The notes below the pieces were generated by a model that was not told where the DNA came from, searched no databases, and saw only the letters and a program-made list of their open reading frames with translations. From contig NZ_CP104208.1 in assembly GCF_026230175.1 (NCBI RefSeq), positions 372,001-436,000 on the forward strand: a stretch of DNA of 64,000 nucleotides. Direction: 5' to 3'. The DNA is from Desulfovibrio mangrovi. GTDB lineage: Bacteria; Desulfobacterota; Desulfovibrionia; Desulfovibrionales; Desulfovibrionaceae. Both the position numbers and the translations under genes were made by a program. Below are positions 1-64,000 of the stretch, piece by piece (the first letter of the stretch is position 1; the number at the start of each line of letters is the position of its first letter).

Positions 1-108
1 CACGGAATTGATATGAACCTGAAACCCGACGGGCGTTGCAGGGGCAACCCCGTAATCTTCCTCAAACCCGATAAGAAGCTTGCCTTTGTAACCGCGTGCC
101 TGTCCCAT
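1..108 (-). CDS. Phage tail protein, probably tail tube (partial, cut by window edge)
   Basis: Only the first 36 residues are visible, starting MGQARGYKGKLLIGFEEDYG; the rest lies before position 1. The start is set by an AGGAGG Shine-Dalgarno at 114-119 upstream of the ATG at 106-108. N-termini of this kind (short basic start, then a loop with GFEEDYGVAPATP) remind me of phage tail tube proteins, and the gene follows the neck genes where a tail tube gene normally sits. The call rests mainly on context. Confidence 0.5.
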   Translation of the reverse strand, partial: MGQARGYKGKLLIGFEEDYGVAPATPVGFQVHINSV

Positions 109-151
109 ATGGGCCTCCTGTGTTTGCTTTTATTCCGTGGTCCAGCCGCTA

Positions 152-613
152 TCAGATCGTGAACGGCACGCGGACCGTGATTGCCATATCCCGCTCAAAG
201 AAGTCGGCCTGCGCGGGGAAGGTTTCGCCCTGCACAGCGCACGGCGCAAAATCAGTTCCGGCAAAGGCTTCCAGCACAAGGCCGGAAAAATCCTTCTCTA
301 TGGCGCTGAAGCCCTTGGGCTCCTTCCATGCAACGCCCTCCACATTGCCGTGCACTTCAAGGCCCAGATGCAGAAAGAGTTCAAACTCATGCTCATCTGC
401 ATCCGTGCCGGACTTGTCGCCCAGCGGCATTATGGCCACATAGGGCGCGTCCTGCCTGCCCCATTCCCTGTCCTGACCGGAAGGCCACGCAACAAAAACG
501 GAAAGCGGCTTGCCGAACTGCTCGCACCATGCCGCAAGCGCGGCATCCGTGGTCAGGGCTGCGGCCCATGCGCGGGCAATATCCGTCAGGGTGGTCATGA
601 TAAAACCGCTCAT
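152..613 (-). CDS. Phage tail completion/terminator-like protein
   Basis: A 153-residue protein without membrane segments or signal. It lies between the gp10-like morphogenesis gene and the tail tube gene, the usual place for a tail terminator protein that caps the tube and joins it to the head. Size and position fit that role, but I recognise no diagnostic motif. The ATG at 611-613 is preferred over the internal ATG at 598 because GAGG lies at good spacing upstream of it. The gene is 3 bases downstream of its neighbour's stop, so it belongs to the same late operon. Confidence 0.5.
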   Translation of the reverse strand: MSGFIMTTLTDIARAWAAALTTDAALAAWCEQFGKPLSVFVAWPSGQDREWGRQDAPYVAIMPLGDKSGTDADEHEFELFLHLGLEVHGNVEGVAWKEPKGFSAIEKDFSGLVLEAFAGTDFAPCAVQGETFPAQADFFERDMAITVRVPFTI

Positions 614-616
614 GGG

Positions 617-1330
617 CTAGCCTCTCTGGGCGGCCCGCTTGGCCGCGTTGCTTGTGGTGCTGGCGAAGAAGGCTTCCTGCTTGCGCATGTAAACCTTCAG
701 CTTGCTTTCCAACAGCGGGCGGATATTCCGCTGCTCCTGCGCATAGACAGGGGCGATAAGGTTACGCCCCGGAACCTTGATGGATTCAGCCGCCAACGGA
801 TACACGCTGCCGCTGCGCACGCGGTCGTGCTTCTTGGTCCAACGGGCGGAAGCTGCAAACAGACGGCGCTGTTTCTGCGTTGGCGTGAGCGTGTAGCCGC
901 GCTGCAGCTTTTCACCACGCTGCGAGGCCGCCAGCGACAGCCAGCCGATGGATACACGCAACGCGGGCAAAGGGTGGCGATAATAGCCAAGCGTGTTACC
1001 CAGCGCGCCGTAAAACCGTTGCCGCTGGGTCCGCCGTGCGCGGCGCAAGGAACCGTCCTTTCCGCGCACAATGCCGGATACATCCGGCCAATTTTCGCCA
1101 CGCGGCCCGCCATTCTTAACCACCTGCTTGAGCTGTTTGGACAAATGCCAGCCAAGGGACGAAAGGCCCTTGTGCAATTCGCGCGGCATGCTGCGCGCCA
1201 TCGCATTGAGGAACGGGGTGACATTGTCCTCAACCTGCGCGTCAATAACGCCGCCGTCACCAGCATGAAATTTGTAGGCGCGGTACTTGGTGGCACCCTT
1301 GCCGCGATATGCCAGATAGACGCGCTGCAT
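617..1330 (-). CDS. Phage virion morphogenesis protein (gp10/gpG-like neck protein)
   Basis: A 237-residue, very basic protein. The N-terminal half resembles the HK97 gp10/phage virion morphogenesis type: a helical stretch around residues 35-75 with ELHKGLSSLGWHLSKQLKQ, then a GPRGENWPDVS turn. The C-terminal half is rich in Arg, Lys and Gln. These proteins act at the head-tail junction during assembly. It starts 3 bases after the previous stop codon, inside the neck gene block. The family assignment is by general pattern and position. Confidence 0.55.
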   Translation of the reverse strand: MQRVYLAYRGKGATKYRAYKFHAGDGGVIDAQVEDNVTPFLNAMARSMPRELHKGLSSLGWHLSKQLKQVVKNGGPRGENWPDVSGIVRGKDGSLRRARRTQRQRFYGALGNTLGYYRHPLPALRVSIGWLSLAASQRGEKLQRGYTLTPTQKQRRLFAASARWTKKHDRVRSGSVYPLAAESIKVPGRNLIAPVYAQEQRNIRPLLESKLKVYMRKQEAFFASTTSNAAKRAAQRG

Positions 1331-1333
1331 CGC

Positions 1334-1711
1334 TTACCGCCGCCCCCACTGGTCACCCACCGCATACAGCCGCAAAGCGGCCCCGCGCGGCCCGCAAGGC
1401 TGAATACAGCGAATATAGTGTTCGCGACCGTCAACAAGCACGGTGCTGTCCGTGGGCGGCACGTCCGGTACGCCGTCCACCTTGGGCAGATCATCCATCA
1501 ACAGACGCACAACAACCCAGCTTCCGGCGCGGCCTGCGTATTCACGTGGCAACTCGGCAGGGGCTGTCATGCCCTTGCGGCTGACAAGTGCGATATCCAC
1601 GGTAAACGCCTCGCCGCCCACAGGGGTGATGGTCACAGCCTCACCGGGGCCGCCCGTTGCGGGGTCCAGCGCTGCGCGGGTGTCTTTGATGTATTGGGTG
1701 ACCATATCCAT
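1334..1711 (-). CDS. Head-tail joining/neck protein
   Basis: A 125-residue protein, starting MDMVTQYIKDTRAALDP, with a predicted beta-rich body (VTITPVGGEAFTVDIALV, then STVLVDGREHYIRCIQPC). This pattern suits a small head-closure or head-tail joining protein. The ATG at 1709-1711 overlaps the upstream gene's TGA as TGATG, which indicates translational coupling; an in-frame GTG at 1720 is an alternative. It sits between the adaptor-like gene and the gp10-like gene. Function is inferred from position. Confidence 0.45.
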   Translation of the reverse strand: MDMVTQYIKDTRAALDPATGGPGEAVTITPVGGEAFTVDIALVSRKGMTAPAELPREYAGRAGSWVVVRLLMDDLPKVDGVPDVPPTDSTVLVDGREHYIRCIQPCGPRGAALRLYAVGDQWGRR

Positions 1712-2043
1712 CACGCCCACCCCTCTTCCTTGAGTACGGGTTCAACAACCTCGTTGCCGTCTTCATCCTGCCCGGCAACCACGGTGCCGCCAAAGTCATC
1801 AGGATACGCCGCACGCACGGCGGCAAACGCGCCTTCGCCGACTGCCAAGTATTCGCAGTCCACGCGGTCTTTCAGGTAGCGCCATGTGGGGGGAAGCATA
1901 AGAACAGCCACCCGCTCTGCAGAGCGGCGCAGCTCCTTCATGGCGGGCAGGGCTTCGGTGTGGCCGTTGTCGTCGACAAGCGAGGCGAGACAATCCAGCC
2001 AGCCCTGCAAGGGGATGATCGCAAGCACGGGGGTGTAGGGCAT
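1711..2043 (-). CDS. Small phage protein, possible head-tail adaptor
   Basis: A 110-residue acidic protein of helical character (residues 15-50 rich in Leu, Glu, Arg). Its start overlaps the upstream stop as TAATG and its stop overlaps the downstream start as TGATG, so it is coupled on both sides in the late operon. Head-tail adaptor proteins are often helical and of this size, and it sits immediately before the head-closure candidate. I do not recognise the family. Confidence 0.4.
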   Translation of the reverse strand: MPYTPVLAIIPLQGWLDCLASLVDDNGHTEALPAMKELRRSAERVAVLMLPPTWRYLKDRVDCEYLAVGEGAFAAVRAAYPDDFGGTVVAGQDEDGNEVVEPVLKEEGWA

Positions 2044-3284
2044 TACAGCACCCCCTGCATCCAGTTGTTGTGTAGGGATTGCAGTTCGGCCTGCGAGAGT
2101 TCGCGGTCGTAGACGCGGAGGCGGGAAAACTTCATCGGGTTGGCGACATAGTCAGTACACAATGCTGCCAGCGTGAGACTTGGGTATGTGCCCGCAAGAA
2201 CACCGCTCCCCATCACAACCGATCCTGAGGGGTCAGAAACAAACGCTCTTGCTGTGCCGTCTTGTTCACGAGAACATCCAAGCAAAAGAGTTTCACCAGC
2301 CATGAAAGGGACACGCGGCACTGATGCTGCTGCACCGTCCATCTGATACAAGAAATTACCAGATGATGTGCTGCGAAACATTCTCCATTTTGTAGTTGCA
2401 GAACCAACGATAGGCGTTTCTAACCCAGAATGTGCCGCCCCCATATGCACAAGAGCAGCAATAGTGCCCTCGCGCTCTCCGCGCCAGATCGCAGCTGCCG
2501 TTGGGTGCAAACGTTCGAGGGGCAACGTGATACCATTGCTGCCGTCTGCGGTGGCGTGTTCGCTGGCGCGGGTGACGGGAGCGCCCTCACCCAAAATGTC
2601 TGACGTTTCGTATGCGCCTTCTTTTAACTGCGCACTCCACGCGTAATAATCAGTATTGAAAGGTGTATCTCGCTCTGCGTAAATATATACACTTGTGCAA
2701 TTCGCAGGGGTCGTGAATGGAATCTTCACGCGATTCCACCCAGAAGAAGGGATTCCTGCTGTATACACACCTGTGGCTGGTATAATATCTATGCCCGCAG
2801 TAGCATTATGTATGGATAGATACGGAGCAGCCCCTCCATTATTTTTCATAACCCACAGTGTATAAACATAGGATGTGCTGGGTTTTACAGAAACTTGATA
2901 TCTTAAATTTGTGTATCCGGCAGGCATTACAATTCGCGATGCCGTTTTTGTGCCATCGGGGGCTATGGTGTCATTTGGGGTAACTCTATCAGTGCTTCCA
3001 ATCCACGTTGTGAAAGTTGTCGCATAGGGATTAAGCCGCGTATCCTGCCCCTCAAGCAAAACCCCATCACCCGTCAGCCGCGCCACATCAGCCCCGGCTC
3101 TGCACAAAACCCCGAACCGATCATACGTCTTGCCGCCCAAGCTCGGCAGTGCAGCACGCCACGCGGCAGGGCTGCACAAATCCTGCAGGCTGTGTGCAAA
3201 ATCAAAATCGCAGACGATGCCGTGGGGTACCGCAATAGGCGGAACAACCACCGGGCGATGCGTGGGGGTGTAGGCGCGCCGCAT
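2043..3284 (-). CDS. Phage spike/fibre-like protein with carbohydrate-binding and LamG-like domains
   Basis: A 413-residue protein in three parts. Residues 1-85 form an N-terminal region, likely particle-anchoring. Residues about 85-235 form a jelly-roll CBM-like domain (SVKPSTSYVYTLWVMKN, SSGWNRVKIPF, YYAWSAQLKEG) ending in a strand containing APVTRASE, a form common in phage receptor-binding proteins. Residues about 245-413 form a concanavalin/LamG-like domain ending FSRLRVYDRELSQAE. It probably binds a cell-surface glycan. It lies between head and neck genes rather than among tail-fibre genes, so it may be a head or neck spike. The coding sequence for the middle domain, roughly 2340-3010, is clearly more AT-rich than its neighbours, suggesting a swapped module. 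Confidence 0.65.
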   Translation of the reverse strand: MRRAYTPTHRPVVVPPIAVPHGIVCDFDFAHSLQDLCSPAAWRAALPSLGGKTYDRFGVLCRAGADVARLTGDGVLLEGQDTRLNPYATTFTTWIGSTDRVTPNDTIAPDGTKTASRIVMPAGYTNLRYQVSVKPSTSYVYTLWVMKNNGGAAPYLSIHNATAGIDIIPATGVYTAGIPSSGWNRVKIPFTTPANCTSVYIYAERDTPFNTDYYAWSAQLKEGAYETSDILGEGAPVTRASEHATADGSNGITLPLERLHPTAAAIWRGEREGTIAALVHMGAAHSGLETPIVGSATTKWRMFRSTSSGNFLYQMDGAAASVPRVPFMAGETLLLGCSREQDGTARAFVSDPSGSVVMGSGVLAGTYPSLTLAALCTDYVANPMKFSRLRVYDRELSQAELQSLHNNWMQGVL

Positions 3285-3285
3285 G

Positions 3286-3600
3286 TTATTCGCCCTGACA
3301 GATAAGAGCAGTCACACTGCCGCTGGTGTTGTTCGCCAGACGGAACCGCAGGCGGCAGCCTGCACCGGCATCAAGTGCAAAAGCACGGGGGCCGCTTACC
3401 TGTGTCAGCGTGATACCATCCGCATCCTGCGGAGCATCCTCTCGCACGCCTTCGGGGTTGATGGCGGAATCAACATACAAAATGCCGTTGTAATCGCCAG
3501 AAACGCGAACCGCGCACTTGCCGCTTGCGATATGCGGCGACCACGCGCCCGCGCCGTTTACTGCTGCTGCGAATTTGTGTGTAACCTGCGGCCTGCTCAT
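3286..3600 (-). CDS. Small beta-rich phage protein, virion-associated (hypothetical)
   Basis: A 104-residue protein with a pattern of short strands (GAWSPHIASGKCAVRVSG, then CRLRFRLANNTSGSVTALIC) suggesting a compact beta sandwich. It ends one base before the spike gene starts, so the two are co-transcribed and it may be a partner, anchor or decoration protein of the spike. I do not recognise the family. Its own start lies just downstream (in transcription direction) of a strong hairpin at 3624-3671. Confidence 0.5.
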   Translation of the reverse strand: MSRPQVTHKFAAAVNGAGAWSPHIASGKCAVRVSGDYNGILYVDSAINPEGVREDAPQDADGITLTQVSGPRAFALDAGAGCRLRFRLANNTSGSVTALICQGE

Positions 3601-3623
3601 GGAGTGCTCCTTTGGTGTTGGTG

Positions 3624-3671
3624 GTTGCGCCGGGTCACCGCGTGGGGCGGTGGGGATAAACCCGGCGCAAC
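3624..3671 (-). promoter_or_regulatory. Strong hairpin at the downstream border of the lysis cassette
   Basis: Perfect 12-base arms GTTGCGCCGGGT (3624-3635) and ACCCGGCGCAAC (3660-3671) enclose 24 bases holding a second small hairpin (CACCG/CGGTG). It lies between the 66-residue gene and the 104-residue gene. No U-run follows on the minus strand, so it is not a standard intrinsic terminator; an RNA-processing or attenuation role is inference. Confidence 0.55.
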
Positions 3672-3690
3672 GTGGGCATGGAGGTCGGGC

Positions 3691-3891
3691 CTAGATATCG
3701 ATGCCCATTTCCGCGAGAATCTCGCGGGTGGACTTGTGATTGCTGATCATGGCGCTGATCTCGCCAGCGGTGATGGGTTCGCCGCGCTCTTCCTTGTGGC
3801 GCACGTAGGCGTCTGCAGCGGCAGAGCCGACATCTGCTACCAGCTCAATGACGGCGCGGGCCAGCATGATGGATTCAATGGGGGTAGGCAT
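3691..3891 (-). CDS. Hypothetical phage protein, 66 residues
   Basis: A small acidic, helical protein (MPTPIESIMLARAVIELV start, MISNHKSTREILAEMGIDI end). A clear AGGAG lies 7 bases before the ATG at 3889-3891. It sits between the lipoprotein of the lysis cassette and the spike-associated genes. No membrane segment or known motif is visible, and I assign no function. Confidence 0.55.
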   Translation of the reverse strand: MPTPIESIMLARAVIELVADVGSAAADAYVRHKEERGEPITAGEISAMISNHKSTREILAEMGIDI

Positions 3892-3946
3892 GACGTTCTC
3901 CTATAGGTGTGGAGCTGTGTGTTTAAGACCCAAGAGCGCGCCCGCG

Positions 3947-4390
3947 TCAGTGCAGCAAGGCGCTCACACTGCTCAAGGCCGGAATGCCCTCTGCCAACTT
4001 GGCAAGCATCGCCTTGTTATCCAGAAGGGCCGCCCATGCCGTATCAAGCGCAGCCCGCCCGGGCGCTTTGCCTGCGTCCAATGAGATGCGGTAATCAAGC
4101 AGCGCGTGCGATGCCGCGAGCCACGCCTTGTCAAAGGCTTCCAGACCTTCCACAATATCGCGCAGCTTGGCTTCGCTGATCTGTCCTTCTTTGAATGCAG
4201 CGCCCACGGCCTTGGTGCCGATCTCATGCACGGACTCAAGGTCCTCAAGCACAAGCTTGCTCTGGGTCACAAAGTCTGCAGCAGATACGGTTGCGTTCTG
4301 GTTGTTACCCGTGCCGCCACAGCCGACCATGGAAACAGCCAGCAACATGGCGACGGCCAGCGCGCAGAGGGTGTAGAAAATTCGTCTCAC
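3947..4390 (-). CDS. Phage-encoded small lipoprotein next to holin and endolysin
   Basis: A 147-residue protein with a lipoprotein signal: basic MRRIF, hydrophobic core TLCALAVAMLLAVS, then VGC followed by Gly-Gly as the likely lipidation site. The mature part is soluble and helical (SKLVLEDLESVHEIGTKAVG, DIVEGLEAFDKAWLAASHAL). The GTG at 4388-4390 with GGAGG upstream is chosen over the longer ATG start at 4471, which would bury the signal sequence behind 27 residues and overlap the endolysin gene. It lies 25 bases after the endolysin gene, where spanin components are often found, but it lacks the short proline-rich form of Rz1. A superinfection-exclusion lipoprotein is the main alternative. 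Confidence 0.6.
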   Translation of the reverse strand: MRRIFYTLCALAVAMLLAVSMVGCGGTGNNQNATVSAADFVTQSKLVLEDLESVHEIGTKAVGAAFKEGQISEAKLRDIVEGLEAFDKAWLAASHALLDYRISLDAGKAPGRAALDTAWAALLDNKAMLAKLAEGIPALSSVSALLH

Positions 4391-4415
4391 GTCCGTTCCT
4401 CCGTTGGGGTTCAGG

Positions 4416-5045
4416 TTAAGCCGCAGCGCCATACGACAGATGCCGCTGCATGGTTGTCGATGTGATCTCAACGCGGCTCAGCCAGCCGCGCGCATACGTC
4501 TCCTGCTCCGGGTGCTCGCGCATCACGGCGAGATAGTGCGCCCCCTGCAGAATGTTCAGGGCCTTGATAAGCGGGTCCATGTCATCGCGATGCACAAGCA
4601 GGCTTACGGCCTGCAGGGTGAGCCTGCCGAACTTGCCGTCTTCCTTCAGGTCCGCGAACAGCTTGCCGTTGCGATTGAGCGCGTTGCATGCCTGCTGCAA
4701 GTGACGGGCGGTGCGGGCAATGCCCAGATTCACGGCCTGCTCGAACACCTCAAGGGCCAGGGGCAAAGGAAGCGAGTCACAGTAAAAATGGTCCCAGAAG
4801 GTTCCCTTGTAGAAGTCCTTCACCAGCGTCTGCAAAAGCGCGTTGGACTCAAGGCACACAGGGAAACCGGCGTAAGCCTTGGCACCGTCCACCATGGGCC
4901 AGCCCTGCCACGCAGGGTGGTGCACGCGGCTAATGCCCTTGTAGGTCTCGCCGCCACGGTCGGTGGCGCTGTTGCTGTAGCCGCCTTCGTGACCCATCAG
5001 CACGGCAAAGGCACGGTTGAATTCGGGGGTAAAGGTGGTTCTCAT
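4416..5045 (-). CDS. Phage endolysin, GH108 family
   Basis: A 209-residue peptidoglycan hydrolase. Residues about 8-95 form the GH108 domain, with the family signature around GHEGGYSNSATDRGGETYKG; Glu20 in HEGGY is the expected catalytic acid. Residues about 100-200 fit the peptidoglycan-binding domain that usually follows. No signal peptide is present, so export should depend on the holin encoded just upstream. The ATG at 5043-5045 has GGAGG upstream and overlaps the holin stop codon (ATGA), so the two are translationally coupled; the longer in-frame start at 5177 would overlap most of the holin C-terminus and is rejected. Confidence 0.88.
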   Translation of the reverse strand: MRTTFTPEFNRAFAVLMGHEGGYSNSATDRGGETYKGISRVHHPAWQGWPMVDGAKAYAGFPVCLESNALLQTLVKDFYKGTFWDHFYCDSLPLPLALEVFEQAVNLGIARTARHLQQACNALNRNGKLFADLKEDGKFGRLTLQAVSLLVHRDDMDPLIKALNILQGAHYLAVMREHPEQETYARGWLSRVEITSTTMQRHLSYGAAA

Positions 5046-5512
5046 TTGGAACCTCCGGCAGACGGCCCCGCATCCATGGCGGTGCGGTAACCGGCAAGGC
5101 GTGTCGCAATCCATGCGGGGATGGGCACGCCGAAATATCTGAGGTGCCCCAGACAGCTGATGCTTTCCGTGAGGCACAGGTACACGCAGACAAAATCCCG
5201 CACGGGGATGTGGATGAATGAAATGGTCTGCGAAAGGGCGTAGTCCATGATGGCCATCACAAGCACGGTTGCGAAGTAGAGAAACGCCTTAACCACACCC
5301 GCGCGCATCTTGCACACGGAGATGGAGCTTTCCGACCACGCCCGCAGAAAGCCCAGAAAGAAGTCCATGCACCACAGCGCAACAAGCGTTCCCAGCAGCG
5401 GACCAACCCCGCCCAGCACGGAAGCAAAAAATCCGATGAGCGCCGAGATAAGCCCCTTGCCGCTGCCGCAGTCCAGCAACTGTCTCAGGTACTGGCTGGC
5501 TGTATCCATCAT
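5042..5512 (-). CDS. Phage holin (phage_holin_4-like)
   Basis: A 156-residue membrane protein with about four hydrophobic stretches: residues 20-50 (LISALIGFFASVLGGVGPLL, then GTLVALWCMDFFLGFL), 75-95 (AFLYFATVLVMAIMDYAL) and 105-125 (FVCVYLCLTESISCLGHL). The phage_holin_4/toxin-secretion holin family has this size and layout. It would form the membrane holes that let the endolysin reach the cell wall. GAGG lies upstream of the start, and its stop overlaps the endolysin start by 4 bases. Confidence 0.8.
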   Translation of the reverse strand: MMDTASQYLRQLLDCGSGKGLISALIGFFASVLGGVGPLLGTLVALWCMDFFLGFLRAWSESSISVCKMRAGVVKAFLYFATVLVMAIMDYALSQTISFIHIPVRDFVCVYLCLTESISCLGHLRYFGVPIPAWIATRLAGYRTAMDAGPSAGGSK

Positions 5513-5543
5513 GCTGCGCCTCGCTTGGGTTGATTGTTGAAGT

Positions 5544-5585
5544 GGGGGCCGCCTCAGTTCGCTGCCACCCGAATGGGCGGCCCCC
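5544..5585 (-). promoter_or_regulatory. Strong hairpin between head genes and lysis cassette
   Basis: Perfect 10-base arms GGGGGCCGCC (5544-5553) and GGCGGCCCCC (5576-5585) lie between the cement-protein stop (5610) and the holin start (5512). There is no U-run after it on the minus strand. It could lower transcription into the lysis genes or mark an RNA cleavage site; this is inference. Confidence 0.55.
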
Positions 5586-5609
5586 GGTGTATGGAGGAAG
5601 AAGAAACGG

Positions 5610-5966
5610 TTAAGCGTTCAGCTTGATATCCACGGTGGCGGCAGTGTCAGCCGCAGCCGCGAAGGCCACACCGGCATAGGTGTTGTCGGTTGCCGTTGCG
5701 GTCAGGCAGCCGGAACCGGCCACGCCGCCCACGGGGTTGCCATTGGCGTCCCAATAGAGCTTGGCGCCCTGCGTGATTGCTTCGGCGGCCTTGGGCAGGA
5801 AACGCACTTCCGCAACTTCCAGCACGCCGGTTTCGCCTACGGCAATGTCGCCTGCGGCCACGCCGACCAGCGCGCCCACAACCACCGCCTGACCGGACAC
5901 AACGGCAGCCGCGCCGCCGTTGGTCCAATTCATTTTCTTGCCTTCCTGAACATGGTTCTGTGCCAT
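5610..5966 (-). CDS. DUF2190-type capsid cement/decoration-like protein
   Basis: A 118-residue, Ala/Gly/Val-rich protein with the typical DUF2190 sequence flow: GQAVVVGALVGVAAGDIAVG, then AEAITQGAKLYWDANGNPV and a closing segment on the loss of novelty (NTYAGVAFAAAADTAATVDI). Such proteins sit on or between capsomers. It directly follows the capsid gene, as is usual. AAGGAG precedes the ATG at good spacing. Confidence 0.75.
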   Translation of the reverse strand: MAQNHVQEGKKMNWTNGGAAAVVSGQAVVVGALVGVAAGDIAVGETGVLEVAEVRFLPKAAEAITQGAKLYWDANGNPVGGVAGSGCLTATATDNTYAGVAFAAAADTAATVDIKLNA

Positions 5967-6012
5967 GATGTTTGCTCCTTATTCAGTCGTTACCGACTGG
6001 GTACCGCTTGGA

Positions 6013-8220
6013 TTATTCGGAAACGCCGGGGTTGTAGTAACAGCCCAAGGTGCCCATCACGCCAGCGCCGCAGCACAGGCGGGCCTTGTAGCGGATGGAG
6101 TCAGAATCAAAGGATTCATCCTCCGTCAATTCAGGCTGCTGCTTGCCGTCAAGGAACGCCACTTCAATGCCGTCGAACTGGCCGGGCTTGGCAAAGGCGA
6201 ACCATGCGTTGTCGTGGATCTCGTCAACGTGCGGGTCGGCAACAGGCATGAATGCATTTCGGAAGGGGTTGTTCACACCGCTGTTGGCACCTTCGGGGTT
6301 GGCTGCAGAGGTGAGCAGCACATCAACATCGGTGGCCTGATCCATGGAAATAATCAGAGTGGAGGGGGTTACCTTGACCATGTTGCCGCTACGGTCTGCA
6401 CGGGTGCCCATAGCCTTGCGCATGGCCTTCAGGGTGCCCATGGTCACGCGGCCGATGTCTGCGCCGGTAGCAATGTTGCCACGGTCCACATGGAACAGGG
6501 CCTTTCCGTCACCAAGGACAGGGTTGCTCTTCAGCAGCCCGTACACAATGTCCAGAACCAGACGGGCCGCAGCAGAACCGAACATGCCGGGAATTTTCAT
6601 GAAGGCGCGCATGTCGTCGTTCACGATAGCTTCCCACGTCAGGGGGATAACGCGGCCGTACTTGGCGATGCGGTAGCTCTCCTTGCCGTCGGAGAGCACG
6701 GCGGACTTGTATTCTCCGCTTTCCGGTACGGCCAACAGTTCGGGCGCGCCGTCCAGCGAAACGCCGTGCATATCCTTGAAGTCGGTGGCGGTAACAACAT
6801 CGCAGAAGGTGCGCCACGTTTCTTCCACGATACCGTAGCTTTCAAGCATGCGCTTGTGGGCGACGTCCATCATGATGCTCTTGAAGTCGCTGGTAGATGC
6901 GGCAAGGTTGAACGAGCGGGAAAGCACCTTGCGGGCAATCTCTTCCTTGCCCAGCAACATGGTGTTCATGCCACCACGCTGCAGACAGAGAGAAGCGAGA
7001 GCGAGCAGCCCCATGCGGCTATACTGCATGGTATCGTTGTCCGCCTTGGAAGCATCGCCCATGCCGAAGCGAAGGCCGATACCGGCGGATGCCAGCTTGC
7101 GGAACTTATCGCTGTCGGTGGCTCCTTCGGAAAGGCGACCGGCCCCGAACGGACTGTTGCCCTTGGTGGCTTCTTCAATGGCGAGCGTGCGGGCATCGGC
7201 AAGGCTGGTGCTCTTGTCGATGAGGTCCTGCGCCCATTCCTTGGACAGCCCCAGCCTGACGGCCAGCCCCATAATGCCGCTGGAACGTTCTTTTTCAATT
7301 GCCAGCTGACGCGCCACTTCTGCGGAAAGATCAGCGGGGGCGGGCTGTGCAGGCACAGTGCCACCGGGCTGGCTCAGGTCCTTGCCGCCCTTGTCCGGTT
7401 CGGCGTTGGGCTTCTGTGCCAGCAGGTGCGCAAACACCTGTGCTTCGGTTGCATCTTCCGCCAGCTGCATGGCGGCAAGCTTGGCCCGCACTTCGGCGTC
7501 GGTGGCGTCGGCGGCAAGACCAAGAGCCAATTTCAATTCTCTGGAGTACATTACGGTAACCTCCGGGTTATGGTTTTCGCGGCTCATGACTATTGCCGCC
7601 GTTTCATCGTCAACGCCAATCGAGCAGAAAGAGTTTTCATTAAGCTTCCACTCATCCCAAATTTCCAAAGGCCCTTCGAACGTCTGGCCGTTCACGGTGG
7701 CCTTTTCGCCAGTCTTGAGGAAACGAGTCTGCAGCTGCCACACGCCAACGGACGATTGCCACGGGTAACCCTCATCTGCGATCTTGATAATTTCCCGTGC
7801 TATGGCGGTGTCCACGAACTGACCGGAAAGAATCAGACCTTCCTTGCCTGTCTTCACGCTGTCGTGGTAGCCAGCTATCTGCTTGCGGTCATGCTCGTAC
7901 AATGCGGGGAACTTAGCGTGGTGCTTGCAGCCGCTCATATTGAGCACGAATCGGTAATACCCAAGGTCATTCACGCCGCCCGTGTTGGCGAGAATGGAGA
8001 ACCGGCGGGGCTTGCCTTCGCCTGCACCTTCCGAAAGCTGCACGGGCTTGACGCAGGAAAGGGTAAAAACTCCGGCCTCTTCGGCGGAAAGGTTGGCGGA
8101 ATTCCACAGGCGGGCAGCCTCGGCCATGGCGTCGGCTTCCTTCTTGCCCTGTTTCATCAGCTCGCTGACAGCGCGCTTCATGAACGCCTGCTTGCCTTCG
8201 CCCTTCTTCGGTCTAAGCAT
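6013..8220 (-). CDS. Prohead protease/major capsid protein fusion
   Basis: A 735-residue fusion protein. Residues 1-225 look like a herpes/HK97-type prohead protease: likely catalytic His110 in YEHDRKQIAGYHD and Ser156 or Ser157 in YPWQSSVGVW. Residues about 230-430 are a low-complexity, helical scaffold-like linker rich in Ala, Pro and Glu. Residues about 430-735 form the capsid part (RGGMNTMLLGKEEIARKVLS to the C-terminus). Cleavage at the junction would release the shell subunit. The ATG at 8218-8220 has AGGAGG upstream and overlaps the portal gene by 8 bases; a longer start within the portal gene has no such site. Fused forms of this kind are known and annotated as protease/capsid fusions. 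Confidence 0.85.
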   Translation of the reverse strand: MLRPKKGEGKQAFMKRAVSELMKQGKKEADAMAEAARLWNSANLSAEEAGVFTLSCVKPVQLSEGAGEGKPRRFSILANTGGVNDLGYYRFVLNMSGCKHHAKFPALYEHDRKQIAGYHDSVKTGKEGLILSGQFVDTAIAREIIKIADEGYPWQSSVGVWQLQTRFLKTGEKATVNGQTFEGPLEIWDEWKLNENSFCSIGVDDETAAIVMSRENHNPEVTVMYSRELKLALGLAADATDAEVRAKLAAMQLAEDATEAQVFAHLLAQKPNAEPDKGGKDLSQPGGTVPAQPAPADLSAEVARQLAIEKERSSGIMGLAVRLGLSKEWAQDLIDKSTSLADARTLAIEEATKGNSPFGAGRLSEGATDSDKFRKLASAGIGLRFGMGDASKADNDTMQYSRMGLLALASLCLQRGGMNTMLLGKEEIARKVLSRSFNLAASTSDFKSIMMDVAHKRMLESYGIVEETWRTFCDVVTATDFKDMHGVSLDGAPELLAVPESGEYKSAVLSDGKESYRIAKYGRVIPLTWEAIVNDDMRAFMKIPGMFGSAAARLVLDIVYGLLKSNPVLGDGKALFHVDRGNIATGADIGRVTMGTLKAMRKAMGTRADRSGNMVKVTPSTLIISMDQATDVDVLLTSAANPEGANSGVNNPFRNAFMPVADPHVDEIHDNAWFAFAKPGQFDGIEVAFLDGKQQPELTEDESFDSDSIRYKARLCCGAGVMGTLGCYYNPGVSE

Positions 8221-9769
8221 CTGGTTTTGCCTCCTGTTCCGTATCCAGACCTTTGCGCTTGCGCATGTCCTTGGCGCGGGCCTGCTTTTCCACGTTCTCT
8301 TCGTAGTCGCGGCCACGGCTGGCAGCGAGGTCAATTTCGTTCTCTATGCCCATTTCCTTGAGAATCTTTGCGGCGTTGGCGTCCTTGAGCGGGTCAACCC
8401 ATTCCCATCCGGGCGTCTGCCACACAACGGGGATTTCCCGTTCCTGCCCGTAGCCGAACAGCCAGCGGAAAAGGACCCACAGCTCAAATACGGGATCGAG
8501 CATTTCGTCTTTCAGAAGCTGCTGCTGGTCCTGATAGCTGCGCCGTTCTTCAAGCACGCTCTGGCGGATGCTGGAATAGTTCGCGTCTGAATAGTCGTTG
8601 GAAAAGGCTGCGGAACTCATGCCCACGCCGGTTGAAGCGTTGCGCAGGTTTGTGCGGGTAAAAGGTTCGTAGTTCTCACCGGGGCGCGGGTTGTTGGCGA
8701 CCTGAATTTCCTTGCCGGGGGGCAGCTCAATAATGTTACCCGTGCCGACAAAGCCGGGGAGTGGCTTGCCTTCGGTGGTGGTTCCCTGCGCCATGGTGGG
8801 CAGGGGGGAACCGTCAAGACCGTTACCGACCTGACCGATACCAGTAGTCTTGACGAACACAGAGAAGGCCGCAGCAATGCGGGCGGCAATCTGTTCTGCG
8901 TCCTGATATTCGTTGAAGTTGTGCATGGACATGATCACCGATGCCAGCAGCGGAATAGGCAGGCTCTGGCTGGGCCGCTCGGGGTCCATGATCAGAAAGC
9001 AGGTGTCAGCGGAAACGCGCTCGCTCTGGTGCAGGCGGCGCATGAAATTGCGGGTGTTGCCGGGGTGGTTGGGGAAGAGCCAATAAGCATCAACAAAACC
9101 GTCAGGGGTGTACTCTATGCCCCTGTTGATTACGTTGCCGTTTTCAAGCTCTTCGTTACGTTCGCGGTCAAGGTGGTCCACTTCAAGAATCTCGATACCA
9201 AGCGGCACCACGCCGCGCTTGTGCAGCGTCTCGCTGGCAAAGCAACGAACGAACGAACCACCGTCCGACCACAAGGAACGCACCGCCAGCTTTTGCTTGC
9301 TGCGGAACTTGACCTGCCGTGCCCACTTCTTGAACTGGTGCTCAACAAGACGGTTGTTCACCTCGTCGGAAGTATCGCCGCGCATAAGCTGGGCCTGCGG
9401 CATAATGCCCTTGAACACCACGTTGTTGCATATCTTGCGCAGCGCGCCGGAAATATTCGGGTTGTTGCGGGCAAGATCGCGGGCGCGGGCCATAACGTCT
9501 GACCAGCCGCGCATGATCTGTTCATCAGCCGTCTTGTTGCTGGGCCGCCAGTTCTTGTTAGGTCCTTTGCGGTTGGCTGCGGAATAGGAAAGATAAAAGG
9601 CCCGCTGTTCGCGGTAGGCAAGCGCAGCATGTGGACTGCTAAATGCCATTATGCTGCAGCGCACGGATGTGACCATGTTGAACGCAGCATCAGAGAGCGA
9701 CCGCCACGCAGAAGAAGGGAATGCAGCCAGCGCGGTCATGCCGCCGGATATGGCCTGCACGGGCCGCAT
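8213..9769 (-). CDS. Phage portal protein (lambda family)
   Basis: A 518-residue portal protein, close to the 533 residues of lambda gpB. Typical landmarks are RARDLARNNPNISGALRKIC near the N-terminus, KKWARQVKFRSKQKLAVRSL in the middle, and EPFTRTNLRNASTGVGMSS followed by YSDANYSSIRQSVLEERRSY in the crown region. It forms the dodecameric ring at one capsid vertex through which DNA enters and leaves. The start overlaps the gpW-like gene stop as TAATG. The C-terminal tail is charged (ARAKDMRKRKGLD) and overlaps the protease start. Confidence 0.9.
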   Translation of the reverse strand: MRPVQAISGGMTALAAFPSSAWRSLSDAAFNMVTSVRCSIMAFSSPHAALAYREQRAFYLSYSAANRKGPNKNWRPSNKTADEQIMRGWSDVMARARDLARNNPNISGALRKICNNVVFKGIMPQAQLMRGDTSDEVNNRLVEHQFKKWARQVKFRSKQKLAVRSLWSDGGSFVRCFASETLHKRGVVPLGIEILEVDHLDRERNEELENGNVINRGIEYTPDGFVDAYWLFPNHPGNTRNFMRRLHQSERVSADTCFLIMDPERPSQSLPIPLLASVIMSMHNFNEYQDAEQIAARIAAAFSVFVKTTGIGQVGNGLDGSPLPTMAQGTTTEGKPLPGFVGTGNIIELPPGKEIQVANNPRPGENYEPFTRTNLRNASTGVGMSSAAFSNDYSDANYSSIRQSVLEERRSYQDQQQLLKDEMLDPVFELWVLFRWLFGYGQEREIPVVWQTPGWEWVDPLKDANAAKILKEMGIENEIDLAASRGRDYEENVEKQARAKDMRKRKGLDTEQEAKPDA

Positions 9770-9981
9770 TAGAACACCACCTGCGTCTGCCGGATGCTTC
9801 CACCGTTCCGCATGGCGGTCAGTTCGTTGCGCAACTGGTTGATCATGCGCTGCACGTCCTGCAGGTTGGCCCGGGTGTATGCAGTGCCTTCCACAGTGTA
9901 GGACTGGTGCCCGGCAAGGATTGCCGTCTCTGCTGCGTAGTAGGCATCAAGTCTGTTTTGCGTTCTTTCGGCGTCTGTCAT
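9769..9981 (-). CDS. gpW-like head-tail connector
   Basis: A 70-residue protein matching the layout of lambda gpW (68 residues): an N-terminal helix (TQNRLDAYYAAETAILAG), a beta hairpin (QSYTVEGTAYTRAN) and a second helix (LQDVQRMINQLRNELTAM) with a flexible basic tail. gpW plugs the portal before tail joining. The order gpW-portal-capsid is the lambda order. The ATG at 9979-9981 is chosen because the upstream extension runs through a hairpin and has no better ribosome site; the ribosome site here is itself weak. Confidence 0.7.
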   Translation of the reverse strand: MTDAERTQNRLDAYYAAETAILAGHQSYTVEGTAYTRANLQDVQRMINQLRNELTAMRNGGSIRQTQVVF

Positions 9982-9987
9982 GCAAAA

Positions 9988-10028
9988 GCCCCATGGTGTA
10001 GTTTCCTCGGAAAATACCACCATGGGGC
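9988..10028 (-). terminator. Hairpin with short U-run before the structural genes
   Basis: Perfect 11-base arms GCCCCATGGTG (9988-9998) and CACCATGGGGC (10018-10028) with a 19-base loop, followed on the minus strand by TTTT. It sits just before the gpW start, so it could be a weak terminator or attenuator separating upstream genes from head genes. Confidence 0.45.
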
Positions 10029-10049
10029 CTATGGAATGCAAGCAAGTGT

Positions 10050-10064
10050 GTACTATATTAGTAC
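10050..10064. promoter_or_regulatory. Dyad, possible phage late-gene activator site
   Basis: GTACTA, 3 bases, TAGTAC in a locally AT-rich gap upstream of the gpW-portal-capsid genes. Read slightly wider it is TGT-N11-ACA, close to but not identical with the TGT-N12-ACA dyad recognised by P2 Ogr-type activators as I recall it. An Ogr-like protein is encoded at 10653-10898. Confidence 0.35.
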
Positions 10065-10077
10065 AATACTAGATCGG

Positions 10078-10584
10078 CTATACCTGTTCCGTTAAGTGCT
10101 GGTGCGGGTTGCCGCCGGATTTTGGAATGGCGAAAGTGGCACCTTTCTCTATCTCGCTGACAAGCTGCACACATTCCAGCGGCAAGGGAGTCCTGCAGCC
10201 CACCACATAGACCTTCCACTGCCCCCCACGGTCAAAGGGCGACGTGCGCGTGTGGGTTTTGAATACGTTCTCTTCATCGTCGGCAGAGCGCACCAGCACG
10301 CGGGTGCCTGCCGGAGTATCCGGCGCAATGTGCGGTTCCGGCTCCATGGTGCCCAGCTGTTCGCGCAGCAGTTCAGCAATGAAAGCGCCCACGGCTTCCG
10401 GTGTGTGCCAGTCGTACTTGCCGCCGTCGCGGCTTACCCAGCGCTCACCGTCCTGCACACGCAGCAGCCCGTGCGGTCCGTTTCGCTTCGGCCATTCCTC
10501 GGCGTGATATATGGCAATACTGCGGACCGAACCGTCTGCCAGCTTTATGGTCAGGTGCGCCACCTTCGGTCGTTGTTCTCTCAT
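10078..10584 (-). CDS. Hypothetical phage protein, 168 residues
   Basis: A soluble protein with an N-terminal section that looks like beta strands (KVAHLTIKLADGSVRSIAIY) followed by WVSRDGGKYDWHTPEAVGAF. It has no membrane segment and no motif I recognise. The ATG at 10582-10584 is chosen because GGAGACGGGG lies just upstream; a longer frame to 10809 would overlap the zinc-ribbon gene. It sits between the Ogr-like gene and the connector gene. Function unknown. Confidence 0.5.
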   Translation of the reverse strand: MREQRPKVAHLTIKLADGSVRSIAIYHAEEWPKRNGPHGLLRVQDGERWVSRDGGKYDWHTPEAVGAFIAELLREQLGTMEPEPHIAPDTPAGTRVLVRSADDEENVFKTHTRTSPFDRGGQWKVYVVGCRTPLPLECVQLVSEIEKGATFAIPKSGGNPHQHLTEQV

Positions 10585-10652
10585 TTCCCCGTCTCCGATT
10601 GCATGAAAGTGGTGTTGCGTTCCCCGCCGTGGCGGGGAAAAGTTGCAGGGGG

Positions 10653-10898
10653 CTACGCTGCCAAGGCGTCTACTTCTATGCTCTTGATGGTCGTACCCGT
10701 CCGATACAACAGGCATTGCTTGTTCATGCACTTGTGGTAGCGCAACCGCACGTTCCCGTCCCAGTTGCGGGTTGTCACAACCTTGGCCCGTTTGCCGCAG
10801 GCAGGGCACAGCGCCATGCCGCGCTGCCGGTCATAGTCCACGCCGCCTTCCGCTTGAGCCACCAACGCGATAATCATGGTCTTGCTCATTCTGCTCAT
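10653..10898 (-). CDS. Ogr/Delta-like zinc-ribbon protein, probable late-gene activator
   Basis: An 81-residue protein with Cys31-x2-Cys34 and Cys57-x4-Cys62, giving C-x2-C-x22-C-x4-C, the spacing of the Ogr/Delta family. The segment MALCPACGKRAKV then LRYHKCMNKQCLLY also fits. In P2-like phages these proteins activate late promoters together with host RNA polymerase. GGAGG precedes the ATG at 10896-10898. Its place between terminase and connector genes, rather than near the late-control region, is unusual, and a plain zinc-ribbon adaptor role cannot be excluded. Confidence 0.7.
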   Translation of the reverse strand: MSRMSKTMIIALVAQAEGGVDYDRQRGMALCPACGKRAKVVTTRNWDGNVRLRYHKCMNKQCLLYRTGTTIKSIEVDALAA

Positions 10899-10908
10899 GG
10901 TGCCTCCG

Positions 10909-12807
10909 CTATTCGCCGAACAGGCTGATGCCGCCCGTCCAAGGGTTGTCTTCCTGCTTCTGGGCCTTTGCCTGTTCGCGCTGGAGGGGTTGCTCTCCGC
11001 TGGGCAAGCTGGCTGCCATGCTCACAAGGCTGGGTGACCACTGCCACCACGCCATGGCCATGTGCTGCACAAGGCAGTCCAGCCAGTGGTTGGCACGCAC
11101 GCGCACCCACGCTTCCTTGCCGGTCTTGTCGCGTTCCAGCTTTTCCGATGCGATTTCCTTGAGATATTCGTCCGTGGTCTGCCCGTGGAAAAACAGCGGC
11201 TCTTCGCCCGCGCCTTCTGCCAATCGCCAGAAGATGTCACGCTTGAAGGCGTCCGTATCAATCCACGCCATGGTCAGGCCGCCTTGCCCCATGGCAAGAT
11301 TGCGTCCATCCGGCAGCTTTTCCACCACAGTCTGCTTCACCAGCTGACCGGGAGAAGTCCGGCTCATGCCGCGTGTGGGGAACACAACCCCGCGCCGCTG
11401 GCTGGAAAGCCACAAGAGCGCCTGCACGGGGCGGGAGTCCATCTGGTTTTCGTGCTTGGTGCCGCCCACGTCCAGCGAGGCGCGCCATATACCCAGCTCC
11501 CGTTTCCCGTCTTTCGTCTTGTACCGGCTTTGAAAAATGAGCTTGCCCAGCTCATCGAAGGTGACCACCGTTCCGTAACTGATGATCATTTCCATGCGCC
11601 CGCTACCGGCTACGCCATGCGCACACACGCTCCACTTGAAGTGGTCCTTCTGCATGTCCGCAGCAAAGGTGAGTGCCAGTGTCCACTCAGGAACCTCGCC
11701 GTTGAGCATGTGTTCTGACACATGCTTGCGCAGGGCGTTTTCGTCCTGTTCCAGCTGAATGAACTTGTACGGTTTGGCGCAGGTGTTGTTGTCCCACACC
11801 TGCAGCTTGCGCGGGTTGCCCTGCGCCTCAAACCAGTCGGCCAGCACATCGGAGAGCGACACAAGCGGGGTTTCCCACCGGCGCAGGTGAAAGGCCACCA
11901 CCGTGGCACCGTCAAGGTTTCCCTTGGTGGCAACCCACCCGCCGTTCTGCATGGCAACCGTGCGGGCGCGGTCCGTCCACGTATACCCGCAGGCAACGCA
12001 CTTGTACCGGCCCAGCTGATCGCGCCGGATCTCCTTGGGGTCCTTGCTGCCGTTCATGGCCACAAGGTGCTCATGCTCCATCACCTGCCGCGTGTGGCAG
12101 CCGGGGCACTCGCATTCATAGTTCAACCATGCATGGGCCTCTGTTTCGGCATCGGCCCATATGGTGCTCTGCTTGTCGTTCCCCTTGGGGCGGCAGGCGC
12201 GGATAATCTTCTGCAGCCCCATCTTGCTGTATTCGTCGCCGCGTTCCTGCATCGCCAGAACTATGCCCTTGTCTTGGTACACGTCTTCTTCGTCGATGAG
12301 CACAACGGCGGCTGAAAAGGAACGGGTGCGGCTGTCAGAACCGGCCCACATGCCGTATACCGCGCTGCCATCGGCAAAGCGCACTTCGTCTTTCTGCAGG
12401 GCATTGCGCCCGTGCAGCTTGGCGCGGACCGGCTTGATACCCTTGATCAACTCATGCAGGCTGCCGGTGAAATGCCGGTTCAGCGCGTTTTCATCAGCCA
12501 TGCCCATGGCTATGTTGTGGCCGTGGCGCTCATGCTCGGCCAGTGACCATATTTCCGCCGTGGTGGTTTTGGCAGCGCGGCTGCACCAGATGAAAAATGC
12601 CTTGTTGATTTCCTGTCGGTCCAGAATATCCAGAGCGCCCACAACATGCGGCAGCACGTTCGGGTCCCACGGCTGCCCCTTGTAGGGACCGTCAACAATG
12701 CGCACATGCTTGGCGGCCCAATCCACGGTACGGGCGGCATCGGGGCGGCGGAACACATCGCACTCCGCAGGCCGGAAGGTGAAAGGCGGGTTAGGCTGCA
12801 TCTGCAT
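10909..12807 (-). CDS. Terminase large subunit (GpA family)
   Basis: A 632-residue packaging motor of the lambda gpA type. An ATPase nucleotide-binding loop lies at about residues 76-82 (SRAAKTT), with Walker B at about 168-175 (VVLIDEED). A zinc-binding section follows (ECECPGCHTRQ, then YKCVACG). The C-terminal half fits the nuclease domain (WRASLDVGGT region). It cuts concatemeric DNA and pumps it through the portal. The start lies within the last 17 bases of the small-subunit gene with AAGGAG upstream, so the two are translated together. Confidence 0.92.
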   Translation of the reverse strand: MQMQPNPPFTFRPAECDVFRRPDAARTVDWAAKHVRIVDGPYKGQPWDPNVLPHVVGALDILDRQEINKAFFIWCSRAAKTTTAEIWSLAEHERHGHNIAMGMADENALNRHFTGSLHELIKGIKPVRAKLHGRNALQKDEVRFADGSAVYGMWAGSDSRTRSFSAAVVLIDEEDVYQDKGIVLAMQERGDEYSKMGLQKIIRACRPKGNDKQSTIWADAETEAHAWLNYECECPGCHTRQVMEHEHLVAMNGSKDPKEIRRDQLGRYKCVACGYTWTDRARTVAMQNGGWVATKGNLDGATVVAFHLRRWETPLVSLSDVLADWFEAQGNPRKLQVWDNNTCAKPYKFIQLEQDENALRKHVSEHMLNGEVPEWTLALTFAADMQKDHFKWSVCAHGVAGSGRMEMIISYGTVVTFDELGKLIFQSRYKTKDGKRELGIWRASLDVGGTKHENQMDSRPVQALLWLSSQRRGVVFPTRGMSRTSPGQLVKQTVVEKLPDGRNLAMGQGGLTMAWIDTDAFKRDIFWRLAEGAGEEPLFFHGQTTDEYLKEIASEKLERDKTGKEAWVRVRANHWLDCLVQHMAMAWWQWSPSLVSMAASLPSGEQPLQREQAKAQKQEDNPWTGGISLFGE

Positions 12808-13525
12808 GACTATCTCCTTCTGCGTCCATCATGCCGCCTTGCTCGAACCGTTCCCACGCCTCGGCCATGTCTTCCGTCCACCAGTGGCCCGTGCCGTATG
12901 GGTCCAGCAGCTTTTCAATCTCGCCTTTCCACAGGCGGGCAAAGCGGTCTGCGCGCGAAAGCTGAAAGTCGACGATCTTGAGCACCGTTGCATCCATCAG
13001 CTCTTCCGGCGTGCCCAGCTCACGCGCCAGCGCTTCGGCAGCCTTGCGGCTTCCGCCGAACATGGCGGCAACCTTGTCCGAAACATCCACGCCAAACTTC
13101 TGCAGCCCGATGCGGAACGCCTTGGCCCGTGCGCCAAGCTCTGCATCCATGGTGGAGGTCAGCACGTACTTGCCGCGCTCCTTGTCAAAGCGGAACTGCG
13201 CGGCCTCTGCCTGCACGACCTTGAGGCGTGCGTCCGCCTGCGTGCGCTCTTCCGCTGCGCTGGAACTATCCGCAGAAACAACAGGCGCGCTGGCTGCCGC
13301 GCTGGGGTCGACCTTGCGCTTGTCGCTCCACATCTGCAGCGCGAACTGCTCCACGCTCTGGGCGGTCCATCCGCCCCCGCGCCGCTTGGGTATACTGTTC
13401 TGCTTCAGGAACTTGGCAATCGTGTTGTAGGCAACCGTGTAGCCAAGGCTGTGCAGGTGGTCCTTTACCTGCTTGGCGTTGATGAAGTAGTCCACGCCCT
13501 CAACGAGATTCTTGTCTTTCGCCAT
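12791..13525 (-). CDS. Terminase small subunit (Nu1-like)
   Basis: A 244-residue protein. Residues 1-60 form a winged helix-turn-helix (FINAKQVKDHLHSLGYTVAY, then IPKRRGGGWTAQSVEQFALQ) that would bind the packaging site, followed by a charged coiled-coil-like region (EERTQADARLKVVQAEAAQF) as in lambda Nu1. It recognises phage DNA and recruits the large subunit encoded directly downstream. GGAGG precedes the ATG. Its start lies 2 bases after the primase stop codon. Confidence 0.85.
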   Translation of the reverse strand: MAKDKNLVEGVDYFINAKQVKDHLHSLGYTVAYNTIAKFLKQNSIPKRRGGGWTAQSVEQFALQMWSDKRKVDPSAAASAPVVSADSSSAAEERTQADARLKVVQAEAAQFRFDKERGKYVLTSTMDAELGARAKAFRIGLQKFGVDVSDKVAAMFGGSRKAAEALARELGTPEELMDATVLKIVDFQLSRADRFARLWKGEIEKLLDPYGTGHWWTEDMAEAWERFEQGGMMDAEGDSHADAA

Positions 13526-13526
13526 G

Positions 13527-15167
13527 TTACGCAGCCTCCTTCAGCGCCTGTTCAATGCGGGCGGTCACTTCCGAATCGTTCCGCAGCATGATGTTGAAAC
13601 CTTCCTCAATGCCTTTCACCCTCGGCGCGTTGGTCGGCCACACGGCCTTGCGGATTCTGCCAGCCTGCACTTCCAGCAGCAGGGCGCTGCCGTTCTCGGC
13701 AAGGCGCTGCGCGTAATCCTCATATGCGGAGTCACCAATTCGGGCCGCATCCGGCAGGGGCAGATACCGCACCCCGCGCGCGGGCCTTGGCGATTCCCAC
13801 CGCTTGGGCGGAACCGGCGCTGCCTGCGCCTTCTGGGTGACAGCGTTGCCGCTCTGGTTGACGGGCCGCTCCGTCTGGTTGACAGCTTCGTCACCCTGGG
13901 CGACACCCTGTGCCAACCCAGCAGCGCCGCCATCTGCCGCACCGGCTTCCGCGACTTCGCCCGCCGCTTCCGCTCCGGCGTCCGCTCCCCCCTCTGCCTC
14001 ACCATCACGCGCCAGCGCATCGCGCCGAATTTCTAAGCGCCTCAGAATGTGATCAGGCAATCCGGCAGAAAACCAGTCCCACACGCTCACACCAGCTGCA
14101 GGCAGGTCGCCCACATCCTTGCCGATGGCGGAGGGAACCAGCCAGCGCACAGCGTTGGGGTATTGGGTCTGCCATGCGAACTTGCCGTGATTCCACGGCT
14201 CAAAGTGCCAGCTGTTGGATTTTCCGGCGTTGTCGTTGTCCATGGCGTTCAGGAGCAGATCAGCACCGGCAAGAATCTTGTGCGCCTCGGCATCGGGACG
14301 AATGCTTGCGCCGCCTATGGCCATGGCCCCTACTTCCAGCGGGGCAAGCTCTTGCCACAGCAGTTCGGCGTCACGCACGGTTTCCACCGTCACCCATATC
14401 TTCCAGTGAGGCTCGCCGAATATGTACAGGTGGTTCCCGCTGCCAGTTATGCGTATGTACTTGGGGTCATTCTCAAATTCAGGGCAATCGGGCCGCACGT
14501 GCATGCTGATCACGCGGCGGCCATCGCCGCTACCGCGATAGCCGGGGAACACGAACCCGCGCGGCAGACGCACACAGCGCTCGTTGCCCTTTTCGTTCTC
14601 GCAGTAGGGCAGACCCCAATGGGTAAACTTGCGGTAGGTACTGCCGCCTTTCTCGCCTTCGTGCCAGCCGATTTTCAACGCGGCCACCGTCTCCGGTAGA
14701 ATCCCCCACGCATACAGCTGTTCAAGGCGGGCATCATTGCGCAGCAGGGCGGCACAGCATTCCTCAACCCACTCGCCAGCCTTCTGGCTCCACCGCTCCG
14801 GCGGCAGATCATAGGGGCGCGGTTGCCATGCAGGTGGCGGGCCCATGGTCTTGGCGGCTTTCTTCGCCTTGGCAGTGGGCGCGTTCTCGCGGAAGTAGGT
14901 CTGCACAAATTCGCGGTAGCCGTCGGAATCATCGGGCTGCCGTCCGTGGTGCATGTTCCATATGGCGAGCAGATCGTCATGGTTTCCACAAGAAAGGCAA
15001 CTCCCCACATCTTTTTCCAGATCATAGAAGAACGCACCGCCCGGGGTTTTCTCTTGGTGGAACGGGCAATGCGCCCCCACTTTGTCGCCCTTGGGCTGCG
15101 GGTTGACCAGCACCTCACGCACAATCTGTTCGCGGGTTGCCCGGTCCAGCTGCAACGCTATGCCCAT
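13527..15167 (-). CDS. Phage DNA primase (CHC2 zinc finger plus Toprim-like)
   Basis: A 546-residue protein. The N-terminal CHC2 zinc finger uses Cys34, His37, Cys57 and Cys60 (HCPFHQEKTPG, SCLSCGNHDD). A Toprim-like core follows, with acidic residues in LLNAMDNDNAGKSN. The C-terminal third has a low-complexity Ala/Gly/Glu linker (residues roughly 400-470) and a small domain of unknown role. It should make RNA primers for phage replication with the helicase encoded upstream. The ATG at 15165-15167 is preferred, preceded by GGGGG; an upstream in-frame ATG at 15227 lies inside the AT-rich candidate origin. Confidence 0.82.
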   Translation of the reverse strand: MGIALQLDRATREQIVREVLVNPQPKGDKVGAHCPFHQEKTPGGAFFYDLEKDVGSCLSCGNHDDLLAIWNMHHGRQPDDSDGYREFVQTYFRENAPTAKAKKAAKTMGPPPAWQPRPYDLPPERWSQKAGEWVEECCAALLRNDARLEQLYAWGILPETVAALKIGWHEGEKGGSTYRKFTHWGLPYCENEKGNERCVRLPRGFVFPGYRGSGDGRRVISMHVRPDCPEFENDPKYIRITGSGNHLYIFGEPHWKIWVTVETVRDAELLWQELAPLEVGAMAIGGASIRPDAEAHKILAGADLLLNAMDNDNAGKSNSWHFEPWNHGKFAWQTQYPNAVRWLVPSAIGKDVGDLPAAGVSVWDWFSAGLPDHILRRLEIRRDALARDGEAEGGADAGAEAAGEVAEAGAADGGAAGLAQGVAQGDEAVNQTERPVNQSGNAVTQKAQAAPVPPKRWESPRPARGVRYLPLPDAARIGDSAYEDYAQRLAENGSALLLEVQAGRIRKAVWPTNAPRVKGIEEGFNIMLRNDSEVTARIEQALKEAA

Positions 15168-15476
15168 ACGGCACCCCCGCAGATAAGATTTTGCCGCAAA
15201 AAGGACAGGGCGAAAATCTGGCAACATATCGACAGTGAAATCAGTGTGTTGCGTTTGGATTCATAGATTTTAGAAAAACTTCCCTTTATGTTTTCCCTAT
15301 TCACAGGAAAAACACCCCTTTCTTTTCCTTTTCTATTTTTCTTATCTTTTTTCCTTATTACAAAATCTAAATCTAAAAAAAGAAGAGAAAAGAAAGGAAT
15401 AGCAATGGTTTGCGCCCCTTCCCGAAATCTCAGAAAAACACCGCGCAAAATCTGGTAAATCTGGGGTGCAGAACGT
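15168..15476. other. Candidate phage replication origin (AT-rich, AAATCT iterons)
   Basis: This 309-base gap between the two replication genes has no convincing gene. It carries a long pyrimidine tract (about 15315-15357) followed by a purine tract (about 15374-15398) that are roughly inverted copies. AAATCT occurs six times on the plus strand (starting at 15214, 15363, 15369, 15425, 15448 and 15457) and twice on the minus strand (15186-15191, 15265-15270). Two copies read AAAATCTGG. Iterons plus an easily melted AT-rich stretch beside a P4-type helicase-primase suggest an origin. Confidence 0.5.
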
Positions 15477-17177
15477 TTACTCATTGGTCGCCTCCCATTC
15501 CTGATTAACTCTGATTCCTCGGAAGTAGTGGAAATTAGAGGAAGTATCCTTGGTAATCCCCTTCCTGCGCACCATGTCTTCAACAAAGCTGCGAAAGCCG
15601 GGTACGTGATTGGGTTGAAACTCTTTTTCCTCAATGCAGTACCGTTTGAAGGCATGGTACGTGGGCTTCACCTGATTCTTTTCATGCTTGCCGCTTGTGC
15701 AGCAAATGTTCAGGAATTCCCCGATGATATCCTGATCTTCTGCCCATTCCTTGGTCAGTTCGAGCACTTCTGAAGGCGGCGTCAAATCAAGGTTGGAAAG
15801 GTACGATTTTGCCCCTCTGATGATGTAGGAAAGAACAGCAGGGCCTGCGGCTTCCAGTCGCTGCTTCACCGCGTTCATGTCCATGGCAAGGTGCACGTGA
15901 TTCTCTTCGTCCACCTCTCTGGGGTTGGTTGTGAACTTGGCGTTGAAAGGGATTATGCGCATGCGCTTCATGAACGCCACGTCACCGCCGTGAGCTGTAG
16001 GGATGTAGTTGGAATGCAGAATGAGCTTGGTGGGAAAGAACAGTTCCGTGGGCTCGGCATACAGGCCGCGCACCACGGTGCCGTCTGAGCCGGTGACAAG
16101 CTTGATCTTGTCCATGGAAAACTTGCTGCCCTTCTTGGCCTCGCTGGCCACAGCCATGCGCTTGTCCTTCAGGGCAATCCAGAACGGGTCCTCGTTGATC
16201 TGCTTCTTGTTCTCAAGCAGCAGGTCTGTGCGCAGGGTGGCACCATATGTGCCGATGGCCTTGAGAAAGCCCTTGAACAAAAGCGACTTGCCGTTGTCGC
16301 CTTCAGGGCCATAGGCAACATAGAACTCCTTGTGCGTCAGGTTGCCCGTGGCCGCGTAGCCGACCACCTTGGGCAGGTAGTCCAGCAGCCCGTCGCGGTC
16401 GCACAGGATCTTCCGCACCATCTCGTCAAAGAACGGGTCATAGGTGTGGAGCCCATAATATGGGTATGGAGAGCGCTGCCGCAGATACAGCTTCGGGTCA
16501 GGCTTGTAGAGCTTGCCCGTTTCCATATCCACATAGCCGTTGGCGCAGGCCAGCAACGTCGGGTGCCTGTCCCATTCCTCGCCGGAGATGGCGAACGACT
16601 CTGAGCCAATGGTGGCCGTCTTGATCACGTTCTCACGGCGGGAGCTGCCGCGCAGCGCCTTCGCCTTCTTCGTAAGGTCAGCGTGCAGCTCCTTGGCCTT
16701 CGTGAGCGCTCTTTCTTCCCGCGTCTCTGGTGACTCAACCACTTTCCATTGTTCAAGGGCTCCCTTCTCGTAGTGGTCACCCAGCGCCATGACTTCGCGC
16801 CCTAGCTCGCTGACGGCATCCTCTGACCAGATGCCACCTGTAAACCTCCACCATTTCTTGGCTTTTTTGTCGAAGCAATACACGTCACCACATCGCTCAA
16901 TCAGCAACTCAAGGTCGCCAAGCTCGTTGCGGTTCATGTAGTGCTGCAGCTGCTTGATGGTATATTTCTTCGGCTTGGGGTCCGGCTTGGCTTCGCCTTC
17001 ATGCAATGCGTGCGCAAGGGGCGGGTCAATCCGGTCTTGGTCCAGCTTCTTGCCGTGCTTTTTCAGCGCTTCGGCCCAAGCCTCCCGTATCTCCGTGTCC
17101 ACATCTGCCAGCACGGCGGCCCGCATCTGCTCGCGGCTCCACTGTGCCGGTGGGGTCTGGTTCAGTTCCTGACTCAT
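15477..17177 (-). CDS. Phage/plasmid helicase-primase, P4 alpha/D5 type
   Basis: A 566-residue protein. Residues about 75-270 contain the D5_N-like region, and residues about 285-480 the superfamily 3 helicase with Walker A at 290-298 (GPEGDNGKS) and the sensor strand FPTKLILHSNYIPTA. The C-terminus (HAFKRYCIEEKEFQPN) resembles the wing region of this family. It should unwind phage DNA at the origin, with priming supplied by the separate CHC2/Toprim protein. GGGGGTGG lies just before the ATG, which overlaps the stop of a short upstream frame (ATGA). Confidence 0.88.
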   Translation of the reverse strand: MSQELNQTPPAQWSREQMRAAVLADVDTEIREAWAEALKKHGKKLDQDRIDPPLAHALHEGEAKPDPKPKKYTIKQLQHYMNRNELGDLELLIERCGDVYCFDKKAKKWWRFTGGIWSEDAVSELGREVMALGDHYEKGALEQWKVVESPETREERALTKAKELHADLTKKAKALRGSSRRENVIKTATIGSESFAISGEEWDRHPTLLACANGYVDMETGKLYKPDPKLYLRQRSPYPYYGLHTYDPFFDEMVRKILCDRDGLLDYLPKVVGYAATGNLTHKEFYVAYGPEGDNGKSLLFKGFLKAIGTYGATLRTDLLLENKKQINEDPFWIALKDKRMAVASEAKKGSKFSMDKIKLVTGSDGTVVRGLYAEPTELFFPTKLILHSNYIPTAHGGDVAFMKRMRIIPFNAKFTTNPREVDEENHVHLAMDMNAVKQRLEAAGPAVLSYIIRGAKSYLSNLDLTPPSEVLELTKEWAEDQDIIGEFLNICCTSGKHEKNQVKPTYHAFKRYCIEEKEFQPNHVPGFRSFVEDMVRRKGITKDTSSNFHYFRGIRVNQEWEATNE

Positions 17178-17359
17178 GCCGCCACCCCCATGACAACAGG
17201 CTGCGGCCCACCGCCCAACTCTGGCGAAACCACACGCAACCCGCCAAAAATCTGCACGATTTTCAAATTTTCAGAATTTTTCCCAGCCCCCACCCGCGAA
17301 CACAATGTGCTGAAACCGACCCCTGTGAATTCAGGTCGCCGGGAGGACCCGTGAGGCAT
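17174..17359 (-). CDS. Possible small phage protein, 61 residues
   Basis: A short frame beginning MPHGSSRRPEFTGVGF whose TGA overlaps the helicase ATG as ATGA. The overlap is the main support; the upstream GGGCGG is a moderate ribosome site. The product is small and Gly-rich with a basic start, of unknown role. The same frame extends upstream to the tRNA gene, and that extension is surely not coding. Confidence 0.3.
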   Translation of the reverse strand: MPHGSSRRPEFTGVGFSTLCSRVGAGKNSENLKIVQIFGGLRVVSPELGGGPQPVVMGVAA

Positions 17360-17392
17360 GGGGCCGCCCTTTAGATATTTCGCGGTTCTCTT

Positions 17393-17424
17393 GAGGAGAG
17401 GGGGGAGGGGGGAAAGAGGGAGAG
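17393..17424 (+). other. G-rich tract, possible quadruplex-forming site
   Basis: The plus strand has G6, A, G6, AAAGA, GGG within 17400-17420, flanked by further GAGG/GAG steps. It lies between the last phage gene and the tRNA. It could fold as a G-quadruplex on the plus strand; no role is shown. Confidence 0.35.
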
Positions 17425-17548
17425 CGCCCCCCTGAACGGATGCGCCCGCCCCTTGGTTGGGCGCACTGATCGCACGCCGCTGAAGGGCACAAGGGGAGGG
17501 TACTGCCTGTGCTACGGGGCACAGACGGGGCACAAAAGCGCACAGGGT

Positions 17549-17597
17549 AAAAAAATAACGGGCTTTTCCGCGCTCTGTTTGATGCGGATAACCCGTT
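17549..17597 (-). terminator. Probable terminator downstream of tRNA-Leu
   Basis: Arms AACGGG (17557-17562) and CCCGTT (17592-17597) with an inner CCGC/GCGG pairing, followed on the minus strand by seven T. It lies 12 bases past the tRNA 3' end. Confidence 0.6.
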
Positions 17598-17608
17598 GTT
17601 TTTCTTTG

Positions 17609-17695
17609 TGGTACCGAGGGAGGGACTCGAACCCTCAAGCCCTTGCGGGCGGCGGATTTTGAGTCCGCTGCGTCTACCAATTCCACCACCCCGGC
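17609..17695 (-). tRNA. tRNA-Leu (anticodon CAA)
   Basis: An 87-base class II tRNA with a long variable arm. The acceptor stem starts GCCGGGG, the D-arm reads TGGTAGACGC, the anticodon stem GCGGA/TCCGC holds the loop CTCAAAA (anticodon CAA, reading UUG), the variable arm is GCCCGCAAGGGC-like, and the T-arm carries GGTTCGAGTCC. The terminal CCA is encoded. The prophage begins on its 3' side, as expected if the phage used the 3' end of this tRNA gene for integration. Confidence 0.95.
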
Positions 17696-17709
17696 GTGTG
17701 AGGAAGCGT

Positions 17710-17739
17710 TTTATAGTGCAATTTCCGGCAGATTGTCAA
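17710..17739 (-). promoter_or_regulatory. Promoter of tRNA-Leu
   Basis: A consensus -35 TTGACA (17739-17734), 18-base spacer and -10 TATAAA (17715-17710) on the minus strand, about 14 bases before the tRNA 5' end. Confidence 0.75.
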
Positions 17740-17875
17740 CTGCGGTTGTTCAGGTCGTTTGGTTTGCGGCGGACAGGAAGTGACCTTCACAGTCCTTCGC
17801 CAGCCCAATGTATACGGAACAGCCCGTTTGTCCGCCAGAGCGTTTAATCCAGCAGAGTGGGGGCGGCTATGCCCC

Positions 17876-18295
17876 TCAACCGTGCAGGGCTTCTGCGAGA
17901 CAGAGCACATAGCCGTCCGGATCGGCAATGTACCACTCGCGCATGCCGTACCACATGTTGCCAATGGCCTTCACTTCCGTGACCGTACCATGGAGCTGTT
18001 CATGCAGGCCGTCCAGATTGTCCAGCTCCATGTAGAAGGTGGCGCTGGAACCGGGTGCTTTTCCGGCAAATGCCGGCAGGTCGCGGGCAAAGGCATTCCG
18101 CTCCAGAAACATCAGGCAAGCTCCGCCGTTTCTCGCCATGGCGTATATGAAATCCTGTTCCGCACTTCTGTCTGTGGCTATGGGACCGCCTTCTTCTGCT
18201 ACGCCCATTTCAAAGGTAAAGCCGAGCACGTCGCAGTAGAATTGCAGTGATCGGGCAACGTCTGCGACCATCAGGTTTGGCGTCAACGATTTCAT
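17876..18295 (-). CDS. VOC (glyoxalase/bleomycin-resistance fold) protein
   Basis: A 139-residue protein of the vicinal oxygen chelate fold. It begins LTPNLMVADVARSLQFYCDV, the standard first strand and helix, and ends REWYIADPDGYVLCLAE, where the Glu is a usual metal ligand. The two beta-alpha-beta repeats are visible around residues 1-65 and 75-135. The substrate cannot be told from sequence; a dioxygenase, isomerase or drug-binding role is possible. It is a single gene, divergent from the DUF554 gene. Confidence 0.8.
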   Translation of the reverse strand: MKSLTPNLMVADVARSLQFYCDVLGFTFEMGVAEEGGPIATDRSAEQDFIYAMARNGGACLMFLERNAFARDLPAFAGKAPGSSATFYMELDNLDGLHEQLHGTVTEVKAIGNMWYGMREWYIADPDGYVLCLAEALHG

Positions 18296-18388
18296 CCGCG
18301 TCTCCGTATAACAAATTGCTTAACATCTAATGCGGGCTAGGATACCTAATTTGCCTTCCGTTGTAATCGTTTTCCATGGGAGTGTTAC

Positions 18389-19075
18389 ATGGTTTTCCCG
18401 CTTGGTTCCGTCTTTAACGTAGTGTGTATTGTTGTGGGTGGCGTGGTCGGCCTGGTTCTGGGCGGCCGTCTGCCGGATCGCATGCGGGCAATCGTGTTTA
18501 CCGGCCTAGGGCTGTGTACCCTGATCATCGGGTTGCAGATGGGCCTCAAAACGCAGAACCCGCTGGTGCTGGTGTTCAGTATTCTGCTCGGTTCCATTAC
18601 CGGCGAGTTGCTCAGGCTGGAAGACAGGCTGACGGCCTTGGGCGACTGGATGAAGAAGCGCATGCGCAGCGGCAACGAACGCTTTACCGAGGGTTTTGTT
18701 TCCTCTTCCGTGCTGTTCTGCATTGGTGCCATGGCAATTCTCGGCTCCTTTGATGAAGGGTTGCGCGGCGATCATACCATTCTGTTCACCAAGTCCATTC
18801 TGGACGGTTTCGCCTCTGTTGCGTTTGCTGCAAGCTACGGCGTGGGTGTGGTGTTCTCCGCCATTCCGGTATTCATTTATCAGGCAAGCCTGACCGTCTT
18901 TGCTACCGTGCTGCAGCCCGTCTTGAACGAGGCCATGATGACGGAGCTTATCGCCACCGGTGGCGCGCTTATTATCGGCATTAGCGTCAACCTCATGGAA
19001 TTGCGGCGCATTCCGTTGACGAATATGCTGCCCGCCTTGGTCTTCGCCCCCATTCTGGCGCGTATTCTCATGTAG
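18389..19075 (+). CDS. DUF554 family membrane protein
   Basis: A 228-residue inner-membrane protein with about six to seven hydrophobic segments, beginning MVFPLGSVFNVVCIVVGG. The family-typical sequence includes GLGLCTLIIGLQMGL, a short cytosolic section with RLEDRLTALGDWMKKR, and CIGAMAILGSFDEGLRGD. Such proteins (YdfK-like) are probably transporters of unknown substrate. It stands alone, with a strong terminator after it. Confidence 0.85.
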   Translation: MVFPLGSVFNVVCIVVGGVVGLVLGGRLPDRMRAIVFTGLGLCTLIIGLQMGLKTQNPLVLVFSILLGSITGELLRLEDRLTALGDWMKKRMRSGNERFTEGFVSSSVLFCIGAMAILGSFDEGLRGDHTILFTKSILDGFASVAFAASYGVGVVFSAIPVFIYQASLTVFATVLQPVLNEAMMTELIATGGALIIGISVNLMELRRIPLTNMLPALVFAPILARILM

Positions 19076-19081
19076 TTCGAT

Positions 19082-19125
19082 ATGTCATGGGGAATGGCTG
19101 CATGGCCTTCCCCATGACATTTTTT
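19082..19125 (+). terminator. Intrinsic terminator of the DUF554 gene
   Basis: Perfect 13-base arms ATGTCATGGGGAA (19082-19094) and TTCCCCATGACAT (19108-19120) followed by TTTTT. Confidence 0.85.
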
Positions 19126-19271
19126 GCGGACCTTGCCTGCAAGGGGTTGCACAATCCGTCACAGGTCTTATGCTATGCCCTCAGCGCAAGCTGTGCAGGA
19201 ATGATAGTTTTTCCTAATTGGCTTGCAGGCCTTTTACACCTTTCCGAAGACCCTACGGGCATCCCCAGATC

Positions 19272-22049
<2,778 letters not shown>

Positions 22050-22119
22050 GGCCGCTTTTTCCATGACATTGTGTATAGGTGTTTTGGTTAGTACGTAGTT
22101 TACAGTTTAGGAAAAAGGT

Positions 22120-23430
22120 ATGTTGGAAAGAAGACAATCACGTATCAGCAGCAATTTTGATGAGGTTTACACCGCGTTATTCGTTGATTTCGACAACATT
22201 TTTACCCGTCTTGATGAACTGGCTCCCGCAGCCGCCCGTGCCTTTGCAACCAACCCGCAGCGCTGGTTGCGCTGGCTGGAAACCCATGCCGTACGCATGC
22301 TGTATGGTGAAGGGGTGCGCAGGCGCATTCTCAAGCGTTGCTGTTATCTGAATCCTCATTGCTATCATCAGTACCGTCCGTTCTTCATCCGTGCGGCATT
22401 CAACGTTATTGACTGTCCGCCGCTTACCAATCAGGGCAAGACCAGCGCAGATATCCATCTTGTCATGGATGCCATGGATACCCTGAATCACAAGACCATG
22501 TTTGATGAGTTCATCATCCTTTCGGGTGATGCCGACTTTACGCCCCTGCTTATTCGTCTGCAGGAGCACGCGCGTCGTACCTTGGTGCTTTCCGTTGGCT
22601 ATGCGGCCCCCGCGTATACCGCGGCCAGCTCGTGGCGGATTCGCGAGGATTGGTTTGTACAGCAGGCCTTGGACGAACGTCCCTTCGACGAGCAGCGTCC
22701 CATGGAAGACTATCAGGTTCAGGGGCCTGTCCAGTCGAGTGCCCGTATCGTGCGTTCGCCCCGTCCGGAGCGCAGCCATATGGAGCGCGGCGCTCAGATC
22801 GTGAAGCGCATGGTTGCGGATTCCGCTTCCCCCGTGCCGCTTGCCCAGCTTTCCCATTCTCTGCAGAAGGAACTGGACGCCGGTCAGGACTGGTTTGGTT
22901 ACGGTCGTTTCCGTGATTTTCTGGAAGCCCTTGAATTGGACAGGCTGGAAGTGTCCAATGTCGTGCCCGGATATGTATTTGATCCCGCGCGCCACGAGGA
23001 ACCTGAGGAAACCTCGGCACGTGCCGACTTCCGTGATGCCTATCCCGAGCTGTATGAATTTGCCGTGCGCGTGCATCGTCTGACGGATGTGCCGCTGCTC
23101 ATGCCTGAGCACTACAAGCAGTTGCTGGGCCTTATCGTGGAAGAAGTGAACGCCAATGGTTTCTTCCTGACCAACACATCCCGCAGCGTGCGTGACAAGT
23201 GCGTGGAACGCGGCATTCCCGTGGGACGCGCCCATGTGAACTTTGTGCTTGTGGGCATCACCCGCGGCGGCTACCCGCTGGCCGAGCAGAGCGGGGTGAA
23301 TATCAAGGATGTTGCCAAGGCCTTCATGCGTAATGTGAAAGACCTGTGCAACCGCACCCAGTTCGATCTTTCCGAGGAAGAGCTGAAGCTGCTGATGCAG
23401 TGGATAATGCCCAGGGAGAACGGCGAATAA
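22120..23430 (+). CDS. NYN-domain putative ribonuclease with C-terminal LOTUS (OST-HTH) domains
   Basis: A 436-residue protein. Residues about 15-175 form a NYN (PIN-like) nuclease domain, with conserved acids at Asp23 and Asp25 (FVDFDN), Asp111 and Asp117 (ADIHLVMDAMD), and Asp137 and Asp139 (LSGDADFTPLL). A basic linker follows. Residues about 225-300 fit an OST-HTH/LOTUS domain (QIVKRMVADSASPVPLAQLS, FGYGRFRDFLEALELDRLE). The last 130 residues contain a second helical domain of the same kind. Such proteins are thought to bind and cut RNA. It begins 70 bases after uvrA with AGGAAAAAGG upstream, so the two may be co-transcribed. The RNA target is unknown. Confidence 0.75.
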   Translation: MLERRQSRISSNFDEVYTALFVDFDNIFTRLDELAPAAARAFATNPQRWLRWLETHAVRMLYGEGVRRRILKRCCYLNPHCYHQYRPFFIRAAFNVIDCPPLTNQGKTSADIHLVMDAMDTLNHKTMFDEFIILSGDADFTPLLIRLQEHARRTLVLSVGYAAPAYTAASSWRIREDWFVQQALDERPFDEQRPMEDYQVQGPVQSSARIVRSPRPERSHMERGAQIVKRMVADSASPVPLAQLSHSLQKELDAGQDWFGYGRFRDFLEALELDRLEVSNVVPGYVFDPARHEEPEETSARADFRDAYPELYEFAVRVHRLTDVPLLMPEHYKQLLGLIVEEVNANGFFLTNTSRSVRDKCVERGIPVGRAHVNFVLVGITRGGYPLAEQSGVNIKDVAKAFMRNVKDLCNRTQFDLSEEELKLLMQWIMPRENGE

Positions 23431-23443
23431 CCGGAATACAAGC

Positions 23444-23478
23444 AAAAGCCGGAGGCACAATGCCTCCGGCTTTTTTTT
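23444..23478 (+). terminator. Intrinsic terminator of the NYN-LOTUS gene
   Basis: Perfect arms GCCGGAGGCA (23448-23457) and TGCCTCCGGC (23461-23470), preceded by AAAA and followed by eight T. Confidence 0.92.
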
Positions 23479-23484
23479 CTGCTC

Positions 23485-23517
23485 AAAAAGAAAAGGGCGG
23501 GGATATCCCCGCCCTTT
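23485..23517 (-). terminator. Intrinsic terminator of the YitT-type gene
   Basis: A perfect 26-base palindrome at 23492-23517 (half-site AAAGGGCGGGGAT), followed on the minus strand by a T-rich run. It faces the NYN gene terminator. Confidence 0.8.
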
Positions 23518-23521
23518 GGCG

Positions 23522-24376
23522 TTAGTATATCTTGCGTCGCGAGAATCCCTGCCCCAGCACCGAGAAAGTGTTTTCCACGATGAAGAAGGCATCGGGGTCG
23601 CAGGTGAAGGTTATCTCTTCCAGTTTCTTGAGCTGGATGTTGTTGATCACGGTCATCAGCACGTCGCGGTTCTGGCCGGTGTAGGCTCCCTTGCCTTCGA
23701 GGAAGGTGCCGCTGCGCTGCAGCTTGGTCATGATCTCCCTCGCAATATCCTTGGCGTGATCCGAGATGATGAACACCACCTTGCGTTGGTTGAACAGCGA
23801 GAGCACGGAATCCAGAGTGGTGGAGGCTATAAAGACGTTGATGACGGAAGCTACCACGAGGTCCGTCTTGAGTACCGACAGCGAGAGGGAGAAGAGAAGC
23901 ACGTTGAAGGCGAAAAATGTTTTTCCCACGCCTATGTTGTGCTTCTGGTTCAGCATGATGGCCACAATGTCCATGCCGCCGCCGGAGCCCAGCGATCGCA
24001 ACACAAGCCCGCCGCCGAGGCCGGAGAGCACGCCACTGGCCACTGTTGCGTAGAATTCATTCTCTATGTGGATGGGAATGTTGAGAACCTTGTATGCCAC
24101 CGTGGAAAAGCACATGGCAAACAGGCTGTAAAGACAGAAACGCTTGCTTACCTTGAACCAACCCACGGCGAAGAGCGGCAGGTTCATCAAGAAGAACCAT
24201 GTCGCCGGGTCCAGCAAGCCGGTGCGGTAATAGATGAGCGCGCCAAGGCCGAATATCCCGCCGGGAATGAATCCGTGCACCGTGGCAATGGACTTGATGC
24301 TTATGGCGTAAATGCAGGAGCCGACTGTGATGAGCAGCAGGTTCCATGGAATGGAGTAGGTGTAGTCGCGATTCAT
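23522..24376 (-). CDS. YitT family membrane protein with DUF2179 domain
   Basis: A 284-residue protein. Residues about 10-205 contain five or six membrane segments with the YitT signature HGFIPGGIFGLGALIYYRTG and LRSLGSGGGMDIVAIMLNQK. Residues about 210-284 are a cytosolic DUF2179 domain (VVFIISDHAKDIAREIMTKL, DVLMTVINNIQLKKLEEI), a ferredoxin-like fold thought to act as a sensor. The transported substrate is unknown. It is a lone gene with its own terminator. Confidence 0.85.
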   Translation of the reverse strand: MNRDYTYSIPWNLLLITVGSCIYAISIKSIATVHGFIPGGIFGLGALIYYRTGLLDPATWFFLMNLPLFAVGWFKVSKRFCLYSLFAMCFSTVAYKVLNIPIHIENEFYATVASGVLSGLGGGLVLRSLGSGGGMDIVAIMLNQKHNIGVGKTFFAFNVLLFSLSLSVLKTDLVVASVINVFIASTTLDSVLSLFNQRKVVFIISDHAKDIAREIMTKLQRSGTFLEGKGAYTGQNRDVLMTVINNIQLKKLEEITFTCDPDAFFIVENTFSVLGQGFSRRKIY

Positions 24377-24694
24377 GGTGTCGATTGTTTAGGGCTGATC
24401 GGTAGAGAAATTGACCGATGATGACGTGAAGTGCGCTCACATGCGCTTTTTGCGCTGAAGTGTCAACCGGTCAAAAGCACTTTTCCATCAAGAGGATGAA
24501 TGAAAATAGCTGCTGCAGTCTATAAAAGTCAAAGAGGAATTGTAACGCCGGAACAATGCGGGAGGATAGTTGCCCTTGTTGATTGCCTGCCCTGAAAATA
24601 TGGTTATTCTGAATGATGTGACTTTCTGATAGGGCTTCACGGTTCTTTTGAATAGGTTCTTGTACCACGCACCAGTTCATATTGCAGGTATATC
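24377..24694. other. Intergenic region, no gene seen
   Basis: A divergent gap of 318 bases, more AT-rich in its second half, which should hold the promoters of the YitT-type gene and the protease gene. A 69-codon minus-strand frame at 24471-24680 has no ribosome site and no recognisable product. I see no clear promoter or repeat. Confidence 0.4.
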
Positions 24695-25648
24695 ATGCTG
24701 ATGAAATCTCACGCTCTGGCCCGGAGCACCAACCGGGGGCAGACTTTTCTTCTTCTGGTGGCCATTGCATCGGTTTCCGGTCTTGCCGGCTGGGTCGTCG
24801 GCGGAGTGGCCGGTGCCATGTGGGCGCTTATTCTTGCAGCGGGAGTTGCTCTTCTTGCTCCCCGCATGTCTCCGGCCATGCTCATGCGCATGTACCGTGC
24901 ACGCCCCCTGCTGCCGCATGAGGTTCCGGCCCTGTATGACGTGGTTTCGGATATGGCCCGCAGGGCAGGGCTTCCCCGCACTCCAAGATTGTTTCTTGTT
25001 CCTTCGCCGGTCATGAACGCGTTTGCCGTTGGAGGCAGGAAGGATGCGGTCATTGCCGTGACGTCCGGTTTGCTGAACCGGCTGGATATGGAGGGGCTTG
25101 CAGGCGTGCTGGCGCATGAAATCAGCCATATCCTGCACGAAGATCTTCAGGCCATGACCTTGGCGGATATCTTTTCCAGAATTACGGGCGTCTTTTCCAC
25201 CATCGGCAAGGTACTGCTGTTCATTAACCTGCCCTTGCTGCTTGTAGGCGATATGACGGTTTCGTGGGGCTTGGTGCTTGTGCTGTTGGGAGCTCCCGGC
25301 GTGAGCATGTTGTTGCAACTGGCCCTGTCGCGCACGCGAGAGTTTGATGCCGACGCCTCTGCCGCGCGTCTGACCGGGGACCCTTTGGGGCTGGCGCGGG
25401 CCTTGGCCAGCATCGAGTATCAGCAGGGCAGCCTCTTCGACAGGCTCTTTTTTCCGGGAAGAAAGGAGCAGGAACCATCGCTGCTCAGATCGCATCCTGT
25501 GACGGATGAGCGCGTGGCGCGCCTGAAGGGCATGGCAGATGAACCGTGGGCTCAGCCTCGTTACCGCTTTACACAGGTCCGCCAGCCGCAATCCTTCCGC
25601 ATTGTCCATCCCCGTTGGCGCTTCGGCGGATACTGGATTTCCCTCTAG
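24695..25648 (+). CDS. HtpX-like M48 family metalloprotease
   Basis: A 317-residue zinc metalloprotease of the inner membrane. Two hydrophobic segments near residues 18-55 precede the protease core. The zinc motif HEISH lies in LAGVLAHEISHILHEDLQ, a third ligand Glu is likely in SRTREFDADASAARLTG, and membrane segments at about residues 165-215 separate them. The HtpX family removes misfolded membrane proteins. The end (FRIVHPRWRFGGYWISL) is not typical of E. coli HtpX, so the symbol is left blank. The ATG at 24695 is used; ATG 24701 is equally possible. Confidence 0.8.
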   Translation: MLMKSHALARSTNRGQTFLLLVAIASVSGLAGWVVGGVAGAMWALILAAGVALLAPRMSPAMLMRMYRARPLLPHEVPALYDVVSDMARRAGLPRTPRLFLVPSPVMNAFAVGGRKDAVIAVTSGLLNRLDMEGLAGVLAHEISHILHEDLQAMTLADIFSRITGVFSTIGKVLLFINLPLLLVGDMTVSWGLVLVLLGAPGVSMLLQLALSRTREFDADASAARLTGDPLGLARALASIEYQQGSLFDRLFFPGRKEQEPSLLRSHPVTDERVARLKGMADEPWAQPRYRFTQVRQPQSFRIVHPRWRFGGYWISL

Positions 25649-25675
25649 GTTCTCTGGCTGAACCTCAGGGCAAGG

Positions 25676-25864
25676 TCAGCATGCCTTGGGCTGGATAGGC
25701 AGGCGGGCGTCTTTTCTGGCGGCAGCCGCAGAACCTTCCGTCTTTTCCAAGTGTATGGTTCCGGCATGTCGCACCAATGCCGACAGGTCGAGCCCCAGTC
25801 CCGTACAAGGCAACGGTGCTTGGGAGCCATGGTGCATATCTTCACGTTCGTTCGAGCGTTTCAT
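25676..25864 (-). CDS. Small protein, 62 residues, unknown function
   Basis: A short frame, MKRSNEREDMHHGSQAPLPC onward, ending LPIQPKAC. Its support is a strong GGAGG 7 bases before the ATG at 25862-25864 and an inverted repeat 23 bases further upstream. It has no membrane segment. It has two Cys and three His residues but no clear metal motif. It converges on the HtpX-like gene, with only 27 bases between stops. Confidence 0.45.
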   Translation of the reverse strand: MKRSNEREDMHHGSQAPLPCTGLGLDLSALVRHAGTIHLEKTEGSAAAARKDARLPIQPKAC

Positions 25865-25886
25865 GGCCGTTCCTCCGGATAATTAG

Positions 25887-25906
25887 TTATGTCTTGTGTG
25901 ACATAA
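25887..25906. promoter_or_regulatory. Inverted repeat upstream of the 62-residue gene
   Basis: TTATGTC, 6 bases, GACATAA. A second perfect palindrome, TGTCATGACA, lies at 25927-25936 and shares the TGTCA/GACA core. Both are in the leader of the small gene and could be operator half-sites. The rest of the gene-free stretch 25865-26173 shows no feature I can support. Confidence 0.4.
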
Positions 25907-26173
25907 TGCCTCTCTCAGCATGCCGTGTCATGACAAAAGCTGCTTCCCGTTTATGCTTGCTTTAACGCAATTCAGGCTAACTTTGAGGAATATAAGATTT
26001 TACCTTGAGGTTGTGGGGAGTTGTTTTGTGTTTGTGTCAAAGCGAAGTGAAGAGTCTCTATGTTTTCCTGTGCATTGAAGGGACCTATAAGGGGACACAT
26101 GGAGACTGCATACGTGTGAATAGTGCCGCAGTCTTTATCTTCGCGCATCATGTAACGCAACGAGGAGTTGGTC

Positions 26174-26623
26174 ATGAGTCCCGCAAGCAGACCCACTATG
26201 CGATTGCACCTGTGGCTGGAAACCGAAAAGGGCGTCTTTTTCGGTCAGGGAAGGCTGCAGTTGCTGGAGTATATTGAATACACAGGTTCGCTGAATGCGG
26301 CGGCCAAGGCGTTGGGCATGTCGTATCGGGCTGCCTGGGGCAAGATCAAGACTTCGGAAGAGGCTCTGGGTTTTCAACTTGTGGAGCAGCCTGACGGCAA
26401 GCGTGGCGGTGGTCAGCTGAGCGAAGCGGCCAAGCTGCTTATCGCCAGTTACCGTCACTGGTTGGAAGAGGTGGAAGCCTTCGCCTTGCAATCTGCCAAG
26501 AAGCACATGGATTACACCCCCGCGCAATACTGGTCGGTGCGCGAACTCCCCTCACGAAAACCACCGGAATCCATATTGTCTGCCAGTGGATCTGCCGCAG
26601 CAGATCCGGAGGCGAATCCCTAG
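26174..26623 (+). CDS. ModE-like transcription regulator, DNA-binding domain only
   Basis: A 149-residue protein. Residues about 8-110 are a winged helix-turn-helix of the ModE/LysR N-terminal type: QGRLQLLEYIEYTGSLNAAA, then KALGMSYRAAWGKIKTSEE and a wing with PDGKRGGGQLSEAAKLLIAS. E. coli ModE has two further molybdate-binding domains that are absent here; the last 40 residues look disordered. GAGGAG lies 6 bases before the ATG at 26174. It lies directly upstream of fdhA, and a palindrome resembling a ModE box sits between them, so control of the molybdenum/tungsten enzyme fdhA and possibly of itself is likely. Confidence 0.8.
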   Translation: MSPASRPTMRLHLWLETEKGVFFGQGRLQLLEYIEYTGSLNAAAKALGMSYRAAWGKIKTSEEALGFQLVEQPDGKRGGGQLSEAAKLLIASYRHWLEEVEAFALQSAKKHMDYTPAQYWSVRELPSRKPPESILSASGSAAADPEANP

Positions 26624-26658
26624 GTCGATGTACCTTTGACAGGAGTGGTGTGTCCATA

Positions 26659-26680
26659 AACATGTTAACGTTAACATGTT
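26659..26680. promoter_or_regulatory. Perfect 22-bp palindrome, likely ModE-type operator
   Basis: The half-site AACATGTTAAC is followed by its exact inverse. Its centre contains TAACGTTA flanked by CAT and ATG. As I recall, E. coli ModE operators are described as TAACGTTA elements flanked by CAT boxes. It overlaps the -35 of the predicted fdhA promoter. Confidence 0.75.
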
Positions 26681-26698
26681 GAAATTGCTAAATAATAT
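26671..26698 (+). promoter_or_regulatory. Predicted fdhA promoter
   Basis: A -35 TTAACA (26671-26676), 16-base spacer and -10 TAATAT (26693-26698), about 90 bases before fdhA. The -35 lies within the 22-bp palindrome, so bound regulator would block RNA polymerase. Confidence 0.5.
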
Positions 26699-26788
26699 TG
26701 CCAAAGAAATCTGGCCGTGGCAGCGTGATCGGGTAGGGTGTCTCCGTGGTGGAGGCGCCATGTACCTCAACCAACAGGAGGCCGACGC

Positions 26789-29700
26789 ATGGATTGCTCG
26801 CGGCGAGGATTTCTTAAACTGACCGGCGCAGGTGTCGCCTGCCTCTCGCTGGGTCAGTTGGGGTTCAATCTGTCAGAAGCGAAGGCATACGCAACGTCGC
26901 TGAAGATTGAAGGGGCAAAGGAAGTCATTACGATATGTCCGTTCTGTTCCGTCAGCTGCAACATGATTGCCCATGTTCGCGACGGAGAACTGATCAGCAC
27001 GGAAGGTGACCCGGACTTCCCCGTTAACGAAGGGGCGTTGTGTGCCAAGGGCGCGGCGCTTACGTCCATGTCCAAGAACCACCACAGGCTGCTCAAGCCC
27101 ATGTACCGTGCGCCTTACAGCGACAAGTGGGAAGAGAAGGACTGGGAATGGATGCTGGACCGCATTGCGCGACGCATCAAGGAAACCCGTGACAAGGAGA
27201 TCATTCTCCAGAACGAGAAGGGACAGACCGTAAACCGCCTTGAGTCTGTGTTCCATCTGGGAACATCGCATGCGGACAACGAAGAATGCGCCCTCATCCA
27301 TCAAGCAATGCGCGGCCTGGGAGTTGTCCATATGGACCACCAGGCGCGGATCTGACACAGCGCAACTGTAGCGGCTCTGGGAGAGTCGTTCGGACGCGGT
27401 GCAATGACCAACCACTGGATCGACATCAAGAATGCCGATGCCATCCTCATCATAGGCAGTAATGCTGCCGAACATCACCCCATTTCCTTCAAATGGGTTC
27501 TCAAGGCTAAAGACAAAGGGGCCGTGGTAATGCACGTGGACCCCAAATTCTCGAGAACGTCCGCCCGTTCCGATTTCCATGTGCCGCTTCGTTCCGGTAC
27601 GGATATCGCGTTCATGGCCGGTATGATCAATTATGTCCTCGAGAAGGGTAAGTACTTCAAGGAATACGTACTTAACTACACCAACGCCGCCACTATTGTC
27701 GGCGAAGGCTACAGCTTCAAGGACGGTATCTTCAGCGGATACGATGCCGGCAAGCGCGCCTATGACAAGAAGACCTGGGACTTCGAGTTGGATGCGAACG
27801 GTGTGCCCAAGCGGGATACCACCCTCAAACACCCCCGTTGTGTTTTCAACCTGATGAAGAAGCATTATTCCCGCTATACGCTGGATAAAGTTTCCTCCGT
27901 CACCGGTGTGACCAAGGAAAACCTGAAGCGCGTGTACGAGAACTTTGCAGCCACCGGCAAGGCAGACAAGGCTGGCACCATCATGTACGCCCTTGGCTGG
28001 ACCCAGCATACCGTAGGTGTGCAGAACATCCGCAGTGCCGGTATCTTGCAGCTTCTTCTGGGTAACATCGGTGTGGCTGGCGGTGGCATCAACGCCCTGC
28101 GCGGCGAGCCCAACGTTCAGGGCTCCACCGACCATACCCTGCTGTACCACATCATCCCCGGCTACATGGCCCAGCCCATGGCAGACTGGCAGACCTATGA
28201 AGACTATAACAAGGCCAACACGCCGGTCTCCAATGACCCGCAAAGCGCCAACTGGTGGCAGAACAAGCCCAAGTACCTGGCCAGCCTGCTCAAGGGGTGG
28301 TACGGCAACTATGCCACCAAGGATAACGGTTTCTGCTATGGCTTGCTGCCTAAGATCGAAAAGGGCGCAGACCATTCGTACATGTTCCTCTTCGACCGCA
28401 TGTACAAGAAGCAGATTACCGGCGGTTTCATTGTCGGCCTGAACCCCATGAACAGCGTGCCCAACTCCAACAAGGTTCGCAAGGCGCTCGATAATCTGGA
28501 TTGGCTGGTCACCATGGACCTGCACCATTCCGAAACCACGGATAACTGGCACCGCCCCGGCGTTGACCCCAAGACCGTGAAGACGGAAGTGTTTCTGCTG
28601 CCCTCTGCCCACCGTGTGGAGAAGGAAGGAACAGTTTCCAACTCTGGTCGCTGGCTTGTGTGGCATAACCGTGCCATTGATCCGCAGGGCGAAGCACGTC
28701 CCTTCGGTGGTCTGTACGTTCCGCTCATGAACAAGCTGCAGACCATGTACCGCAGGGAAGGCGGAACGCTTTCCGATGCCATCACCCGTCAGGACTGGCC
28801 GCAGACTTACGAGGCCGAAGAGTGGACCAAGCGTATCAACGGCTACTTCACCCGTGATACCAAGGTTGGCGACAAGCTCTACAAGAAGGGGCAGCTCGTA
28901 CCTTCGTTCGTGGCGCTCAAGGACGACGGCTCCACTTCTTCGCTGAACTGGCTGTATGCGGGCAGTTACACCGAAGAGGAGGGCAACAAGTCCAAGAAGC
29001 GGGATCTTAGCCAGACCCCCATGCAGGAAAAGATAGGTCTCTATCCGAATGTGGCATGGTGCTGGCCGGTGAACCGACGCATTCTGTACAACCGTGCATC
29101 CGTGGATGCCAACGGCAAGCCCTACAACCCCGCCAAGGCTGTTATCGAGTGGGATGGCGCCAAGTGGGTAGGTGACGTGCCGGACGGCGGTTGGCCGCCC
29201 ATGGCAAGCGGTAAGGGCAAGTTGCCCTTCATCATGAGCAAGAACGGCTTCGGCCAGCTCTTCGGCCCCGGTCGTATGGACGGTCCCTTCTCTGAGCATT
29301 ACGAGCCGGTCGAAACGCCCATTGCGTCCCATCCGTTCTCCAAGCAGCTGCACAGCCCCGTCTACAAGTTCGTTACCAGCGACATGGACGTGCTGGCAGA
29401 GCCTGCAGATCCCAGATTCCCCATCGTGTTGACGACCTACAGCCTCACAGAGCACTGGTGCGGCGGCGGTGAAACCAGAAACGTTCCCAACCTGCTGGAA
29501 ACCGAACCTCAGCTCTATGTGGAAATGAGTCCTGAACTGGCAAAGGAAAAAGGCATCGCCAACGGCGATGGCGTGATTATCGAAAGTGCGCGCGGCAGAG
29601 TTGAAGCCATTGCCATGGTGACGGTGCGTATTCGGCCGTTCCTGGTGGAAGGCAAGACTGTCCATCTTGTGGGCATGCCCTTCTGCTTCGGCTGGACGAC

Positions 29701-29830
29701 TCCCGGTACGGGCGATTCGACCAACCGTCTGACTCCCTCGGTAGGTGACCCCAACACCTCCATTCCGGAGTACAAGGCAAGCTGCGTCAATGTCCGCAAG
29801 GCCGACAAGCTCACCGAGATCGCAAAATAG
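26789..29830 (+). CDS. fdhA: Selenocysteine formate dehydrogenase, catalytic alpha subunit
   Basis: A 1013-residue periplasmic molybdenum- or tungsten-pterin enzyme that oxidises formate to CO2 (or the reverse). A Tat signal is at the N-terminus (SRRGFLKLTGAGVACLSLG). A 4Fe-4S motif follows (CPFCSVSC, with a further Cys in GALCAKG). The in-frame TGA at 27353-27355 is codon 189 and must be read as selenocysteine in ARI-Sec-HSATV, the active-site position. The reading frame then continues without a stop to 29830, with the C-terminal cofactor domain (TTYSLTEHWCGGGETRNVPN) intact. CAGGAGG precedes the ATG at 26789. The small subunit gene follows; there is no membrane cytochrome gene, so a soluble FdhAB passing electrons to cytochrome c is likely. 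Confidence 0.95.
27353..27390 (+). promoter_or_regulatory. UGA selenocysteine codon with downstream SECIS-like hairpin
   Basis: After the TGA (27353-27355), 14 bases later, AGCGGCTCT (27370-27378), loop GGG, AGAGTCGTT (27382-27390) can form a 9-pair stem including GU pairs. Bacterial SECIS hairpins lie at this kind of distance inside the coding region and bind SelB. Confidence 0.7.
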
Positions 29831-29866
29831 GCGGCCCTTTTGGGGATGCCGCCAAGGAGCATGATC

Positions 29867-30604
29867 ATGCCAAAGTCCTTTTTCATAGATACGACACGGT
29901 GCACGGCCTGCCGGGGTTGCCAGCTGGCCTGCAAGGAGTGGTTCGAGCTTCCGGCCAACAAGACCAAACAACTCGGAACACATCAGAATCCGCCGGATTT
30001 GAATCCCTACAACTATAAACTGGTTCGTTTCAGCGAACATCTGATCGGTGACAAGGTGGAGTGGTATTTCTTCCCCGACCAGTGCCGTCACTGTCTGAAT
30101 CCTCCCTGTCAGGGGGCCGCAGACACCGTACTTGAAGGTGCAGTCATTCAGGATGATGCCACCGGAGCCGTCATATTCACCGAAAAATCTGCTCAGATAT
30201 CCAAGGAGGATTTCGAGTACGTCCGCGAGTCCTGTCCTTACGACATTCCTCGCCGTGACGAGAAGACCGGCCGCATGACCAAGTGTGTCATGTGCATAGA
30301 TCGCGTTCAGGCGGGCATGTTGCCTGCCTGTGTGAAGGTTTGCCCCACAGGCACCATGAACTTTGGTGAACGTGAGCAGATGCTGGCGATGGCGGAAAAG
30401 AGGCTGGCGCTCGTCAGGAAGACGCATCCCAACGCCATGCTGGCCGACCAGCACGATGTGAACGTGATTTACCTGCTTGCGGACGCCCCGGAACGCTATC
30501 ACACCCATAGCGTTGCGCAGGTCGCCCCCATGGGCCGCAAGCAGCTGTTCGCATCCCTGCGAAAGCCTCGTGCTTCCGCACAGGGAAACACCGAACGGAG
30601 TTAG
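29867..30604 (+). CDS. fdhB: Formate dehydrogenase iron-sulfur (beta) subunit
   Basis: A 245-residue electron-transfer subunit with 4Fe-4S motifs: CTACRGCQLACKEW near residue 12, CRHCLNPPCQGAA, CPYDIPRRD, then KCVMCIDRVQAGMLPACVKVCPTG. No signal peptide is present; it would travel folded with FdhA through the Tat pathway. AAGGAG is 7 bases before the ATG at 29867; an in-frame ATG at 29861 is possible but too close. It starts 36 bases after fdhA. Confidence 0.93.
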   Translation: MPKSFFIDTTRCTACRGCQLACKEWFELPANKTKQLGTHQNPPDLNPYNYKLVRFSEHLIGDKVEWYFFPDQCRHCLNPPCQGAADTVLEGAVIQDDATGAVIFTEKSAQISKEDFEYVRESCPYDIPRRDEKTGRMTKCVMCIDRVQAGMLPACVKVCPTGTMNFGEREQMLAMAEKRLALVRKTHPNAMLADQHDVNVIYLLADAPERYHTHSVAQVAPMGRKQLFASLRKPRASAQGNTERS

Positions 30605-30630
30605 TGTGACTGCCTAGGAACCGATAGGAA

Positions 30631-30663
30631 GGGGAGGGCGCGGCTCAGCCGTATGCCCTCCCC
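30631..30663 (+). promoter_or_regulatory. Hairpin between fdhB and fdhE
   Basis: GGGGAGGGC (30631-30639) pairs with GCCCTCCCC (30655-30663), with GGCT/AGCC nested in the loop. No T-run follows. It probably shields the 3' end of the fdhAB message or reduces read-through to the accessory genes. Confidence 0.5.
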
Positions 30664-30721
30664 GCTTTGAAAGAAATGTTAGCCTCGGACAATGTACAGC
30701 CAACGCATCAGGAGTCTTCAG

Positions 30722-31693
30722 ATGACCAAGGACACCGCTCTCTCTTCAGTATCTTCCGATCCCGCAGTTGATCCTTTTGCAGGCAGCAAGCGCTCCGGTG
30801 CAGCCGAAACCCTGTCGGCTGCCTGTGTCCGCCGTCCGGCGCTGGCCTCGGTGTTGTCTCCCTTCATTCCCTTGTTTGCGGCAAAGGAAGAGGTTTGCGA
30901 AGAATTGAAGGCGGGCCTGAATCCCGTGCCGGAGTTGATGCATCCTGATGTGGCCCGGCTTGAAGGCGGGGTAGCTCTGCTGGCCTCTGTGTCTCTGGAC
31001 TGGCTGGTGGCCCCGTTCAAGCAGGCTGCTTCTCGTTTGCTGCCTCATCTTGCATCCCTGCCCGCGTTGGCCGGGCATGTAACCCGTTACCTTGAGGCGT
31101 TGGAGTCCGGTTCGATTGATGCTGCGGCCATCTCTCAGGCCTGTCTAGCCAGCGATGCCGCAGGGCTGGAGCGAATGGCTCAGGCTGTACAGATGCCTGC
31201 TCCGGTGCTTGTTTTCCTGACTCATCAGGCATTGGGCACGGTGCTTCGTGCTGCCCGCGAGATAAGTGCTCCGGTCGTTCCCTCCGTGCAGTGGCGCGAA
31301 GGCTATTGTCCTGTCTGCGGCTCGTTTCCGTCTCTGGGATGCCTCGGACGGCCCGATCCCGATCAGTCCGAGTTCGTCAAAGGAGGGGGAGGACACAAGT
31401 ATCTGCACTGCTCTTTGTGCGGGAACGACTGGCGATATCGCCGTGGTGCCTGTCCCGCGTGCAGTAATGAGGATCCCGGTGCAATTGAGTACATGCGGGC
31501 AAAGGAAAGCCCGTGGGAGCGGGTTGAGCTGTGTCGCAAGTGCAATACGTATGTCGCCGCACTTGATTTGCGGGAAACTGTTGATAGCCCGGATCTTGAT
31601 GCTGCAGCCATAGGCCTCATGCACCTTGATCTTCTTGCGGCATCCGAGGGGTTGCGGCCTCTGGCTCCCTCGCTCTGGAACTCCTTCGATTAG
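30722..31693 (+). CDS. fdhE: Formate dehydrogenase accessory protein FdhE
   Basis: A 323-residue cytosolic maturation factor that interacts with the catalytic subunit before export. The C-terminal half has the paired rubredoxin-like metal sites of the family: YCPVCGSFPSL, YLHCSLCGNDWRYRR with CPACSNED, and LCRKCNTYVAALDLR. CAGGAG is 8 bases before the ATG at 30722; the upstream ATG at 30692 lacks one. It lies 15 bases before fdhD. Confidence 0.9.
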   Translation: MTKDTALSSVSSDPAVDPFAGSKRSGAAETLSAACVRRPALASVLSPFIPLFAAKEEVCEELKAGLNPVPELMHPDVARLEGGVALLASVSLDWLVAPFKQAASRLLPHLASLPALAGHVTRYLEALESGSIDAAAISQACLASDAAGLERMAQAVQMPAPVLVFLTHQALGTVLRAAREISAPVVPSVQWREGYCPVCGSFPSLGCLGRPDPDQSEFVKGGGGHKYLHCSLCGNDWRYRRGACPACSNEDPGAIEYMRAKESPWERVELCRKCNTYVAALDLRETVDSPDLDAAAIGLMHLDLLAASEGLRPLAPSLWNSFD

Positions 31694-31708
31694 TTCTGCG
31701 GAGGCATC

Positions 31709-32569
31709 ATGCAGACTATCAAGCGCACCATATTGCGGTATCGGGAAGGCGGAGCACGCACATCCGACGACACCATACTGACAGAGGCGACGTTGGAAAT
31801 CGTGGTGAACGGCGTACCATGGGCTGCCCTTATGTGTACTCCGGGCAGTGATGAAGATCTTGCACTCGGCTTCTGTCTGACGGAGGGGCTGATGACGCCC
31901 TACGAGACATACGGGGTCGAAGGGCGTGAGAGTATGCCTGATGGCAGTCGGCTTCATCTTGTCATCAGCGGGGGGGCTGAGCGGGTTCATGCTGCTTTGA
32001 GTGGGCGCGGGATGCGTACCGGAGCCTCCTGTTGCGGAAATCGTAGCGCCACCCGTGCGGAGGATCTGATACGCATCATTCCCGCCGTGTCTGATGATTA
32101 TCGTATTTCTCCCGGGCAGTTACACCAGTTGCAGATGGAGTCTGAGGCGTGCCAAGCCTTGTTCGACAGCACCGGCGCTACACATTTCTGCGCTTTGTAT
32201 GATGCAGAAAACTCCATGCTTGCCTATGCGGAGGATGTGGGGCGGCATAACGCCCTCGACAAGGCCGCAGGGCAGGCGTTCCGGCTCGGCAGGTTGCAGA
32301 GGGCGCGGCTTGTGCTGTTATCGTCACGGCTCAGTTTTGAGATGGTACAGAAATCCATTGCGCTCGGGGCACAGGTGGTAGCCGGATTCTCTGCCGTGAC
32401 CAGCAGGGCGGTGGCCTTGGCTGAGTCGTCCGGCGTTACGCTAGTCGGTTTCCTGCGCTCACCGCGTCTGAATATTTACACCCACCCTGTCAGATTGGGA
32501 TATGAGTCCCCGGGTGTTTCGCTGCATCATGTTGACATGTCTAAGTATTTTCCTGGGTTGTCTTCCTGA
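31709..32569 (+). CDS. fdhD: Formate dehydrogenase accessory sulfurtransferase FdhD
   Basis: A 286-residue protein that transfers sulfur from IscS to the pterin cofactor of formate dehydrogenase. Family landmarks are VPWAALMCTPGSDEDLALGF, the THFCALYD and EDVGRHNALDKA segments, and TSRAVALAESSGVTLVGFLR. The cysteine loop reads TGASCCGNRS, with two adjacent cysteines rather than the C-x-x-C form I expect from E. coli FdhD. It is the third gene of the fdh accessory group, after fdhE. Confidence 0.92.
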   Translation: MQTIKRTILRYREGGARTSDDTILTEATLEIVVNGVPWAALMCTPGSDEDLALGFCLTEGLMTPYETYGVEGRESMPDGSRLHLVISGGAERVHAALSGRGMRTGASCCGNRSATRAEDLIRIIPAVSDDYRISPGQLHQLQMESEACQALFDSTGATHFCALYDAENSMLAYAEDVGRHNALDKAAGQAFRLGRLQRARLVLLSSRLSFEMVQKSIALGAQVVAGFSAVTSRAVALAESSGVTLVGFLRSPRLNIYTHPVRLGYESPGVSLHHVDMSKYFPGLSS

Positions 32570-32695
32570 TTCCATTGCTCGTTGTAAAGTTCCAAATTTC
32601 ACATGGTTTACGCGACTGCAAACCTGTTCTATTCTCACACACTTAATTGTGCCCTTTGATGGCCATAATACCACTTCATCCTGTGGAGACGCACC

Positions 32696-34354
32696 ATGAC
32701 GCAAGGTTTCAGGAATATCGGTGAACACACTTTCGACGAGTTCGTCGAAATGGCTACGCTCTTTCATAACTATCCCGCGCCGGGACTCATTCTTGGCGGT
32801 TACATGGTTGAGGAGGCCAAGCGGCATATTCCTGAAGGAACCCTCTACGAGGCCATAGCCGAAACGGCATGGTGTCTGCCCGACGCCATTCAGATGCTTA
32901 CCCCCTGTACCATCGGCAACGGATGGGTGCGGGTCATGAATTTCGGCCTGTACGCCATGAGTCTGTTTGACAAGCGTACCGGCAAGGGCGTGCGCGTGTG
33001 GCTGGATATGCACAAGCTTGCCGAAGATTCGGAACTCCTCACGTGGTACCTCAAGCGCAAGCCTAAGCATGAACAGGATTCAGACAAGCTTCTGCGTGAA
33101 ATAGGTGAAGCGGGGGCGGACATCCTTTCCGTGCGGCCCATCCAGCTTCGGGCCGACCTGCTGGTCAAGCGCAGCAAGGGCGGCATTGGCGAATGCCCCG
33201 TCTGTCATGAGGCCTATCCCACGGTGCATGGTCCCATCTGCCGTTCCTGCAAGGGCGAGAATCCCTATGACAACAGTCTGGGCGATGCCCCCGGCGGCGT
33301 GGTGTATCCTTTGCCCAGCGCCATCAGGACCGTTGCGGCGGAGGAGGCCATGGGGCGTGAAGTGCTGCACGACATGACCAGCATTGACCCCGGCAAGAGC
33401 AAGGGAGCCGCCTTCCGCAAAGGTCAGGTTTTTGATGTGGGCGATCTGTGCCGTCTGCAGCATATGGGCCGTAACAACCTGTATGTCGAGACCGGTGAAG
33501 TGGGTGAAGAGTGGGTGCATGAGAATGACTGTGCCGAAGCCTTTGCCAAGGGACTTTCCGGTGAGGGGGTTGTGAGCGGCGGAGAACCGCATGAGGGCAA
33601 GGTGACGCTCAAGGCGGCCTACGATGGCCTGTTCCGCGTGAACACGGATGCTCTTTATGCCTTCAACCTCTGCCCCGGCGTTATGGCGGCGAGCCGTAAC
33701 GGCTGGACCATGGTGAAGGAAGGCGCAGAAGTGGCAGGTACCCGCGCTGTGCCCCTGTACCTGCAGCGGGCTGATTTTGTCAGGGCCATGCAGGCGCTGG
33801 AAGCATCTGACACGCCCATTTTCAGTGTTCTGCCCCTGCGCAAGGCGCAGGTTGGCGTGCTGATCACCGGAGACGAGGTGTTCAGCGGCAAGATTGAAGA
33901 CCGGTTTGAAGAGATCATCCGTAAAAAAGTTACGGCGCTTGGCAGTGAAGTGCATCGTGCCATCATTGTGCCGGACAACCGGGACATGATCCGTGACAAC
34001 GCCCGTGCGCTGCTGGACGAAGGCTGCAACATCATCATCACCACGGCCGGTTTGTCCGTAGACCCCGACGATGTGACCCGCCACGGTCTTGTGGATGCAG
34101 GAGCACATGACATGCTCTACGGCGCGCCGCTGTTGCCCGGCACCATGACGCTCATCGGGAAGATCGGTACTGCGCGCCTGCTGGGCGTTCCCGCCTGTGC
34201 GCTCTTCTTCAAGCACACCAGTCTGGACCTGATTCTGCCCCGTTTGCTGGCGGACGTGGATGTGACCCGCGATGACCTTGCCCGCATGGGTGAGGGAGGC
34301 ATGTGTCTCGGCTGCGCCAACTGTACCTTCCCCAAGTGTCCGTTCGGCAAGTAG
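32696..34354 (+). CDS. FmdE domain-molybdopterin-binding domain fusion protein
   Basis: A 552-residue protein. Residues about 10-150 form an FmdE domain (APGLILGGYMVEEAKRHIP, LPDAIQMLTPCTIGNGWVRV). A zinc ribbon follows at about 185-210 (ECPVCHEAYP, ICRSCKGEN). Residues about 375-520 form a MoaB/MoeA-type molybdopterin-binding domain (KAQVGVLITGDEVFSGKIED, IIITTAGLSVDPDDVTRHGL). The C-terminus is Cys-rich: CLGCANCTFPKCPFGK. It lies 126 bases after fdhD in the same direction. A role in handling or inserting the Mo/W-pterin cofactor for formate dehydrogenase is inference. Confidence 0.8.
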   Translation: MTQGFRNIGEHTFDEFVEMATLFHNYPAPGLILGGYMVEEAKRHIPEGTLYEAIAETAWCLPDAIQMLTPCTIGNGWVRVMNFGLYAMSLFDKRTGKGVRVWLDMHKLAEDSELLTWYLKRKPKHEQDSDKLLREIGEAGADILSVRPIQLRADLLVKRSKGGIGECPVCHEAYPTVHGPICRSCKGENPYDNSLGDAPGGVVYPLPSAIRTVAAEEAMGREVLHDMTSIDPGKSKGAAFRKGQVFDVGDLCRLQHMGRNNLYVETGEVGEEWVHENDCAEAFAKGLSGEGVVSGGEPHEGKVTLKAAYDGLFRVNTDALYAFNLCPGVMAASRNGWTMVKEGAEVAGTRAVPLYLQRADFVRAMQALEASDTPIFSVLPLRKAQVGVLITGDEVFSGKIEDRFEEIIRKKVTALGSEVHRAIIVPDNRDMIRDNARALLDEGCNIIITTAGLSVDPDDVTRHGLVDAGAHDMLYGAPLLPGTMTLIGKIGTARLLGVPACALFFKHTSLDLILPRLLADVDVTRDDLARMGEGGMCLGCANCTFPKCPFGK

Positions 34355-34376
34355 CGCGATCGAATCATTGCAATGT

Positions 34377-34407
34377 AAAAGGCGGCCCGAAAGGGCCGCC
34401 TTTTTTT
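34377..34407. terminator. Bidirectional terminator between the FmdE fusion gene and lon
   Basis: GGCGGCCC (34381-34388), GAAA, GGGCCGCC (34393-34400), preceded by AAAA and followed by seven T. It serves the plus-strand fdh operon and, on the minus strand, lon. Confidence 0.92.
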
Positions 34408-34428
34408 GTATGCATCGGGCTGTTTTTG

Positions 34429-36846
34429 TTAGCTGGGGAAGACCAGCGGGATCAGGTCGTCAATGCGTTCTGCCGTATGCACTTCAATCTTCTTGAGCAG
34501 TTCCGCAGGAACATCTTCAAGGTCCTTCACGTTCTGGCTGGGGATGATCACGTGACCGAGGCCGCGCGTCACACCGGCAAGAATCTTTTCCTTGATACCG
34601 CCCACAGGCATGACCCTGCCGCGCAGGGTGATTTCACCCGTCATGCAGAGATCGCTGTTCACGGGCTTGCCGGAAAGGGCGGAGATGAGCGCGGATACCA
34701 GCGTCACACCGGCAGAGGGGCCGTCCTTGGGTGTGGCGCCTGCAGGAACGTGGATGTGGATATCCAGCTTTTCGAGGAAGTCGGGATCGATGCCCAACTG
34801 CTCCGCATGGGCGCGCGCATAGCTCATGGCAGCCTGGGCGGATTCCTTCATCACGTCACCAAGCTGGCCGGTGAGCGTGAGTTTGCCCTTGCCTTTCATG
34901 GTGGACACTTCGATGTGCAGAATCTCGCCGCCGAAGGGCGTCCACGCAAGACCCATGGCCACGCCGGGGAGCAGTTCCTTCTCGCGCTCCTCATCAAGGT
35001 AGCGGGGAATGCCCAAGAGCTTGGGCAGGGTCTTCAGGGTAACTTTGAAGGGGCCCTTTTTGCCTTCGGCCTTTTTACGGGCCAGCTTGCGGCAGACGGA
35101 GCCGATTTCGCGTTCAAGATTTCGCAGGCCTGCCTCGCGGGTATATTCCTGAATGATCTTGGTGATGACGGTATCCGGAATGACGGCGTCATCCATGGTC
35201 AGACCGTTTTCCTCGGTCTGGCGGGGAATGAGATAACGCCGCGCGATGCTGGCCTTTTCCTGCAGGGTGTAGCCCGGAATCTGGATGATCTCCATGCGGT
35301 CGCGCAGGGGCGCGGGAATGGTATCCAGCTGGTTTGCAGTGCAGATGAACATGACCTTGGAAAGATCAAAGGGCACGTTCAAATAGTGATCGGAGAAGGA
35401 GAAGTTCTGTTCGGGATCCAGCACTTCCAGCAGGGCGGACGAGGGGTCGCCGCGGAAATCGGAGCCGAGCTTGTCTATCTCGTCCAGCATGATCACGGGG
35501 TTACGGGTGCCGAGCTGCTTGATGATCTGAATGATACGGCCCGGCATGGCTCCGATGTAGGTGCGGCGGTGGCCGCGGATTTCCGCCTCATCACGCATGC
35601 CGCCAAGGGAAACGCGTGAGAACTTGCGGCCGAGAGCACGGGCAATGGAACGTCCGAGCGACGTCTTGCCCACGCCGGGAGGGCCTGCAAAGCACAGGAT
35701 GGGCCCCTTGGACTTGGGGTTGAGCTTGCGGACGGAGAGATATTCCAGAATACGGTCCTTGACCTTTTCAAGGCCGTAGTGGTCGTCGTTGAGGATGGTT
35801 TCCGCCGTGGGAATGTCCAATCTGTCGCGGGAAAGTTTTTTCCAGGGCAGTTCGCCGAGCCATTCCAGATAGGTACGTACCACGGTGGCTTCGGAGGCAT
35901 CGGGATGCATGGAGGCGAGGCGGCGCAGCTGCTTGTCTGCTTCCTTGCGTACATCTTTGGGCAGGCCCGCCTTTTCGATCATGCGGGCGAGTTCTTCAAT
36001 GTCGTCATCGCCGGACTCGCCTTCGCCCAGTTCGCGGCGGATGGCCTTGAGCTGTTCGCGCAGGTAGTAGTCTTTCTGCGCCTTGTCCATGCCTTCGCGG
36101 GCCATGTTCTGGATCTTGGCCTGCATGGCGGCGACTTCTGTTTCCTTCACCAACTGGTTGTTCACCAGTTGCAGGCGTTCAAGGGGATCGGTGCATTCCA
36201 GAATGAGCTGGGCATCGTTCACCTTCATGCGCAGGTTTGCGGCGATGAGGTCCGCAAGACGGCCGGGATCGTTGACGCTGTTCAGCACGGACATGATGTC
36301 CGAGGTGGCCACGCCGCGCAACGAGAGAATGCGCTCGCTCTGTTCGCGGGCCGCGCGCATCATGGCTTCCTGCTCCACGGTGAGCAAGTCTATTTCGGGT
36401 TCGTGAACAGCCTCAACTTCCGCAATCATGTAAGGATCTTCGGATATGAAGCGCTTCACCACGGCGCGGCTGATGCCCTGCACGAGGACCTTGAGGCGGC
36501 CATCGGGCATTTTGAGCATGCGCATGATCATGACCACGGTACCGGTCTGGTGCAGATCGTCGGGCTTGGGATCTTCCGTACTCTCATCCTTCTGGGTGGT
36601 GATCATCAGGTAGCGGCTGCCGTTCAGCGCGGCATCCACGGCCTGCACGGACTTTTCCCGCCCCACGAATAAGGGCAGGATCATGTAGTTGAACACCACG
36701 ATGTCACGTACCGGAAGAACGGGCAGCTCGGATGGAAACTCCGGCAGAGCTCCTTCCATGTCGTCGGCAAGAGAGTCGGTCACGGAGTCATCGGACATGC
36801 TGTTATCAGAAGAATCAATATCGGGTTCCAGCGTATATTCGCTCAT
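34429..36846 (-). CDS. lon: ATP-dependent Lon protease
   Basis: An 805-residue cytosolic protease. The N-terminal substrate domain starts at about residue 40 (LPVLPVRDIVVFNYMILPLF). The AAA+ domain has Walker A GPPGVGKTSLGRS and Walker B VIMLDEIDKLG. The protease domain has catalytic Ser in PKDGPSAGVTL and Lys further on (LRGRVMPVGGIKEKILAG). The first 35 residues are an acidic extension (SSDNSMSDDSVTDSLADD). It degrades damaged and regulatory proteins. GGAG lies upstream of the ATG. It follows acyP by 35 bases. Confidence 0.97.
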   Translation of the reverse strand: MSEYTLEPDIDSSDNSMSDDSVTDSLADDMEGALPEFPSELPVLPVRDIVVFNYMILPLFVGREKSVQAVDAALNGSRYLMITTQKDESTEDPKPDDLHQTGTVVMIMRMLKMPDGRLKVLVQGISRAVVKRFISEDPYMIAEVEAVHEPEIDLLTVEQEAMMRAAREQSERILSLRGVATSDIMSVLNSVNDPGRLADLIAANLRMKVNDAQLILECTDPLERLQLVNNQLVKETEVAAMQAKIQNMAREGMDKAQKDYYLREQLKAIRRELGEGESGDDDIEELARMIEKAGLPKDVRKEADKQLRRLASMHPDASEATVVRTYLEWLGELPWKKLSRDRLDIPTAETILNDDHYGLEKVKDRILEYLSVRKLNPKSKGPILCFAGPPGVGKTSLGRSIARALGRKFSRVSLGGMRDEAEIRGHRRTYIGAMPGRIIQIIKQLGTRNPVIMLDEIDKLGSDFRGDPSSALLEVLDPEQNFSFSDHYLNVPFDLSKVMFICTANQLDTIPAPLRDRMEIIQIPGYTLQEKASIARRYLIPRQTEENGLTMDDAVIPDTVITKIIQEYTREAGLRNLEREIGSVCRKLARKKAEGKKGPFKVTLKTLPKLLGIPRYLDEEREKELLPGVAMGLAWTPFGGEILHIEVSTMKGKGKLTLTGQLGDVMKESAQAAMSYARAHAEQLGIDPDFLEKLDIHIHVPAGATPKDGPSAGVTLVSALISALSGKPVNSDLCMTGEITLRGRVMPVGGIKEKILAGVTRGLGHVIIPSQNVKDLEDVPAELLKKIEVHTAERIDDLIPLVFPS

Positions 36847-36881
36847 TGGGTACTCCGTTCGGGAAAAGTATTTGGCTTGGA

Positions 36882-37157
36882 CTAATACCGTATGGAAAAG
36901 TCCGTACTGGCTTCGTCGGAAGTCGGCAGATCGGTGCAGCTTACAGCGGTAACCTCGCTGTATGCGGGCCCCTGCCAGAGATGCTCCTGCAACTTGCCAA
37001 TGGCATCTGGCGCTCCGGTGGCCGTCAACTCAACGGAACCATCCGGCAGGTTGCGCACCCATCCTGTCAGTTTCAGAGGGAGGGCCGTGCGGACGGTCCA
37101 GAAACGGTATCCCACCCCTTGTACTCTGCCGTGTACGATGCATCTGCATGTTTTCAT
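36882..37157 (-). CDS. acyP: Acylphosphatase
   Basis: A 91-residue enzyme that hydrolyses acyl phosphates. The phosphate loop VHGRVQGVGYRFWT carries the catalytic Arg, and GWVRNLPDGSVELTATG carries the catalytic Asn. Length and order match the family. The ATG at 37155-37157 starts MKTCRCIVHGRVQ; longer frames upstream are unlike the family. It lies between radC and lon on the same strand, so the three are probably one operon. Confidence 0.93.
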   Translation of the reverse strand: MKTCRCIVHGRVQGVGYRFWTVRTALPLKLTGWVRNLPDGSVELTATGAPDAIGKLQEHLWQGPAYSEVTAVSCTDLPTSDEASTDFSIRY

Positions 37158-37201
37158 GGCAAATCCCTGAATTGGCCGGATGTTGGTTGCACTTGCCGGT
37201 G

Positions 37202-37879
37202 TTAAATGAGGCCTTCGCTTTTCAAACTGTAATAGTCGCCTTCGGTGACGATGATGTGGTCCAGTACCCGAATGCCCAGCGCCTGACCGGAGCGGATGAT
37301 CTGTCGTGTGATCTCCACGTCCGGTGTGGAAGGAACAGGATTGCCGCCGGGATGGTTGTGCACGATGACCAGAGAGCTTGCTTTGTTCCCTAGCGCCATT
37401 TCCATGAGGTCTCGGGGATATATCATGGTCGTGTTCACGGTTCCGGTGGAAATGCGTTCCCATGCGAGCAGCCGGTTCTGGTTGTCCAGAAACACCGCCC
37501 AGAATTCCTCATGCGGCAGAGAGCCGAGCCTGAGTCTTGCCATGGCAACGATGTCCGTCGGTCCGGCAAGTGTGGCGCGCTCTCTGACAGGGGATTCAAG
37601 ACAACGCGTCATGAGCTCTCGCAACAGCAGCCACTGGTTTTCCAGTGACGGTCCGAAGCCAGCTATGCCGCGGAGTTCTGCAGGACGGGCATGTAACACG
37701 CCGTGCAGAGTCTTGAATCTGGACAGCAATTCCTTGGCCAACGGTTTGGTATCACAGCGGGTGAGCACGGTACCGAGCACCAGTTCCAGAAGCTCGTAGT
37801 CTGCGAGTTGTCTCGCATCCTTCTTCAATTTCTGGCGCAGGCGCTCCCTATGGCCATGAAAATGCGGTTTGCTGTCCAT
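37202..37879 (-). CDS. radC: RadC family JAB/MPN-domain protein
   Basis: A 225-residue protein. Residues about 1-90 hold helix-hairpin-helix elements (LADYELLELVLGTVLTR, LRGIAGFGPSL). Residues about 105-225 form the JAB domain with metal-ligand motif HNHPGGNPVPSTPD and an upstream Glu in HEEFWAVFLD. The family was once linked to DNA repair; the true biochemical activity is unsettled. It starts the radC-acyP-lon group and is 75 bases from holA. Confidence 0.9.
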   Translation of the reverse strand: MDSKPHFHGHRERLRQKLKKDARQLADYELLELVLGTVLTRCDTKPLAKELLSRFKTLHGVLHARPAELRGIAGFGPSLENQWLLLRELMTRCLESPVRERATLAGPTDIVAMARLRLGSLPHEEFWAVFLDNQNRLLAWERISTGTVNTTMIYPRDLMEMALGNKASSLVIVHNHPGGNPVPSTPDVEITRQIIRSGQALGIRVLDHIIVTEGDYYSLKSEGLI

Positions 37880-37954
37880 AATAAGTAATAAATAGCGTGA
37901 AGCAAGCTGAAATTCGAGAGAAAAGTGGTCTGTAGCGTGGAAAAACGGGAAAAA

Positions 37955-38971
37955 TCAACGTCGGTAGGTGGCTGACGTGTGCGGCGGGCGTTGCTGGGAG
38001 CCTTTCAAGCTGCCAAACAAGGCAATGAGACCGGCTACGAGCATTTCCATGGCCTGTTCGGGTTTGCGCTCACCGGTTTTGATACCTTTTTCGGCCTCAA
38101 GGGCAAGATCCCATATGCGTGCGATGCGTGCCCGGCCCATGGTGCTGGCCAGCCGTTCCTTGTTCTGCTTGACGTTGCCGGGCAGGAAGACCTGTTCACC
38201 TGCCAGCAGCTGCCACAGAATGCGGGCTTCGCGCAGGAGCATGGCTAGGAACTTGAAGATGCCGTCTTCACCGGTGGCGTGTCCCTGTACGACCTTGCTC
38301 CAGACTTTTTCCGGTGCGTTGCCGGTTTGCAGGGCATTGATGAACGAGAAGATATCCAGTTCCGTTTCCTGTGCGATTTCAGAGGCCAGTTCCGGAGTGA
38401 TTGTGGCGTTGTCGCCTGCAGCCAGAGCCAGTTTTTCCAATTCACGGGTTGCGGCCGTGGCATCTGAGGTGAGATTCTGTGCCAGTATCTGCAGTGCCTG
38501 CGGAGGAATGGATACAGTGTTCCTGGCTGCCCAGCCGGTTACAAAATCGCGCATGTCGCGGGGGGTGAGGCCTGCGGATTCCCATATCCAGCCCTTTTTT
38601 TCGGCAAAGCCCCAGCATTTGAGGCCAGTGATGGCCTTGACCACCTTGGGCTTGCCTTTTTCGAAGGGTACCTCAAGGCACAGGAAGGGCCACGCAAGCG
38701 GGTTGAAGCTTCCCAGTGCCTGACTGAGTTTTTTCCAGTCGTCAGTGGAAAGGTTCTGGGCGTTGCGTACCACCAGACTCTTGGGGGTGGCGAAGAGACC
38801 CTGCAGCGTCAGGTTTTCCCAGAAAACGGGAGGCAGGCCTTCATCGCCCCAATACACATGACGCTGCCACTGACCATCAGGCGCAGGGTTGGCGCTGAGC
38901 TGTGCATCAATGTGATCTTTGATCAGTTGGGCGTCTGGGCAGGTGCAAATGGTGAAGCCGGGTCTGGACAT
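37955..38971 (-). CDS. holA: DNA polymerase III delta subunit
   Basis: A 338-residue clamp-loader wrench that opens the beta clamp. The N-terminal part is the AAA+-like domain (LQGLFATPKSLVVRNAQNLS, WPFLCLEVPFEKGKPKVVKA). The middle carries the helical ETELDIFSFINALQTGN segment and the C-terminal collar domain is KFLAMLLREARILWQLL. It lacks Walker motifs, as delta does. It lies downstream of lptE, with a terminator hairpin between, as in other Desulfovibrio genomes as I recall. Confidence 0.88.
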   Translation of the reverse strand: MSRPGFTICTCPDAQLIKDHIDAQLSANPAPDGQWQRHVYWGDEGLPPVFWENLTLQGLFATPKSLVVRNAQNLSTDDWKKLSQALGSFNPLAWPFLCLEVPFEKGKPKVVKAITGLKCWGFAEKKGWIWESAGLTPRDMRDFVTGWAARNTVSIPPQALQILAQNLTSDATAATRELEKLALAAGDNATITPELASEIAQETELDIFSFINALQTGNAPEKVWSKVVQGHATGEDGIFKFLAMLLREARILWQLLAGEQVFLPGNVKQNKERLASTMGRARIARIWDLALEAEKGIKTGERKPEQAMEMLVAGLIALFGSLKGSQQRPPHTSATYRR

Positions 38972-39025
38972 AGAGGCGTTTTACAGGGCTTGATGTGCGT
39001 GTGGCAAGAGTGCCGGGAGAATACG

Positions 39026-39059
39026 TAAAATGGCCTGAAAGCCGAAGCTTTCAGGCCAT
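39026..39059 (-). terminator. Terminator after lptE
   Basis: Perfect 13-base arms ATGGCCTGAAAGC (39030-39042) and GCTTTCAGGCCAT (39047-39059) with a very stable TTCG-type tetraloop on the minus strand, then TTTT. Confidence 0.75.
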
Positions 39060-39118
39060 GTATATACGATGGGGGGCCAAGGGTCCATACGGTATTGGCA
39101 TCCCGCGGCGGGGGGCAG

Positions 39119-39646
39119 CTAGAAACTGTGCCGCATGCGGTCACAGACCCGTTGTACAAGCAGTTGCGTGATGTCCGTACCGGCATCCTGCTCGTTCTTC
39201 GAGTCGTAAGTGCGCGAGAGAGATTCCTTGCCGGAGCGCCAGAATACTCTGTTTGTCTGCCCGCTGTACACGATGGCTTCAAAGCGAAGTGAAGCGGAAT
39301 AGATCAGTGTCTTGTCATCGGAGTCTCTCATGTGACTGCGCAGCATGAATTCATCAATGACTATTCGCATGGTGTAGTCCGACGGACTTGAGTCCACCCA
39401 ACTCGCCAGGTTGCGCTTGTGAATCTCGTCCCGCATGAGGGAACGGATTTTGGGCGGTAACCATGCATACATGGTGGGGTTCTCCACGGAGCCCATCCGT
39501 ATGGTGGAACGGGGATCTCCGAAGATGCCTTTCTCCTTGCCCGCAAACTGGTAGCCGCATCCGGCGAGCAGCACCGTTGCCGTGAGGACAAGCAGGACAA
39601 GGCGAACCACGCCTGCGACACTGTTCTTGCTAGTTTGCAACCACAT
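39119..39646 (-). CDS. lptE: LPS-assembly lipoprotein LptE
   Basis: A 175-residue outer-membrane lipoprotein, the plug of the LptD translocon. The signal peptide ends in the lipobox VLLAGC, followed by GYQFAG, the usual LptE start. The beta-alpha fold includes SLMRDEIHKRNLASWV and a C-terminal helix (DITQLLVQRVCDRMRHSF). The ATG lies inside the last 17 bases of leuS, so the two are translated from one message. Confidence 0.87.
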   Translation of the reverse strand: MWLQTSKNSVAGVVRLVLLVLTATVLLAGCGYQFAGKEKGIFGDPRSTIRMGSVENPTMYAWLPPKIRSLMRDEIHKRNLASWVDSSPSDYTMRIVIDEFMLRSHMRDSDDKTLIYSASLRFEAIVYSGQTNRVFWRSGKESLSRTYDSKNEQDAGTDITQLLVQRVCDRMRHSF

Positions 39647-42119
39647 TCACGAGTTTCCCGGGAATGACGATGACCTTGCGGACGGTCAGGCCTTCCACAT
39701 GCTTGGCAACGTTTTCATCGTTCAGGGCAAGAGACTTCACGGATTCCTGATCGGCATCCGCAGGCACTTCAAGACGAGCGCGTACCTTGCCGTTTACCTG
39801 TACGACTACGGTAGCCACGTCTTTGACCATGGCTTCTTCACTATATGCGGGCCAGGCTTCAAAGGCCAGACGGTTGGTGTGGCCGACGGCTTCCCACAGC
39901 TCTTCACACAGGTGAGGCGTGATGGGGGACATGAGTGCCAGTACCGTGGATACGGCGGAGGACAGGACGATTCGTCCGTTCTCGTCTTCGCGCAGTTTGT
40001 CCTTGGCAAGGTACAGATCGTTCACCAGTTCCATCACGGCTGCGATGGCGGTGTTGAACTGGAAGCGCTGGTGAATATCTTCCCCGGCCTTCTTTGCGGC
40101 TGTGTGTTCCTTGTTGCGGATGGCCTTTGCTTCCTCGGTGGTGCAGTGGGCTGCGGTGGAGGAGCAGGGCTTGACCGTGGTGAGCACGTCCATCTGTTCT
40201 TCCACAAGACGCCAGATGCGCTTGACGAAGCGGTTGGCACCTTCAATGCCCGTGTCGGACCAGTCAAAGTCGCGTTCCGGCGGAGCTGCGAAAAGGCAGA
40301 ACAGACGCACGGTGTCCGCGCCGAACTTGGCGATCATTTCTGTGGGGTCAACCACGTTACCCTTGGACTTGGACATCTTTGCACCGTCCATCAGCACCAT
40401 GCCCTGCGTGAGCAGGTTGCGGAAGGGCTCGTCAAAGTCCAGGAAGCCGCAGTCGCGCAGCGCCTTGGTGAAGAAGCGGGAGTAGAGCAGGTGCAGGATG
40501 GCGTGTTCCACGCCGCCGATGTACTGATCCACGGGTGCCCAGTAGGAAAGCGCTTCCGGCGTGAAGGGAGCCTTGTCCTGACGTGCGTCAGTGTAGCGCG
40601 CGAAGTACCAGGAGGATTCCACAAAGGTATCCATGGTGTCGGTTTCGCGGCGGGCCTTCTGGCCGCACTTGGGGCATGCGCATTCATAGAATTCTGGGCT
40701 GTCGCCGAGGGGCGAACGGCCGTCGGGGTGCGTCTGGACTTCCAGCGGCAGCACGATGGGCAGGTTCTCTTCCTTTTCGGGAACAATGCCGCAGCTGTCG
40801 CAGTATACCATGGGAATGGGGCTGCCCCAGTAACGCTGGCGGGATATGTTCCAGTCGCGCAGGCGGTAGTTGGTGGTGCGCTTGCCGCGGTTGTTCTCCT
40901 GCAGCCAGTCGGCTACACGGGCCTTGCCTTCCTCGTTGGGGGTGCCGTCGAACTGGCCGGAGTTCACCATCACGCCGGTGGCGGTGTAGGCTTCCGTCAT
41001 GTCGGCAACATCCAGCGTTGCGCCTTCAGGCTGAATGACCACCTGCATGGGCAGGTTGTACTTGCGGGCAAATTCGAAGTCGCGCTGGTCGTGAGCGGGA
41101 ACGGCCATGACCGCGCCCGTACCGTAGCTGGCCAGAACGAAGTTGGCCACGTACACCGGAATCTTCGCGCCGTTCAGTGGATTGATGCAGTATGCACCGG
41201 TGAAGACGCCTTCCTTTTCCAGCGTTTCGGAGGTGCGCTCAATGCGGTCCATGTTGCGGATGCGTTCCACGAAGGCACGCACTTCTTCCGCCTGCGGCTT
41301 GCCGTCGATGAGCTTTTCCACCAGCGGATGCTCGGGGGCAAGGCTCATGAAGGTGGCGCCGAAAATTGTGTCGGGACGGGTGGTGAACACGGTGATGGAG
41401 TCATCAATGCTCTCGATGTCGAAGGTAATCTCCGCACCCACGGACTTGCCGATCCAGTTCTCCTGCATGGAGATGACGCGATCCGGCCAGCCGCCCTTGA
41501 GCTTTTCAAGGTCTGCCAGCAGTTCTTCTGCGTAGTCGGTAATTTTCAGGAACCACTGTGCAAGATCCTTCTGTTCAACCACGCTGTCGCAGCGCCAGCA
41601 CAGACCGTCTTCCACCTGCTCGTTGGCGAGAACGGTGTTACACTTGGGGCACCAGTTCTGGGGCTGCTGTTTGCGATAGAGCAGGCCCTTTTCGTAGAAC
41701 TTGAGGATGAACAGCTGTTCCCAGTGGTAATATTCCTTGTCGCAGGTTGCGAGCTCACGACGCCAGTCGTAGGAGTAGCCAAGGCGCTTGAGCTGGGCGC
41801 GCATGTTGTCGATGTTGGCGTACGTCCACTTGGCGGGGTGGATGTTGTTCTTGATGGCGGCGTTTTCCGCAGGTAGGCCGAAGGCGTCCCAGCCCATGGG
41901 GTGCATTACGTTGCAGCCCTGCATGCGCTTGAAGCGTGCCACTACGTCGCCGATGGAGTAGTTGCGGACGTGGCCCATGTGGATGTTGCCCGAAGGATAC
42001 GGGAACATTTCAAGCACGTAGTACTTTTCCTTGTCCGAGTTGTGATCGGTATGGAAATCGCCGTATTCTGCCCAAATGCGCTGCCATTTGGTTTCTATGG
42101 CCTGCGGATCGTACTTCAT
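39630..42119 (-). CDS. leuS: Leucyl-tRNA synthetase
   Basis: An 829-residue class Ia synthetase that charges tRNA-Leu. The HIGH motif is in YPSGNIHMGHVRN, the KMSKS motif in AKMSKSKGNVVDPT, and the editing domain lies between (residues about 225-415, with GTGAVMAVPAHDQRDF). A zinc-type knob is visible as NWCPKCNTVLA and CWRC. The ATG at 42117-42119 gives MKYDPQAIETKWQRIW, the family N-terminus; an upstream ATG at 42152 would start inside a hairpin. It follows nusB with a structured 400-base gap. Confidence 0.97.
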   Translation of the reverse strand: MKYDPQAIETKWQRIWAEYGDFHTDHNSDKEKYYVLEMFPYPSGNIHMGHVRNYSIGDVVARFKRMQGCNVMHPMGWDAFGLPAENAAIKNNIHPAKWTYANIDNMRAQLKRLGYSYDWRRELATCDKEYYHWEQLFILKFYEKGLLYRKQQPQNWCPKCNTVLANEQVEDGLCWRCDSVVEQKDLAQWFLKITDYAEELLADLEKLKGGWPDRVISMQENWIGKSVGAEITFDIESIDDSITVFTTRPDTIFGATFMSLAPEHPLVEKLIDGKPQAEEVRAFVERIRNMDRIERTSETLEKEGVFTGAYCINPLNGAKIPVYVANFVLASYGTGAVMAVPAHDQRDFEFARKYNLPMQVVIQPEGATLDVADMTEAYTATGVMVNSGQFDGTPNEEGKARVADWLQENNRGKRTTNYRLRDWNISRQRYWGSPIPMVYCDSCGIVPEKEENLPIVLPLEVQTHPDGRSPLGDSPEFYECACPKCGQKARRETDTMDTFVESSWYFARYTDARQDKAPFTPEALSYWAPVDQYIGGVEHAILHLLYSRFFTKALRDCGFLDFDEPFRNLLTQGMVLMDGAKMSKSKGNVVDPTEMIAKFGADTVRLFCLFAAPPERDFDWSDTGIEGANRFVKRIWRLVEEQMDVLTTVKPCSSTAAHCTTEEAKAIRNKEHTAAKKAGEDIHQRFQFNTAIAAVMELVNDLYLAKDKLREDENGRIVLSSAVSTVLALMSPITPHLCEELWEAVGHTNRLAFEAWPAYSEEAMVKDVATVVVQVNGKVRARLEVPADADQESVKSLALNDENVAKHVEGLTVRKVIVIPGKLVNVVAN

Positions 42120-42550
42120 TCCCAACAGTTCCTTTATGTTGCTCGTGTTCACCGACCGCTGTAGCGGTCGGCTCGCGGAAAATTCTTCTGACAGTGTTCA
42201 GGTTGCCCGTGTCGTCTGGCCAGCACCATGAAAACATGATGTTTGATTGAGATTCGGTCGCTGTGGCTACCGCTGACGGTTTGCCTGTCCCGTAACCGTA
42301 AGGCCCTTTGGGGGCTGGGGTAGGGGGCATGCCGGGAGCGGGGGAGGCCTTCAATCCGCCCTCCTCATGACGGGAGAAAGCCTGCCTGCGCAGGAGCGTT
42401 TAGTTACCGGAACGACACTTTGCCTTACCTCAGCAAGGCAGGTTCTATCAAGCACTTGCCGCTCTACGGTCAGCCCTGCTGGCAAGTAAAGCGGCAAATG
42501 GGTGCGGTATAAACCGCAACCACCCGGACTGTGCCGGGTGGTTGTAAATA
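42120..42550 (-). promoter_or_regulatory. Structured leader between nusB and leuS
   Basis: No convincing gene fills this 431-base gap. It has many inverted repeats: CAACCACCCGG/CCGGGTGGTTG (42517-42544), which overlaps TGCGGT/ACCGCA (42503-42518); TTGCCGCT/AGCGGCAA (42456-42497), which overlaps CTTGCC/GGCAAG (42455-42486); TGCCTT/AAGGCA (42421-42440); and CCGACCGCT/AGCGGTCGG (42152-42171), 33 bases before leuS. Overlapping pairs suggest alternative folds. A Pro-rich frame starting TTG at 42354 runs into leuS and is weakly supported. Confidence 0.5.
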
Positions 42551-43018
42551 CTAGGCAGTGCGGGGCGCGAGCGAACCATCCTGCACGGCTTTGGCAGCGG
42601 CATCGAGGATGCCGTTAACAAAGTTGCGGGATTTTTCGTCGCCGAACTGCTTTGAAAGCTCGATTGCCTCGTTAATGGCCACCTTGGGCGGCACATCCTG
42701 ACGGTACAGCATTTCGTATACTGCCAGACGGAGCAGGGTGATTTCGATCTTGCCGATACGCTCCACACGCCAGTTCTTGGCAAACTTGGCGATGACTTCG
42801 TCAAGGGCGCGGTGGTTGCTCCACACGCCTTCGATGAGTTCCCAGGCAAAGCCTTCGGGATTGGTGGGGTCGATATTCTTGTCGGCATTGTCCGGTGAAC
42901 CGGCGTACGTCTCCGCCAGTGCTTCCAAGGTTTGCACCGGAGAGAAATTCAGGCCGTACAGGATCTGAAAGGCCTGTGCGCGCGCCAGTCTGCGCGGAGG
43001 AGTCTTTTCCTTGGTCAT
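42551..43018 (-). CDS. nusB: Transcription antitermination factor NusB
   Basis: A 155-residue all-helical RNA-binding protein (RRLARAQAFQILYGLNFSPV start; ITLLRLAVYEMLYRQDVPPK, then INEAIELSKQFGDEKSRNFV near the end). With NusE it forms the antitermination complex on rRNA transcripts. It starts 3 bases after ribH, as part of the riboflavin operon, a common pairing. Confidence 0.95.
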   Translation of the reverse strand: MTKEKTPPRRLARAQAFQILYGLNFSPVQTLEALAETYAGSPDNADKNIDPTNPEGFAWELIEGVWSNHRALDEVIAKFAKNWRVERIGKIEITLLRLAVYEMLYRQDVPPKVAINEAIELSKQFGDEKSRNFVNGILDAAAKAVQDGSLAPRTA

Positions 43019-43021
43019 GGG

Positions 43022-43492
43022 TTAGATCTGCTCCAGAACGCGGAAGGTCTCCAGCATGGCGGAGGCTGCTTCCACACCCTTGTTACCGGCCTTGGAACCG
43101 GCGCGTTCGATGGCCTGATCCAGAGTGTCGCAGGTGAGCAGGCCGAACCCGACGGGCAGGTTGTACTCCAGAGAAACCTGAGCGAGGCCCTTGGCGGCTT
43201 CGTTGCAGACGAAATCAAAATGGGGGGTGGCGCCGCGAATGACCGCGCCGAGGGCTACGATGCCGTCATACTTGCCGGAAGCGGCCAGTTTCTTGGCGGC
43301 GATGGGCATTTCGAATGCACCGGGCAGGCGGACGATGGTCAGGTCTTCGCGGGAAGCACCGTTGCGTGCAAGGTAGTCAACCGCACCGCCCACCAGACGG
43401 TCAACGATGAAATCGTTGAAGCGGGTGGCGATGATGGCGACCTTCATCCCCTTGGCATCAAACTGGCCTTCAATGGTCTTCACGTGCAGCAT
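43022..43492 (-). CDS. ribH: 6,7-dimethyl-8-ribityllumazine synthase
   Basis: A 156-residue enzyme for the next-to-last step of riboflavin synthesis. Landmarks: [60 protein letters not shown] (catalytic His in the last segment), and [26 protein letters not shown] precedes the ATG. It lies between ribBA and nusB. Confidence 0.97.
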
Positions 43493-43550
43493 TCTGTATT
43501 CTCCTTGTCAGGGCTTGGTGCCCTGCGAAACGTCGATCATTCAGTATAGA

Positions 43551-43587
43551 ACACGCTCCCCGACCCTGAAAAGCATTAAATCAGGGT
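43551..43587 (-). promoter_or_regulatory. Hairpin between ribBA and ribH
   Basis: GCTCCCC-g-ACCCTGA pairs with TCAGGGT-a-GGGGAGC across an 11-base loop, with no T-run after it on the minus strand. It lies in the 224-base gap 43493-43716, which shows no gene. It does not match an FMN riboswitch. A message-processing or stability element is likely. Confidence 0.4.
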
Positions 43588-43716
43588 AGGGGAGCATAAA
43601 GTTTAGCCTGTTCAATCTGTTGTCGGGGCTTGGGAGCATGCTCCGGATCGTCTGGATACCAGCGGGTTCTGTTACGCTGTTCCGGATCGTTCCTGTTGCG
43701 GCTTCCCCGTCAACAG

Positions 43717-44940
43717 TTATTCGGCGCCGTTTTCGTCAAGATGTTCCAGCATGTGGCCCATCTTGTCTTTCTTGGTGCGCAGGTAGTCGGCGTTGTACTG
43801 GCAGGCGTTCATTTCAATGGGGATTCGCTCCACCACTTCGATGCCGTAGCCTTCAATGCCGACGATCTTCTTGGGGTTGTTGGTCATCATGCGCATCTTG
43901 CGTACGCCGAGGTCCACCAGCATCTGAGCGCCGATGCCGTAGTCGCGCAGGTCGGCCTTGAAGCCGAGCTTCTTGTTGGCTTCCACGGTGTCATAGCCCT
44001 GATCCTGCAGTGCATAGGCCTTGATCTTGTTGGCAAGACCGATGCCGCGGCCTTCCTGACGCATGTAGAGGATCACGCCCTTGCCTTCCTGTGCGATGGT
44101 GCACATGGCGTTGGCAAGCTGGTCGCCGCAATCGCAGCGGACGGAGCCGAGCACATCGCCGGTGAGGCATTCGCTGTGCACGCGCACCATAACGGGATCG
44201 TCACCCTTGATGTCGCCCTTGACCAGTGCGATGTGGGTGGCGGGTTCCAGTTCGTTTTCGTAGGCGATAACCTTGAACTCACCGTACTTGGTGGGCATCT
44301 TGGCTTCGGCTACACGCTTTACGGAAAGCTGATCGGGCTGCATGCGGTAGCGGATGAGATCGCGGATGGTGGCGATCTTCATGTCGTGCTTCTTGGCAAA
44401 TTCGATGAGGTCGGGCATGCGGGCCATTTCGCCGTCGTCCTTCATGATTTCGCAGATGACGGCTGCGGGCTTCAGACCGGCAAGGCGGGAGAGGTCCACG
44501 GAGCCTTCGGTCTGGCCGGCACGCACGAGCACGCCGCCCCTCTGGGCGCGCAGGGGGAAGATGTGGCCGGGGGTTACGATGTCTTCCGGCTTCACGTCGT
44601 CCTTTACGGCGGTGAGGATGGTGGTGGCGCGGTCAGCGGCGGAAATGCCGGTGGTCACGCCATTGCGTGCTTCGATGGAAACGGTGAAGTTGGTGCCGAA
44701 TTTGGACCCGTTGCGGCGTGCCATGAGCGGCAGTTGCAGCTTGTCCACCCAGTCGGGTGCAAGGGCAAGGCAGATAAGGCCGCGTCCGTGAACGGCCATG
44801 AAGTTGATAACTTCAGGGGTGACGTGTTCGGCGGCGATGGTAAGGTCGCCTTCGTTTTCCCTGTCTTCGTCATCGACCAGAATAAGCATCCGGCCTTTGC
44901 GAATCTCTTCAATGGCCTCTTCGGCAGTGCAAATGGGCAT
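43717..44940 (-). CDS. ribBA: Bifunctional DHBP synthase/GTP cyclohydrolase II
   Basis: A 407-residue fusion supplying both precursors of riboflavin. Residues about 5-205 are the RibB part (LVDDEDRENEGDLTIAAEHV, GRGLICLAL, RRNGSKFGTNFTVSIEARNG). Residues about 210-400 are the RibA part, with zinc cysteines in CLTGDVLGSVRCDCGDQL and the catalytic MRQEGRGIGLANKIKAY. The ATG at 44938-44940 has GAGG upstream; the longer start at 44979 is rejected as it lacks a ribosome site. Confidence 0.96.
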   Translation of the reverse strand: MPICTAEEAIEEIRKGRMLILVDDEDRENEGDLTIAAEHVTPEVINFMAVHGRGLICLALAPDWVDKLQLPLMARRNGSKFGTNFTVSIEARNGVTTGISAADRATTILTAVKDDVKPEDIVTPGHIFPLRAQRGGVLVRAGQTEGSVDLSRLAGLKPAAVICEIMKDDGEMARMPDLIEFAKKHDMKIATIRDLIRYRMQPDQLSVKRVAEAKMPTKYGEFKVIAYENELEPATHIALVKGDIKGDDPVMVRVHSECLTGDVLGSVRCDCGDQLANAMCTIAQEGKGVILYMRQEGRGIGLANKIKAYALQDQGYDTVEANKKLGFKADLRDYGIGAQMLVDLGVRKMRMMTNNPKKIVGIEGYGIEVVERIPIEMNACQYNADYLRTKKDKMGHMLEHLDENGAE

Positions 44941-44997
44941 ATTCGTACCTCTTGAATGTTTCTCAGGGCCAACCGTCATGCGGGGCCTGTTGAAAGC

Positions 44998-45660
44998 TTA
45001 GAATCCGTGCTTGCGCAGAAACTCTTCCGTAATCACGCCGGAAGGGGCCTTTTCAGTGGCGGGCTTGCCTTGCCACGCCCCCAGCATACGCTGGACATAC
45101 TTGCCTATGACATCCGTTTCCATGTTCACGCGGTAGCCCGGCTTCCATTCGGAAATGGTGGTCACTTTCTGCGTTTCGGGAATGATGTTCACTTCCAAAA
45201 AATCAGGGCCGCAATCATTGATCGTAAGGCTGATGCCGTCAAGTGCTACGGAGCCCTTCGTGATAATTTGTGTACCGAATTCGGTAGGGAAGCTCAGCCG
45301 GTATGCGCGCGAAAGACCGGCAGGGCGCACGGAGGCCACGCTGGCCACGCAGTCCACATGCCCGCTGACGATGTGCCCGCCAAGGCGGTCGCCCATGGCG
45401 AGAGCACGTTCCAGATTCACGCGGCTGCCCACTCGCAGGTCGCCGAGGTTGGTCAGGCGCATGCTTTCCGCAGAGGCGTAAACCGTGAACCAGTCGGCTC
45501 CATGGGTTTCCACCGTAAGGCATACGCCGTTGGTGGCTATGGATTCGCCGAGCACGAAGTCGGTGAGCTCGCAGAGCGGGCGGATGGTGAAGCGAGTTTC
45601 GCTTCCCATGTTCTGAACGGCCCGAATTTCTCCCTGTCCGAGAACAAGTCCAGTGAACAT
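44998..45660 (-). CDS. ribE: Riboflavin synthase alpha subunit
   Basis: A 220-residue enzyme that dismutates two lumazines into riboflavin. It starts MFTGLV, the near-universal N-terminus, and has two lumazine-binding repeats (LGESIATNGVCLTVE in the first, GSVALDGISLTINDC in the second). It starts 2 bases after ribD stops. Confidence 0.96.
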   Translation of the reverse strand: MFTGLVLGQGEIRAVQNMGSETRFTIRPLCELTDFVLGESIATNGVCLTVETHGADWFTVYASAESMRLTNLGDLRVGSRVNLERALAMGDRLGGHIVSGHVDCVASVASVRPAGLSRAYRLSFPTEFGTQIITKGSVALDGISLTINDCGPDFLEVNIIPETQKVTTISEWKPGYRVNMETDVIGKYVQRMLGAWQGKPATEKAPSGVITEEFLRKHGF

Positions 45661-45662
45661 AA

Positions 45663-46790
45663 TCAGTCTTCCCGTCGGCGCAAGGTGATGATGATATCGT
45701 CGCCGCTTTTTTCCGTTGCAGTCATGCGCAGGCCGAGCACTTCATCCATGGTGGCGGGGGCTCGGCCGTCAAAAAGACCGGGGGCTTTGGCATCTGCCAT
45801 GATCTTGGGGGCCATGTGCAGCTGGAATTCCTGCGCAAGTCCCTGTTCCAGCATGGCGAGGGCAAGTTTGCCGCCGCCTTCGCACAGGGTGTACAGACAC
45901 TTGTGCTCGTTGCGCAGCCAGCGCAGACCGTAGCCTATGTCGCGGCCACCAAGGGAATCGCCTTCCAGCACGGGCAGGGGCATGACCGTGCAGCCTCTGT
46001 CGCGCAGGCCTCTGGCGGCGTCACTAGCAGCAGATTCCTCGGAAGTCCAGAATATGGTTTGCTCCGGACGTTCCGTAAGCAGCTTGTATGCTTCGGGAAC
46101 GTTGGGAAGCTGCGAGGTTATGATGACGGCCAGCGGTTGCGTGTCCACGCCGTCCAGACGGCAGGAGAGCTGCGGGTTGTCCTTGCGGAAGGTGGTGCCT
46201 CCCACGATGACCGCCCCCACGTTGCGTCGCAGTTCGTGTACGCGGGCACGGGATTCGGGCCCGCTGATCCAGCGGGAATTGCCGCTGCGGGTGGCGATTT
46301 TGCCGTCCAGTGTGGAAGCCAGCTTGAGGATGGTGTAAGGCAGCGGAGTTTCAACCCATGTCAGAAAGTCAGCCACAAGATCACGGCATTCCTGTTCAAG
46401 AACGCCCGCTTCGACCCGTACGCCGTTTTCGCGCAGGAACTCCGCACCGCCCTTGGCCTTGGGGTTGGGGTCCATCAAGCCGATGACGACGTGACGGATG
46501 CCCGCGTCCAGAACTGCCTTGGAGCAGGGCGGGGTCTTGCCGTAGTGGTTGCAGGGTTCAAGAGTGACAACCAGCGTGCATTGCGCAGGATCAACGCCCA
46601 GCATTGCGGCATTGCGCAGGCATTCCACCTCCGCATGGGGTTGACCGCAGGCCGTGTGATAGCCGCGTGCGACAATGACTCCGTCCTTGACCAGAACAGC
46701 TCCGACAGTGGGGTTGGGCGCTGCATGCCAGCGTCCCTGTTCCGCCAGCGCGATGGCTTCACGCATGAACGGTTCGAAGGGATGACCCAT
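45663..46790 (-). CDS. ribD: Bifunctional pyrimidine deaminase/reductase RibD
   Basis: A 375-residue protein. Residues 1-145 are the deaminase with zinc motif HAEVECLRNA and LEPCNHYGKTPPCSKA. Residues about 150-370 are the reductase (LKLASTLDGKIATRSGNSRW, VGGTTFRKDNPQLSCR). It performs the second and third steps from GTP to riboflavin. The ATG at 46788-46790 follows GAGG and starts MGHPFEPFMREAI. It lies 3 bases after the dCMP deaminase-like gene. Confidence 0.95.
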   Translation of the reverse strand: MGHPFEPFMREAIALAEQGRWHAAPNPTVGAVLVKDGVIVARGYHTACGQPHAEVECLRNAAMLGVDPAQCTLVVTLEPCNHYGKTPPCSKAVLDAGIRHVVIGLMDPNPKAKGGAEFLRENGVRVEAGVLEQECRDLVADFLTWVETPLPYTILKLASTLDGKIATRSGNSRWISGPESRARVHELRRNVGAVIVGGTTFRKDNPQLSCRLDGVDTQPLAVIITSQLPNVPEAYKLLTERPEQTIFWTSEESAASDAARGLRDRGCTVMPLPVLEGDSLGGRDIGYGLRWLRNEHKCLYTLCEGGGKLALAMLEQGLAQEFQLHMAPKIMADAKAPGLFDGRAPATMDEVLGLRMTATEKSGDDIIITLRRRED

Positions 46791-46793
46791 CAA

Positions 46794-47255
46794 CTAGCCT
46801 CGTTTGGTATAATCCAGTTTGGTGAAAAGCACACCGGACTCTTCCACCATGGCGGTGGCAAGAGGGTCGTCGTAGCCTTCCACGTAATACACCGCCTTGA
46901 CCCCGCAGTTGAGCAGCATCTTGGTGCAGATGAGGCAGGGCATGGTGGTGCAGTAAATTTCAGCGCCGGTCAGGGATACGCCGTGTACGGCTGCCTGAAT
47001 GATGACGTTTTGTTCGGCGTGCAGGCCGCGGCAGATTTCGTGCCGTTGTCCGGAAGGAATACCCATCTGCTCGCGCAGGCATCCGGTGTCCAGACAGTGT
47101 GAAACATTGGCAGGAGCCCCGTTGTAGCCGGTTGCGAGAATGCGTTTGTCCTTCACGGCAATGGCGCCAACCTTGCGGCGGGTGCAGGTGGAGCGCTCGG
47201 CCACCATGTAAGTAATGTCCATGAAGTATTGCGGCCACGGCAGTCGTTCGTGCAT
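46794..47255 (-). CDS. dCMP deaminase family protein (ComEB-like)
   Basis: A 153-residue zinc deaminase. Zinc ligands are in [13 protein letters not shown] and [37 protein letters not shown] is the regulatory segment usual in dCMP deaminases. It would feed dUMP for dTTP synthesis. Its link to ribD may reflect an operon of folate and pyrimidine-related enzymes (glyA upstream). Confidence 0.88.
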
Positions 47256-47303
47256 GGGTGCTCCTCTCGAGTCTGGTTGGCGGTGTCGGCCCTGTATAAT
47301 ACA

Positions 47304-47341
47304 GACGCGCTGCGAAGGCCAGTCTGCCCGCGCAGCGCGTC
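47304..47341. promoter_or_regulatory. Hairpin between glyA and the dCMP deaminase gene
   Basis: Perfect 11-base arms GACGCGCTGCG (47304-47314) and CGCAGCGCGTC (47331-47341). An odd-length palindrome CTGTATAATACAG lies beside it at 47291-47303. No T-run follows, so attenuation or processing is more likely than full termination. Confidence 0.45.
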
Positions 47342-47364
47342 CCGAAACGGCTTGTGGGGGACGG

Positions 47365-48603
47365 TTACCAGGCGAAGATCGGGAACTGGCGGGCGAAGGC
47401 TTCCACTTCCTTGCGGATGGCCTTCAGGCGCGTTTCGTTCTCGATGTTGCCGAGTGCGTCGATGATCCAGTCGGCGACCTTTTCCATGTCCTTGCCCTGC
47501 ATGCCACGGGTGGTCAGGGCGGGGGTGCCGATGCGGATGCCGGAGGTTACGAAGGGGCTGCGGGTTTCAAAGGGCACGGTGTTCTTGTTCACGGTGATGC
47601 CTGCTTCGTCCAGCGCCAGCTGCGCGGCCTTGCCGGTAATGTCCTTGTTGGTCAGGTCAACCAGCATGAGGTGGTTGTCCGTACCGCCGGAAACGAGTTC
47701 AAAGCCCTGTGCGGTGAGGCACTTGGCCAGCGTCTGGGCGTTTTCGACTACCTGCTTCTGGTATTCCTTGAACTCGGGGCGCAGCGCTTCGCCGAAGGCC
47801 ACGGCCTTGGCCGCGATGACGTGCATGAGCGGACCGCCCTGAATGCCGGGGAATATCTGGCTGTTCAGGCACTTGCCCATATCCTCGGAGCTGAGGATCA
47901 TGCCGCCGCGGGGACCGCGAAGGGTCTTGTGGGTGGTCGTGGTGGTGATGTGCGCGTAGGGAATGGGAGAGCTGTGCACACCCGCGGCCACGAGACCGGC
48001 GATGTGGGCCATGTCCACCATCAGCTTGGCGCCAACTTCATCGGCAATGGCGCGGAAGCGGACGAAATCCAGTTCGCGGGGGTAGGCGCTTGCGCCGGCC
48101 ACGATGACGGTGGGCTTGTGTTCCTTGGCGAGCTTCTCGACCTGATCGTAGTCGATGCGGCCGGTTTCCTTTTCAACGCCGTAGAAGACGATGTTGAAGA
48201 AACGACCGGAGAAGTTCACGGGGCTGCCGTGGGTCAGGTGACCACCGTGGGAAAGATCCATGCCCAGAATGGTGTCGCCGGGCTTGGCGATGGCAAAGTA
48301 TGCCGCCATGTTGGCCTGGCTGCCGGAGTGGGGCTGCACGTTGGCGTATTCGGCCCCGAAGATTGTTCTGGCGCGGTTGATGGCCAGGTCTTCCGCCACG
48401 TCTACAAACTCACATCCGCCGTAGTACCGCTTGCCCGGGTATCCTTCGGCGTACTTGTGCGTCATTACGCTGCCTTGCGTCTGGCGCACTGCGGAAGAGA
48501 CGAAGTTCTCGGATGCGATAAGTTCGAGCCCGCCGGTCTGGCGCTCGATTTCCTGATACATTGCCCGTGCTACTTCAGGGTCTTGCAAGAACAGTTCGTC
48601 CAT
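47365..48603 (-). CDS. glyA: Serine hydroxymethyltransferase
   Basis: A 412-residue PLP enzyme converting serine and tetrahydrofolate to glycine and methylene-THF. The N-terminal [38 protein letters not shown] and the PLP lysine in [18 protein letters not shown] are all present. The ATG at 48601-48603 with GGAAGGTGG upstream gives the family start; the longer frame to 48693 is rejected. It lies 79 bases after fabF. Confidence 0.97.
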
Positions 48604-48682
48604 TTTCCACCTTCCGGTATACATATTGTTAAAGCCGTGCACCGGGTTTCCGGTGCACGGCCTGTCACGATCACAGGAATGC

Positions 48683-49930
48683 CTAGTCGGCAAATCGCTT
48701 GAACAGGATGCTGGCGTTGGTTCCGCCGAAACCGAAGTTGCTGCTCAGGACGTAATTGGCCTGATACTCCTCCGATCCGCCGCCCATGTAATTGAGGTCG
48801 CAGTCGGGGTCGGGGGTGGTGTGGTTGGCGGTGCCCGGTACAATGCCCTTGTGCAGGGTCATGCACGAGAAAACGCCTTCCATGCCGCCCGCGGCACCGA
48901 GCAGGTGGCCGGTCTGGGACTTGTTGGCGGAGATGCGCAGCTTGTATGCGTGGTCACCGAACACCTTCTTCATGGCAAGGGTTTCTGCCTTGTCATTGAG
49001 GCTGGTGGAGGTGCCGTGCGCGTTGATGGCATCCACATCGGCGGGGGTGATGCCCGCTTCGTCAATGGCCGCCTTCATGCAGCGGGCCATGCCGTCCGCG
49101 TCTTCGCGGGGAGCGGTCATGTGGTATGCGTCGCCGGTGGAGCCGAAGCCTACGACTTCCGCATAGATGCGGGCGCCGCGAGCCTGTGCGGACTCAAGGG
49201 ATTCCAGCATGAGGAAGCCGGAACCTTCACCGATGACGAAGCCGGAGCGCTCTGCGTCGAAGGGACGGGAAGCGATTTCGGGCGTTTCGTTACGGTTGCT
49301 GCACAGCGCCTTCAGTGCGGTGAAGCCGGAAACACCCATGGGCGTGATGGTGGATTCGACACCGCCGGTAATGGCTGCATCGCAACGGCCCATCACGATT
49401 TCCGTGTATGCATGGCCGATGGCGTGGGTGCCGGAAGCGCAGGCGCTGGTGAACACCACGTTGGGGCCCTTGGCACCGGTGAAGATGGCAACCTGACCGG
49501 GGGCCATGTTGGAAATGAGCATGGGAATCATGAAGGGGCTGACCTTGTTGGGGCCAGCTTCCACCAGTTTGGTGTGGAACACTTCAATGGTATCCAGGCC
49601 GCCGAGGCCTACGCCGAGCAGAACGCCGATGCGGTCGGCATTTTCATCAGTGATGGTGATGCCGCTGTCTTCTACCAGCATCTTGCCGGTGGCCACCGCG
49701 AACTGAACGAAGCGGTCCATGCGGCGGGCTTCCTTGGCGGGAATGTACTCAGCGGGATCGAATCCCTTCACTTCACCCGCGATCTGCGAGGTGAATTCGG
49801 AAGCGTCGAAATGCGTGATGGGGCCGATACCGGATTTGCCGGCAACCAGATTTGCCCAGCTGGTTTCAAGATCCTTGCCCAGCGGGTTCAGGGTTGCGAG
49901 GCCGGTAACAACAACTCTTCTTTTTGTCAT
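48683..49930 (-). CDS. fabF: Beta-ketoacyl-ACP synthase II
   Basis: A 415-residue condensing enzyme of fatty-acid elongation. The catalytic triad is Cys in [15 protein letters not shown], His in [17 protein letters not shown], and His in [18 protein letters not shown]. It starts [16 protein letters not shown]. It is separated from acpP by 213 bases that include a 28-bp palindrome. Confidence 0.97.
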
Positions 49931-50088
49931 TATTCGTTCCTTGAGGCTTGCGGCGCAGTCCAGCGCTGCCGGAGCAGGTCAGGGGCACCTTGCGCACCGA
50001 GTGCGCGCAGTGTCATGATCACGCTGCTGAAAGCCCGAGATTGTCACCCTTGCGGGAGGGCCGGGACGCGGCCGGAAGAAACGGGTCA

Positions 50089-50116
50089 GGCGTCTTATGA
50101 AATTTCATAAGACGCC
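50089..50116 (-). promoter_or_regulatory. 28-bp perfect palindrome after acpP
   Basis: The half-site GGCGTCTTATGAAA is exactly repeated in inverse. On the minus strand it lies 27 bases past the acpP stop. It would fold as a 12-pair hairpin with an AAAT loop, with no T-run after it. It probably stabilises acpP message or acts as an attenuator before fabF. The rest of the gap to fabF (49931-50088) shows nothing else clear. Confidence 0.6.
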
Positions 50117-50143
50117 CGCGATATATGGCTTACAGTATTACTA

Positions 50144-50374
50144 TTACTGCTTGCTTGCGATGTAGTTGATGGCGTCCTGCACCTTCAGCATCTTCTGGGC
50201 GTCGTCGTCATCGATTTCGGTGCCGAACTCTTCTTCCATAGCCATGATGAGTTCGGTGAGGTCGAGGGAGTCAGCGCCGAGGTCTTCAACGAAAGAGGCT
50301 TCGGGCTTAACTTCTTCGGCGGAAACGCCGAGCTGGTCGATGATGATCTGCTTTACTTTTGCTTCGATAGACAT
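50144..50374 (-). CDS. acpP: Acyl carrier protein
   Basis: A 76-residue acidic carrier of growing acyl chains. The phosphopantetheine Ser is in [18 protein letters not shown]. The ATG at 50372-50374 is preceded by GGAGG and gives [14 protein letters not shown]; the upstream ATG adding four residues lacks a site. It lies between fabG and fabF, the standard order. Confidence 0.98.
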
Positions 50375-50453
50375 GGATTCCTCCAAAGGATTGTTTCTTC
50401 GTTTGTACCGCGTTTTGTATACGGTGTGGTGTCTGAATTTCTTCGGAACCGGC

Positions 50454-51197
50454 TTAGCAGTACATGCCGCCGTTCACCGCAAGTACCTGACCGGTGATGT
50501 AACCTGCCTTCTCAGAGGCGAGGAAGGCGACTGCTTCCGCAATATCGTCCACAGAGCCGAAGCGCTTCATGGGAATGGCGTTCTGGTACTCGGTACGAAC
50601 GGCTTCCGGAAGGGCCTGGGTCATGTCGGTTTCGATAAAACCGGGAGCTACGGCGTTGACAGTGACGTTGCGCGCGGCAAGTTCCTTGCCCAGAGCCTTG
50701 GTAAGGCCGATAAGGCCGGCTTTGGCGGCGGAGTAGTTGGCCTGACCGGCATTGCCCATCTGCCCCACAACGGAGGTGATGTTGACGATGCGGCCGTAGC
50801 GCTGCTTGGTCATGAGCTTGGCAGCCTCGCGTGCGGCAATGAATGCGCCGCGAAGGTTGATGCCGATGACGCTGTCAAAGTCCTCGTCCTTCATGCGGAG
50901 AACGAGACCGTCCTTGGTAATGCCCGCGTTGTTCACGAGCACGTCAAGGCGCACCTTGTCCTTGATTTCATTCTTGAAGAAGTCGTTCACTTCTTCAGCG
51001 TTGCCCACGTTCAGCTTGAAGGCAGAGGCCTTGCCTCCTGCGTCGATGATGGACTGGGCAACGGCCTGCGCTTCCTCGGGCTTGGAAACGTAGGTCAGGT
51101 ACACCTGAAAACCGGCTTTGCCCAGAGTCTGGGCGATGGCTTTTCCTATCCCTCGGGAGCCGCCGGTTACCAGTGCTGTAGAAAGTAGTTCAGTCAT
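50454..51197 (-). CDS. fabG: 3-oxoacyl-ACP reductase
   Basis: A 247-residue NADPH-dependent short-chain dehydrogenase. The cofactor loop is [19 protein letters not shown], the active site is the Ser in [14 protein letters not shown] with Tyr-x3-Lys in [16 protein letters not shown], and the ending [15 protein letters not shown] is typical. It is the first gene after a predicted promoter at 51239-51267. Confidence 0.97.
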
Positions 51198-51238
51198 AGT
51201 CGCTTCACGGGTTTTGGGTTTGGTGCGAAAAGCACTGC

Positions 51239-51267
51239 CTTATACCTTAAAGAAAGTATAACTTCAA
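51239..51267 (-). promoter_or_regulatory. Predicted fabG promoter with inverted repeat over the -10
   Basis: On the minus strand, -35 TTGAAG (51267-51262), a 17-base spacer and -10 TATAAG (51244-51239). The inverted repeat TTATAC-N10-GTATAA (51240-51261) covers the spacer and most of the -10, so it may be an operator for a lipid-responsive repressor. Confidence 0.55.
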
Positions 51268-51333
51268 TTCCCAAAAAACGTCGTTGTTCGTAATTGTATA
51301 ACGTGCTCGGATTGCTGGACGAAACGGTCCGGC

Positions 51334-52323
51334 TTAGAATTCGAGCAGTGCAGAGCCCCAGGTGAAACCGCCGCCGAAGGTGGTCAGCAGAACACGCATG
51401 CCCGGCTTGAGCAGGCCCTGGCGCTTTGCATCGGCCAGCGCCAGCGGAATGGAGGCCGCAGACGTGTTGCCGAACTTGTTCAGGTTGACGAACACCTTTT
51501 CGGATTCGATTTCCAGCTTCTTGCCTACGGCTTCGATGATGCGGATGTTGGCCTGATGCGGAATCAGCAGGTCAACGTCGCTCGCGGTCATGCCGTTGCG
51601 GGTCAGCAAGGTCTCGCAGATGCCTGCCATGCTGCGCACGGCGTGCTTGAAGACTTCGCGTCCCTGCATCATGACAAAGTGCTCGGCAGGAACAGGCTGG
51701 TTCAGCTTGTACGGAACCGAAGAGCCGCCGCCGGCAATGGTCAGCAGGTCGCGCAGGGAACCGTCGGAAGACAGTTCGATATCGACGACCTTGGCACTGC
51801 CGGGGGTCTGCTTTGCCGAGATGACAACGGCACCGGCTGCGTCGCCGAAAAGAACGCAGGTATTGCGGTCTTCCCAGTTCAGGCGGGTGGTGAGCGTTTC
51901 TCCGCCGGAAAGCAGAATGGTGGTGTCTTCGGAAACGGCGGTCAGGCCGCAGGCGACCTGCAGTCCGTAGACGAAGCCGGAGCAGGCTGCGTTCATGTCC
52001 AGCGCCATGGCGCCCTTGATGCCGAGCTTGTCCTCAACAACGCACGCGGTGTTGGGGCAGTATGCATCCGGGGTGCAGGTGGCGACAAGGATATGGGTCA
52101 GTGCTTCGGCACCGATACCGGCGTCGGCCAGCGCGACCTTTGCAGCTTCCGTAACAAGGTCGGAAGTGCACTGGCCTTCTTCGACCACGTGGCGCTCTTC
52201 AATGCCGGTTCGGGTCCTGATCCATTCGTCGTTGGTATCGACGAATTTTTCAAGATCATGGTTGGTCAGTACCTTTGCGGGAGCAAAGGAGCCGAACCCG
52301 TGGATATAGCAATGCTTGGTCAT
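51334..52323 (-). CDS. fabH: Beta-ketoacyl-ACP synthase III
   Basis: A 329-residue enzyme that starts fatty-acid synthesis by condensing acetyl-CoA with malonyl-ACP. Catalytic Cys is in DMNAACSGFVYGLQVA, His in LIPHQANIRIIEAVG, and Asn in NLNKFGNTSAASIPLAL. The ATG at 52321-52323 starts MTKHCYIHGFGSFAP; an upstream ATG at 52353 overlaps the promoter-proximal gap and is less likely. Confidence 0.97.
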   Translation of the reverse strand: MTKHCYIHGFGSFAPAKVLTNHDLEKFVDTNDEWIRTRTGIEERHVVEEGQCTSDLVTEAAKVALADAGIGAEALTHILVATCTPDAYCPNTACVVEDKLGIKGAMALDMNAACSGFVYGLQVACGLTAVSEDTTILLSGGETLTTRLNWEDRNTCVLFGDAAGAVVISAKQTPGSAKVVDIELSSDGSLRDLLTIAGGGSSVPYKLNQPVPAEHFVMMQGREVFKHAVRSMAGICETLLTRNGMTASDVDLLIPHQANIRIIEAVGKKLEIESEKVFVNLNKFGNTSAASIPLALADAKRQGLLKPGMRVLLTTFGGGFTWGSALLEF

Positions 52324-52381
52324 GGCAGTATCCCGAACGCGGGACGGCGGCACGACTTTTGCCGTGCCGCCGCTCCGACGA

Positions 52382-53434
52382 TCAATTCTTGACGGCCTTG
52401 CCGAAGCTGGTCAGCTCCTCATTGGCGCTGATGGCTTCAACCAGACGTTCGTTGGTTTTCTTCTCTACGAAGGCGGCTGCCATTTTGACCGCGTTGGTAA
52501 TGGCCTTGGCGTTCGAGGCGCCGTGGCACACAATGGCGATTCCTTTCAGGCCCAGAACGGGGGCACCGCCGTATTCGGCGTAGTCCACCATGCGGGCAAA
52601 GCGCTTGAAGGCGCTTTTGGCGAGCAGCGTGCCGATCTTTGCAATAAGGCTCGACAGCAGTTCGCGCTTGAGAATGCGGCTCATTGAAGAACTCAGGCCT
52701 TCGCTGAGTTTCAGGGCCACGTTGCCCACAAAACCGTCACAGACAATGACATCCACGTCGCCCGTGAAGAGGTCTCTGCCTTCCACGTTGCCGACAAAGC
52801 GGATGTTCTTTGCCATCTTGAAGAGGTCATACGCCTCTTTCACCTGTGTGTTCCCCTTGCCTTCCTCTTCACCGATGGAAAGCAGGCCGATGCGCGGAGA
52901 CTCGTATTCGAGCAGGTCGCGCGCATAGGCGTCGGCCATGAGGCCGAACTGGAACAGGTGATGCGGTTTGCAGTCCACATTGGCGCCTACGTCCAGAAGG
53001 ACGATGGGCTTTTTTTCCGTGGGCATGACGCTGGCAAGCGCCGGACGGTCAACCCCCGGAATACGACCCATGATAAACATACCGCACGCAACAGTCGCAC
53101 CGGAGTTACCGGCGCTTACTATTCCATCCGCCTTGCCTTCCTTGACGAGTCGGCAGGCAACCTGAATGGAAGAGTTCTTTTTGCGGCGCAGTATGTCTGA
53201 AGGCTTTTCGTCCATGCCGGCAACTTCATCCGTATGGACAATATCATAGACCACCTTGCCGGAAAGCATTCCGGAAGGCAGTCTATCGAGTTCAGCCTTG
53301 ATTTTCTCCGCGTCGCCAACCAGAGCGAGCCGGATGCCGTAAGTGCGGGCAGCCTCTATCGCACCGGGAATGTTGACGGCGGGGCCGTGGTCCCCGCCCA
53401 TGACGTCCACGGCGATAATGGGGCTGTTATGCAT
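52382..53434 (-). CDS. plsX: Phosphate acyltransferase PlsX
   Basis: A 350-residue enzyme that makes acyl phosphate from acyl-ACP for phospholipid synthesis. Landmarks: IAVDVMGGDHGPAVNIPGAI, SSIQVACRLVKEGKADGIVS, SAGNSGATVACGMF and GLKGIAIVCHGASNAKAITN. Its ATG overlaps the rpmF stop by 8 bases. It links membrane lipid supply to the fab genes downstream. Confidence 0.97.
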   Translation of the reverse strand: MHNSPIIAVDVMGGDHGPAVNIPGAIEAARTYGIRLALVGDAEKIKAELDRLPSGMLSGKVVYDIVHTDEVAGMDEKPSDILRRKKNSSIQVACRLVKEGKADGIVSAGNSGATVACGMFIMGRIPGVDRPALASVMPTEKKPIVLLDVGANVDCKPHHLFQFGLMADAYARDLLEYESPRIGLLSIGEEEGKGNTQVKEAYDLFKMAKNIRFVGNVEGRDLFTGDVDVIVCDGFVGNVALKLSEGLSSSMSRILKRELLSSLIAKIGTLLAKSAFKRFARMVDYAEYGGAPVLGLKGIAIVCHGASNAKAITNAVKMAAAFVEKKTNERLVEAISANEELTSFGKAVKN

Positions 53435-53603
53435 TTTCCTTCGTCATCTGGCGGCCGTTGTAGGTACCGCAAGCGGCACAAACACGGTGGGGCAGAGCAG
53501 CTTCGCCGCACTGGCAGAAAACAACGGTGGGAACAGCCACGCGGTGGTGGGAACGACGCATGCCCTTCTTGGACTTGGACTTCTTAGTCTGAGATACAGC
53601 CAT
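53427..53603 (-). CDS. rpmF: 50S ribosomal protein L32
   Basis: A 58-residue basic protein starting MAVSQTKKSKSKKGMRRSHH, with four cysteines in two pairs (FCQCGEAAL and CAACGTYNG) forming the zinc ribbon. Its length and sequence are typical. The stop TAA overlaps the plsX start. The order yceD-rpmF-plsX is widely conserved. Confidence 0.97.
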   Translation of the reverse strand: MAVSQTKKSKSKKGMRRSHHRVAVPTVVFCQCGEAALPHRVCAACGTYNGRQMTKENA

Positions 53604-53658
53604 GACAAACCCTCTCTTTTTTTCCTCCCGGCTTTAGGGACCGGAAAGGCAGTAATGC

Positions 53659-54189
53659 TTATTTATTGATTTTCAGGTTCTGCAGCACGGCAAGGCGGGG
53701 ATCAAGTTCCTCGGTCTTGCAGTCGCAGCTGCCCGTGTTCAGATCCATACCGCACGTGGGGCACAGACCTTTGCAAGCTTCATTGCACAACGGCTTAAGC
53801 GGAAGCGATACAACGAACTCTTCCCACAGAATGGCGGAAACTTCAATTTCCAGCCACTGACCGTCCTTGGCGGGGCGAACGGCGGGTGCCTGTCCCGGCT
53901 CAAGCAGGTCTTCCTGCATGGAGAAGAGTTCCGTGAACTTCTGGTTCACCGTTATGGTGGCGTCCTCCGCGCAACGGTCACACGGCATGGCGACAGTGCC
54001 GGCAATGCGACCGCGCACAAGACAGCCGTCTTCCTGCGGAAGAAGGTGCAGCACGGCGGACAGTGCATCCACAATGCGGTAGGGCAGCTTGAATTCAGCA
54101 ATCGGTTCCAGCCAGATGGACTGCGCGTCGACCGTGATTTCTTTGCCCTCTGCGGGGATGTCGTTCAGTGGAATCCAAATTTGTGTCAT
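53659..54189 (-). CDS. YceD family (DUF177) protein
   Basis: A 176-residue protein linked to 23S rRNA/large-subunit accumulation in bacteria. It has the family cysteine pairs: CDRCAEDATITVN in the middle and CNEACKGLCPTCGMDLNTGS near the C-terminus. It heads the rpmF-plsX-fabH run and starts about 25 bases after a predicted -10 element. AAGGAT lies before the ATG. Confidence 0.87.
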   Translation of the reverse strand: MTQIWIPLNDIPAEGKEITVDAQSIWLEPIAEFKLPYRIVDALSAVLHLLPQEDGCLVRGRIAGTVAMPCDRCAEDATITVNQKFTELFSMQEDLLEPGQAPAVRPAKDGQWLEIEVSAILWEEFVVSLPLKPLCNEACKGLCPTCGMDLNTGSCDCKTEELDPRLAVLQNLKINK

Positions 54190-54213
54190 AAGTAATATCC
54201 TTGCGGAAGGCGA

Positions 54214-54243
54214 TTTCTACATGCGACCTCATCGACTTGTCAA
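54214..54243 (-). promoter_or_regulatory. Predicted promoter of the yceD-rpmF-plsX-fabH operon
   Basis: On the minus strand, -35 TTGACA (54243-54238), an 18-base spacer and -10 TAGAAA (54219-54214). Confidence 0.5.
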
Positions 54244-54250
54244 GAAAAGG

Positions 54251-54278
54251 GTTGCCTTTTTTACGGTGAGGGTATAAT
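54251..54278 (+). promoter_or_regulatory. Predicted rpmB promoter
   Basis: A perfect -10 TATAAT (54273-54278) with a weaker -35 GTTGCC (54251-54256) at 16 bases. It is back-to-back with the yceD promoter; their -35 elements are only 7 bases apart. Confidence 0.6.
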
Positions 54279-54389
54279 ACACCCATCTCTTTGCAGGTGA
54301 TAGAGGAAGAATGTGCGGTAGCAGAGGCTCCGCTGGCACCTGCAGTATAGTGAAACCCGAATTATTTTCATCATATATGGAGGATCGCC

Positions 54390-54599
54390 ATGTCTAGAGA
54401 ATGCGAAATCTGCGGTAAGAAGCCCCAGTCCGGTAACCTGGTTTCCCACTCCAACATCAAGACCAAGCGTCGCTTCCTGCCCAACCTGCAGAGCGTTCGT
54501 CATCAGCTGCCCAGCGGCGAAGTAAAGCACATGAGCGTGTGCACCCGTTGTATTCGCTCCGGTGCTGTTGTTAAGCCCGTTACCGCCAAGAAAGCCTAA
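54390..54599 (+). CDS. rpmB: 50S ribosomal protein L28
   Basis: A 69-residue basic protein, [20 protein letters not shown] then [16 protein letters not shown], ending [10 protein letters not shown]. It carries the zinc-binding CEICGK and CTRCIRSG pairs. GGAGG precedes the ATG, and a terminator follows, so it is a single-gene unit divergent from the yceD-rpmF operon. Confidence 0.97.
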
Positions 54600-54629
54600 A
54601 TTTTAAGGCGATCCTGACAGGATGAAAAG

Positions 54630-54656
54630 GCCCCGAGGTATCTCGGGGCTTTTTTT
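54630..54656 (+). terminator. Intrinsic terminator of rpmB
   Basis: GCCCCGAG (54630-54637), loop GTAT, CTCGGGGC (54642-54649), then seven T. Confidence 0.93.
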
Positions 54657-54729
54657 ATATCCTCCCCTTGGTTCATCTGGCATGATTTCTTGCCGATAAC
54701 AAGTGAACGACGGATGAAAAGGAGAGGGC

Positions 54730-55599
54730 ATGCTCTGGTTCGTTCTTGCCTTGGGCACAGCTTTTTTTTCCGCCCTTGAGGCGACTGTGGTGAAAAAATG
54801 GCTGGGGCACCTTTCGCGTTATGAGATGCTCGCCTGTTTTCTGGGCTGGAGCTGGCCCATGTTCGCCCTATATATATTGATACAGGGCTGGCAGCCCCTT
54901 GCTCCTGCGTACTGGCATGCGTTGCTCTTTATGCTGCCGCTGAACATTCTGGGCACCTTCATCCAGTATGAGGCCATTCGTTCCGCCCCTCTGTCGCTCA
55001 CCATGCCCTTGCTTGCCTTTACTCCAGCTTTCATGATCGTTACCGGCCTTGTTTTTCTGGGGGAAATGCCTTCCCCTGTCGGGCTGGCCGGTATTGCCTG
55101 CATTGTAGCCGGAAGTTGGATGCTGAACGTGGATTCCGCGAGCCCCACTGCCTTGCTTGAGCCTTTTCGTGCCATTTTCAGAGTGAAGGGGTCGCGTTAT
55201 GCGCTGTATGCCTCCATGATCTGGGCCGTGGGGGCCGTTCTTTCAAAACGTATGGCGGTATCCGGAGACCCTGTTTATGCAGGAGCCATGTTTTTTGCCA
55301 TTCACAATGTGGTTCTTGTGGGCGGACTTTTTCTGACGGGCCGGGCATCACCGCAGGTATTGTTGCGGCATCCCGTAGCCGGTGCGATTTCGGGATTGGT
55401 GCTTGTGGCCCATATTGCCTGTCACTATATCTCCATAACCATGGTGACCGCGGCTTACATGATTTCCATCAAGCGCCTGAACGGCCTGTTCTCCGTCCTT
55501 ATGGGCAGGCTTTTCTTCAATGATGAAAATGTCTACGGAAGGTTGGCCGGTGCTGCCATGATGGCGTTTGGCGCCGGAATTATAGCCTTTCTTGGGTGA
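54730..55599 (+). CDS. DMT/EamA-type transporter
   Basis: A 289-residue inner-membrane protein with about ten hydrophobic segments in two halves, as in the drug/metabolite transporter superfamily (FVLALGTAFFSALEATVVKK, MPLLAFTPAFMIVTGLVFLG, then ASMIWAVGAVLSKRMAV and GRLAGAAMMAFGAGIIAFLG). GGAGAGGGC precedes the ATG. The exported or imported compound cannot be told. It is a lone gene. Confidence 0.82.
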   Translation: MLWFVLALGTAFFSALEATVVKKWLGHLSRYEMLACFLGWSWPMFALYILIQGWQPLAPAYWHALLFMLPLNILGTFIQYEAIRSAPLSLTMPLLAFTPAFMIVTGLVFLGEMPSPVGLAGIACIVAGSWMLNVDSASPTALLEPFRAIFRVKGSRYALYASMIWAVGAVLSKRMAVSGDPVYAGAMFFAIHNVVLVGGLFLTGRASPQVLLRHPVAGAISGLVLVAHIACHYISITMVTAAYMISIKRLNGLFSVLMGRLFFNDENVYGRLAGAAMMAFGAGIIAFLG

Positions 55600-55620
55600 G
55601 AGAAATGTTTGGAGGCATCT

Positions 55621-55664
55621 GTCAGAATTGAGCAGTATTAGGCAGTATTAGGCAGAATTGGGAG
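55621..55664 (+). repeat. Four tandem ~10-base units
   Basis: Units at 55621, 55631, 55641 and 55651 read GTCAGAATTG, AGCAGTATTA, GGCAGTATTA and GGCAGAATTG. A further similar unit, AGCAGTATTGG, lies at 56401-56411 after fxsA. The rest of the 220-base gap before fxsA shows no clear gene. Confidence 0.55.
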
Positions 55665-55820
55665 ACATAGGGCTTGCGTTCCATGACAGAATGATTACCA
55701 ATGGCTGAGCGAAATGGTCCACTTTCGGACGGACCGGCGGCCGGATGCAGGCTGTTGTACAGCGTCGCAGTTTCGCACCCTTGGGGGAATTTCCCACAGA
55801 ACCCAAACACGGGATGCCTG

Positions 55821-56402
55821 ATGTTTCCTAAATTATTTCTGCTTTTTACGCTCATTCCCATCATGGAGCTTTATACATTGGTGGAGGTCGGTTCCGTCAT
55901 CGGCGTCGGATCGACTATTTTGGTTGTTATTCTGACCGGTATTGCCGGTGCCTGGCTTGCCCGCATGGAAGGCTTCAACACCATGATGAAGGTCAGGGAA
56001 AGCCTTGCGCAAGGTAAGGTGCCTGCAGACGAGATGGTGGAAGGCCTGCTCATTCTGGTAGCCGGTATTCTGCTGCTGACGCCCGGTTTCATTACGGACT
56101 GCATGGGCATTCTCATGCTGGCCCCCTTTACCCGCAAACCGCTTGCCCGCGTGCTACGCAAGCAGTTCAACGAATCGGTCAAGGTGCAGGGAGCAGGTTC
56201 GTTCGGCTCTGCCAACGGTGCCGGATTCACGTACTATACGTGGCATTCTTCCGGTGGTCAGCGTACTTCGAGCAATGAGGCGTTTTCCGCACAGGAGTTT
56301 GAAGCCCGCCTGCGTGGTGCCGGTAACGAAGAAGCCTCACCGCGCAAGGCCGTGGTCATTGATTGTGAGCCTATTGATGATGACAACTCCGGCCGGAAAT
56401 AG
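55821..56402 (+). CDS. fxsA: FxsA family membrane protein
   Basis: A 193-residue inner-membrane protein. It starts MFPKLFLLFTLIPIMELYTL and has three to four membrane segments with the family signature GSTILVVILTGIAGAWLARM and GLLILVAGILLLTPGFITD. The C-terminal 70 residues are soluble and Ser/Gly-rich. In E. coli FxsA (SuzA) lessens exclusion of phage T7 by the F factor. The ATG at 55821 fits the family start; the longer frame from 55701 does not. Confidence 0.88.
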   Translation: MFPKLFLLFTLIPIMELYTLVEVGSVIGVGSTILVVILTGIAGAWLARMEGFNTMMKVRESLAQGKVPADEMVEGLLILVAGILLLTPGFITDCMGILMLAPFTRKPLARVLRKQFNESVKVQGAGSFGSANGAGFTYYTWHSSGGQRTSSNEAFSAQEFEARLRGAGNEEASPRKAVVIDCEPIDDDNSGRK

Positions 56403-56423
56403 CAGTATTGGCCGTATGACAAC

Positions 56424-56451
56424 AAAAAAGGCAGCATGGCTGCCTTTTTTT
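56424..56451. terminator. Bidirectional terminator after fxsA
   Basis: Six A, then GGCAGC (56430-56435), loop ATG, GCTGCC (56439-56444), then seven T. It serves fxsA and, read on the minus strand, the ABM-fold gene. Confidence 0.9.
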
Positions 56452-56827
56452 AGGTGTTTTCAAAGTCTTCAAGGAGTTGCCATCGGCGGACAAAGAGTTT
56501 GGGGTCGCCGTATTTCTGGTTCTTGAGGGCATATTCTCGGACAATAGGTGAGCCGAGATGCTCTATGAACGCGGCTTCGCTCTTCCAGATTGAGTAGAGC
56601 ATGAAGCTGTCCTTGCGCCCGCTTTCCTGCATGACGCGGATACTTTTGCAATCCGGGTTCTTGAGTGTAGTTTTGACGTACTCGAACAGCTCCTGCCTGC
56701 TATAGACCTCCAGCCCCGGTTTGGCAGTGAATATGCTGGTGATATGTATTTCGGCAGAGGCTTGTTTTTGCTCTGCGGCTGCGGAAGATGGGCTGGCTTT
56801 GATCGGTCTGTCAGGATTGTCTTGCAT
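56450..56827 (-). CDS. ABM-fold (antibiotic biosynthesis monooxygenase-like) protein
   Basis: A 125-residue protein. Residues about 25-118 form a ferredoxin-like ABM domain (EIHITSIFTAKPGLEVYSRQ, CKSIRVMQESGRKDSFMLYS, then IWKSEAAFIEHLGSPIV). The first 24 residues are a disordered, Ser/Ala-rich extension. Such small proteins act as quinol monooxygenases or haem-related enzymes, or have no known role. No active-site residues allow a choice. It converges on fxsA and shares its terminator. Confidence 0.7.
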   Translation of the reverse strand: MQDNPDRPIKASPSSAAAEQKQASAEIHITSIFTAKPGLEVYSRQELFEYVKTTLKNPDCKSIRVMQESGRKDSFMLYSIWKSEAAFIEHLGSPIVREYALKNQKYGDPKLFVRRWQLLEDFENT

Positions 56828-56920
56828 GATGGCTCCGTTGTGTTGTGAGGAGCAAAAACTGTCTTTTCAGAAATCAGGTTGTAAGAATCGTACCATATAA
56901 TATCCGAAAGAGGAGGGGGT

Positions 56921-57400
56921 ATGAGGTTATTTTCCGGACTCGTTGCCGCATGTGTCGTGGTTCTGCTGCTGTCTGTCTCTGCACAGGCTGAGATGATCGG
57001 TTCCGTCAATACGGTGTTCAAGGTGCTCGGGGCAAATGACAAGATAGTGGTCGAGGCCTTTGATGATCCCGATATCGAGGGAGTGACCTGCTATCTGAGC
57101 CGCGCCAAGAAAGGCGGAATCTCCGGCAGCCTCGGGGTTGCGGAAGACACCTCGGATGCCTCGCTGTCTTGTCGGCAGGTCGGGCCCATTACGGTTCCCG
57201 AACGTATCCGCAACAAGAAGGAGGATGGCGAGGAAGTCTTCAAGAAGCGGACCTCGCTGTTGTTCAAGAGTATGCAGGTTGTGCGGTTTTATGATGCCAA
57301 GCGCAATGTGATCATCTACCTGACCTACAGCGACAGGGTTATTGAGGGCTCTCCCAAGAACTCCATCAGTTGTGTTCCGGTCATGCCTTGGGGGAACTGA
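56921..57400 (+). CDS. creA: CreA family periplasmic protein
   Basis: A 159-residue exported protein. The signal peptide [20 protein letters not shown] ends at AQA before EMIGSV. The mature sequence has the CreA pattern: [40 protein letters not shown], then [10 protein letters not shown] and a closing [20 protein letters not shown]. The function is unknown; paired cysteines suggest a disulfide. It is a single gene, convergent with the signalling operon. Confidence 0.85.
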
Positions 57401-57411
57401 TCAAAAATTGA

Positions 57412-59022
57412 TCAGGGCAGTCCCTGCTGTCTGGTCTCAAGCAGAACGAGGTTGATGGTGTCCAGCAGTTCCTGACGGGAGTATGGTTTTCCGAGAACCG
57501 CCTGAAAACCGCTGCTTTCCTCCATGAGACGTTTGTTTTCCGCAAAGGCGGTCAGCGCTATTACAGGTGTCTGGGCTGCCGACCTGCCGCTTTGCCCGTC
57601 ACGGATGCGATGGGTGATTTCTATGCCGTTGGGGCCGGGCAACTGAATATCCATCAGAATGATGTCGTATTGGTTGCTTACCAATGCTGCAAGCGCCAGT
57701 TCTCCATCGGGCACCACGGTGACCTTGTGGCCGGAAAGCTCCAGCAAGCCCTTGCCAGCCGCCTGACTGATGGGGTCGTCCTCGACAAGCAGGATTTGCA
57801 GGGTATGCTCTGCACCTGAAGCAGCAGCCGTACTTTCTCGTGCGGCTGCTTCCCTCACGATTTCAAAGGGTAGCAGAATGAAAAACGTGCTTCCCTTACC
57901 TTCCTCGCTTTCTACCCATATGCGGCCGCCCAACTTGCGTGTGAGGCTGCGGGTGATGGAAAGACCCAGTCCTGCCCCGCTGAATTCCTTTGTCAGATAG
58001 TCCTCGGCTATGGTGAAGGATTTGAATATGTGCTTCTGGGTCTCTTTGGACATGCCGGTACCAGTATCCTGAACCGTGAAGAGCAGATTGACGAACCGTG
58101 ATGACTGTTCCTGCTGTCCGCCGTGCGGCTTAACGTGCAACCTGACGGTCCCCTTTGGGGTATAGCGTACGGCATTTGACAGTACGTTGGTAAGAATCTG
58201 TTTCAGGCAGCCCGGGTCGCAGAACAGTTGCTTTGGAATGGAATCGTCGAACTGTGAAGAGAATGAGAGGGATTTTACCTGCGCCTGCTCTTGGATGACA
58301 TCCAGCAGGGGCTGCAGAGTGTCCTCAAGGCATATCATTTTTCGGTCTATTTTCAGGGTGTCGGTTTCAATGTGGGACAACTCGAGCAATGAGGAGACAA
58401 GTGAAGTGAGACGGACAGCGGATTGATTCAGAAAGGACAGCAGTTCCTTTTGTGCAGTGTTGAGCTCGCTGTCTGCCAGCAGTTGTGCCATGCCCTGTAT
58501 GCCATTCAACGGAGTACGCAACTCGTGGCTGATGTTGGCAAGAAAGAGGCTTTTGGCCTGACTGGCTGCCTCCGCGGCTTCCTTGGATTTGGAAAGCTCC
58601 GCAGTCCGCTGCTGTATCAGTCTGTCCAATTCCCTGTTCTGGTTGTAGAGAGCCAGATGCGTTTTTACTCTTGCCAGAACGATGGAGGGATTGAATGGCT
58701 TGGTAATGAAGTCCACCCCGCCCATAGTGAAGCCTTTTTCTTCATCGTTGTTGGAGTTGAGTGCAGTGACGAAGATGACGGGAATATTAGCCGTCTGCGG
58801 TGCGGTTTTGAGTGCCGCGCATGTTGCATAGCCATCCATGCCGGGCATGACGATGTCGAGCAGAATGAGATCCGGCGGGTTGTTCTTTGCCAGTTCAACT
58901 GCGTCCTGACCGCTTGTTGCCACATTGATGGAATACTCCGGCTGGAGAATGGCATAGAGCATCTCAATGTTGGCAGGAGTGTCGTCAATAATGAGAATCC
59001 TGTAACGGTTGGGTTTCATCAT
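57412..59022 (-). CDS. REC-histidine kinase-REC hybrid
   Basis: A 536-residue cytosolic hybrid kinase. Receiver 1 is at 7-125 with phospho-acceptor Asp56; a coiled coil follows; HisKA has His166 in [12 protein letters not shown]; the ATPase has the N-box [15 protein letters not shown] and [12 protein letters not shown]; receiver 2 is at 408-530 with Asp458 ([12 protein letters not shown]). With no membrane segments, it probably gets its signal through receiver 1 from the hybrid kinase encoded two genes upstream. The ATG at 59022 (GGGGAG upstream) overlaps the HD-GYP gene stop. Confidence 0.9.
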
Positions 59023-60146
59023 GAGGCTCCCCTGCAATCGGTGCCGCACATGATGTTGTTGAGCAGGCACTGGCGTTCTTCTTCAAAGTCTGCGTGCATG
59101 ATGGCGGCAGATCGTATGTCTTTTTCAATGCGTACAAAGGCTTCGATGATCTGCGGATCAAACTGGGTGCCGGATTTGTTTGCGACAATCTCCAAGGATT
59201 CCTGATGGGATATGGGCTCTTTGTAGATCCGCTTGCTTATGAGGGCATCGTAAACATCCGCTACCGCCATGAGCCTGCCTGCCACCGGAATATCCGTTCC
59301 CGCCAGTCCTTGCGGATAACCGCTTCCGTCCCACCATTCGTGGTGCGTGTGGGCTATCTCCCGCGCAACCCGCAGGAAGGAGTTTGAAGAGTTGAGCATG
59401 CCTTCCGCCCGTTCCAGAGTATCCCTGCCGTATACGGTATGCAGCTTCATGATGGCGAATTCATCATCATTGAGGCGACCCGGTTTGAGCAGTATTTGGT
59501 CGGGGATGCCTATCTTGCCTATGTCGTGGAGAGGGATGGACGCACAGAGAAGGTCCACGGGCACTTGCCGGAAATAATCCCGGTAGTCGACATGGTGTTC
59601 AAGCTGTTCGGCGAGAAGCCGCACGTAGAGTTGGGTGCGTTTGATGTGACCGACCAATTCGTTGTCACGCATTTCTGCCAGACAGGCCATGCTGAAGATG
59701 GTTACGGACTGTGTCAGCGCAATCTCCCGCGTTCTTTCTTCCACAAGATGCTCCAGGTTATCTTGATACTCCTTGAGCTTCAGGTGGTTGCGGACACGGG
59801 CTTTGATTGTTGGCGGACTGAACGGCTTGGTAATGTAGTCCACAGCGCCGAGCTCCAGTCCTCTGGCTTCATCTTCGGAGTCGGAAAGCGTGGTGACGAA
59901 GAGGATGGGAATGGCTGCGGTATTTCTGTTGCGTTTCAGTTGCTTGCATACTTCGTATCCGTCCATGCCGCTCATGACGATGTCCAGCAGGATGATGTCC
60001 GGTCTGGGATCCGAGCTTGCCAGCTTAAGAGCATCTTTTCCGTTCGTGGCGGCACTGATGGCGAACTCGTCCTTGAGGACTTCCTTGAGGATGTGAATGT
60101 TGGCAGGCGTATCGTCAACTATGAGAATTCGTTGTGGTGCGGTCAT
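59019..60146 (-). CDS. Response regulator with HD-GYP c-di-GMP phosphodiesterase domain
   Basis: A 375-residue protein. The receiver (residues 5-122) has Asp55 as phospho-acceptor (IILLDIVMSGMDGYE). A short coiled coil leads to the HD-GYP domain (about 145-355), with HD at His207-Asp208 (IPLHDIGKIGIPD) and the GYP motif at 276-278 (WWDGSGYPQGL). It should lower cyclic di-GMP when phosphorylated. It overlaps both neighbours by 4 bases (ATGA), so the three genes are translationally coupled. Confidence 0.92.
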   Translation of the reverse strand: MTAPQRILIVDDTPANIHILKEVLKDEFAISAATNGKDALKLASSDPRPDIILLDIVMSGMDGYEVCKQLKRNRNTAAIPILFVTTLSDSEDEARGLELGAVDYITKPFSPPTIKARVRNHLKLKEYQDNLEHLVEERTREIALTQSVTIFSMACLAEMRDNELVGHIKRTQLYVRLLAEQLEHHVDYRDYFRQVPVDLLCASIPLHDIGKIGIPDQILLKPGRLNDDEFAIMKLHTVYGRDTLERAEGMLNSSNSFLRVAREIAHTHHEWWDGSGYPQGLAGTDIPVAGRLMAVADVYDALISKRIYKEPISHQESLEIVANKSGTQFDPQIIEAFVRIEKDIRSAAIMHADFEEERQCLLNNIMCGTDCRGAS

Positions 60147-63100
60147 GGCAGTTCCTCTTTTCGGGGGGCGTTAGCGCTTTGTTGCTGCACCAGAGTGGTG
60201 AGTCGCTCCAGCCGGACAGCCGCCTTCTTGAAGGCAAAAGACGAGAGGTTGTCGCCGAGCTCTGTAGCGGTTTGTGCATCAATATGCGTAAGCGTTGACG
60301 ACAGCGATTCGAACAGGGCCAGAGCTGCCATGTCATGAATGGCTATCGCCTCTCGGAGTTTCTGCAAATTCTCCATGAATTCGGCAGAGGACATTTCATT
60401 TTGCGGTTCGGCTTGCTGGTCCGCTTTGTTGGCAATGAAGTCATTTTCAGTGTTGCCGAACGGGATTGGCTGTACCTGCGCAGCCTCCAGATAACGCGCT
60501 ATGTTTTCAGAAGCGCTGCCCATTGCTGTTTCAAGGGCATCCAGTGTTCTTTCAGGAGCGTCTGTATTGTCTTGAAGAGCCTGGCAGGTTTTCTCCGCTG
60601 CATGAAAGACATTCATGGCTCCGATGTTCCCTGCAATTCCCTTCAGGGTGTGGGCCAGACGGAAGGCTGTTTCGTCTGTGCCATGCTTCAGGCACTGTCG
60701 GATTTTGTCGGGAACTTCGGTCTGTTCCCGGATGAACCCGCGGAGCAGGTTGGCGTAAACATGACTATTGTCGCGTACTCTCCGCATGCCTGCGGCAATA
60801 TCCAACGTAGCACTGCCGTTGAAGGATAGCTCCTGAGAAGGAGGGGTATCCGGAATTGTTACCTCTACCGGTTCCCAACCTCCTGCGTGAATCCATTTCC
60901 CAAGAGTTCTGTATAGTTCGTCAGGATCTATGGGCTTGTTGACGTGGTCGTTCATGCCGGACTGAAGGCTGAGCTCCCTGTCGGTGTTCATGGCATGCGC
61001 GGTCATGGCGATAATGGGAAGGCCCTGCAACCGTGAGAGGCTGCGGATTGTACGGGCAGCTTCAAGGCCGTCCATCAGGGGCATCTGGATATCCATGAGC
61101 ACGGCCTGAAATTCTTGCTGCTGTACCAGGTTCACGGCTTCTTCACCGTTGTTGGCGATGGTGACTGCCATGCCGGCTCCTTGCAGCAGTTCGCGTGCAA
61201 CCTGTTGGTTGAGTTCGTTGTCTTCTGCAAGAAGGATGCGGGCTCCGCGGATGTGGTCAGGAAGTTTCTGTTCTGACAGGCAGGTCTCTTCCTGAGCCGA
61301 TCCTGCCCCACAGTCGAATGCCTCCATGACGCTGTTGAACAGCATGGAGCGATTTATGGGCTTGAGCAGGAGGCCATGTAATCCTTCAGAAAGAAGGCGC
61401 TGGCGGATTTCATCACGTCCGTAGGCTGTCACGACAATGAATTTGGGCAGTTCCGGTAACGGTAGATTGCGGATTGCATGTATGCAGGAGATGCCGTCCA
61501 TTTCCGGCATCTTCCAGTCCATGAACACCAGATCGTATGGTGCGCTGCCGTTCTGCATCATCTCAATGGCCCGTTTGGGCGAAATGGTGGTGTCTACCGT
61601 AAGGCCGAAAGATTCCAGTGACTCGGAAAGCACCTGCAGCGCGCTCGGATTGTCATCTACAGCCAGCACCCGGCATTCCTTCAGTGACTCCGGCATGCGA
61701 TAGTTCTGCCTGGCAACCTCGGCGACAGGCAGTGTGAGCTGGAAGGAAAACTCCGTGCCAAGTCCCTTGACGCTCTTGCATGTGAGTTCGCCCCCCATCA
61801 ACTCGACAAGGCGTTTGGAGATGCTCAGGCCGAGTCCCGTACCACCGTAGAGACGTGTTGTGGATCCGTCAGCCTGATAGAAGGGGGTGTACAGATTCCT
61901 GATGCTCTCCTCGGTGAGACCTATGCCGGTGTCCTTGACGCTGAACCCCACGGTTGCAAAGTTTTCATCATGCCCCAGATCCTGAATGGTGATGACCACC
62001 TCGCCTTCTTCAGTGAATTTGACCGCATTGTTGGCAAGATTGATGAGCACCTGGCTCAGTCGCAGAGAATCTCCGTACAGCCCCGTCGGCACTTCCGGAT
62101 CAAGGGCAAGAAGTAGCTCAATGCCTTTTTCTTCAGCCGTCAGGACGACGATGTTGATAACGTTGTCCAGTATCGTATTCAGTGCGAAGGGATGGTTCTC
62201 TATCTCAACCCTTCCGGCTTCGATTTTCGAGAAATCAAGGATGTCGTTGATGATCCTCAGGAGCGTGTCCGATGCCAGCCTGATTTTCTGAAGGTAGTCC
62301 TTTTGCCGAGGAGTCAGGGCCGTGCGCAGGGCAAGATGGCTCATGCCGATAATGGCGTTCATGGGCGTACGGATTTCGTGACTCATACGGGCCAGAAATT
62401 CGCTTTTGGCCTTGTTCGCTCTTTCCGCAACGTTGCGGGCGGTTTCCAGTTCCTTGGCGTTGTGTATCTGTTCCGTAACGTCACGGGTGATGCCGCGGTA
62501 ACCGGCAATGGCGCTGTTTTCGTCGCTAAATGGCGTTCCCGTGGAATACAGCCATACCGGGTACCCATCTTTATGCATGCAGGCTTCTTCCCAGTGCACG
62601 TGGCTCATCTCGTTGTTTTCAACCTTGTTGCCGTATTGGTTCAGGAGAGGGGCAAGGTTGAATGGAGGATCGGCGGCAGCCTCCTCCACCGTGTATCCGA
62701 GAATGTTTGCAATCCGGGGGCTGATATAGGTGAGCGAGCCGTTCGGGTCGGCTTCCCAGATGATGTCCCACGAGCCTTCAACTATTTGTCTGAAGCGGTT
62801 GCGGCTTTGCAATATTTCCCGGTTGCTCAGCCGTTTCTCGGTTGTTCGTTTGGCTTGAATGAATGCTGCCAGAAAGATCAGCAGAGCCAGCACTGCGAAA
62901 AGGTAGCAATAGAATAGAATGGTCTCCTTGGTGAGCATTGCCAGTTCGGCGCGGGGAATCATGCCGACAAGCTTCCAAGAAAGCGCTTTGGTATTGTTGT
63001 GACCAAGGTTGCTTTGAGGGAGGTAGTTTATGGTCATATATGTGACCAGATTACCGTTTGAATACATCTGTCCCTTGCTGGTGGGGGTGATGCTTGCCCA

Positions 63101-63910
63101 CTCATCAGGGTATGCCGCGCTGAATGTCACCCCTTGCCTGTCCGGGTACATGAATCCCCAGCATTGCTCCGGGGCGGCACTGTAGAGCCAGTACCCCGTG
63201 TTGTTGAGCAGCATGATTCCGGAGCGTTCCTTCCTGTCCAGATGGGCAAGCTGGTGCAGTATGCTATCTGCCAGGTAATTGAGAACGATGACGCCCTGCG
63301 GTTTCCCCTTATTGTCATATGCCGTTGCGGCAAAACGGATCATTGGTTTGATGGGGTGTTCAATGACTCCATGTTCGATGTTCAGATCCAACGGGGAGAA
63401 GTATACGGCTTCAGGAGGCAAGTCTCTGGCTTCCAGAAAATAGTAACGTTGGGATTTGTTCTGGAGCTGGTCGTCCGGAACCAGAAAGGCTCCTTGCGAC
63501 ACCTTGTTGATGCGTATGTCTTCCATGCCGTCCATCCGCAGAAGACGAGCCTGATCAAACTGTCGGTTGTTCTTGATGAAGCGGTAAAATTCACCCTGCA
63601 GAGCCTGCCTGTGTTCTGCGGACCACGTGGAAAGGTAGTCGCGCACCTCAAGATGCAAGGCGAGGTTTATCAGGCTCTGTGATATGGTATTGAGCTCCAG
63701 CTCAATAGATTTTCCGGCGAATTCGATGAGCGATACCTGTCTGCGCTCAAGAGCGGATAATTGGGTCGCAATTTCCTGACGGGCAATAAAGAATACGGAA
63801 GCAGCCACAATCAATACAATGGGGAGACCCAGCCGCATCGTATTCAGCAGCAGCGGGCCTTCCTGATATTTCTTGCGGGAACTGGGAGTAAGTCTTTTGC
63901 TGTTTTTCAT
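60143..63910 (-). CDS. Membrane hybrid sensor kinase with PAS, two receivers and HPt
   Basis: A 1255-residue inner-membrane kinase. Membrane segments lie at about 24-44 and 330-352, with a 285-residue periplasmic dCache-like sensor between. A PAS/PAC module (about 370-490) follows. HisKA has His511 (MSHEIRTPMNAIIGMS), the ATPase has NLANNAVKF and GGTGLGLSISKRL, receiver 1 has Asp798, receiver 2 has Asp940, and the HPt has His1087 (LAHTLKGIAGNIGA). This allows a full internal His-Asp-His relay that can pass phosphate to the two downstream proteins. The ligand is unknown. Confidence 0.92.
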   Translation of the reverse strand: MKNSKRLTPSSRKKYQEGPLLLNTMRLGLPIVLIVAASVFFIARQEIATQLSALERRQVSLIEFAGKSIELELNTISQSLINLALHLEVRDYLSTWSAEHRQALQGEFYRFIKNNRQFDQARLLRMDGMEDIRINKVSQGAFLVPDDQLQNKSQRYYFLEARDLPPEAVYFSPLDLNIEHGVIEHPIKPMIRFAATAYDNKGKPQGVIVLNYLADSILHQLAHLDRKERSGIMLLNNTGYWLYSAAPEQCWGFMYPDRQGVTFSAAYPDEWASITPTSKGQMYSNGNLVTYMTINYLPQSNLGHNNTKALSWKLVGMIPRAELAMLTKETILFYCYLFAVLALLIFLAAFIQAKRTTEKRLSNREILQSRNRFRQIVEGSWDIIWEADPNGSLTYISPRIANILGYTVEEAAADPPFNLAPLLNQYGNKVENNEMSHVHWEEACMHKDGYPVWLYSTGTPFSDENSAIAGYRGITRDVTEQIHNAKELETARNVAERANKAKSEFLARMSHEIRTPMNAIIGMSHLALRTALTPRQKDYLQKIRLASDTLLRIINDILDFSKIEAGRVEIENHPFALNTILDNVINIVVLTAEEKGIELLLALDPEVPTGLYGDSLRLSQVLINLANNAVKFTEEGEVVITIQDLGHDENFATVGFSVKDTGIGLTEESIRNLYTPFYQADGSTTRLYGGTGLGLSISKRLVELMGGELTCKSVKGLGTEFSFQLTLPVAEVARQNYRMPESLKECRVLAVDDNPSALQVLSESLESFGLTVDTTISPKRAIEMMQNGSAPYDLVFMDWKMPEMDGISCIHAIRNLPLPELPKFIVVTAYGRDEIRQRLLSEGLHGLLLKPINRSMLFNSVMEAFDCGAGSAQEETCLSEQKLPDHIRGARILLAEDNELNQQVARELLQGAGMAVTIANNGEEAVNLVQQQEFQAVLMDIQMPLMDGLEAARTIRSLSRLQGLPIIAMTAHAMNTDRELSLQSGMNDHVNKPIDPDELYRTLGKWIHAGGWEPVEVTIPDTPPSQELSFNGSATLDIAAGMRRVRDNSHVYANLLRGFIREQTEVPDKIRQCLKHGTDETAFRLAHTLKGIAGNIGAMNVFHAAEKTCQALQDNTDAPERTLDALETAMGSASENIARYLEAAQVQPIPFGNTENDFIANKADQQAEPQNEMSSAEFMENLQKLREAIAIHDMAALALFESLSSTLTHIDAQTATELGDNLSSFAFKKAAVRLERLTTLVQQQSANAPRKEELP

Positions 63911-63935
63911 GAAATAACCACGGATGTTTCTCTAC

Positions 63936-63964
63936 AGAATAGTGGATGTCATGAAGTGCAGCAA
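63936..63964 (-). promoter_or_regulatory. Predicted promoter of the signalling operon
   Basis: On the minus strand, -35 TTGCTG (63964-63959), 17-base spacer, -10 TATTCT (63941-63936), about 26 bases before the kinase ATG. The last 36 bases of the window hold no other feature I can see. Confidence 0.55.
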
Positions 63965-64000
63965 TGTCATTCGCCCGTTTATAACGGTACTCGGGGTAGA

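Follow-up and report, generated by a model that had tools for sequence, protein, structure and literature searches.

In Escherichia coli, as at the locus described here, the ModE operator is an inverted repeat at a promoter. Regulation by Mo/W in sulfate reducers, the context proposed below for this locus, is reportedly exerted by TunR (said to have been described by Kazakov et al. in 2013), in which an integrase-type DNA-binding domain is reportedly joined to molbindin domains and which is said to be the owner of a CGGTCACG-type motif. In Campylobacter jejuni, Taveirne et al. reportedly found in 2009 that a ModE-like protein controls Mo and W transporters, and this protein is said to possess no metal-binding domain. 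Formate dehydrogenase levels in sulfate reducers follow the metal supply, and these dehydrogenases are enzymes of interest for CO2 reduction. The E. coli ModE consensus reads ATCGNTATATA-N6-TATATANCGAT in the accessible part of PMC545781, and a nearly identical consensus stands in that of PMC2700814. According to the accessible text of Rodionov et al. 2004 (PMC545781), lone ModE domains occur in two Desulfovibrio species and D. psychrophila, E. coli-type sites were not found in those sulfate reducers, and a motif CGGTCACG-N14-CGTGACCG was proposed upstream of mod genes; Mo-sensing by single-domain ModE was called unclear, and for Desulfovibrio, the study counted the DNA sites and the sensing of such proteins as unknown at that time. 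Finally, TaoR (Rajeev et al. 2019) is a regulator of a tungstoenzyme, genes for aldehyde ferredoxin oxidoreductase (AOR) being its known kind of target (PMC11980592, accessible part). Within the openly licensed PMC literature, as far as its text is accessible, no description of the fdhA operator proposed below was found.

We studied a stretch of 64,000 nucleotides from Desulfovibrio mangrovi (hereafter the window), in which a perfect 22-bp palindrome, AACATGTTAACGTTAACATGTT (26659-26680), lies between a gene for a ModE-like regulator (26174-26623, plus strand) and fdhA (26789-29830, plus strand), 35 bp beyond the regulator's stop (26623). From sequence comparison and a structure model, this palindrome is probably the operator bound by the single-domain ModE-type protein encoded beside it, and that protein would control fdhA, most likely as a block to RNA polymerase. 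Being conserved, unique and placed over a promoter, the dyad is a concrete candidate DNA target for proteins of this kind, and may help explain how metal supply sets formate dehydrogenase levels in sulfate reducers.

The regulator comprises 149 aa, with an ATG at 26174 after GAGGAG and an alternative TTG start at 26168. It contains one LysR-type helix-turn-helix (PF00126 in Pfam) and matches both the ModE repressor domain profile TIGR00637 (E 1e-17, 64 bits, under the cut-off of 98.5) and the sequence of PDB 1b9m (E 4e-7). Its AlphaFold2 model has a mean pLDDT of 85.7, with low pLDDT and no regular structure beyond about residue 120, and is structurally closest to domain I of E. coli ModE (1b9m; Z 14.5, rmsd 1.9 over 102 residues, 26% identity), followed by 2ijl, a putative ModE of Agrobacterium (Z 12.9); LysR-type domains rank below both ModE structures, at Z about 10. 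Pfam and NCBIfam revealed in the 149 residues neither a TOBE or molbindin domain, nor the integrase-type plus molbindin architecture of TunR, nor the HTH_17 plus PBP_like architecture of TaoR. The regulator is ModE domain I only, devoid of a molybdate-binding domain, and belongs to the single-domain ModE group of the Desulfovibrionales, having domain I alone and being linked to Mo/W genes. No other ModE-like gene was found in its own genome at E <= 0.001, where the sole TOBE match at this threshold is an ABC-transporter ATPase. The nearest relative among the named records found is encoded by a Halodesulfovibrio MAG (91% identity).

The gene behind the palindrome encodes an alpha subunit of the formate dehydrogenase-N type (TIGR01553, 1356 bits against a cut-off of 814, with TGA read as a residue); it starts with the ATG at 26789, and its in-frame TGA at 27353-27355 likely encodes selenocysteine. 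It is followed on the plus strand by genes for an fdhB-like iron-sulfur subunit (29840-30604; best match TIGR01582, FDH-beta, under its cut-off), an fdhE-like protein (30692-31693; family scores under the cut-offs), an fdhD-like protein (31709-32569) and a molybdopterin-related FmdE plus MoCF_biosynth protein (32696-34354).

Dinucleotide shuffling of the window, repeated 100 times, never yielded the palindrome within three mismatches, and AACATGTTAACGTTAACATGTT occurs once in the genome of 3,947,083 bases when three mismatches are allowed. A promoter scan predicts a sigma-70-like promoter for fdhA on the plus strand at 26671-26698, with TTAACA (26671-26676) and TAATAT (26693-26698) separated by 16 bp; between 26560 and 26860 two overlapping promoter-like matches were obtained where 0.2 are expected. 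It is the sole promoter predicted in that range; with 9 of 12 positions matching it is imperfect, and its -35 box sits within the right arm of the palindrome, so that the candidate operator covers the -35. The main observations of the earlier note, a perfect 22-bp palindrome just after a ModE-like gene and over the -35 of a TTAACA-16-TAATAT promoter, are confirmed, and the range that it gave (26659-26698) corresponds to the palindrome plus the -10. An AT-rich block just 3' of the palindrome (26682-26699), which is kept in relatives, is perhaps the promoter and perhaps a second site.

Across 149 genomes from the class, 109 contain a regulator homologue (E <= 1e-8), and the loci retrieved include 31 pairs in the order regulator-fdhA, at most 1200 bp apart. 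Reading 23 upstream regions by eye revealed a similar dyad in most of them (e.g. CAATGTGTTAAATATAACATATTG), and an imperfect dyad with the core TGYTA-N4-TAACAYRTTG is shared before fdhA in many relatives. We compared upstream regions by means of a palindromic matrix; its training set was 36 fdhA upstreams from outside the genus of the window, 31 of which contributed. Under this matrix the site described here scores highest in the 64 kb, with 17.8 bits against -0.7 for the runner-up. In all eight further upstreams from the window's genus the best match is at -129 to -134, with scores of 5.0 to 17.1 bits and an eroded left arm; one of the eight (L007) stays below the best of 60 shuffles. All six upstreams from regulator-free genomes score -8.8 bits or less, and four from genomes with a weak homologue reach 12.1, 10.8, 7.3 and -21.0 bits, at other positions. 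A good site is missing in five of the 36 out-of-genus upstreams despite a regulator before fdhA (L042, L044, L045, L049, L075).

Searching the 149 genomes for the exact pattern TGYTANNNNTAACAYRYTG gave hits in 36, against 5 hits of the reversed control. With strands merged these are 38 places, of which 32 (in 31 genomes) lie at most 250 bp before a listed fdhA, and six elsewhere; 14 of the 31 genomes are outside the upstreams that had been read when the pattern was written. A close fdhA, taken as a listed row with E of 8.5e-79 or lower, is present in 106 genomes; the site precedes it in 31 of the 83 that have a regulator, any paralogue being counted, and in none of the 23 without (Fisher 1.6e-4, uncorrected for kinship); no exact TGYTANNNNTAACAYRYTG was found upstream of fdhA in the remaining 52 of the 83. 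Against this background chance is a negligible explanation of the palindrome: the window does hold two more perfect gapless palindromes of 22 bp or more besides AACATGTTAACGTTAACATGTT (three in all), and both, at 50089-50116 (28 bp) and 23492-23517 (26 bp), exceed it in length, but conservation and placement across genera refute an accidental origin. Conservation upstream of fdhA orthologues, which the earlier note had made a check of its proposal, thus extends to many relatives, by the matrix as well as by 32 of the 38 pattern places, and fails in some. Selenium is not what these genes have in common: three site-bearing fdhA genes (G104, G101, G066) have open frames of 1034-1049 aa, so that a selenocysteine codon is unnecessary for its presence.

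In four upstreams (L088, L089, L100, L163) the site is present without a regulator gene in the 700 bp before that fdhA, and the site is therefore neither the regulator's terminator nor its 3' tail. A terminator or RNA hairpin ending the regulator gene would account for the ability of the RNA to fold (-11.5 kcal/mol), but the z-score of this fold is only -1.26 and a terminator scan of the plus strand from 26560 to 26860 found none, which together with the four loci makes this explanation very improbable. Some further arrangements were noted in passing. A close relative (G090) carries two tandem regulator-fdhA cassettes (L036:1867-10355), the second with a diverged operator and an additional dyad, ATAGATATGTTTTAAAATACATATCTAA, upstream of its regulator. 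In a MAG locus (L032) a second regulator follows fdhA. G104 has, behind its regulator gene, a short stretch resembling fdhA (residues 142-175; L023:1504-2044), and a full-length fdhA with operator is found elsewhere in that genome, possibly reflecting loss of the regulator-adjacent fdhA.

A profile of 41 upstreams, aligned on the sites picked by the matrix and including two from genomes with a weak homologue (L152, L155), shows TGYTA and TAACAYRTTG as the most conserved parts around a variable centre; the conservation of the arms is in part by construction, since the matrix picked the sites. Past the right arm, some 18 bases of AT-rich sequence are likewise conserved. Of 40 accepted sites, 28 start at -127 to -134 relative to the ATG and the others between -113 and -151. 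These regularities bear on the main rival of repression, in which the same protein occupies the same operator and activates fdhA by touching RNA polymerase from the site that overlaps the -35. An often constant distance to the ATG, a conserved AT-rich block downstream, as a fixed activator-promoter geometry would give, and an imperfect promoter all speak for activation, but a site on the -35 box fits occlusion at least equally well, and we regard activation as a real possibility that is nonetheless clearly the less probable one. Our preference for repression derives from the geometry only, i.e. from the position of the site on the -35.

In a tree of the regulators, the site-bearing ones are strongly clustered and do not form one clade (8 label changes against a shuffled mean of 25). 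ModE-like paralogues lie divergent from MATE transporter genes in four genomes (L041, L047, L063, L073; MatE confirmed), and single ones adjoin tupA (L054), modA (L053) and FmdE (L066). The fdhA operator was rejected as a candidate at the MATE, tupA and modA loci, where the best matrix scores range from -2.3 to -16.8 and no intergenic palindrome of the fdhA type was seen; at other paralogue loci the best matches are weak (L066 12.5, L061 10.3, L060 8.3, L015 7.1). Similarly, a regulon spread over the own genome was discarded, the pattern TGYTANNNNTAACAYRYT with at most two mismatches occurring at 43+40 places against 44+42 for the reversed control. This genome also encodes tupA-like and modA-like genes, and no fdhA-type site was detected at either (best matrix scores -6.8 and -9.7); nor does the CGGTCACG-N14-CGTGACCG motif fit there, its best match having five mismatches. 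The wider Mo/W regulon implied by the earlier note is not borne out in this genome, which holds no second site above background and none at the tupA- and modA-like loci.

A different dyad, TTATGTC-N6-GACATAA (25887-25906; in full TTATGTC-TTGTGT-GACATAA), is located upstream of the regulator gene, between the latter and a small divergent ORF on the minus strand (25676-25864; 62 aa, containing PCTGLGLD and matching no Pfam family). It shares the spacing ATGT-N8-ACAT with the fdhA operator (ATGTTAACGTTAACAT) and is a candidate autoregulatory or Mo/W-regulator site. Compared with the E. coli ModE site it agrees at 10 of 14 core positions, which is among the four best in the window, and against the full E. 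coli consensus it agrees at 11 of 20, outside the window's top. Within 350 bp upstream of 76 different ModE-like genes, exact ATGT-N8-ACAT occurs at 16 (mean of shuffles 0.31, maximum 2), and ATGT and ACAT at spacings of 4-7 and 9-14 occur 0 to 2 times each. Another dyad of this spacing with extended arms (GAGCATGTGTTCTGACACATGCTTG) lies at 11702-11729 of the window.

The full TTATGTC-N6-GACATAA was found in 29 of the 149 genomes, against 3 for the reversed control, and all 29 belong to the 109 genomes with a ModE-like gene (none of the 40 without; kinship uncorrected). We read these 29 loci and ran Pfam on ten of the proteins encoded nearby. Aldehyde ferredoxin oxidoreductase adjoins the dyad in three loci (L173, L192, L197), a MoCF_biosynth protein in two (L176, L183) and FmdE in one (L182), and a molybdopterin Fe4S4 protein with a TAT signal is encoded nearby in L188; these neighbours in relatives tie the dyad to Mo/W enzymes. 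The other proteins run are a transposase (L186) and small ORFs without a family (L187, L189). The ModE-like gene itself adjoins the dyad at six of the 29 loci (L169, L172, L176, L177, L179, L193). Small ORFs with a PFxGLGF stretch, resembling PCTGLGLD, occur beside the dyad in L184, L187, L189, L194 and L195, and L188 has one more ORF between the dyad and the molybdopterin-oxidoreductase gene. In the own genome, TATGTYN6RACATA with at most one mismatch is found 14 times and its control 10 times, which is near background, and the remaining two exact matches to TATGTC-N6-GACATA (L199, L200) fall inside long ORFs.

The owner of this dyad may be the ModE-like protein or a TaoR-type protein (HTH_17 plus PBP_like) that the own genome encodes (L242). 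The latter raises a second rival for the fdhA palindrome as well, which could be owned by another regulator with a similar half-site, for example one of the TaoR type. Its presence in the genome and the occurrence of the related TTATGTC-N6-GACATAA next to AOR genes in relatives, TaoR's known kind of target in the accessible part of PMC11980592, favour such an owner. However, the TTATGTC dyad has a different sequence from the fdhA operator, and it is a ModE-like gene that directly precedes the palindrome. Moreover, PBP_like matches are found in 142 of the 149 genomes (a poor count of TaoR, because the frame lengths make most best matches larger proteins), and none of the 23 close-fdhA genomes that lack a ModE-like gene has the exact fdhA operator. 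We therefore regard a foreign owner of the palindrome as unlikely.

If the adjacent single-domain regulator is the owner, its winged-helix dimer would recognise the half-sites ATGTTA and TAACAT in the spacing ATGT-N8-ACAT, and the bound dimer, lying on the -35 box of the fdhA promoter, would block RNA polymerase. As far as the sites indicate, fdhA would be the only gene so controlled in this genome. Since the regulator has no ligand domain, a Mo/W- or cofactor-related signal would have to reach it through a partner, through its amount, as set at the 25887-25906 dyad, or through some other ligand. More speculatively, the single-domain ModE proteins of sulfate reducers might use a dyad code of their own (half-site YATGT, spacing ATGT-N8-ACAT), and the present locus might be a two-step switch, in which the Mo/W-linked dyad sets the amount of the regulator and the pocket-less regulator acts on one dedicated fdhA operator; we offer this only as a tentative proposal.

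Compared with the described systems, the locus combines familiar and divergent features. The ModE-like protein of C. jejuni belongs to a different phylum and has transporter targets rather than fdhA, and the DNA-binding domain of TaoR is unlike that of the regulator beside the palindrome. E. coli ModE shares the fold of its DNA-binding domain with the regulator (Z 14.5); it differs in its TOBE/molbindin domains, none of which was found in the 149-aa protein, and in its target, which is modABC there and fdhA here. At the sequence level, the palindrome matches ATCGNTATATA-N6-TATATANCGAT at 10 of 20 positions, with 89 better and 243 equal positions in the window, and the E. coli core at 6 of 14, so that an E. 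coli-type operator was rejected as background. The resemblance to the E. coli operator that the earlier note had drawn from TAACGTTA consequently dissolves, as TAACGTTA is the variable centre and the consensus match is at background. Its idea of a ModE-type operator survives in a narrower form, that of a conserved dyad beside a ModE-like gene and, judging from the comparisons above, most likely that gene's target, and gives up the likeness to the E. coli sequence. A further counterpart is the single-domain ModE of Desulfovibrio as presented in the accessible text of PMC545781, which is the same kind of protein as the regulator; the CGGTCACG-N14-CGTGACCG motif of that study was proposed at mod genes, whereas the candidate operator described here differs in sequence and sits at fdhA.
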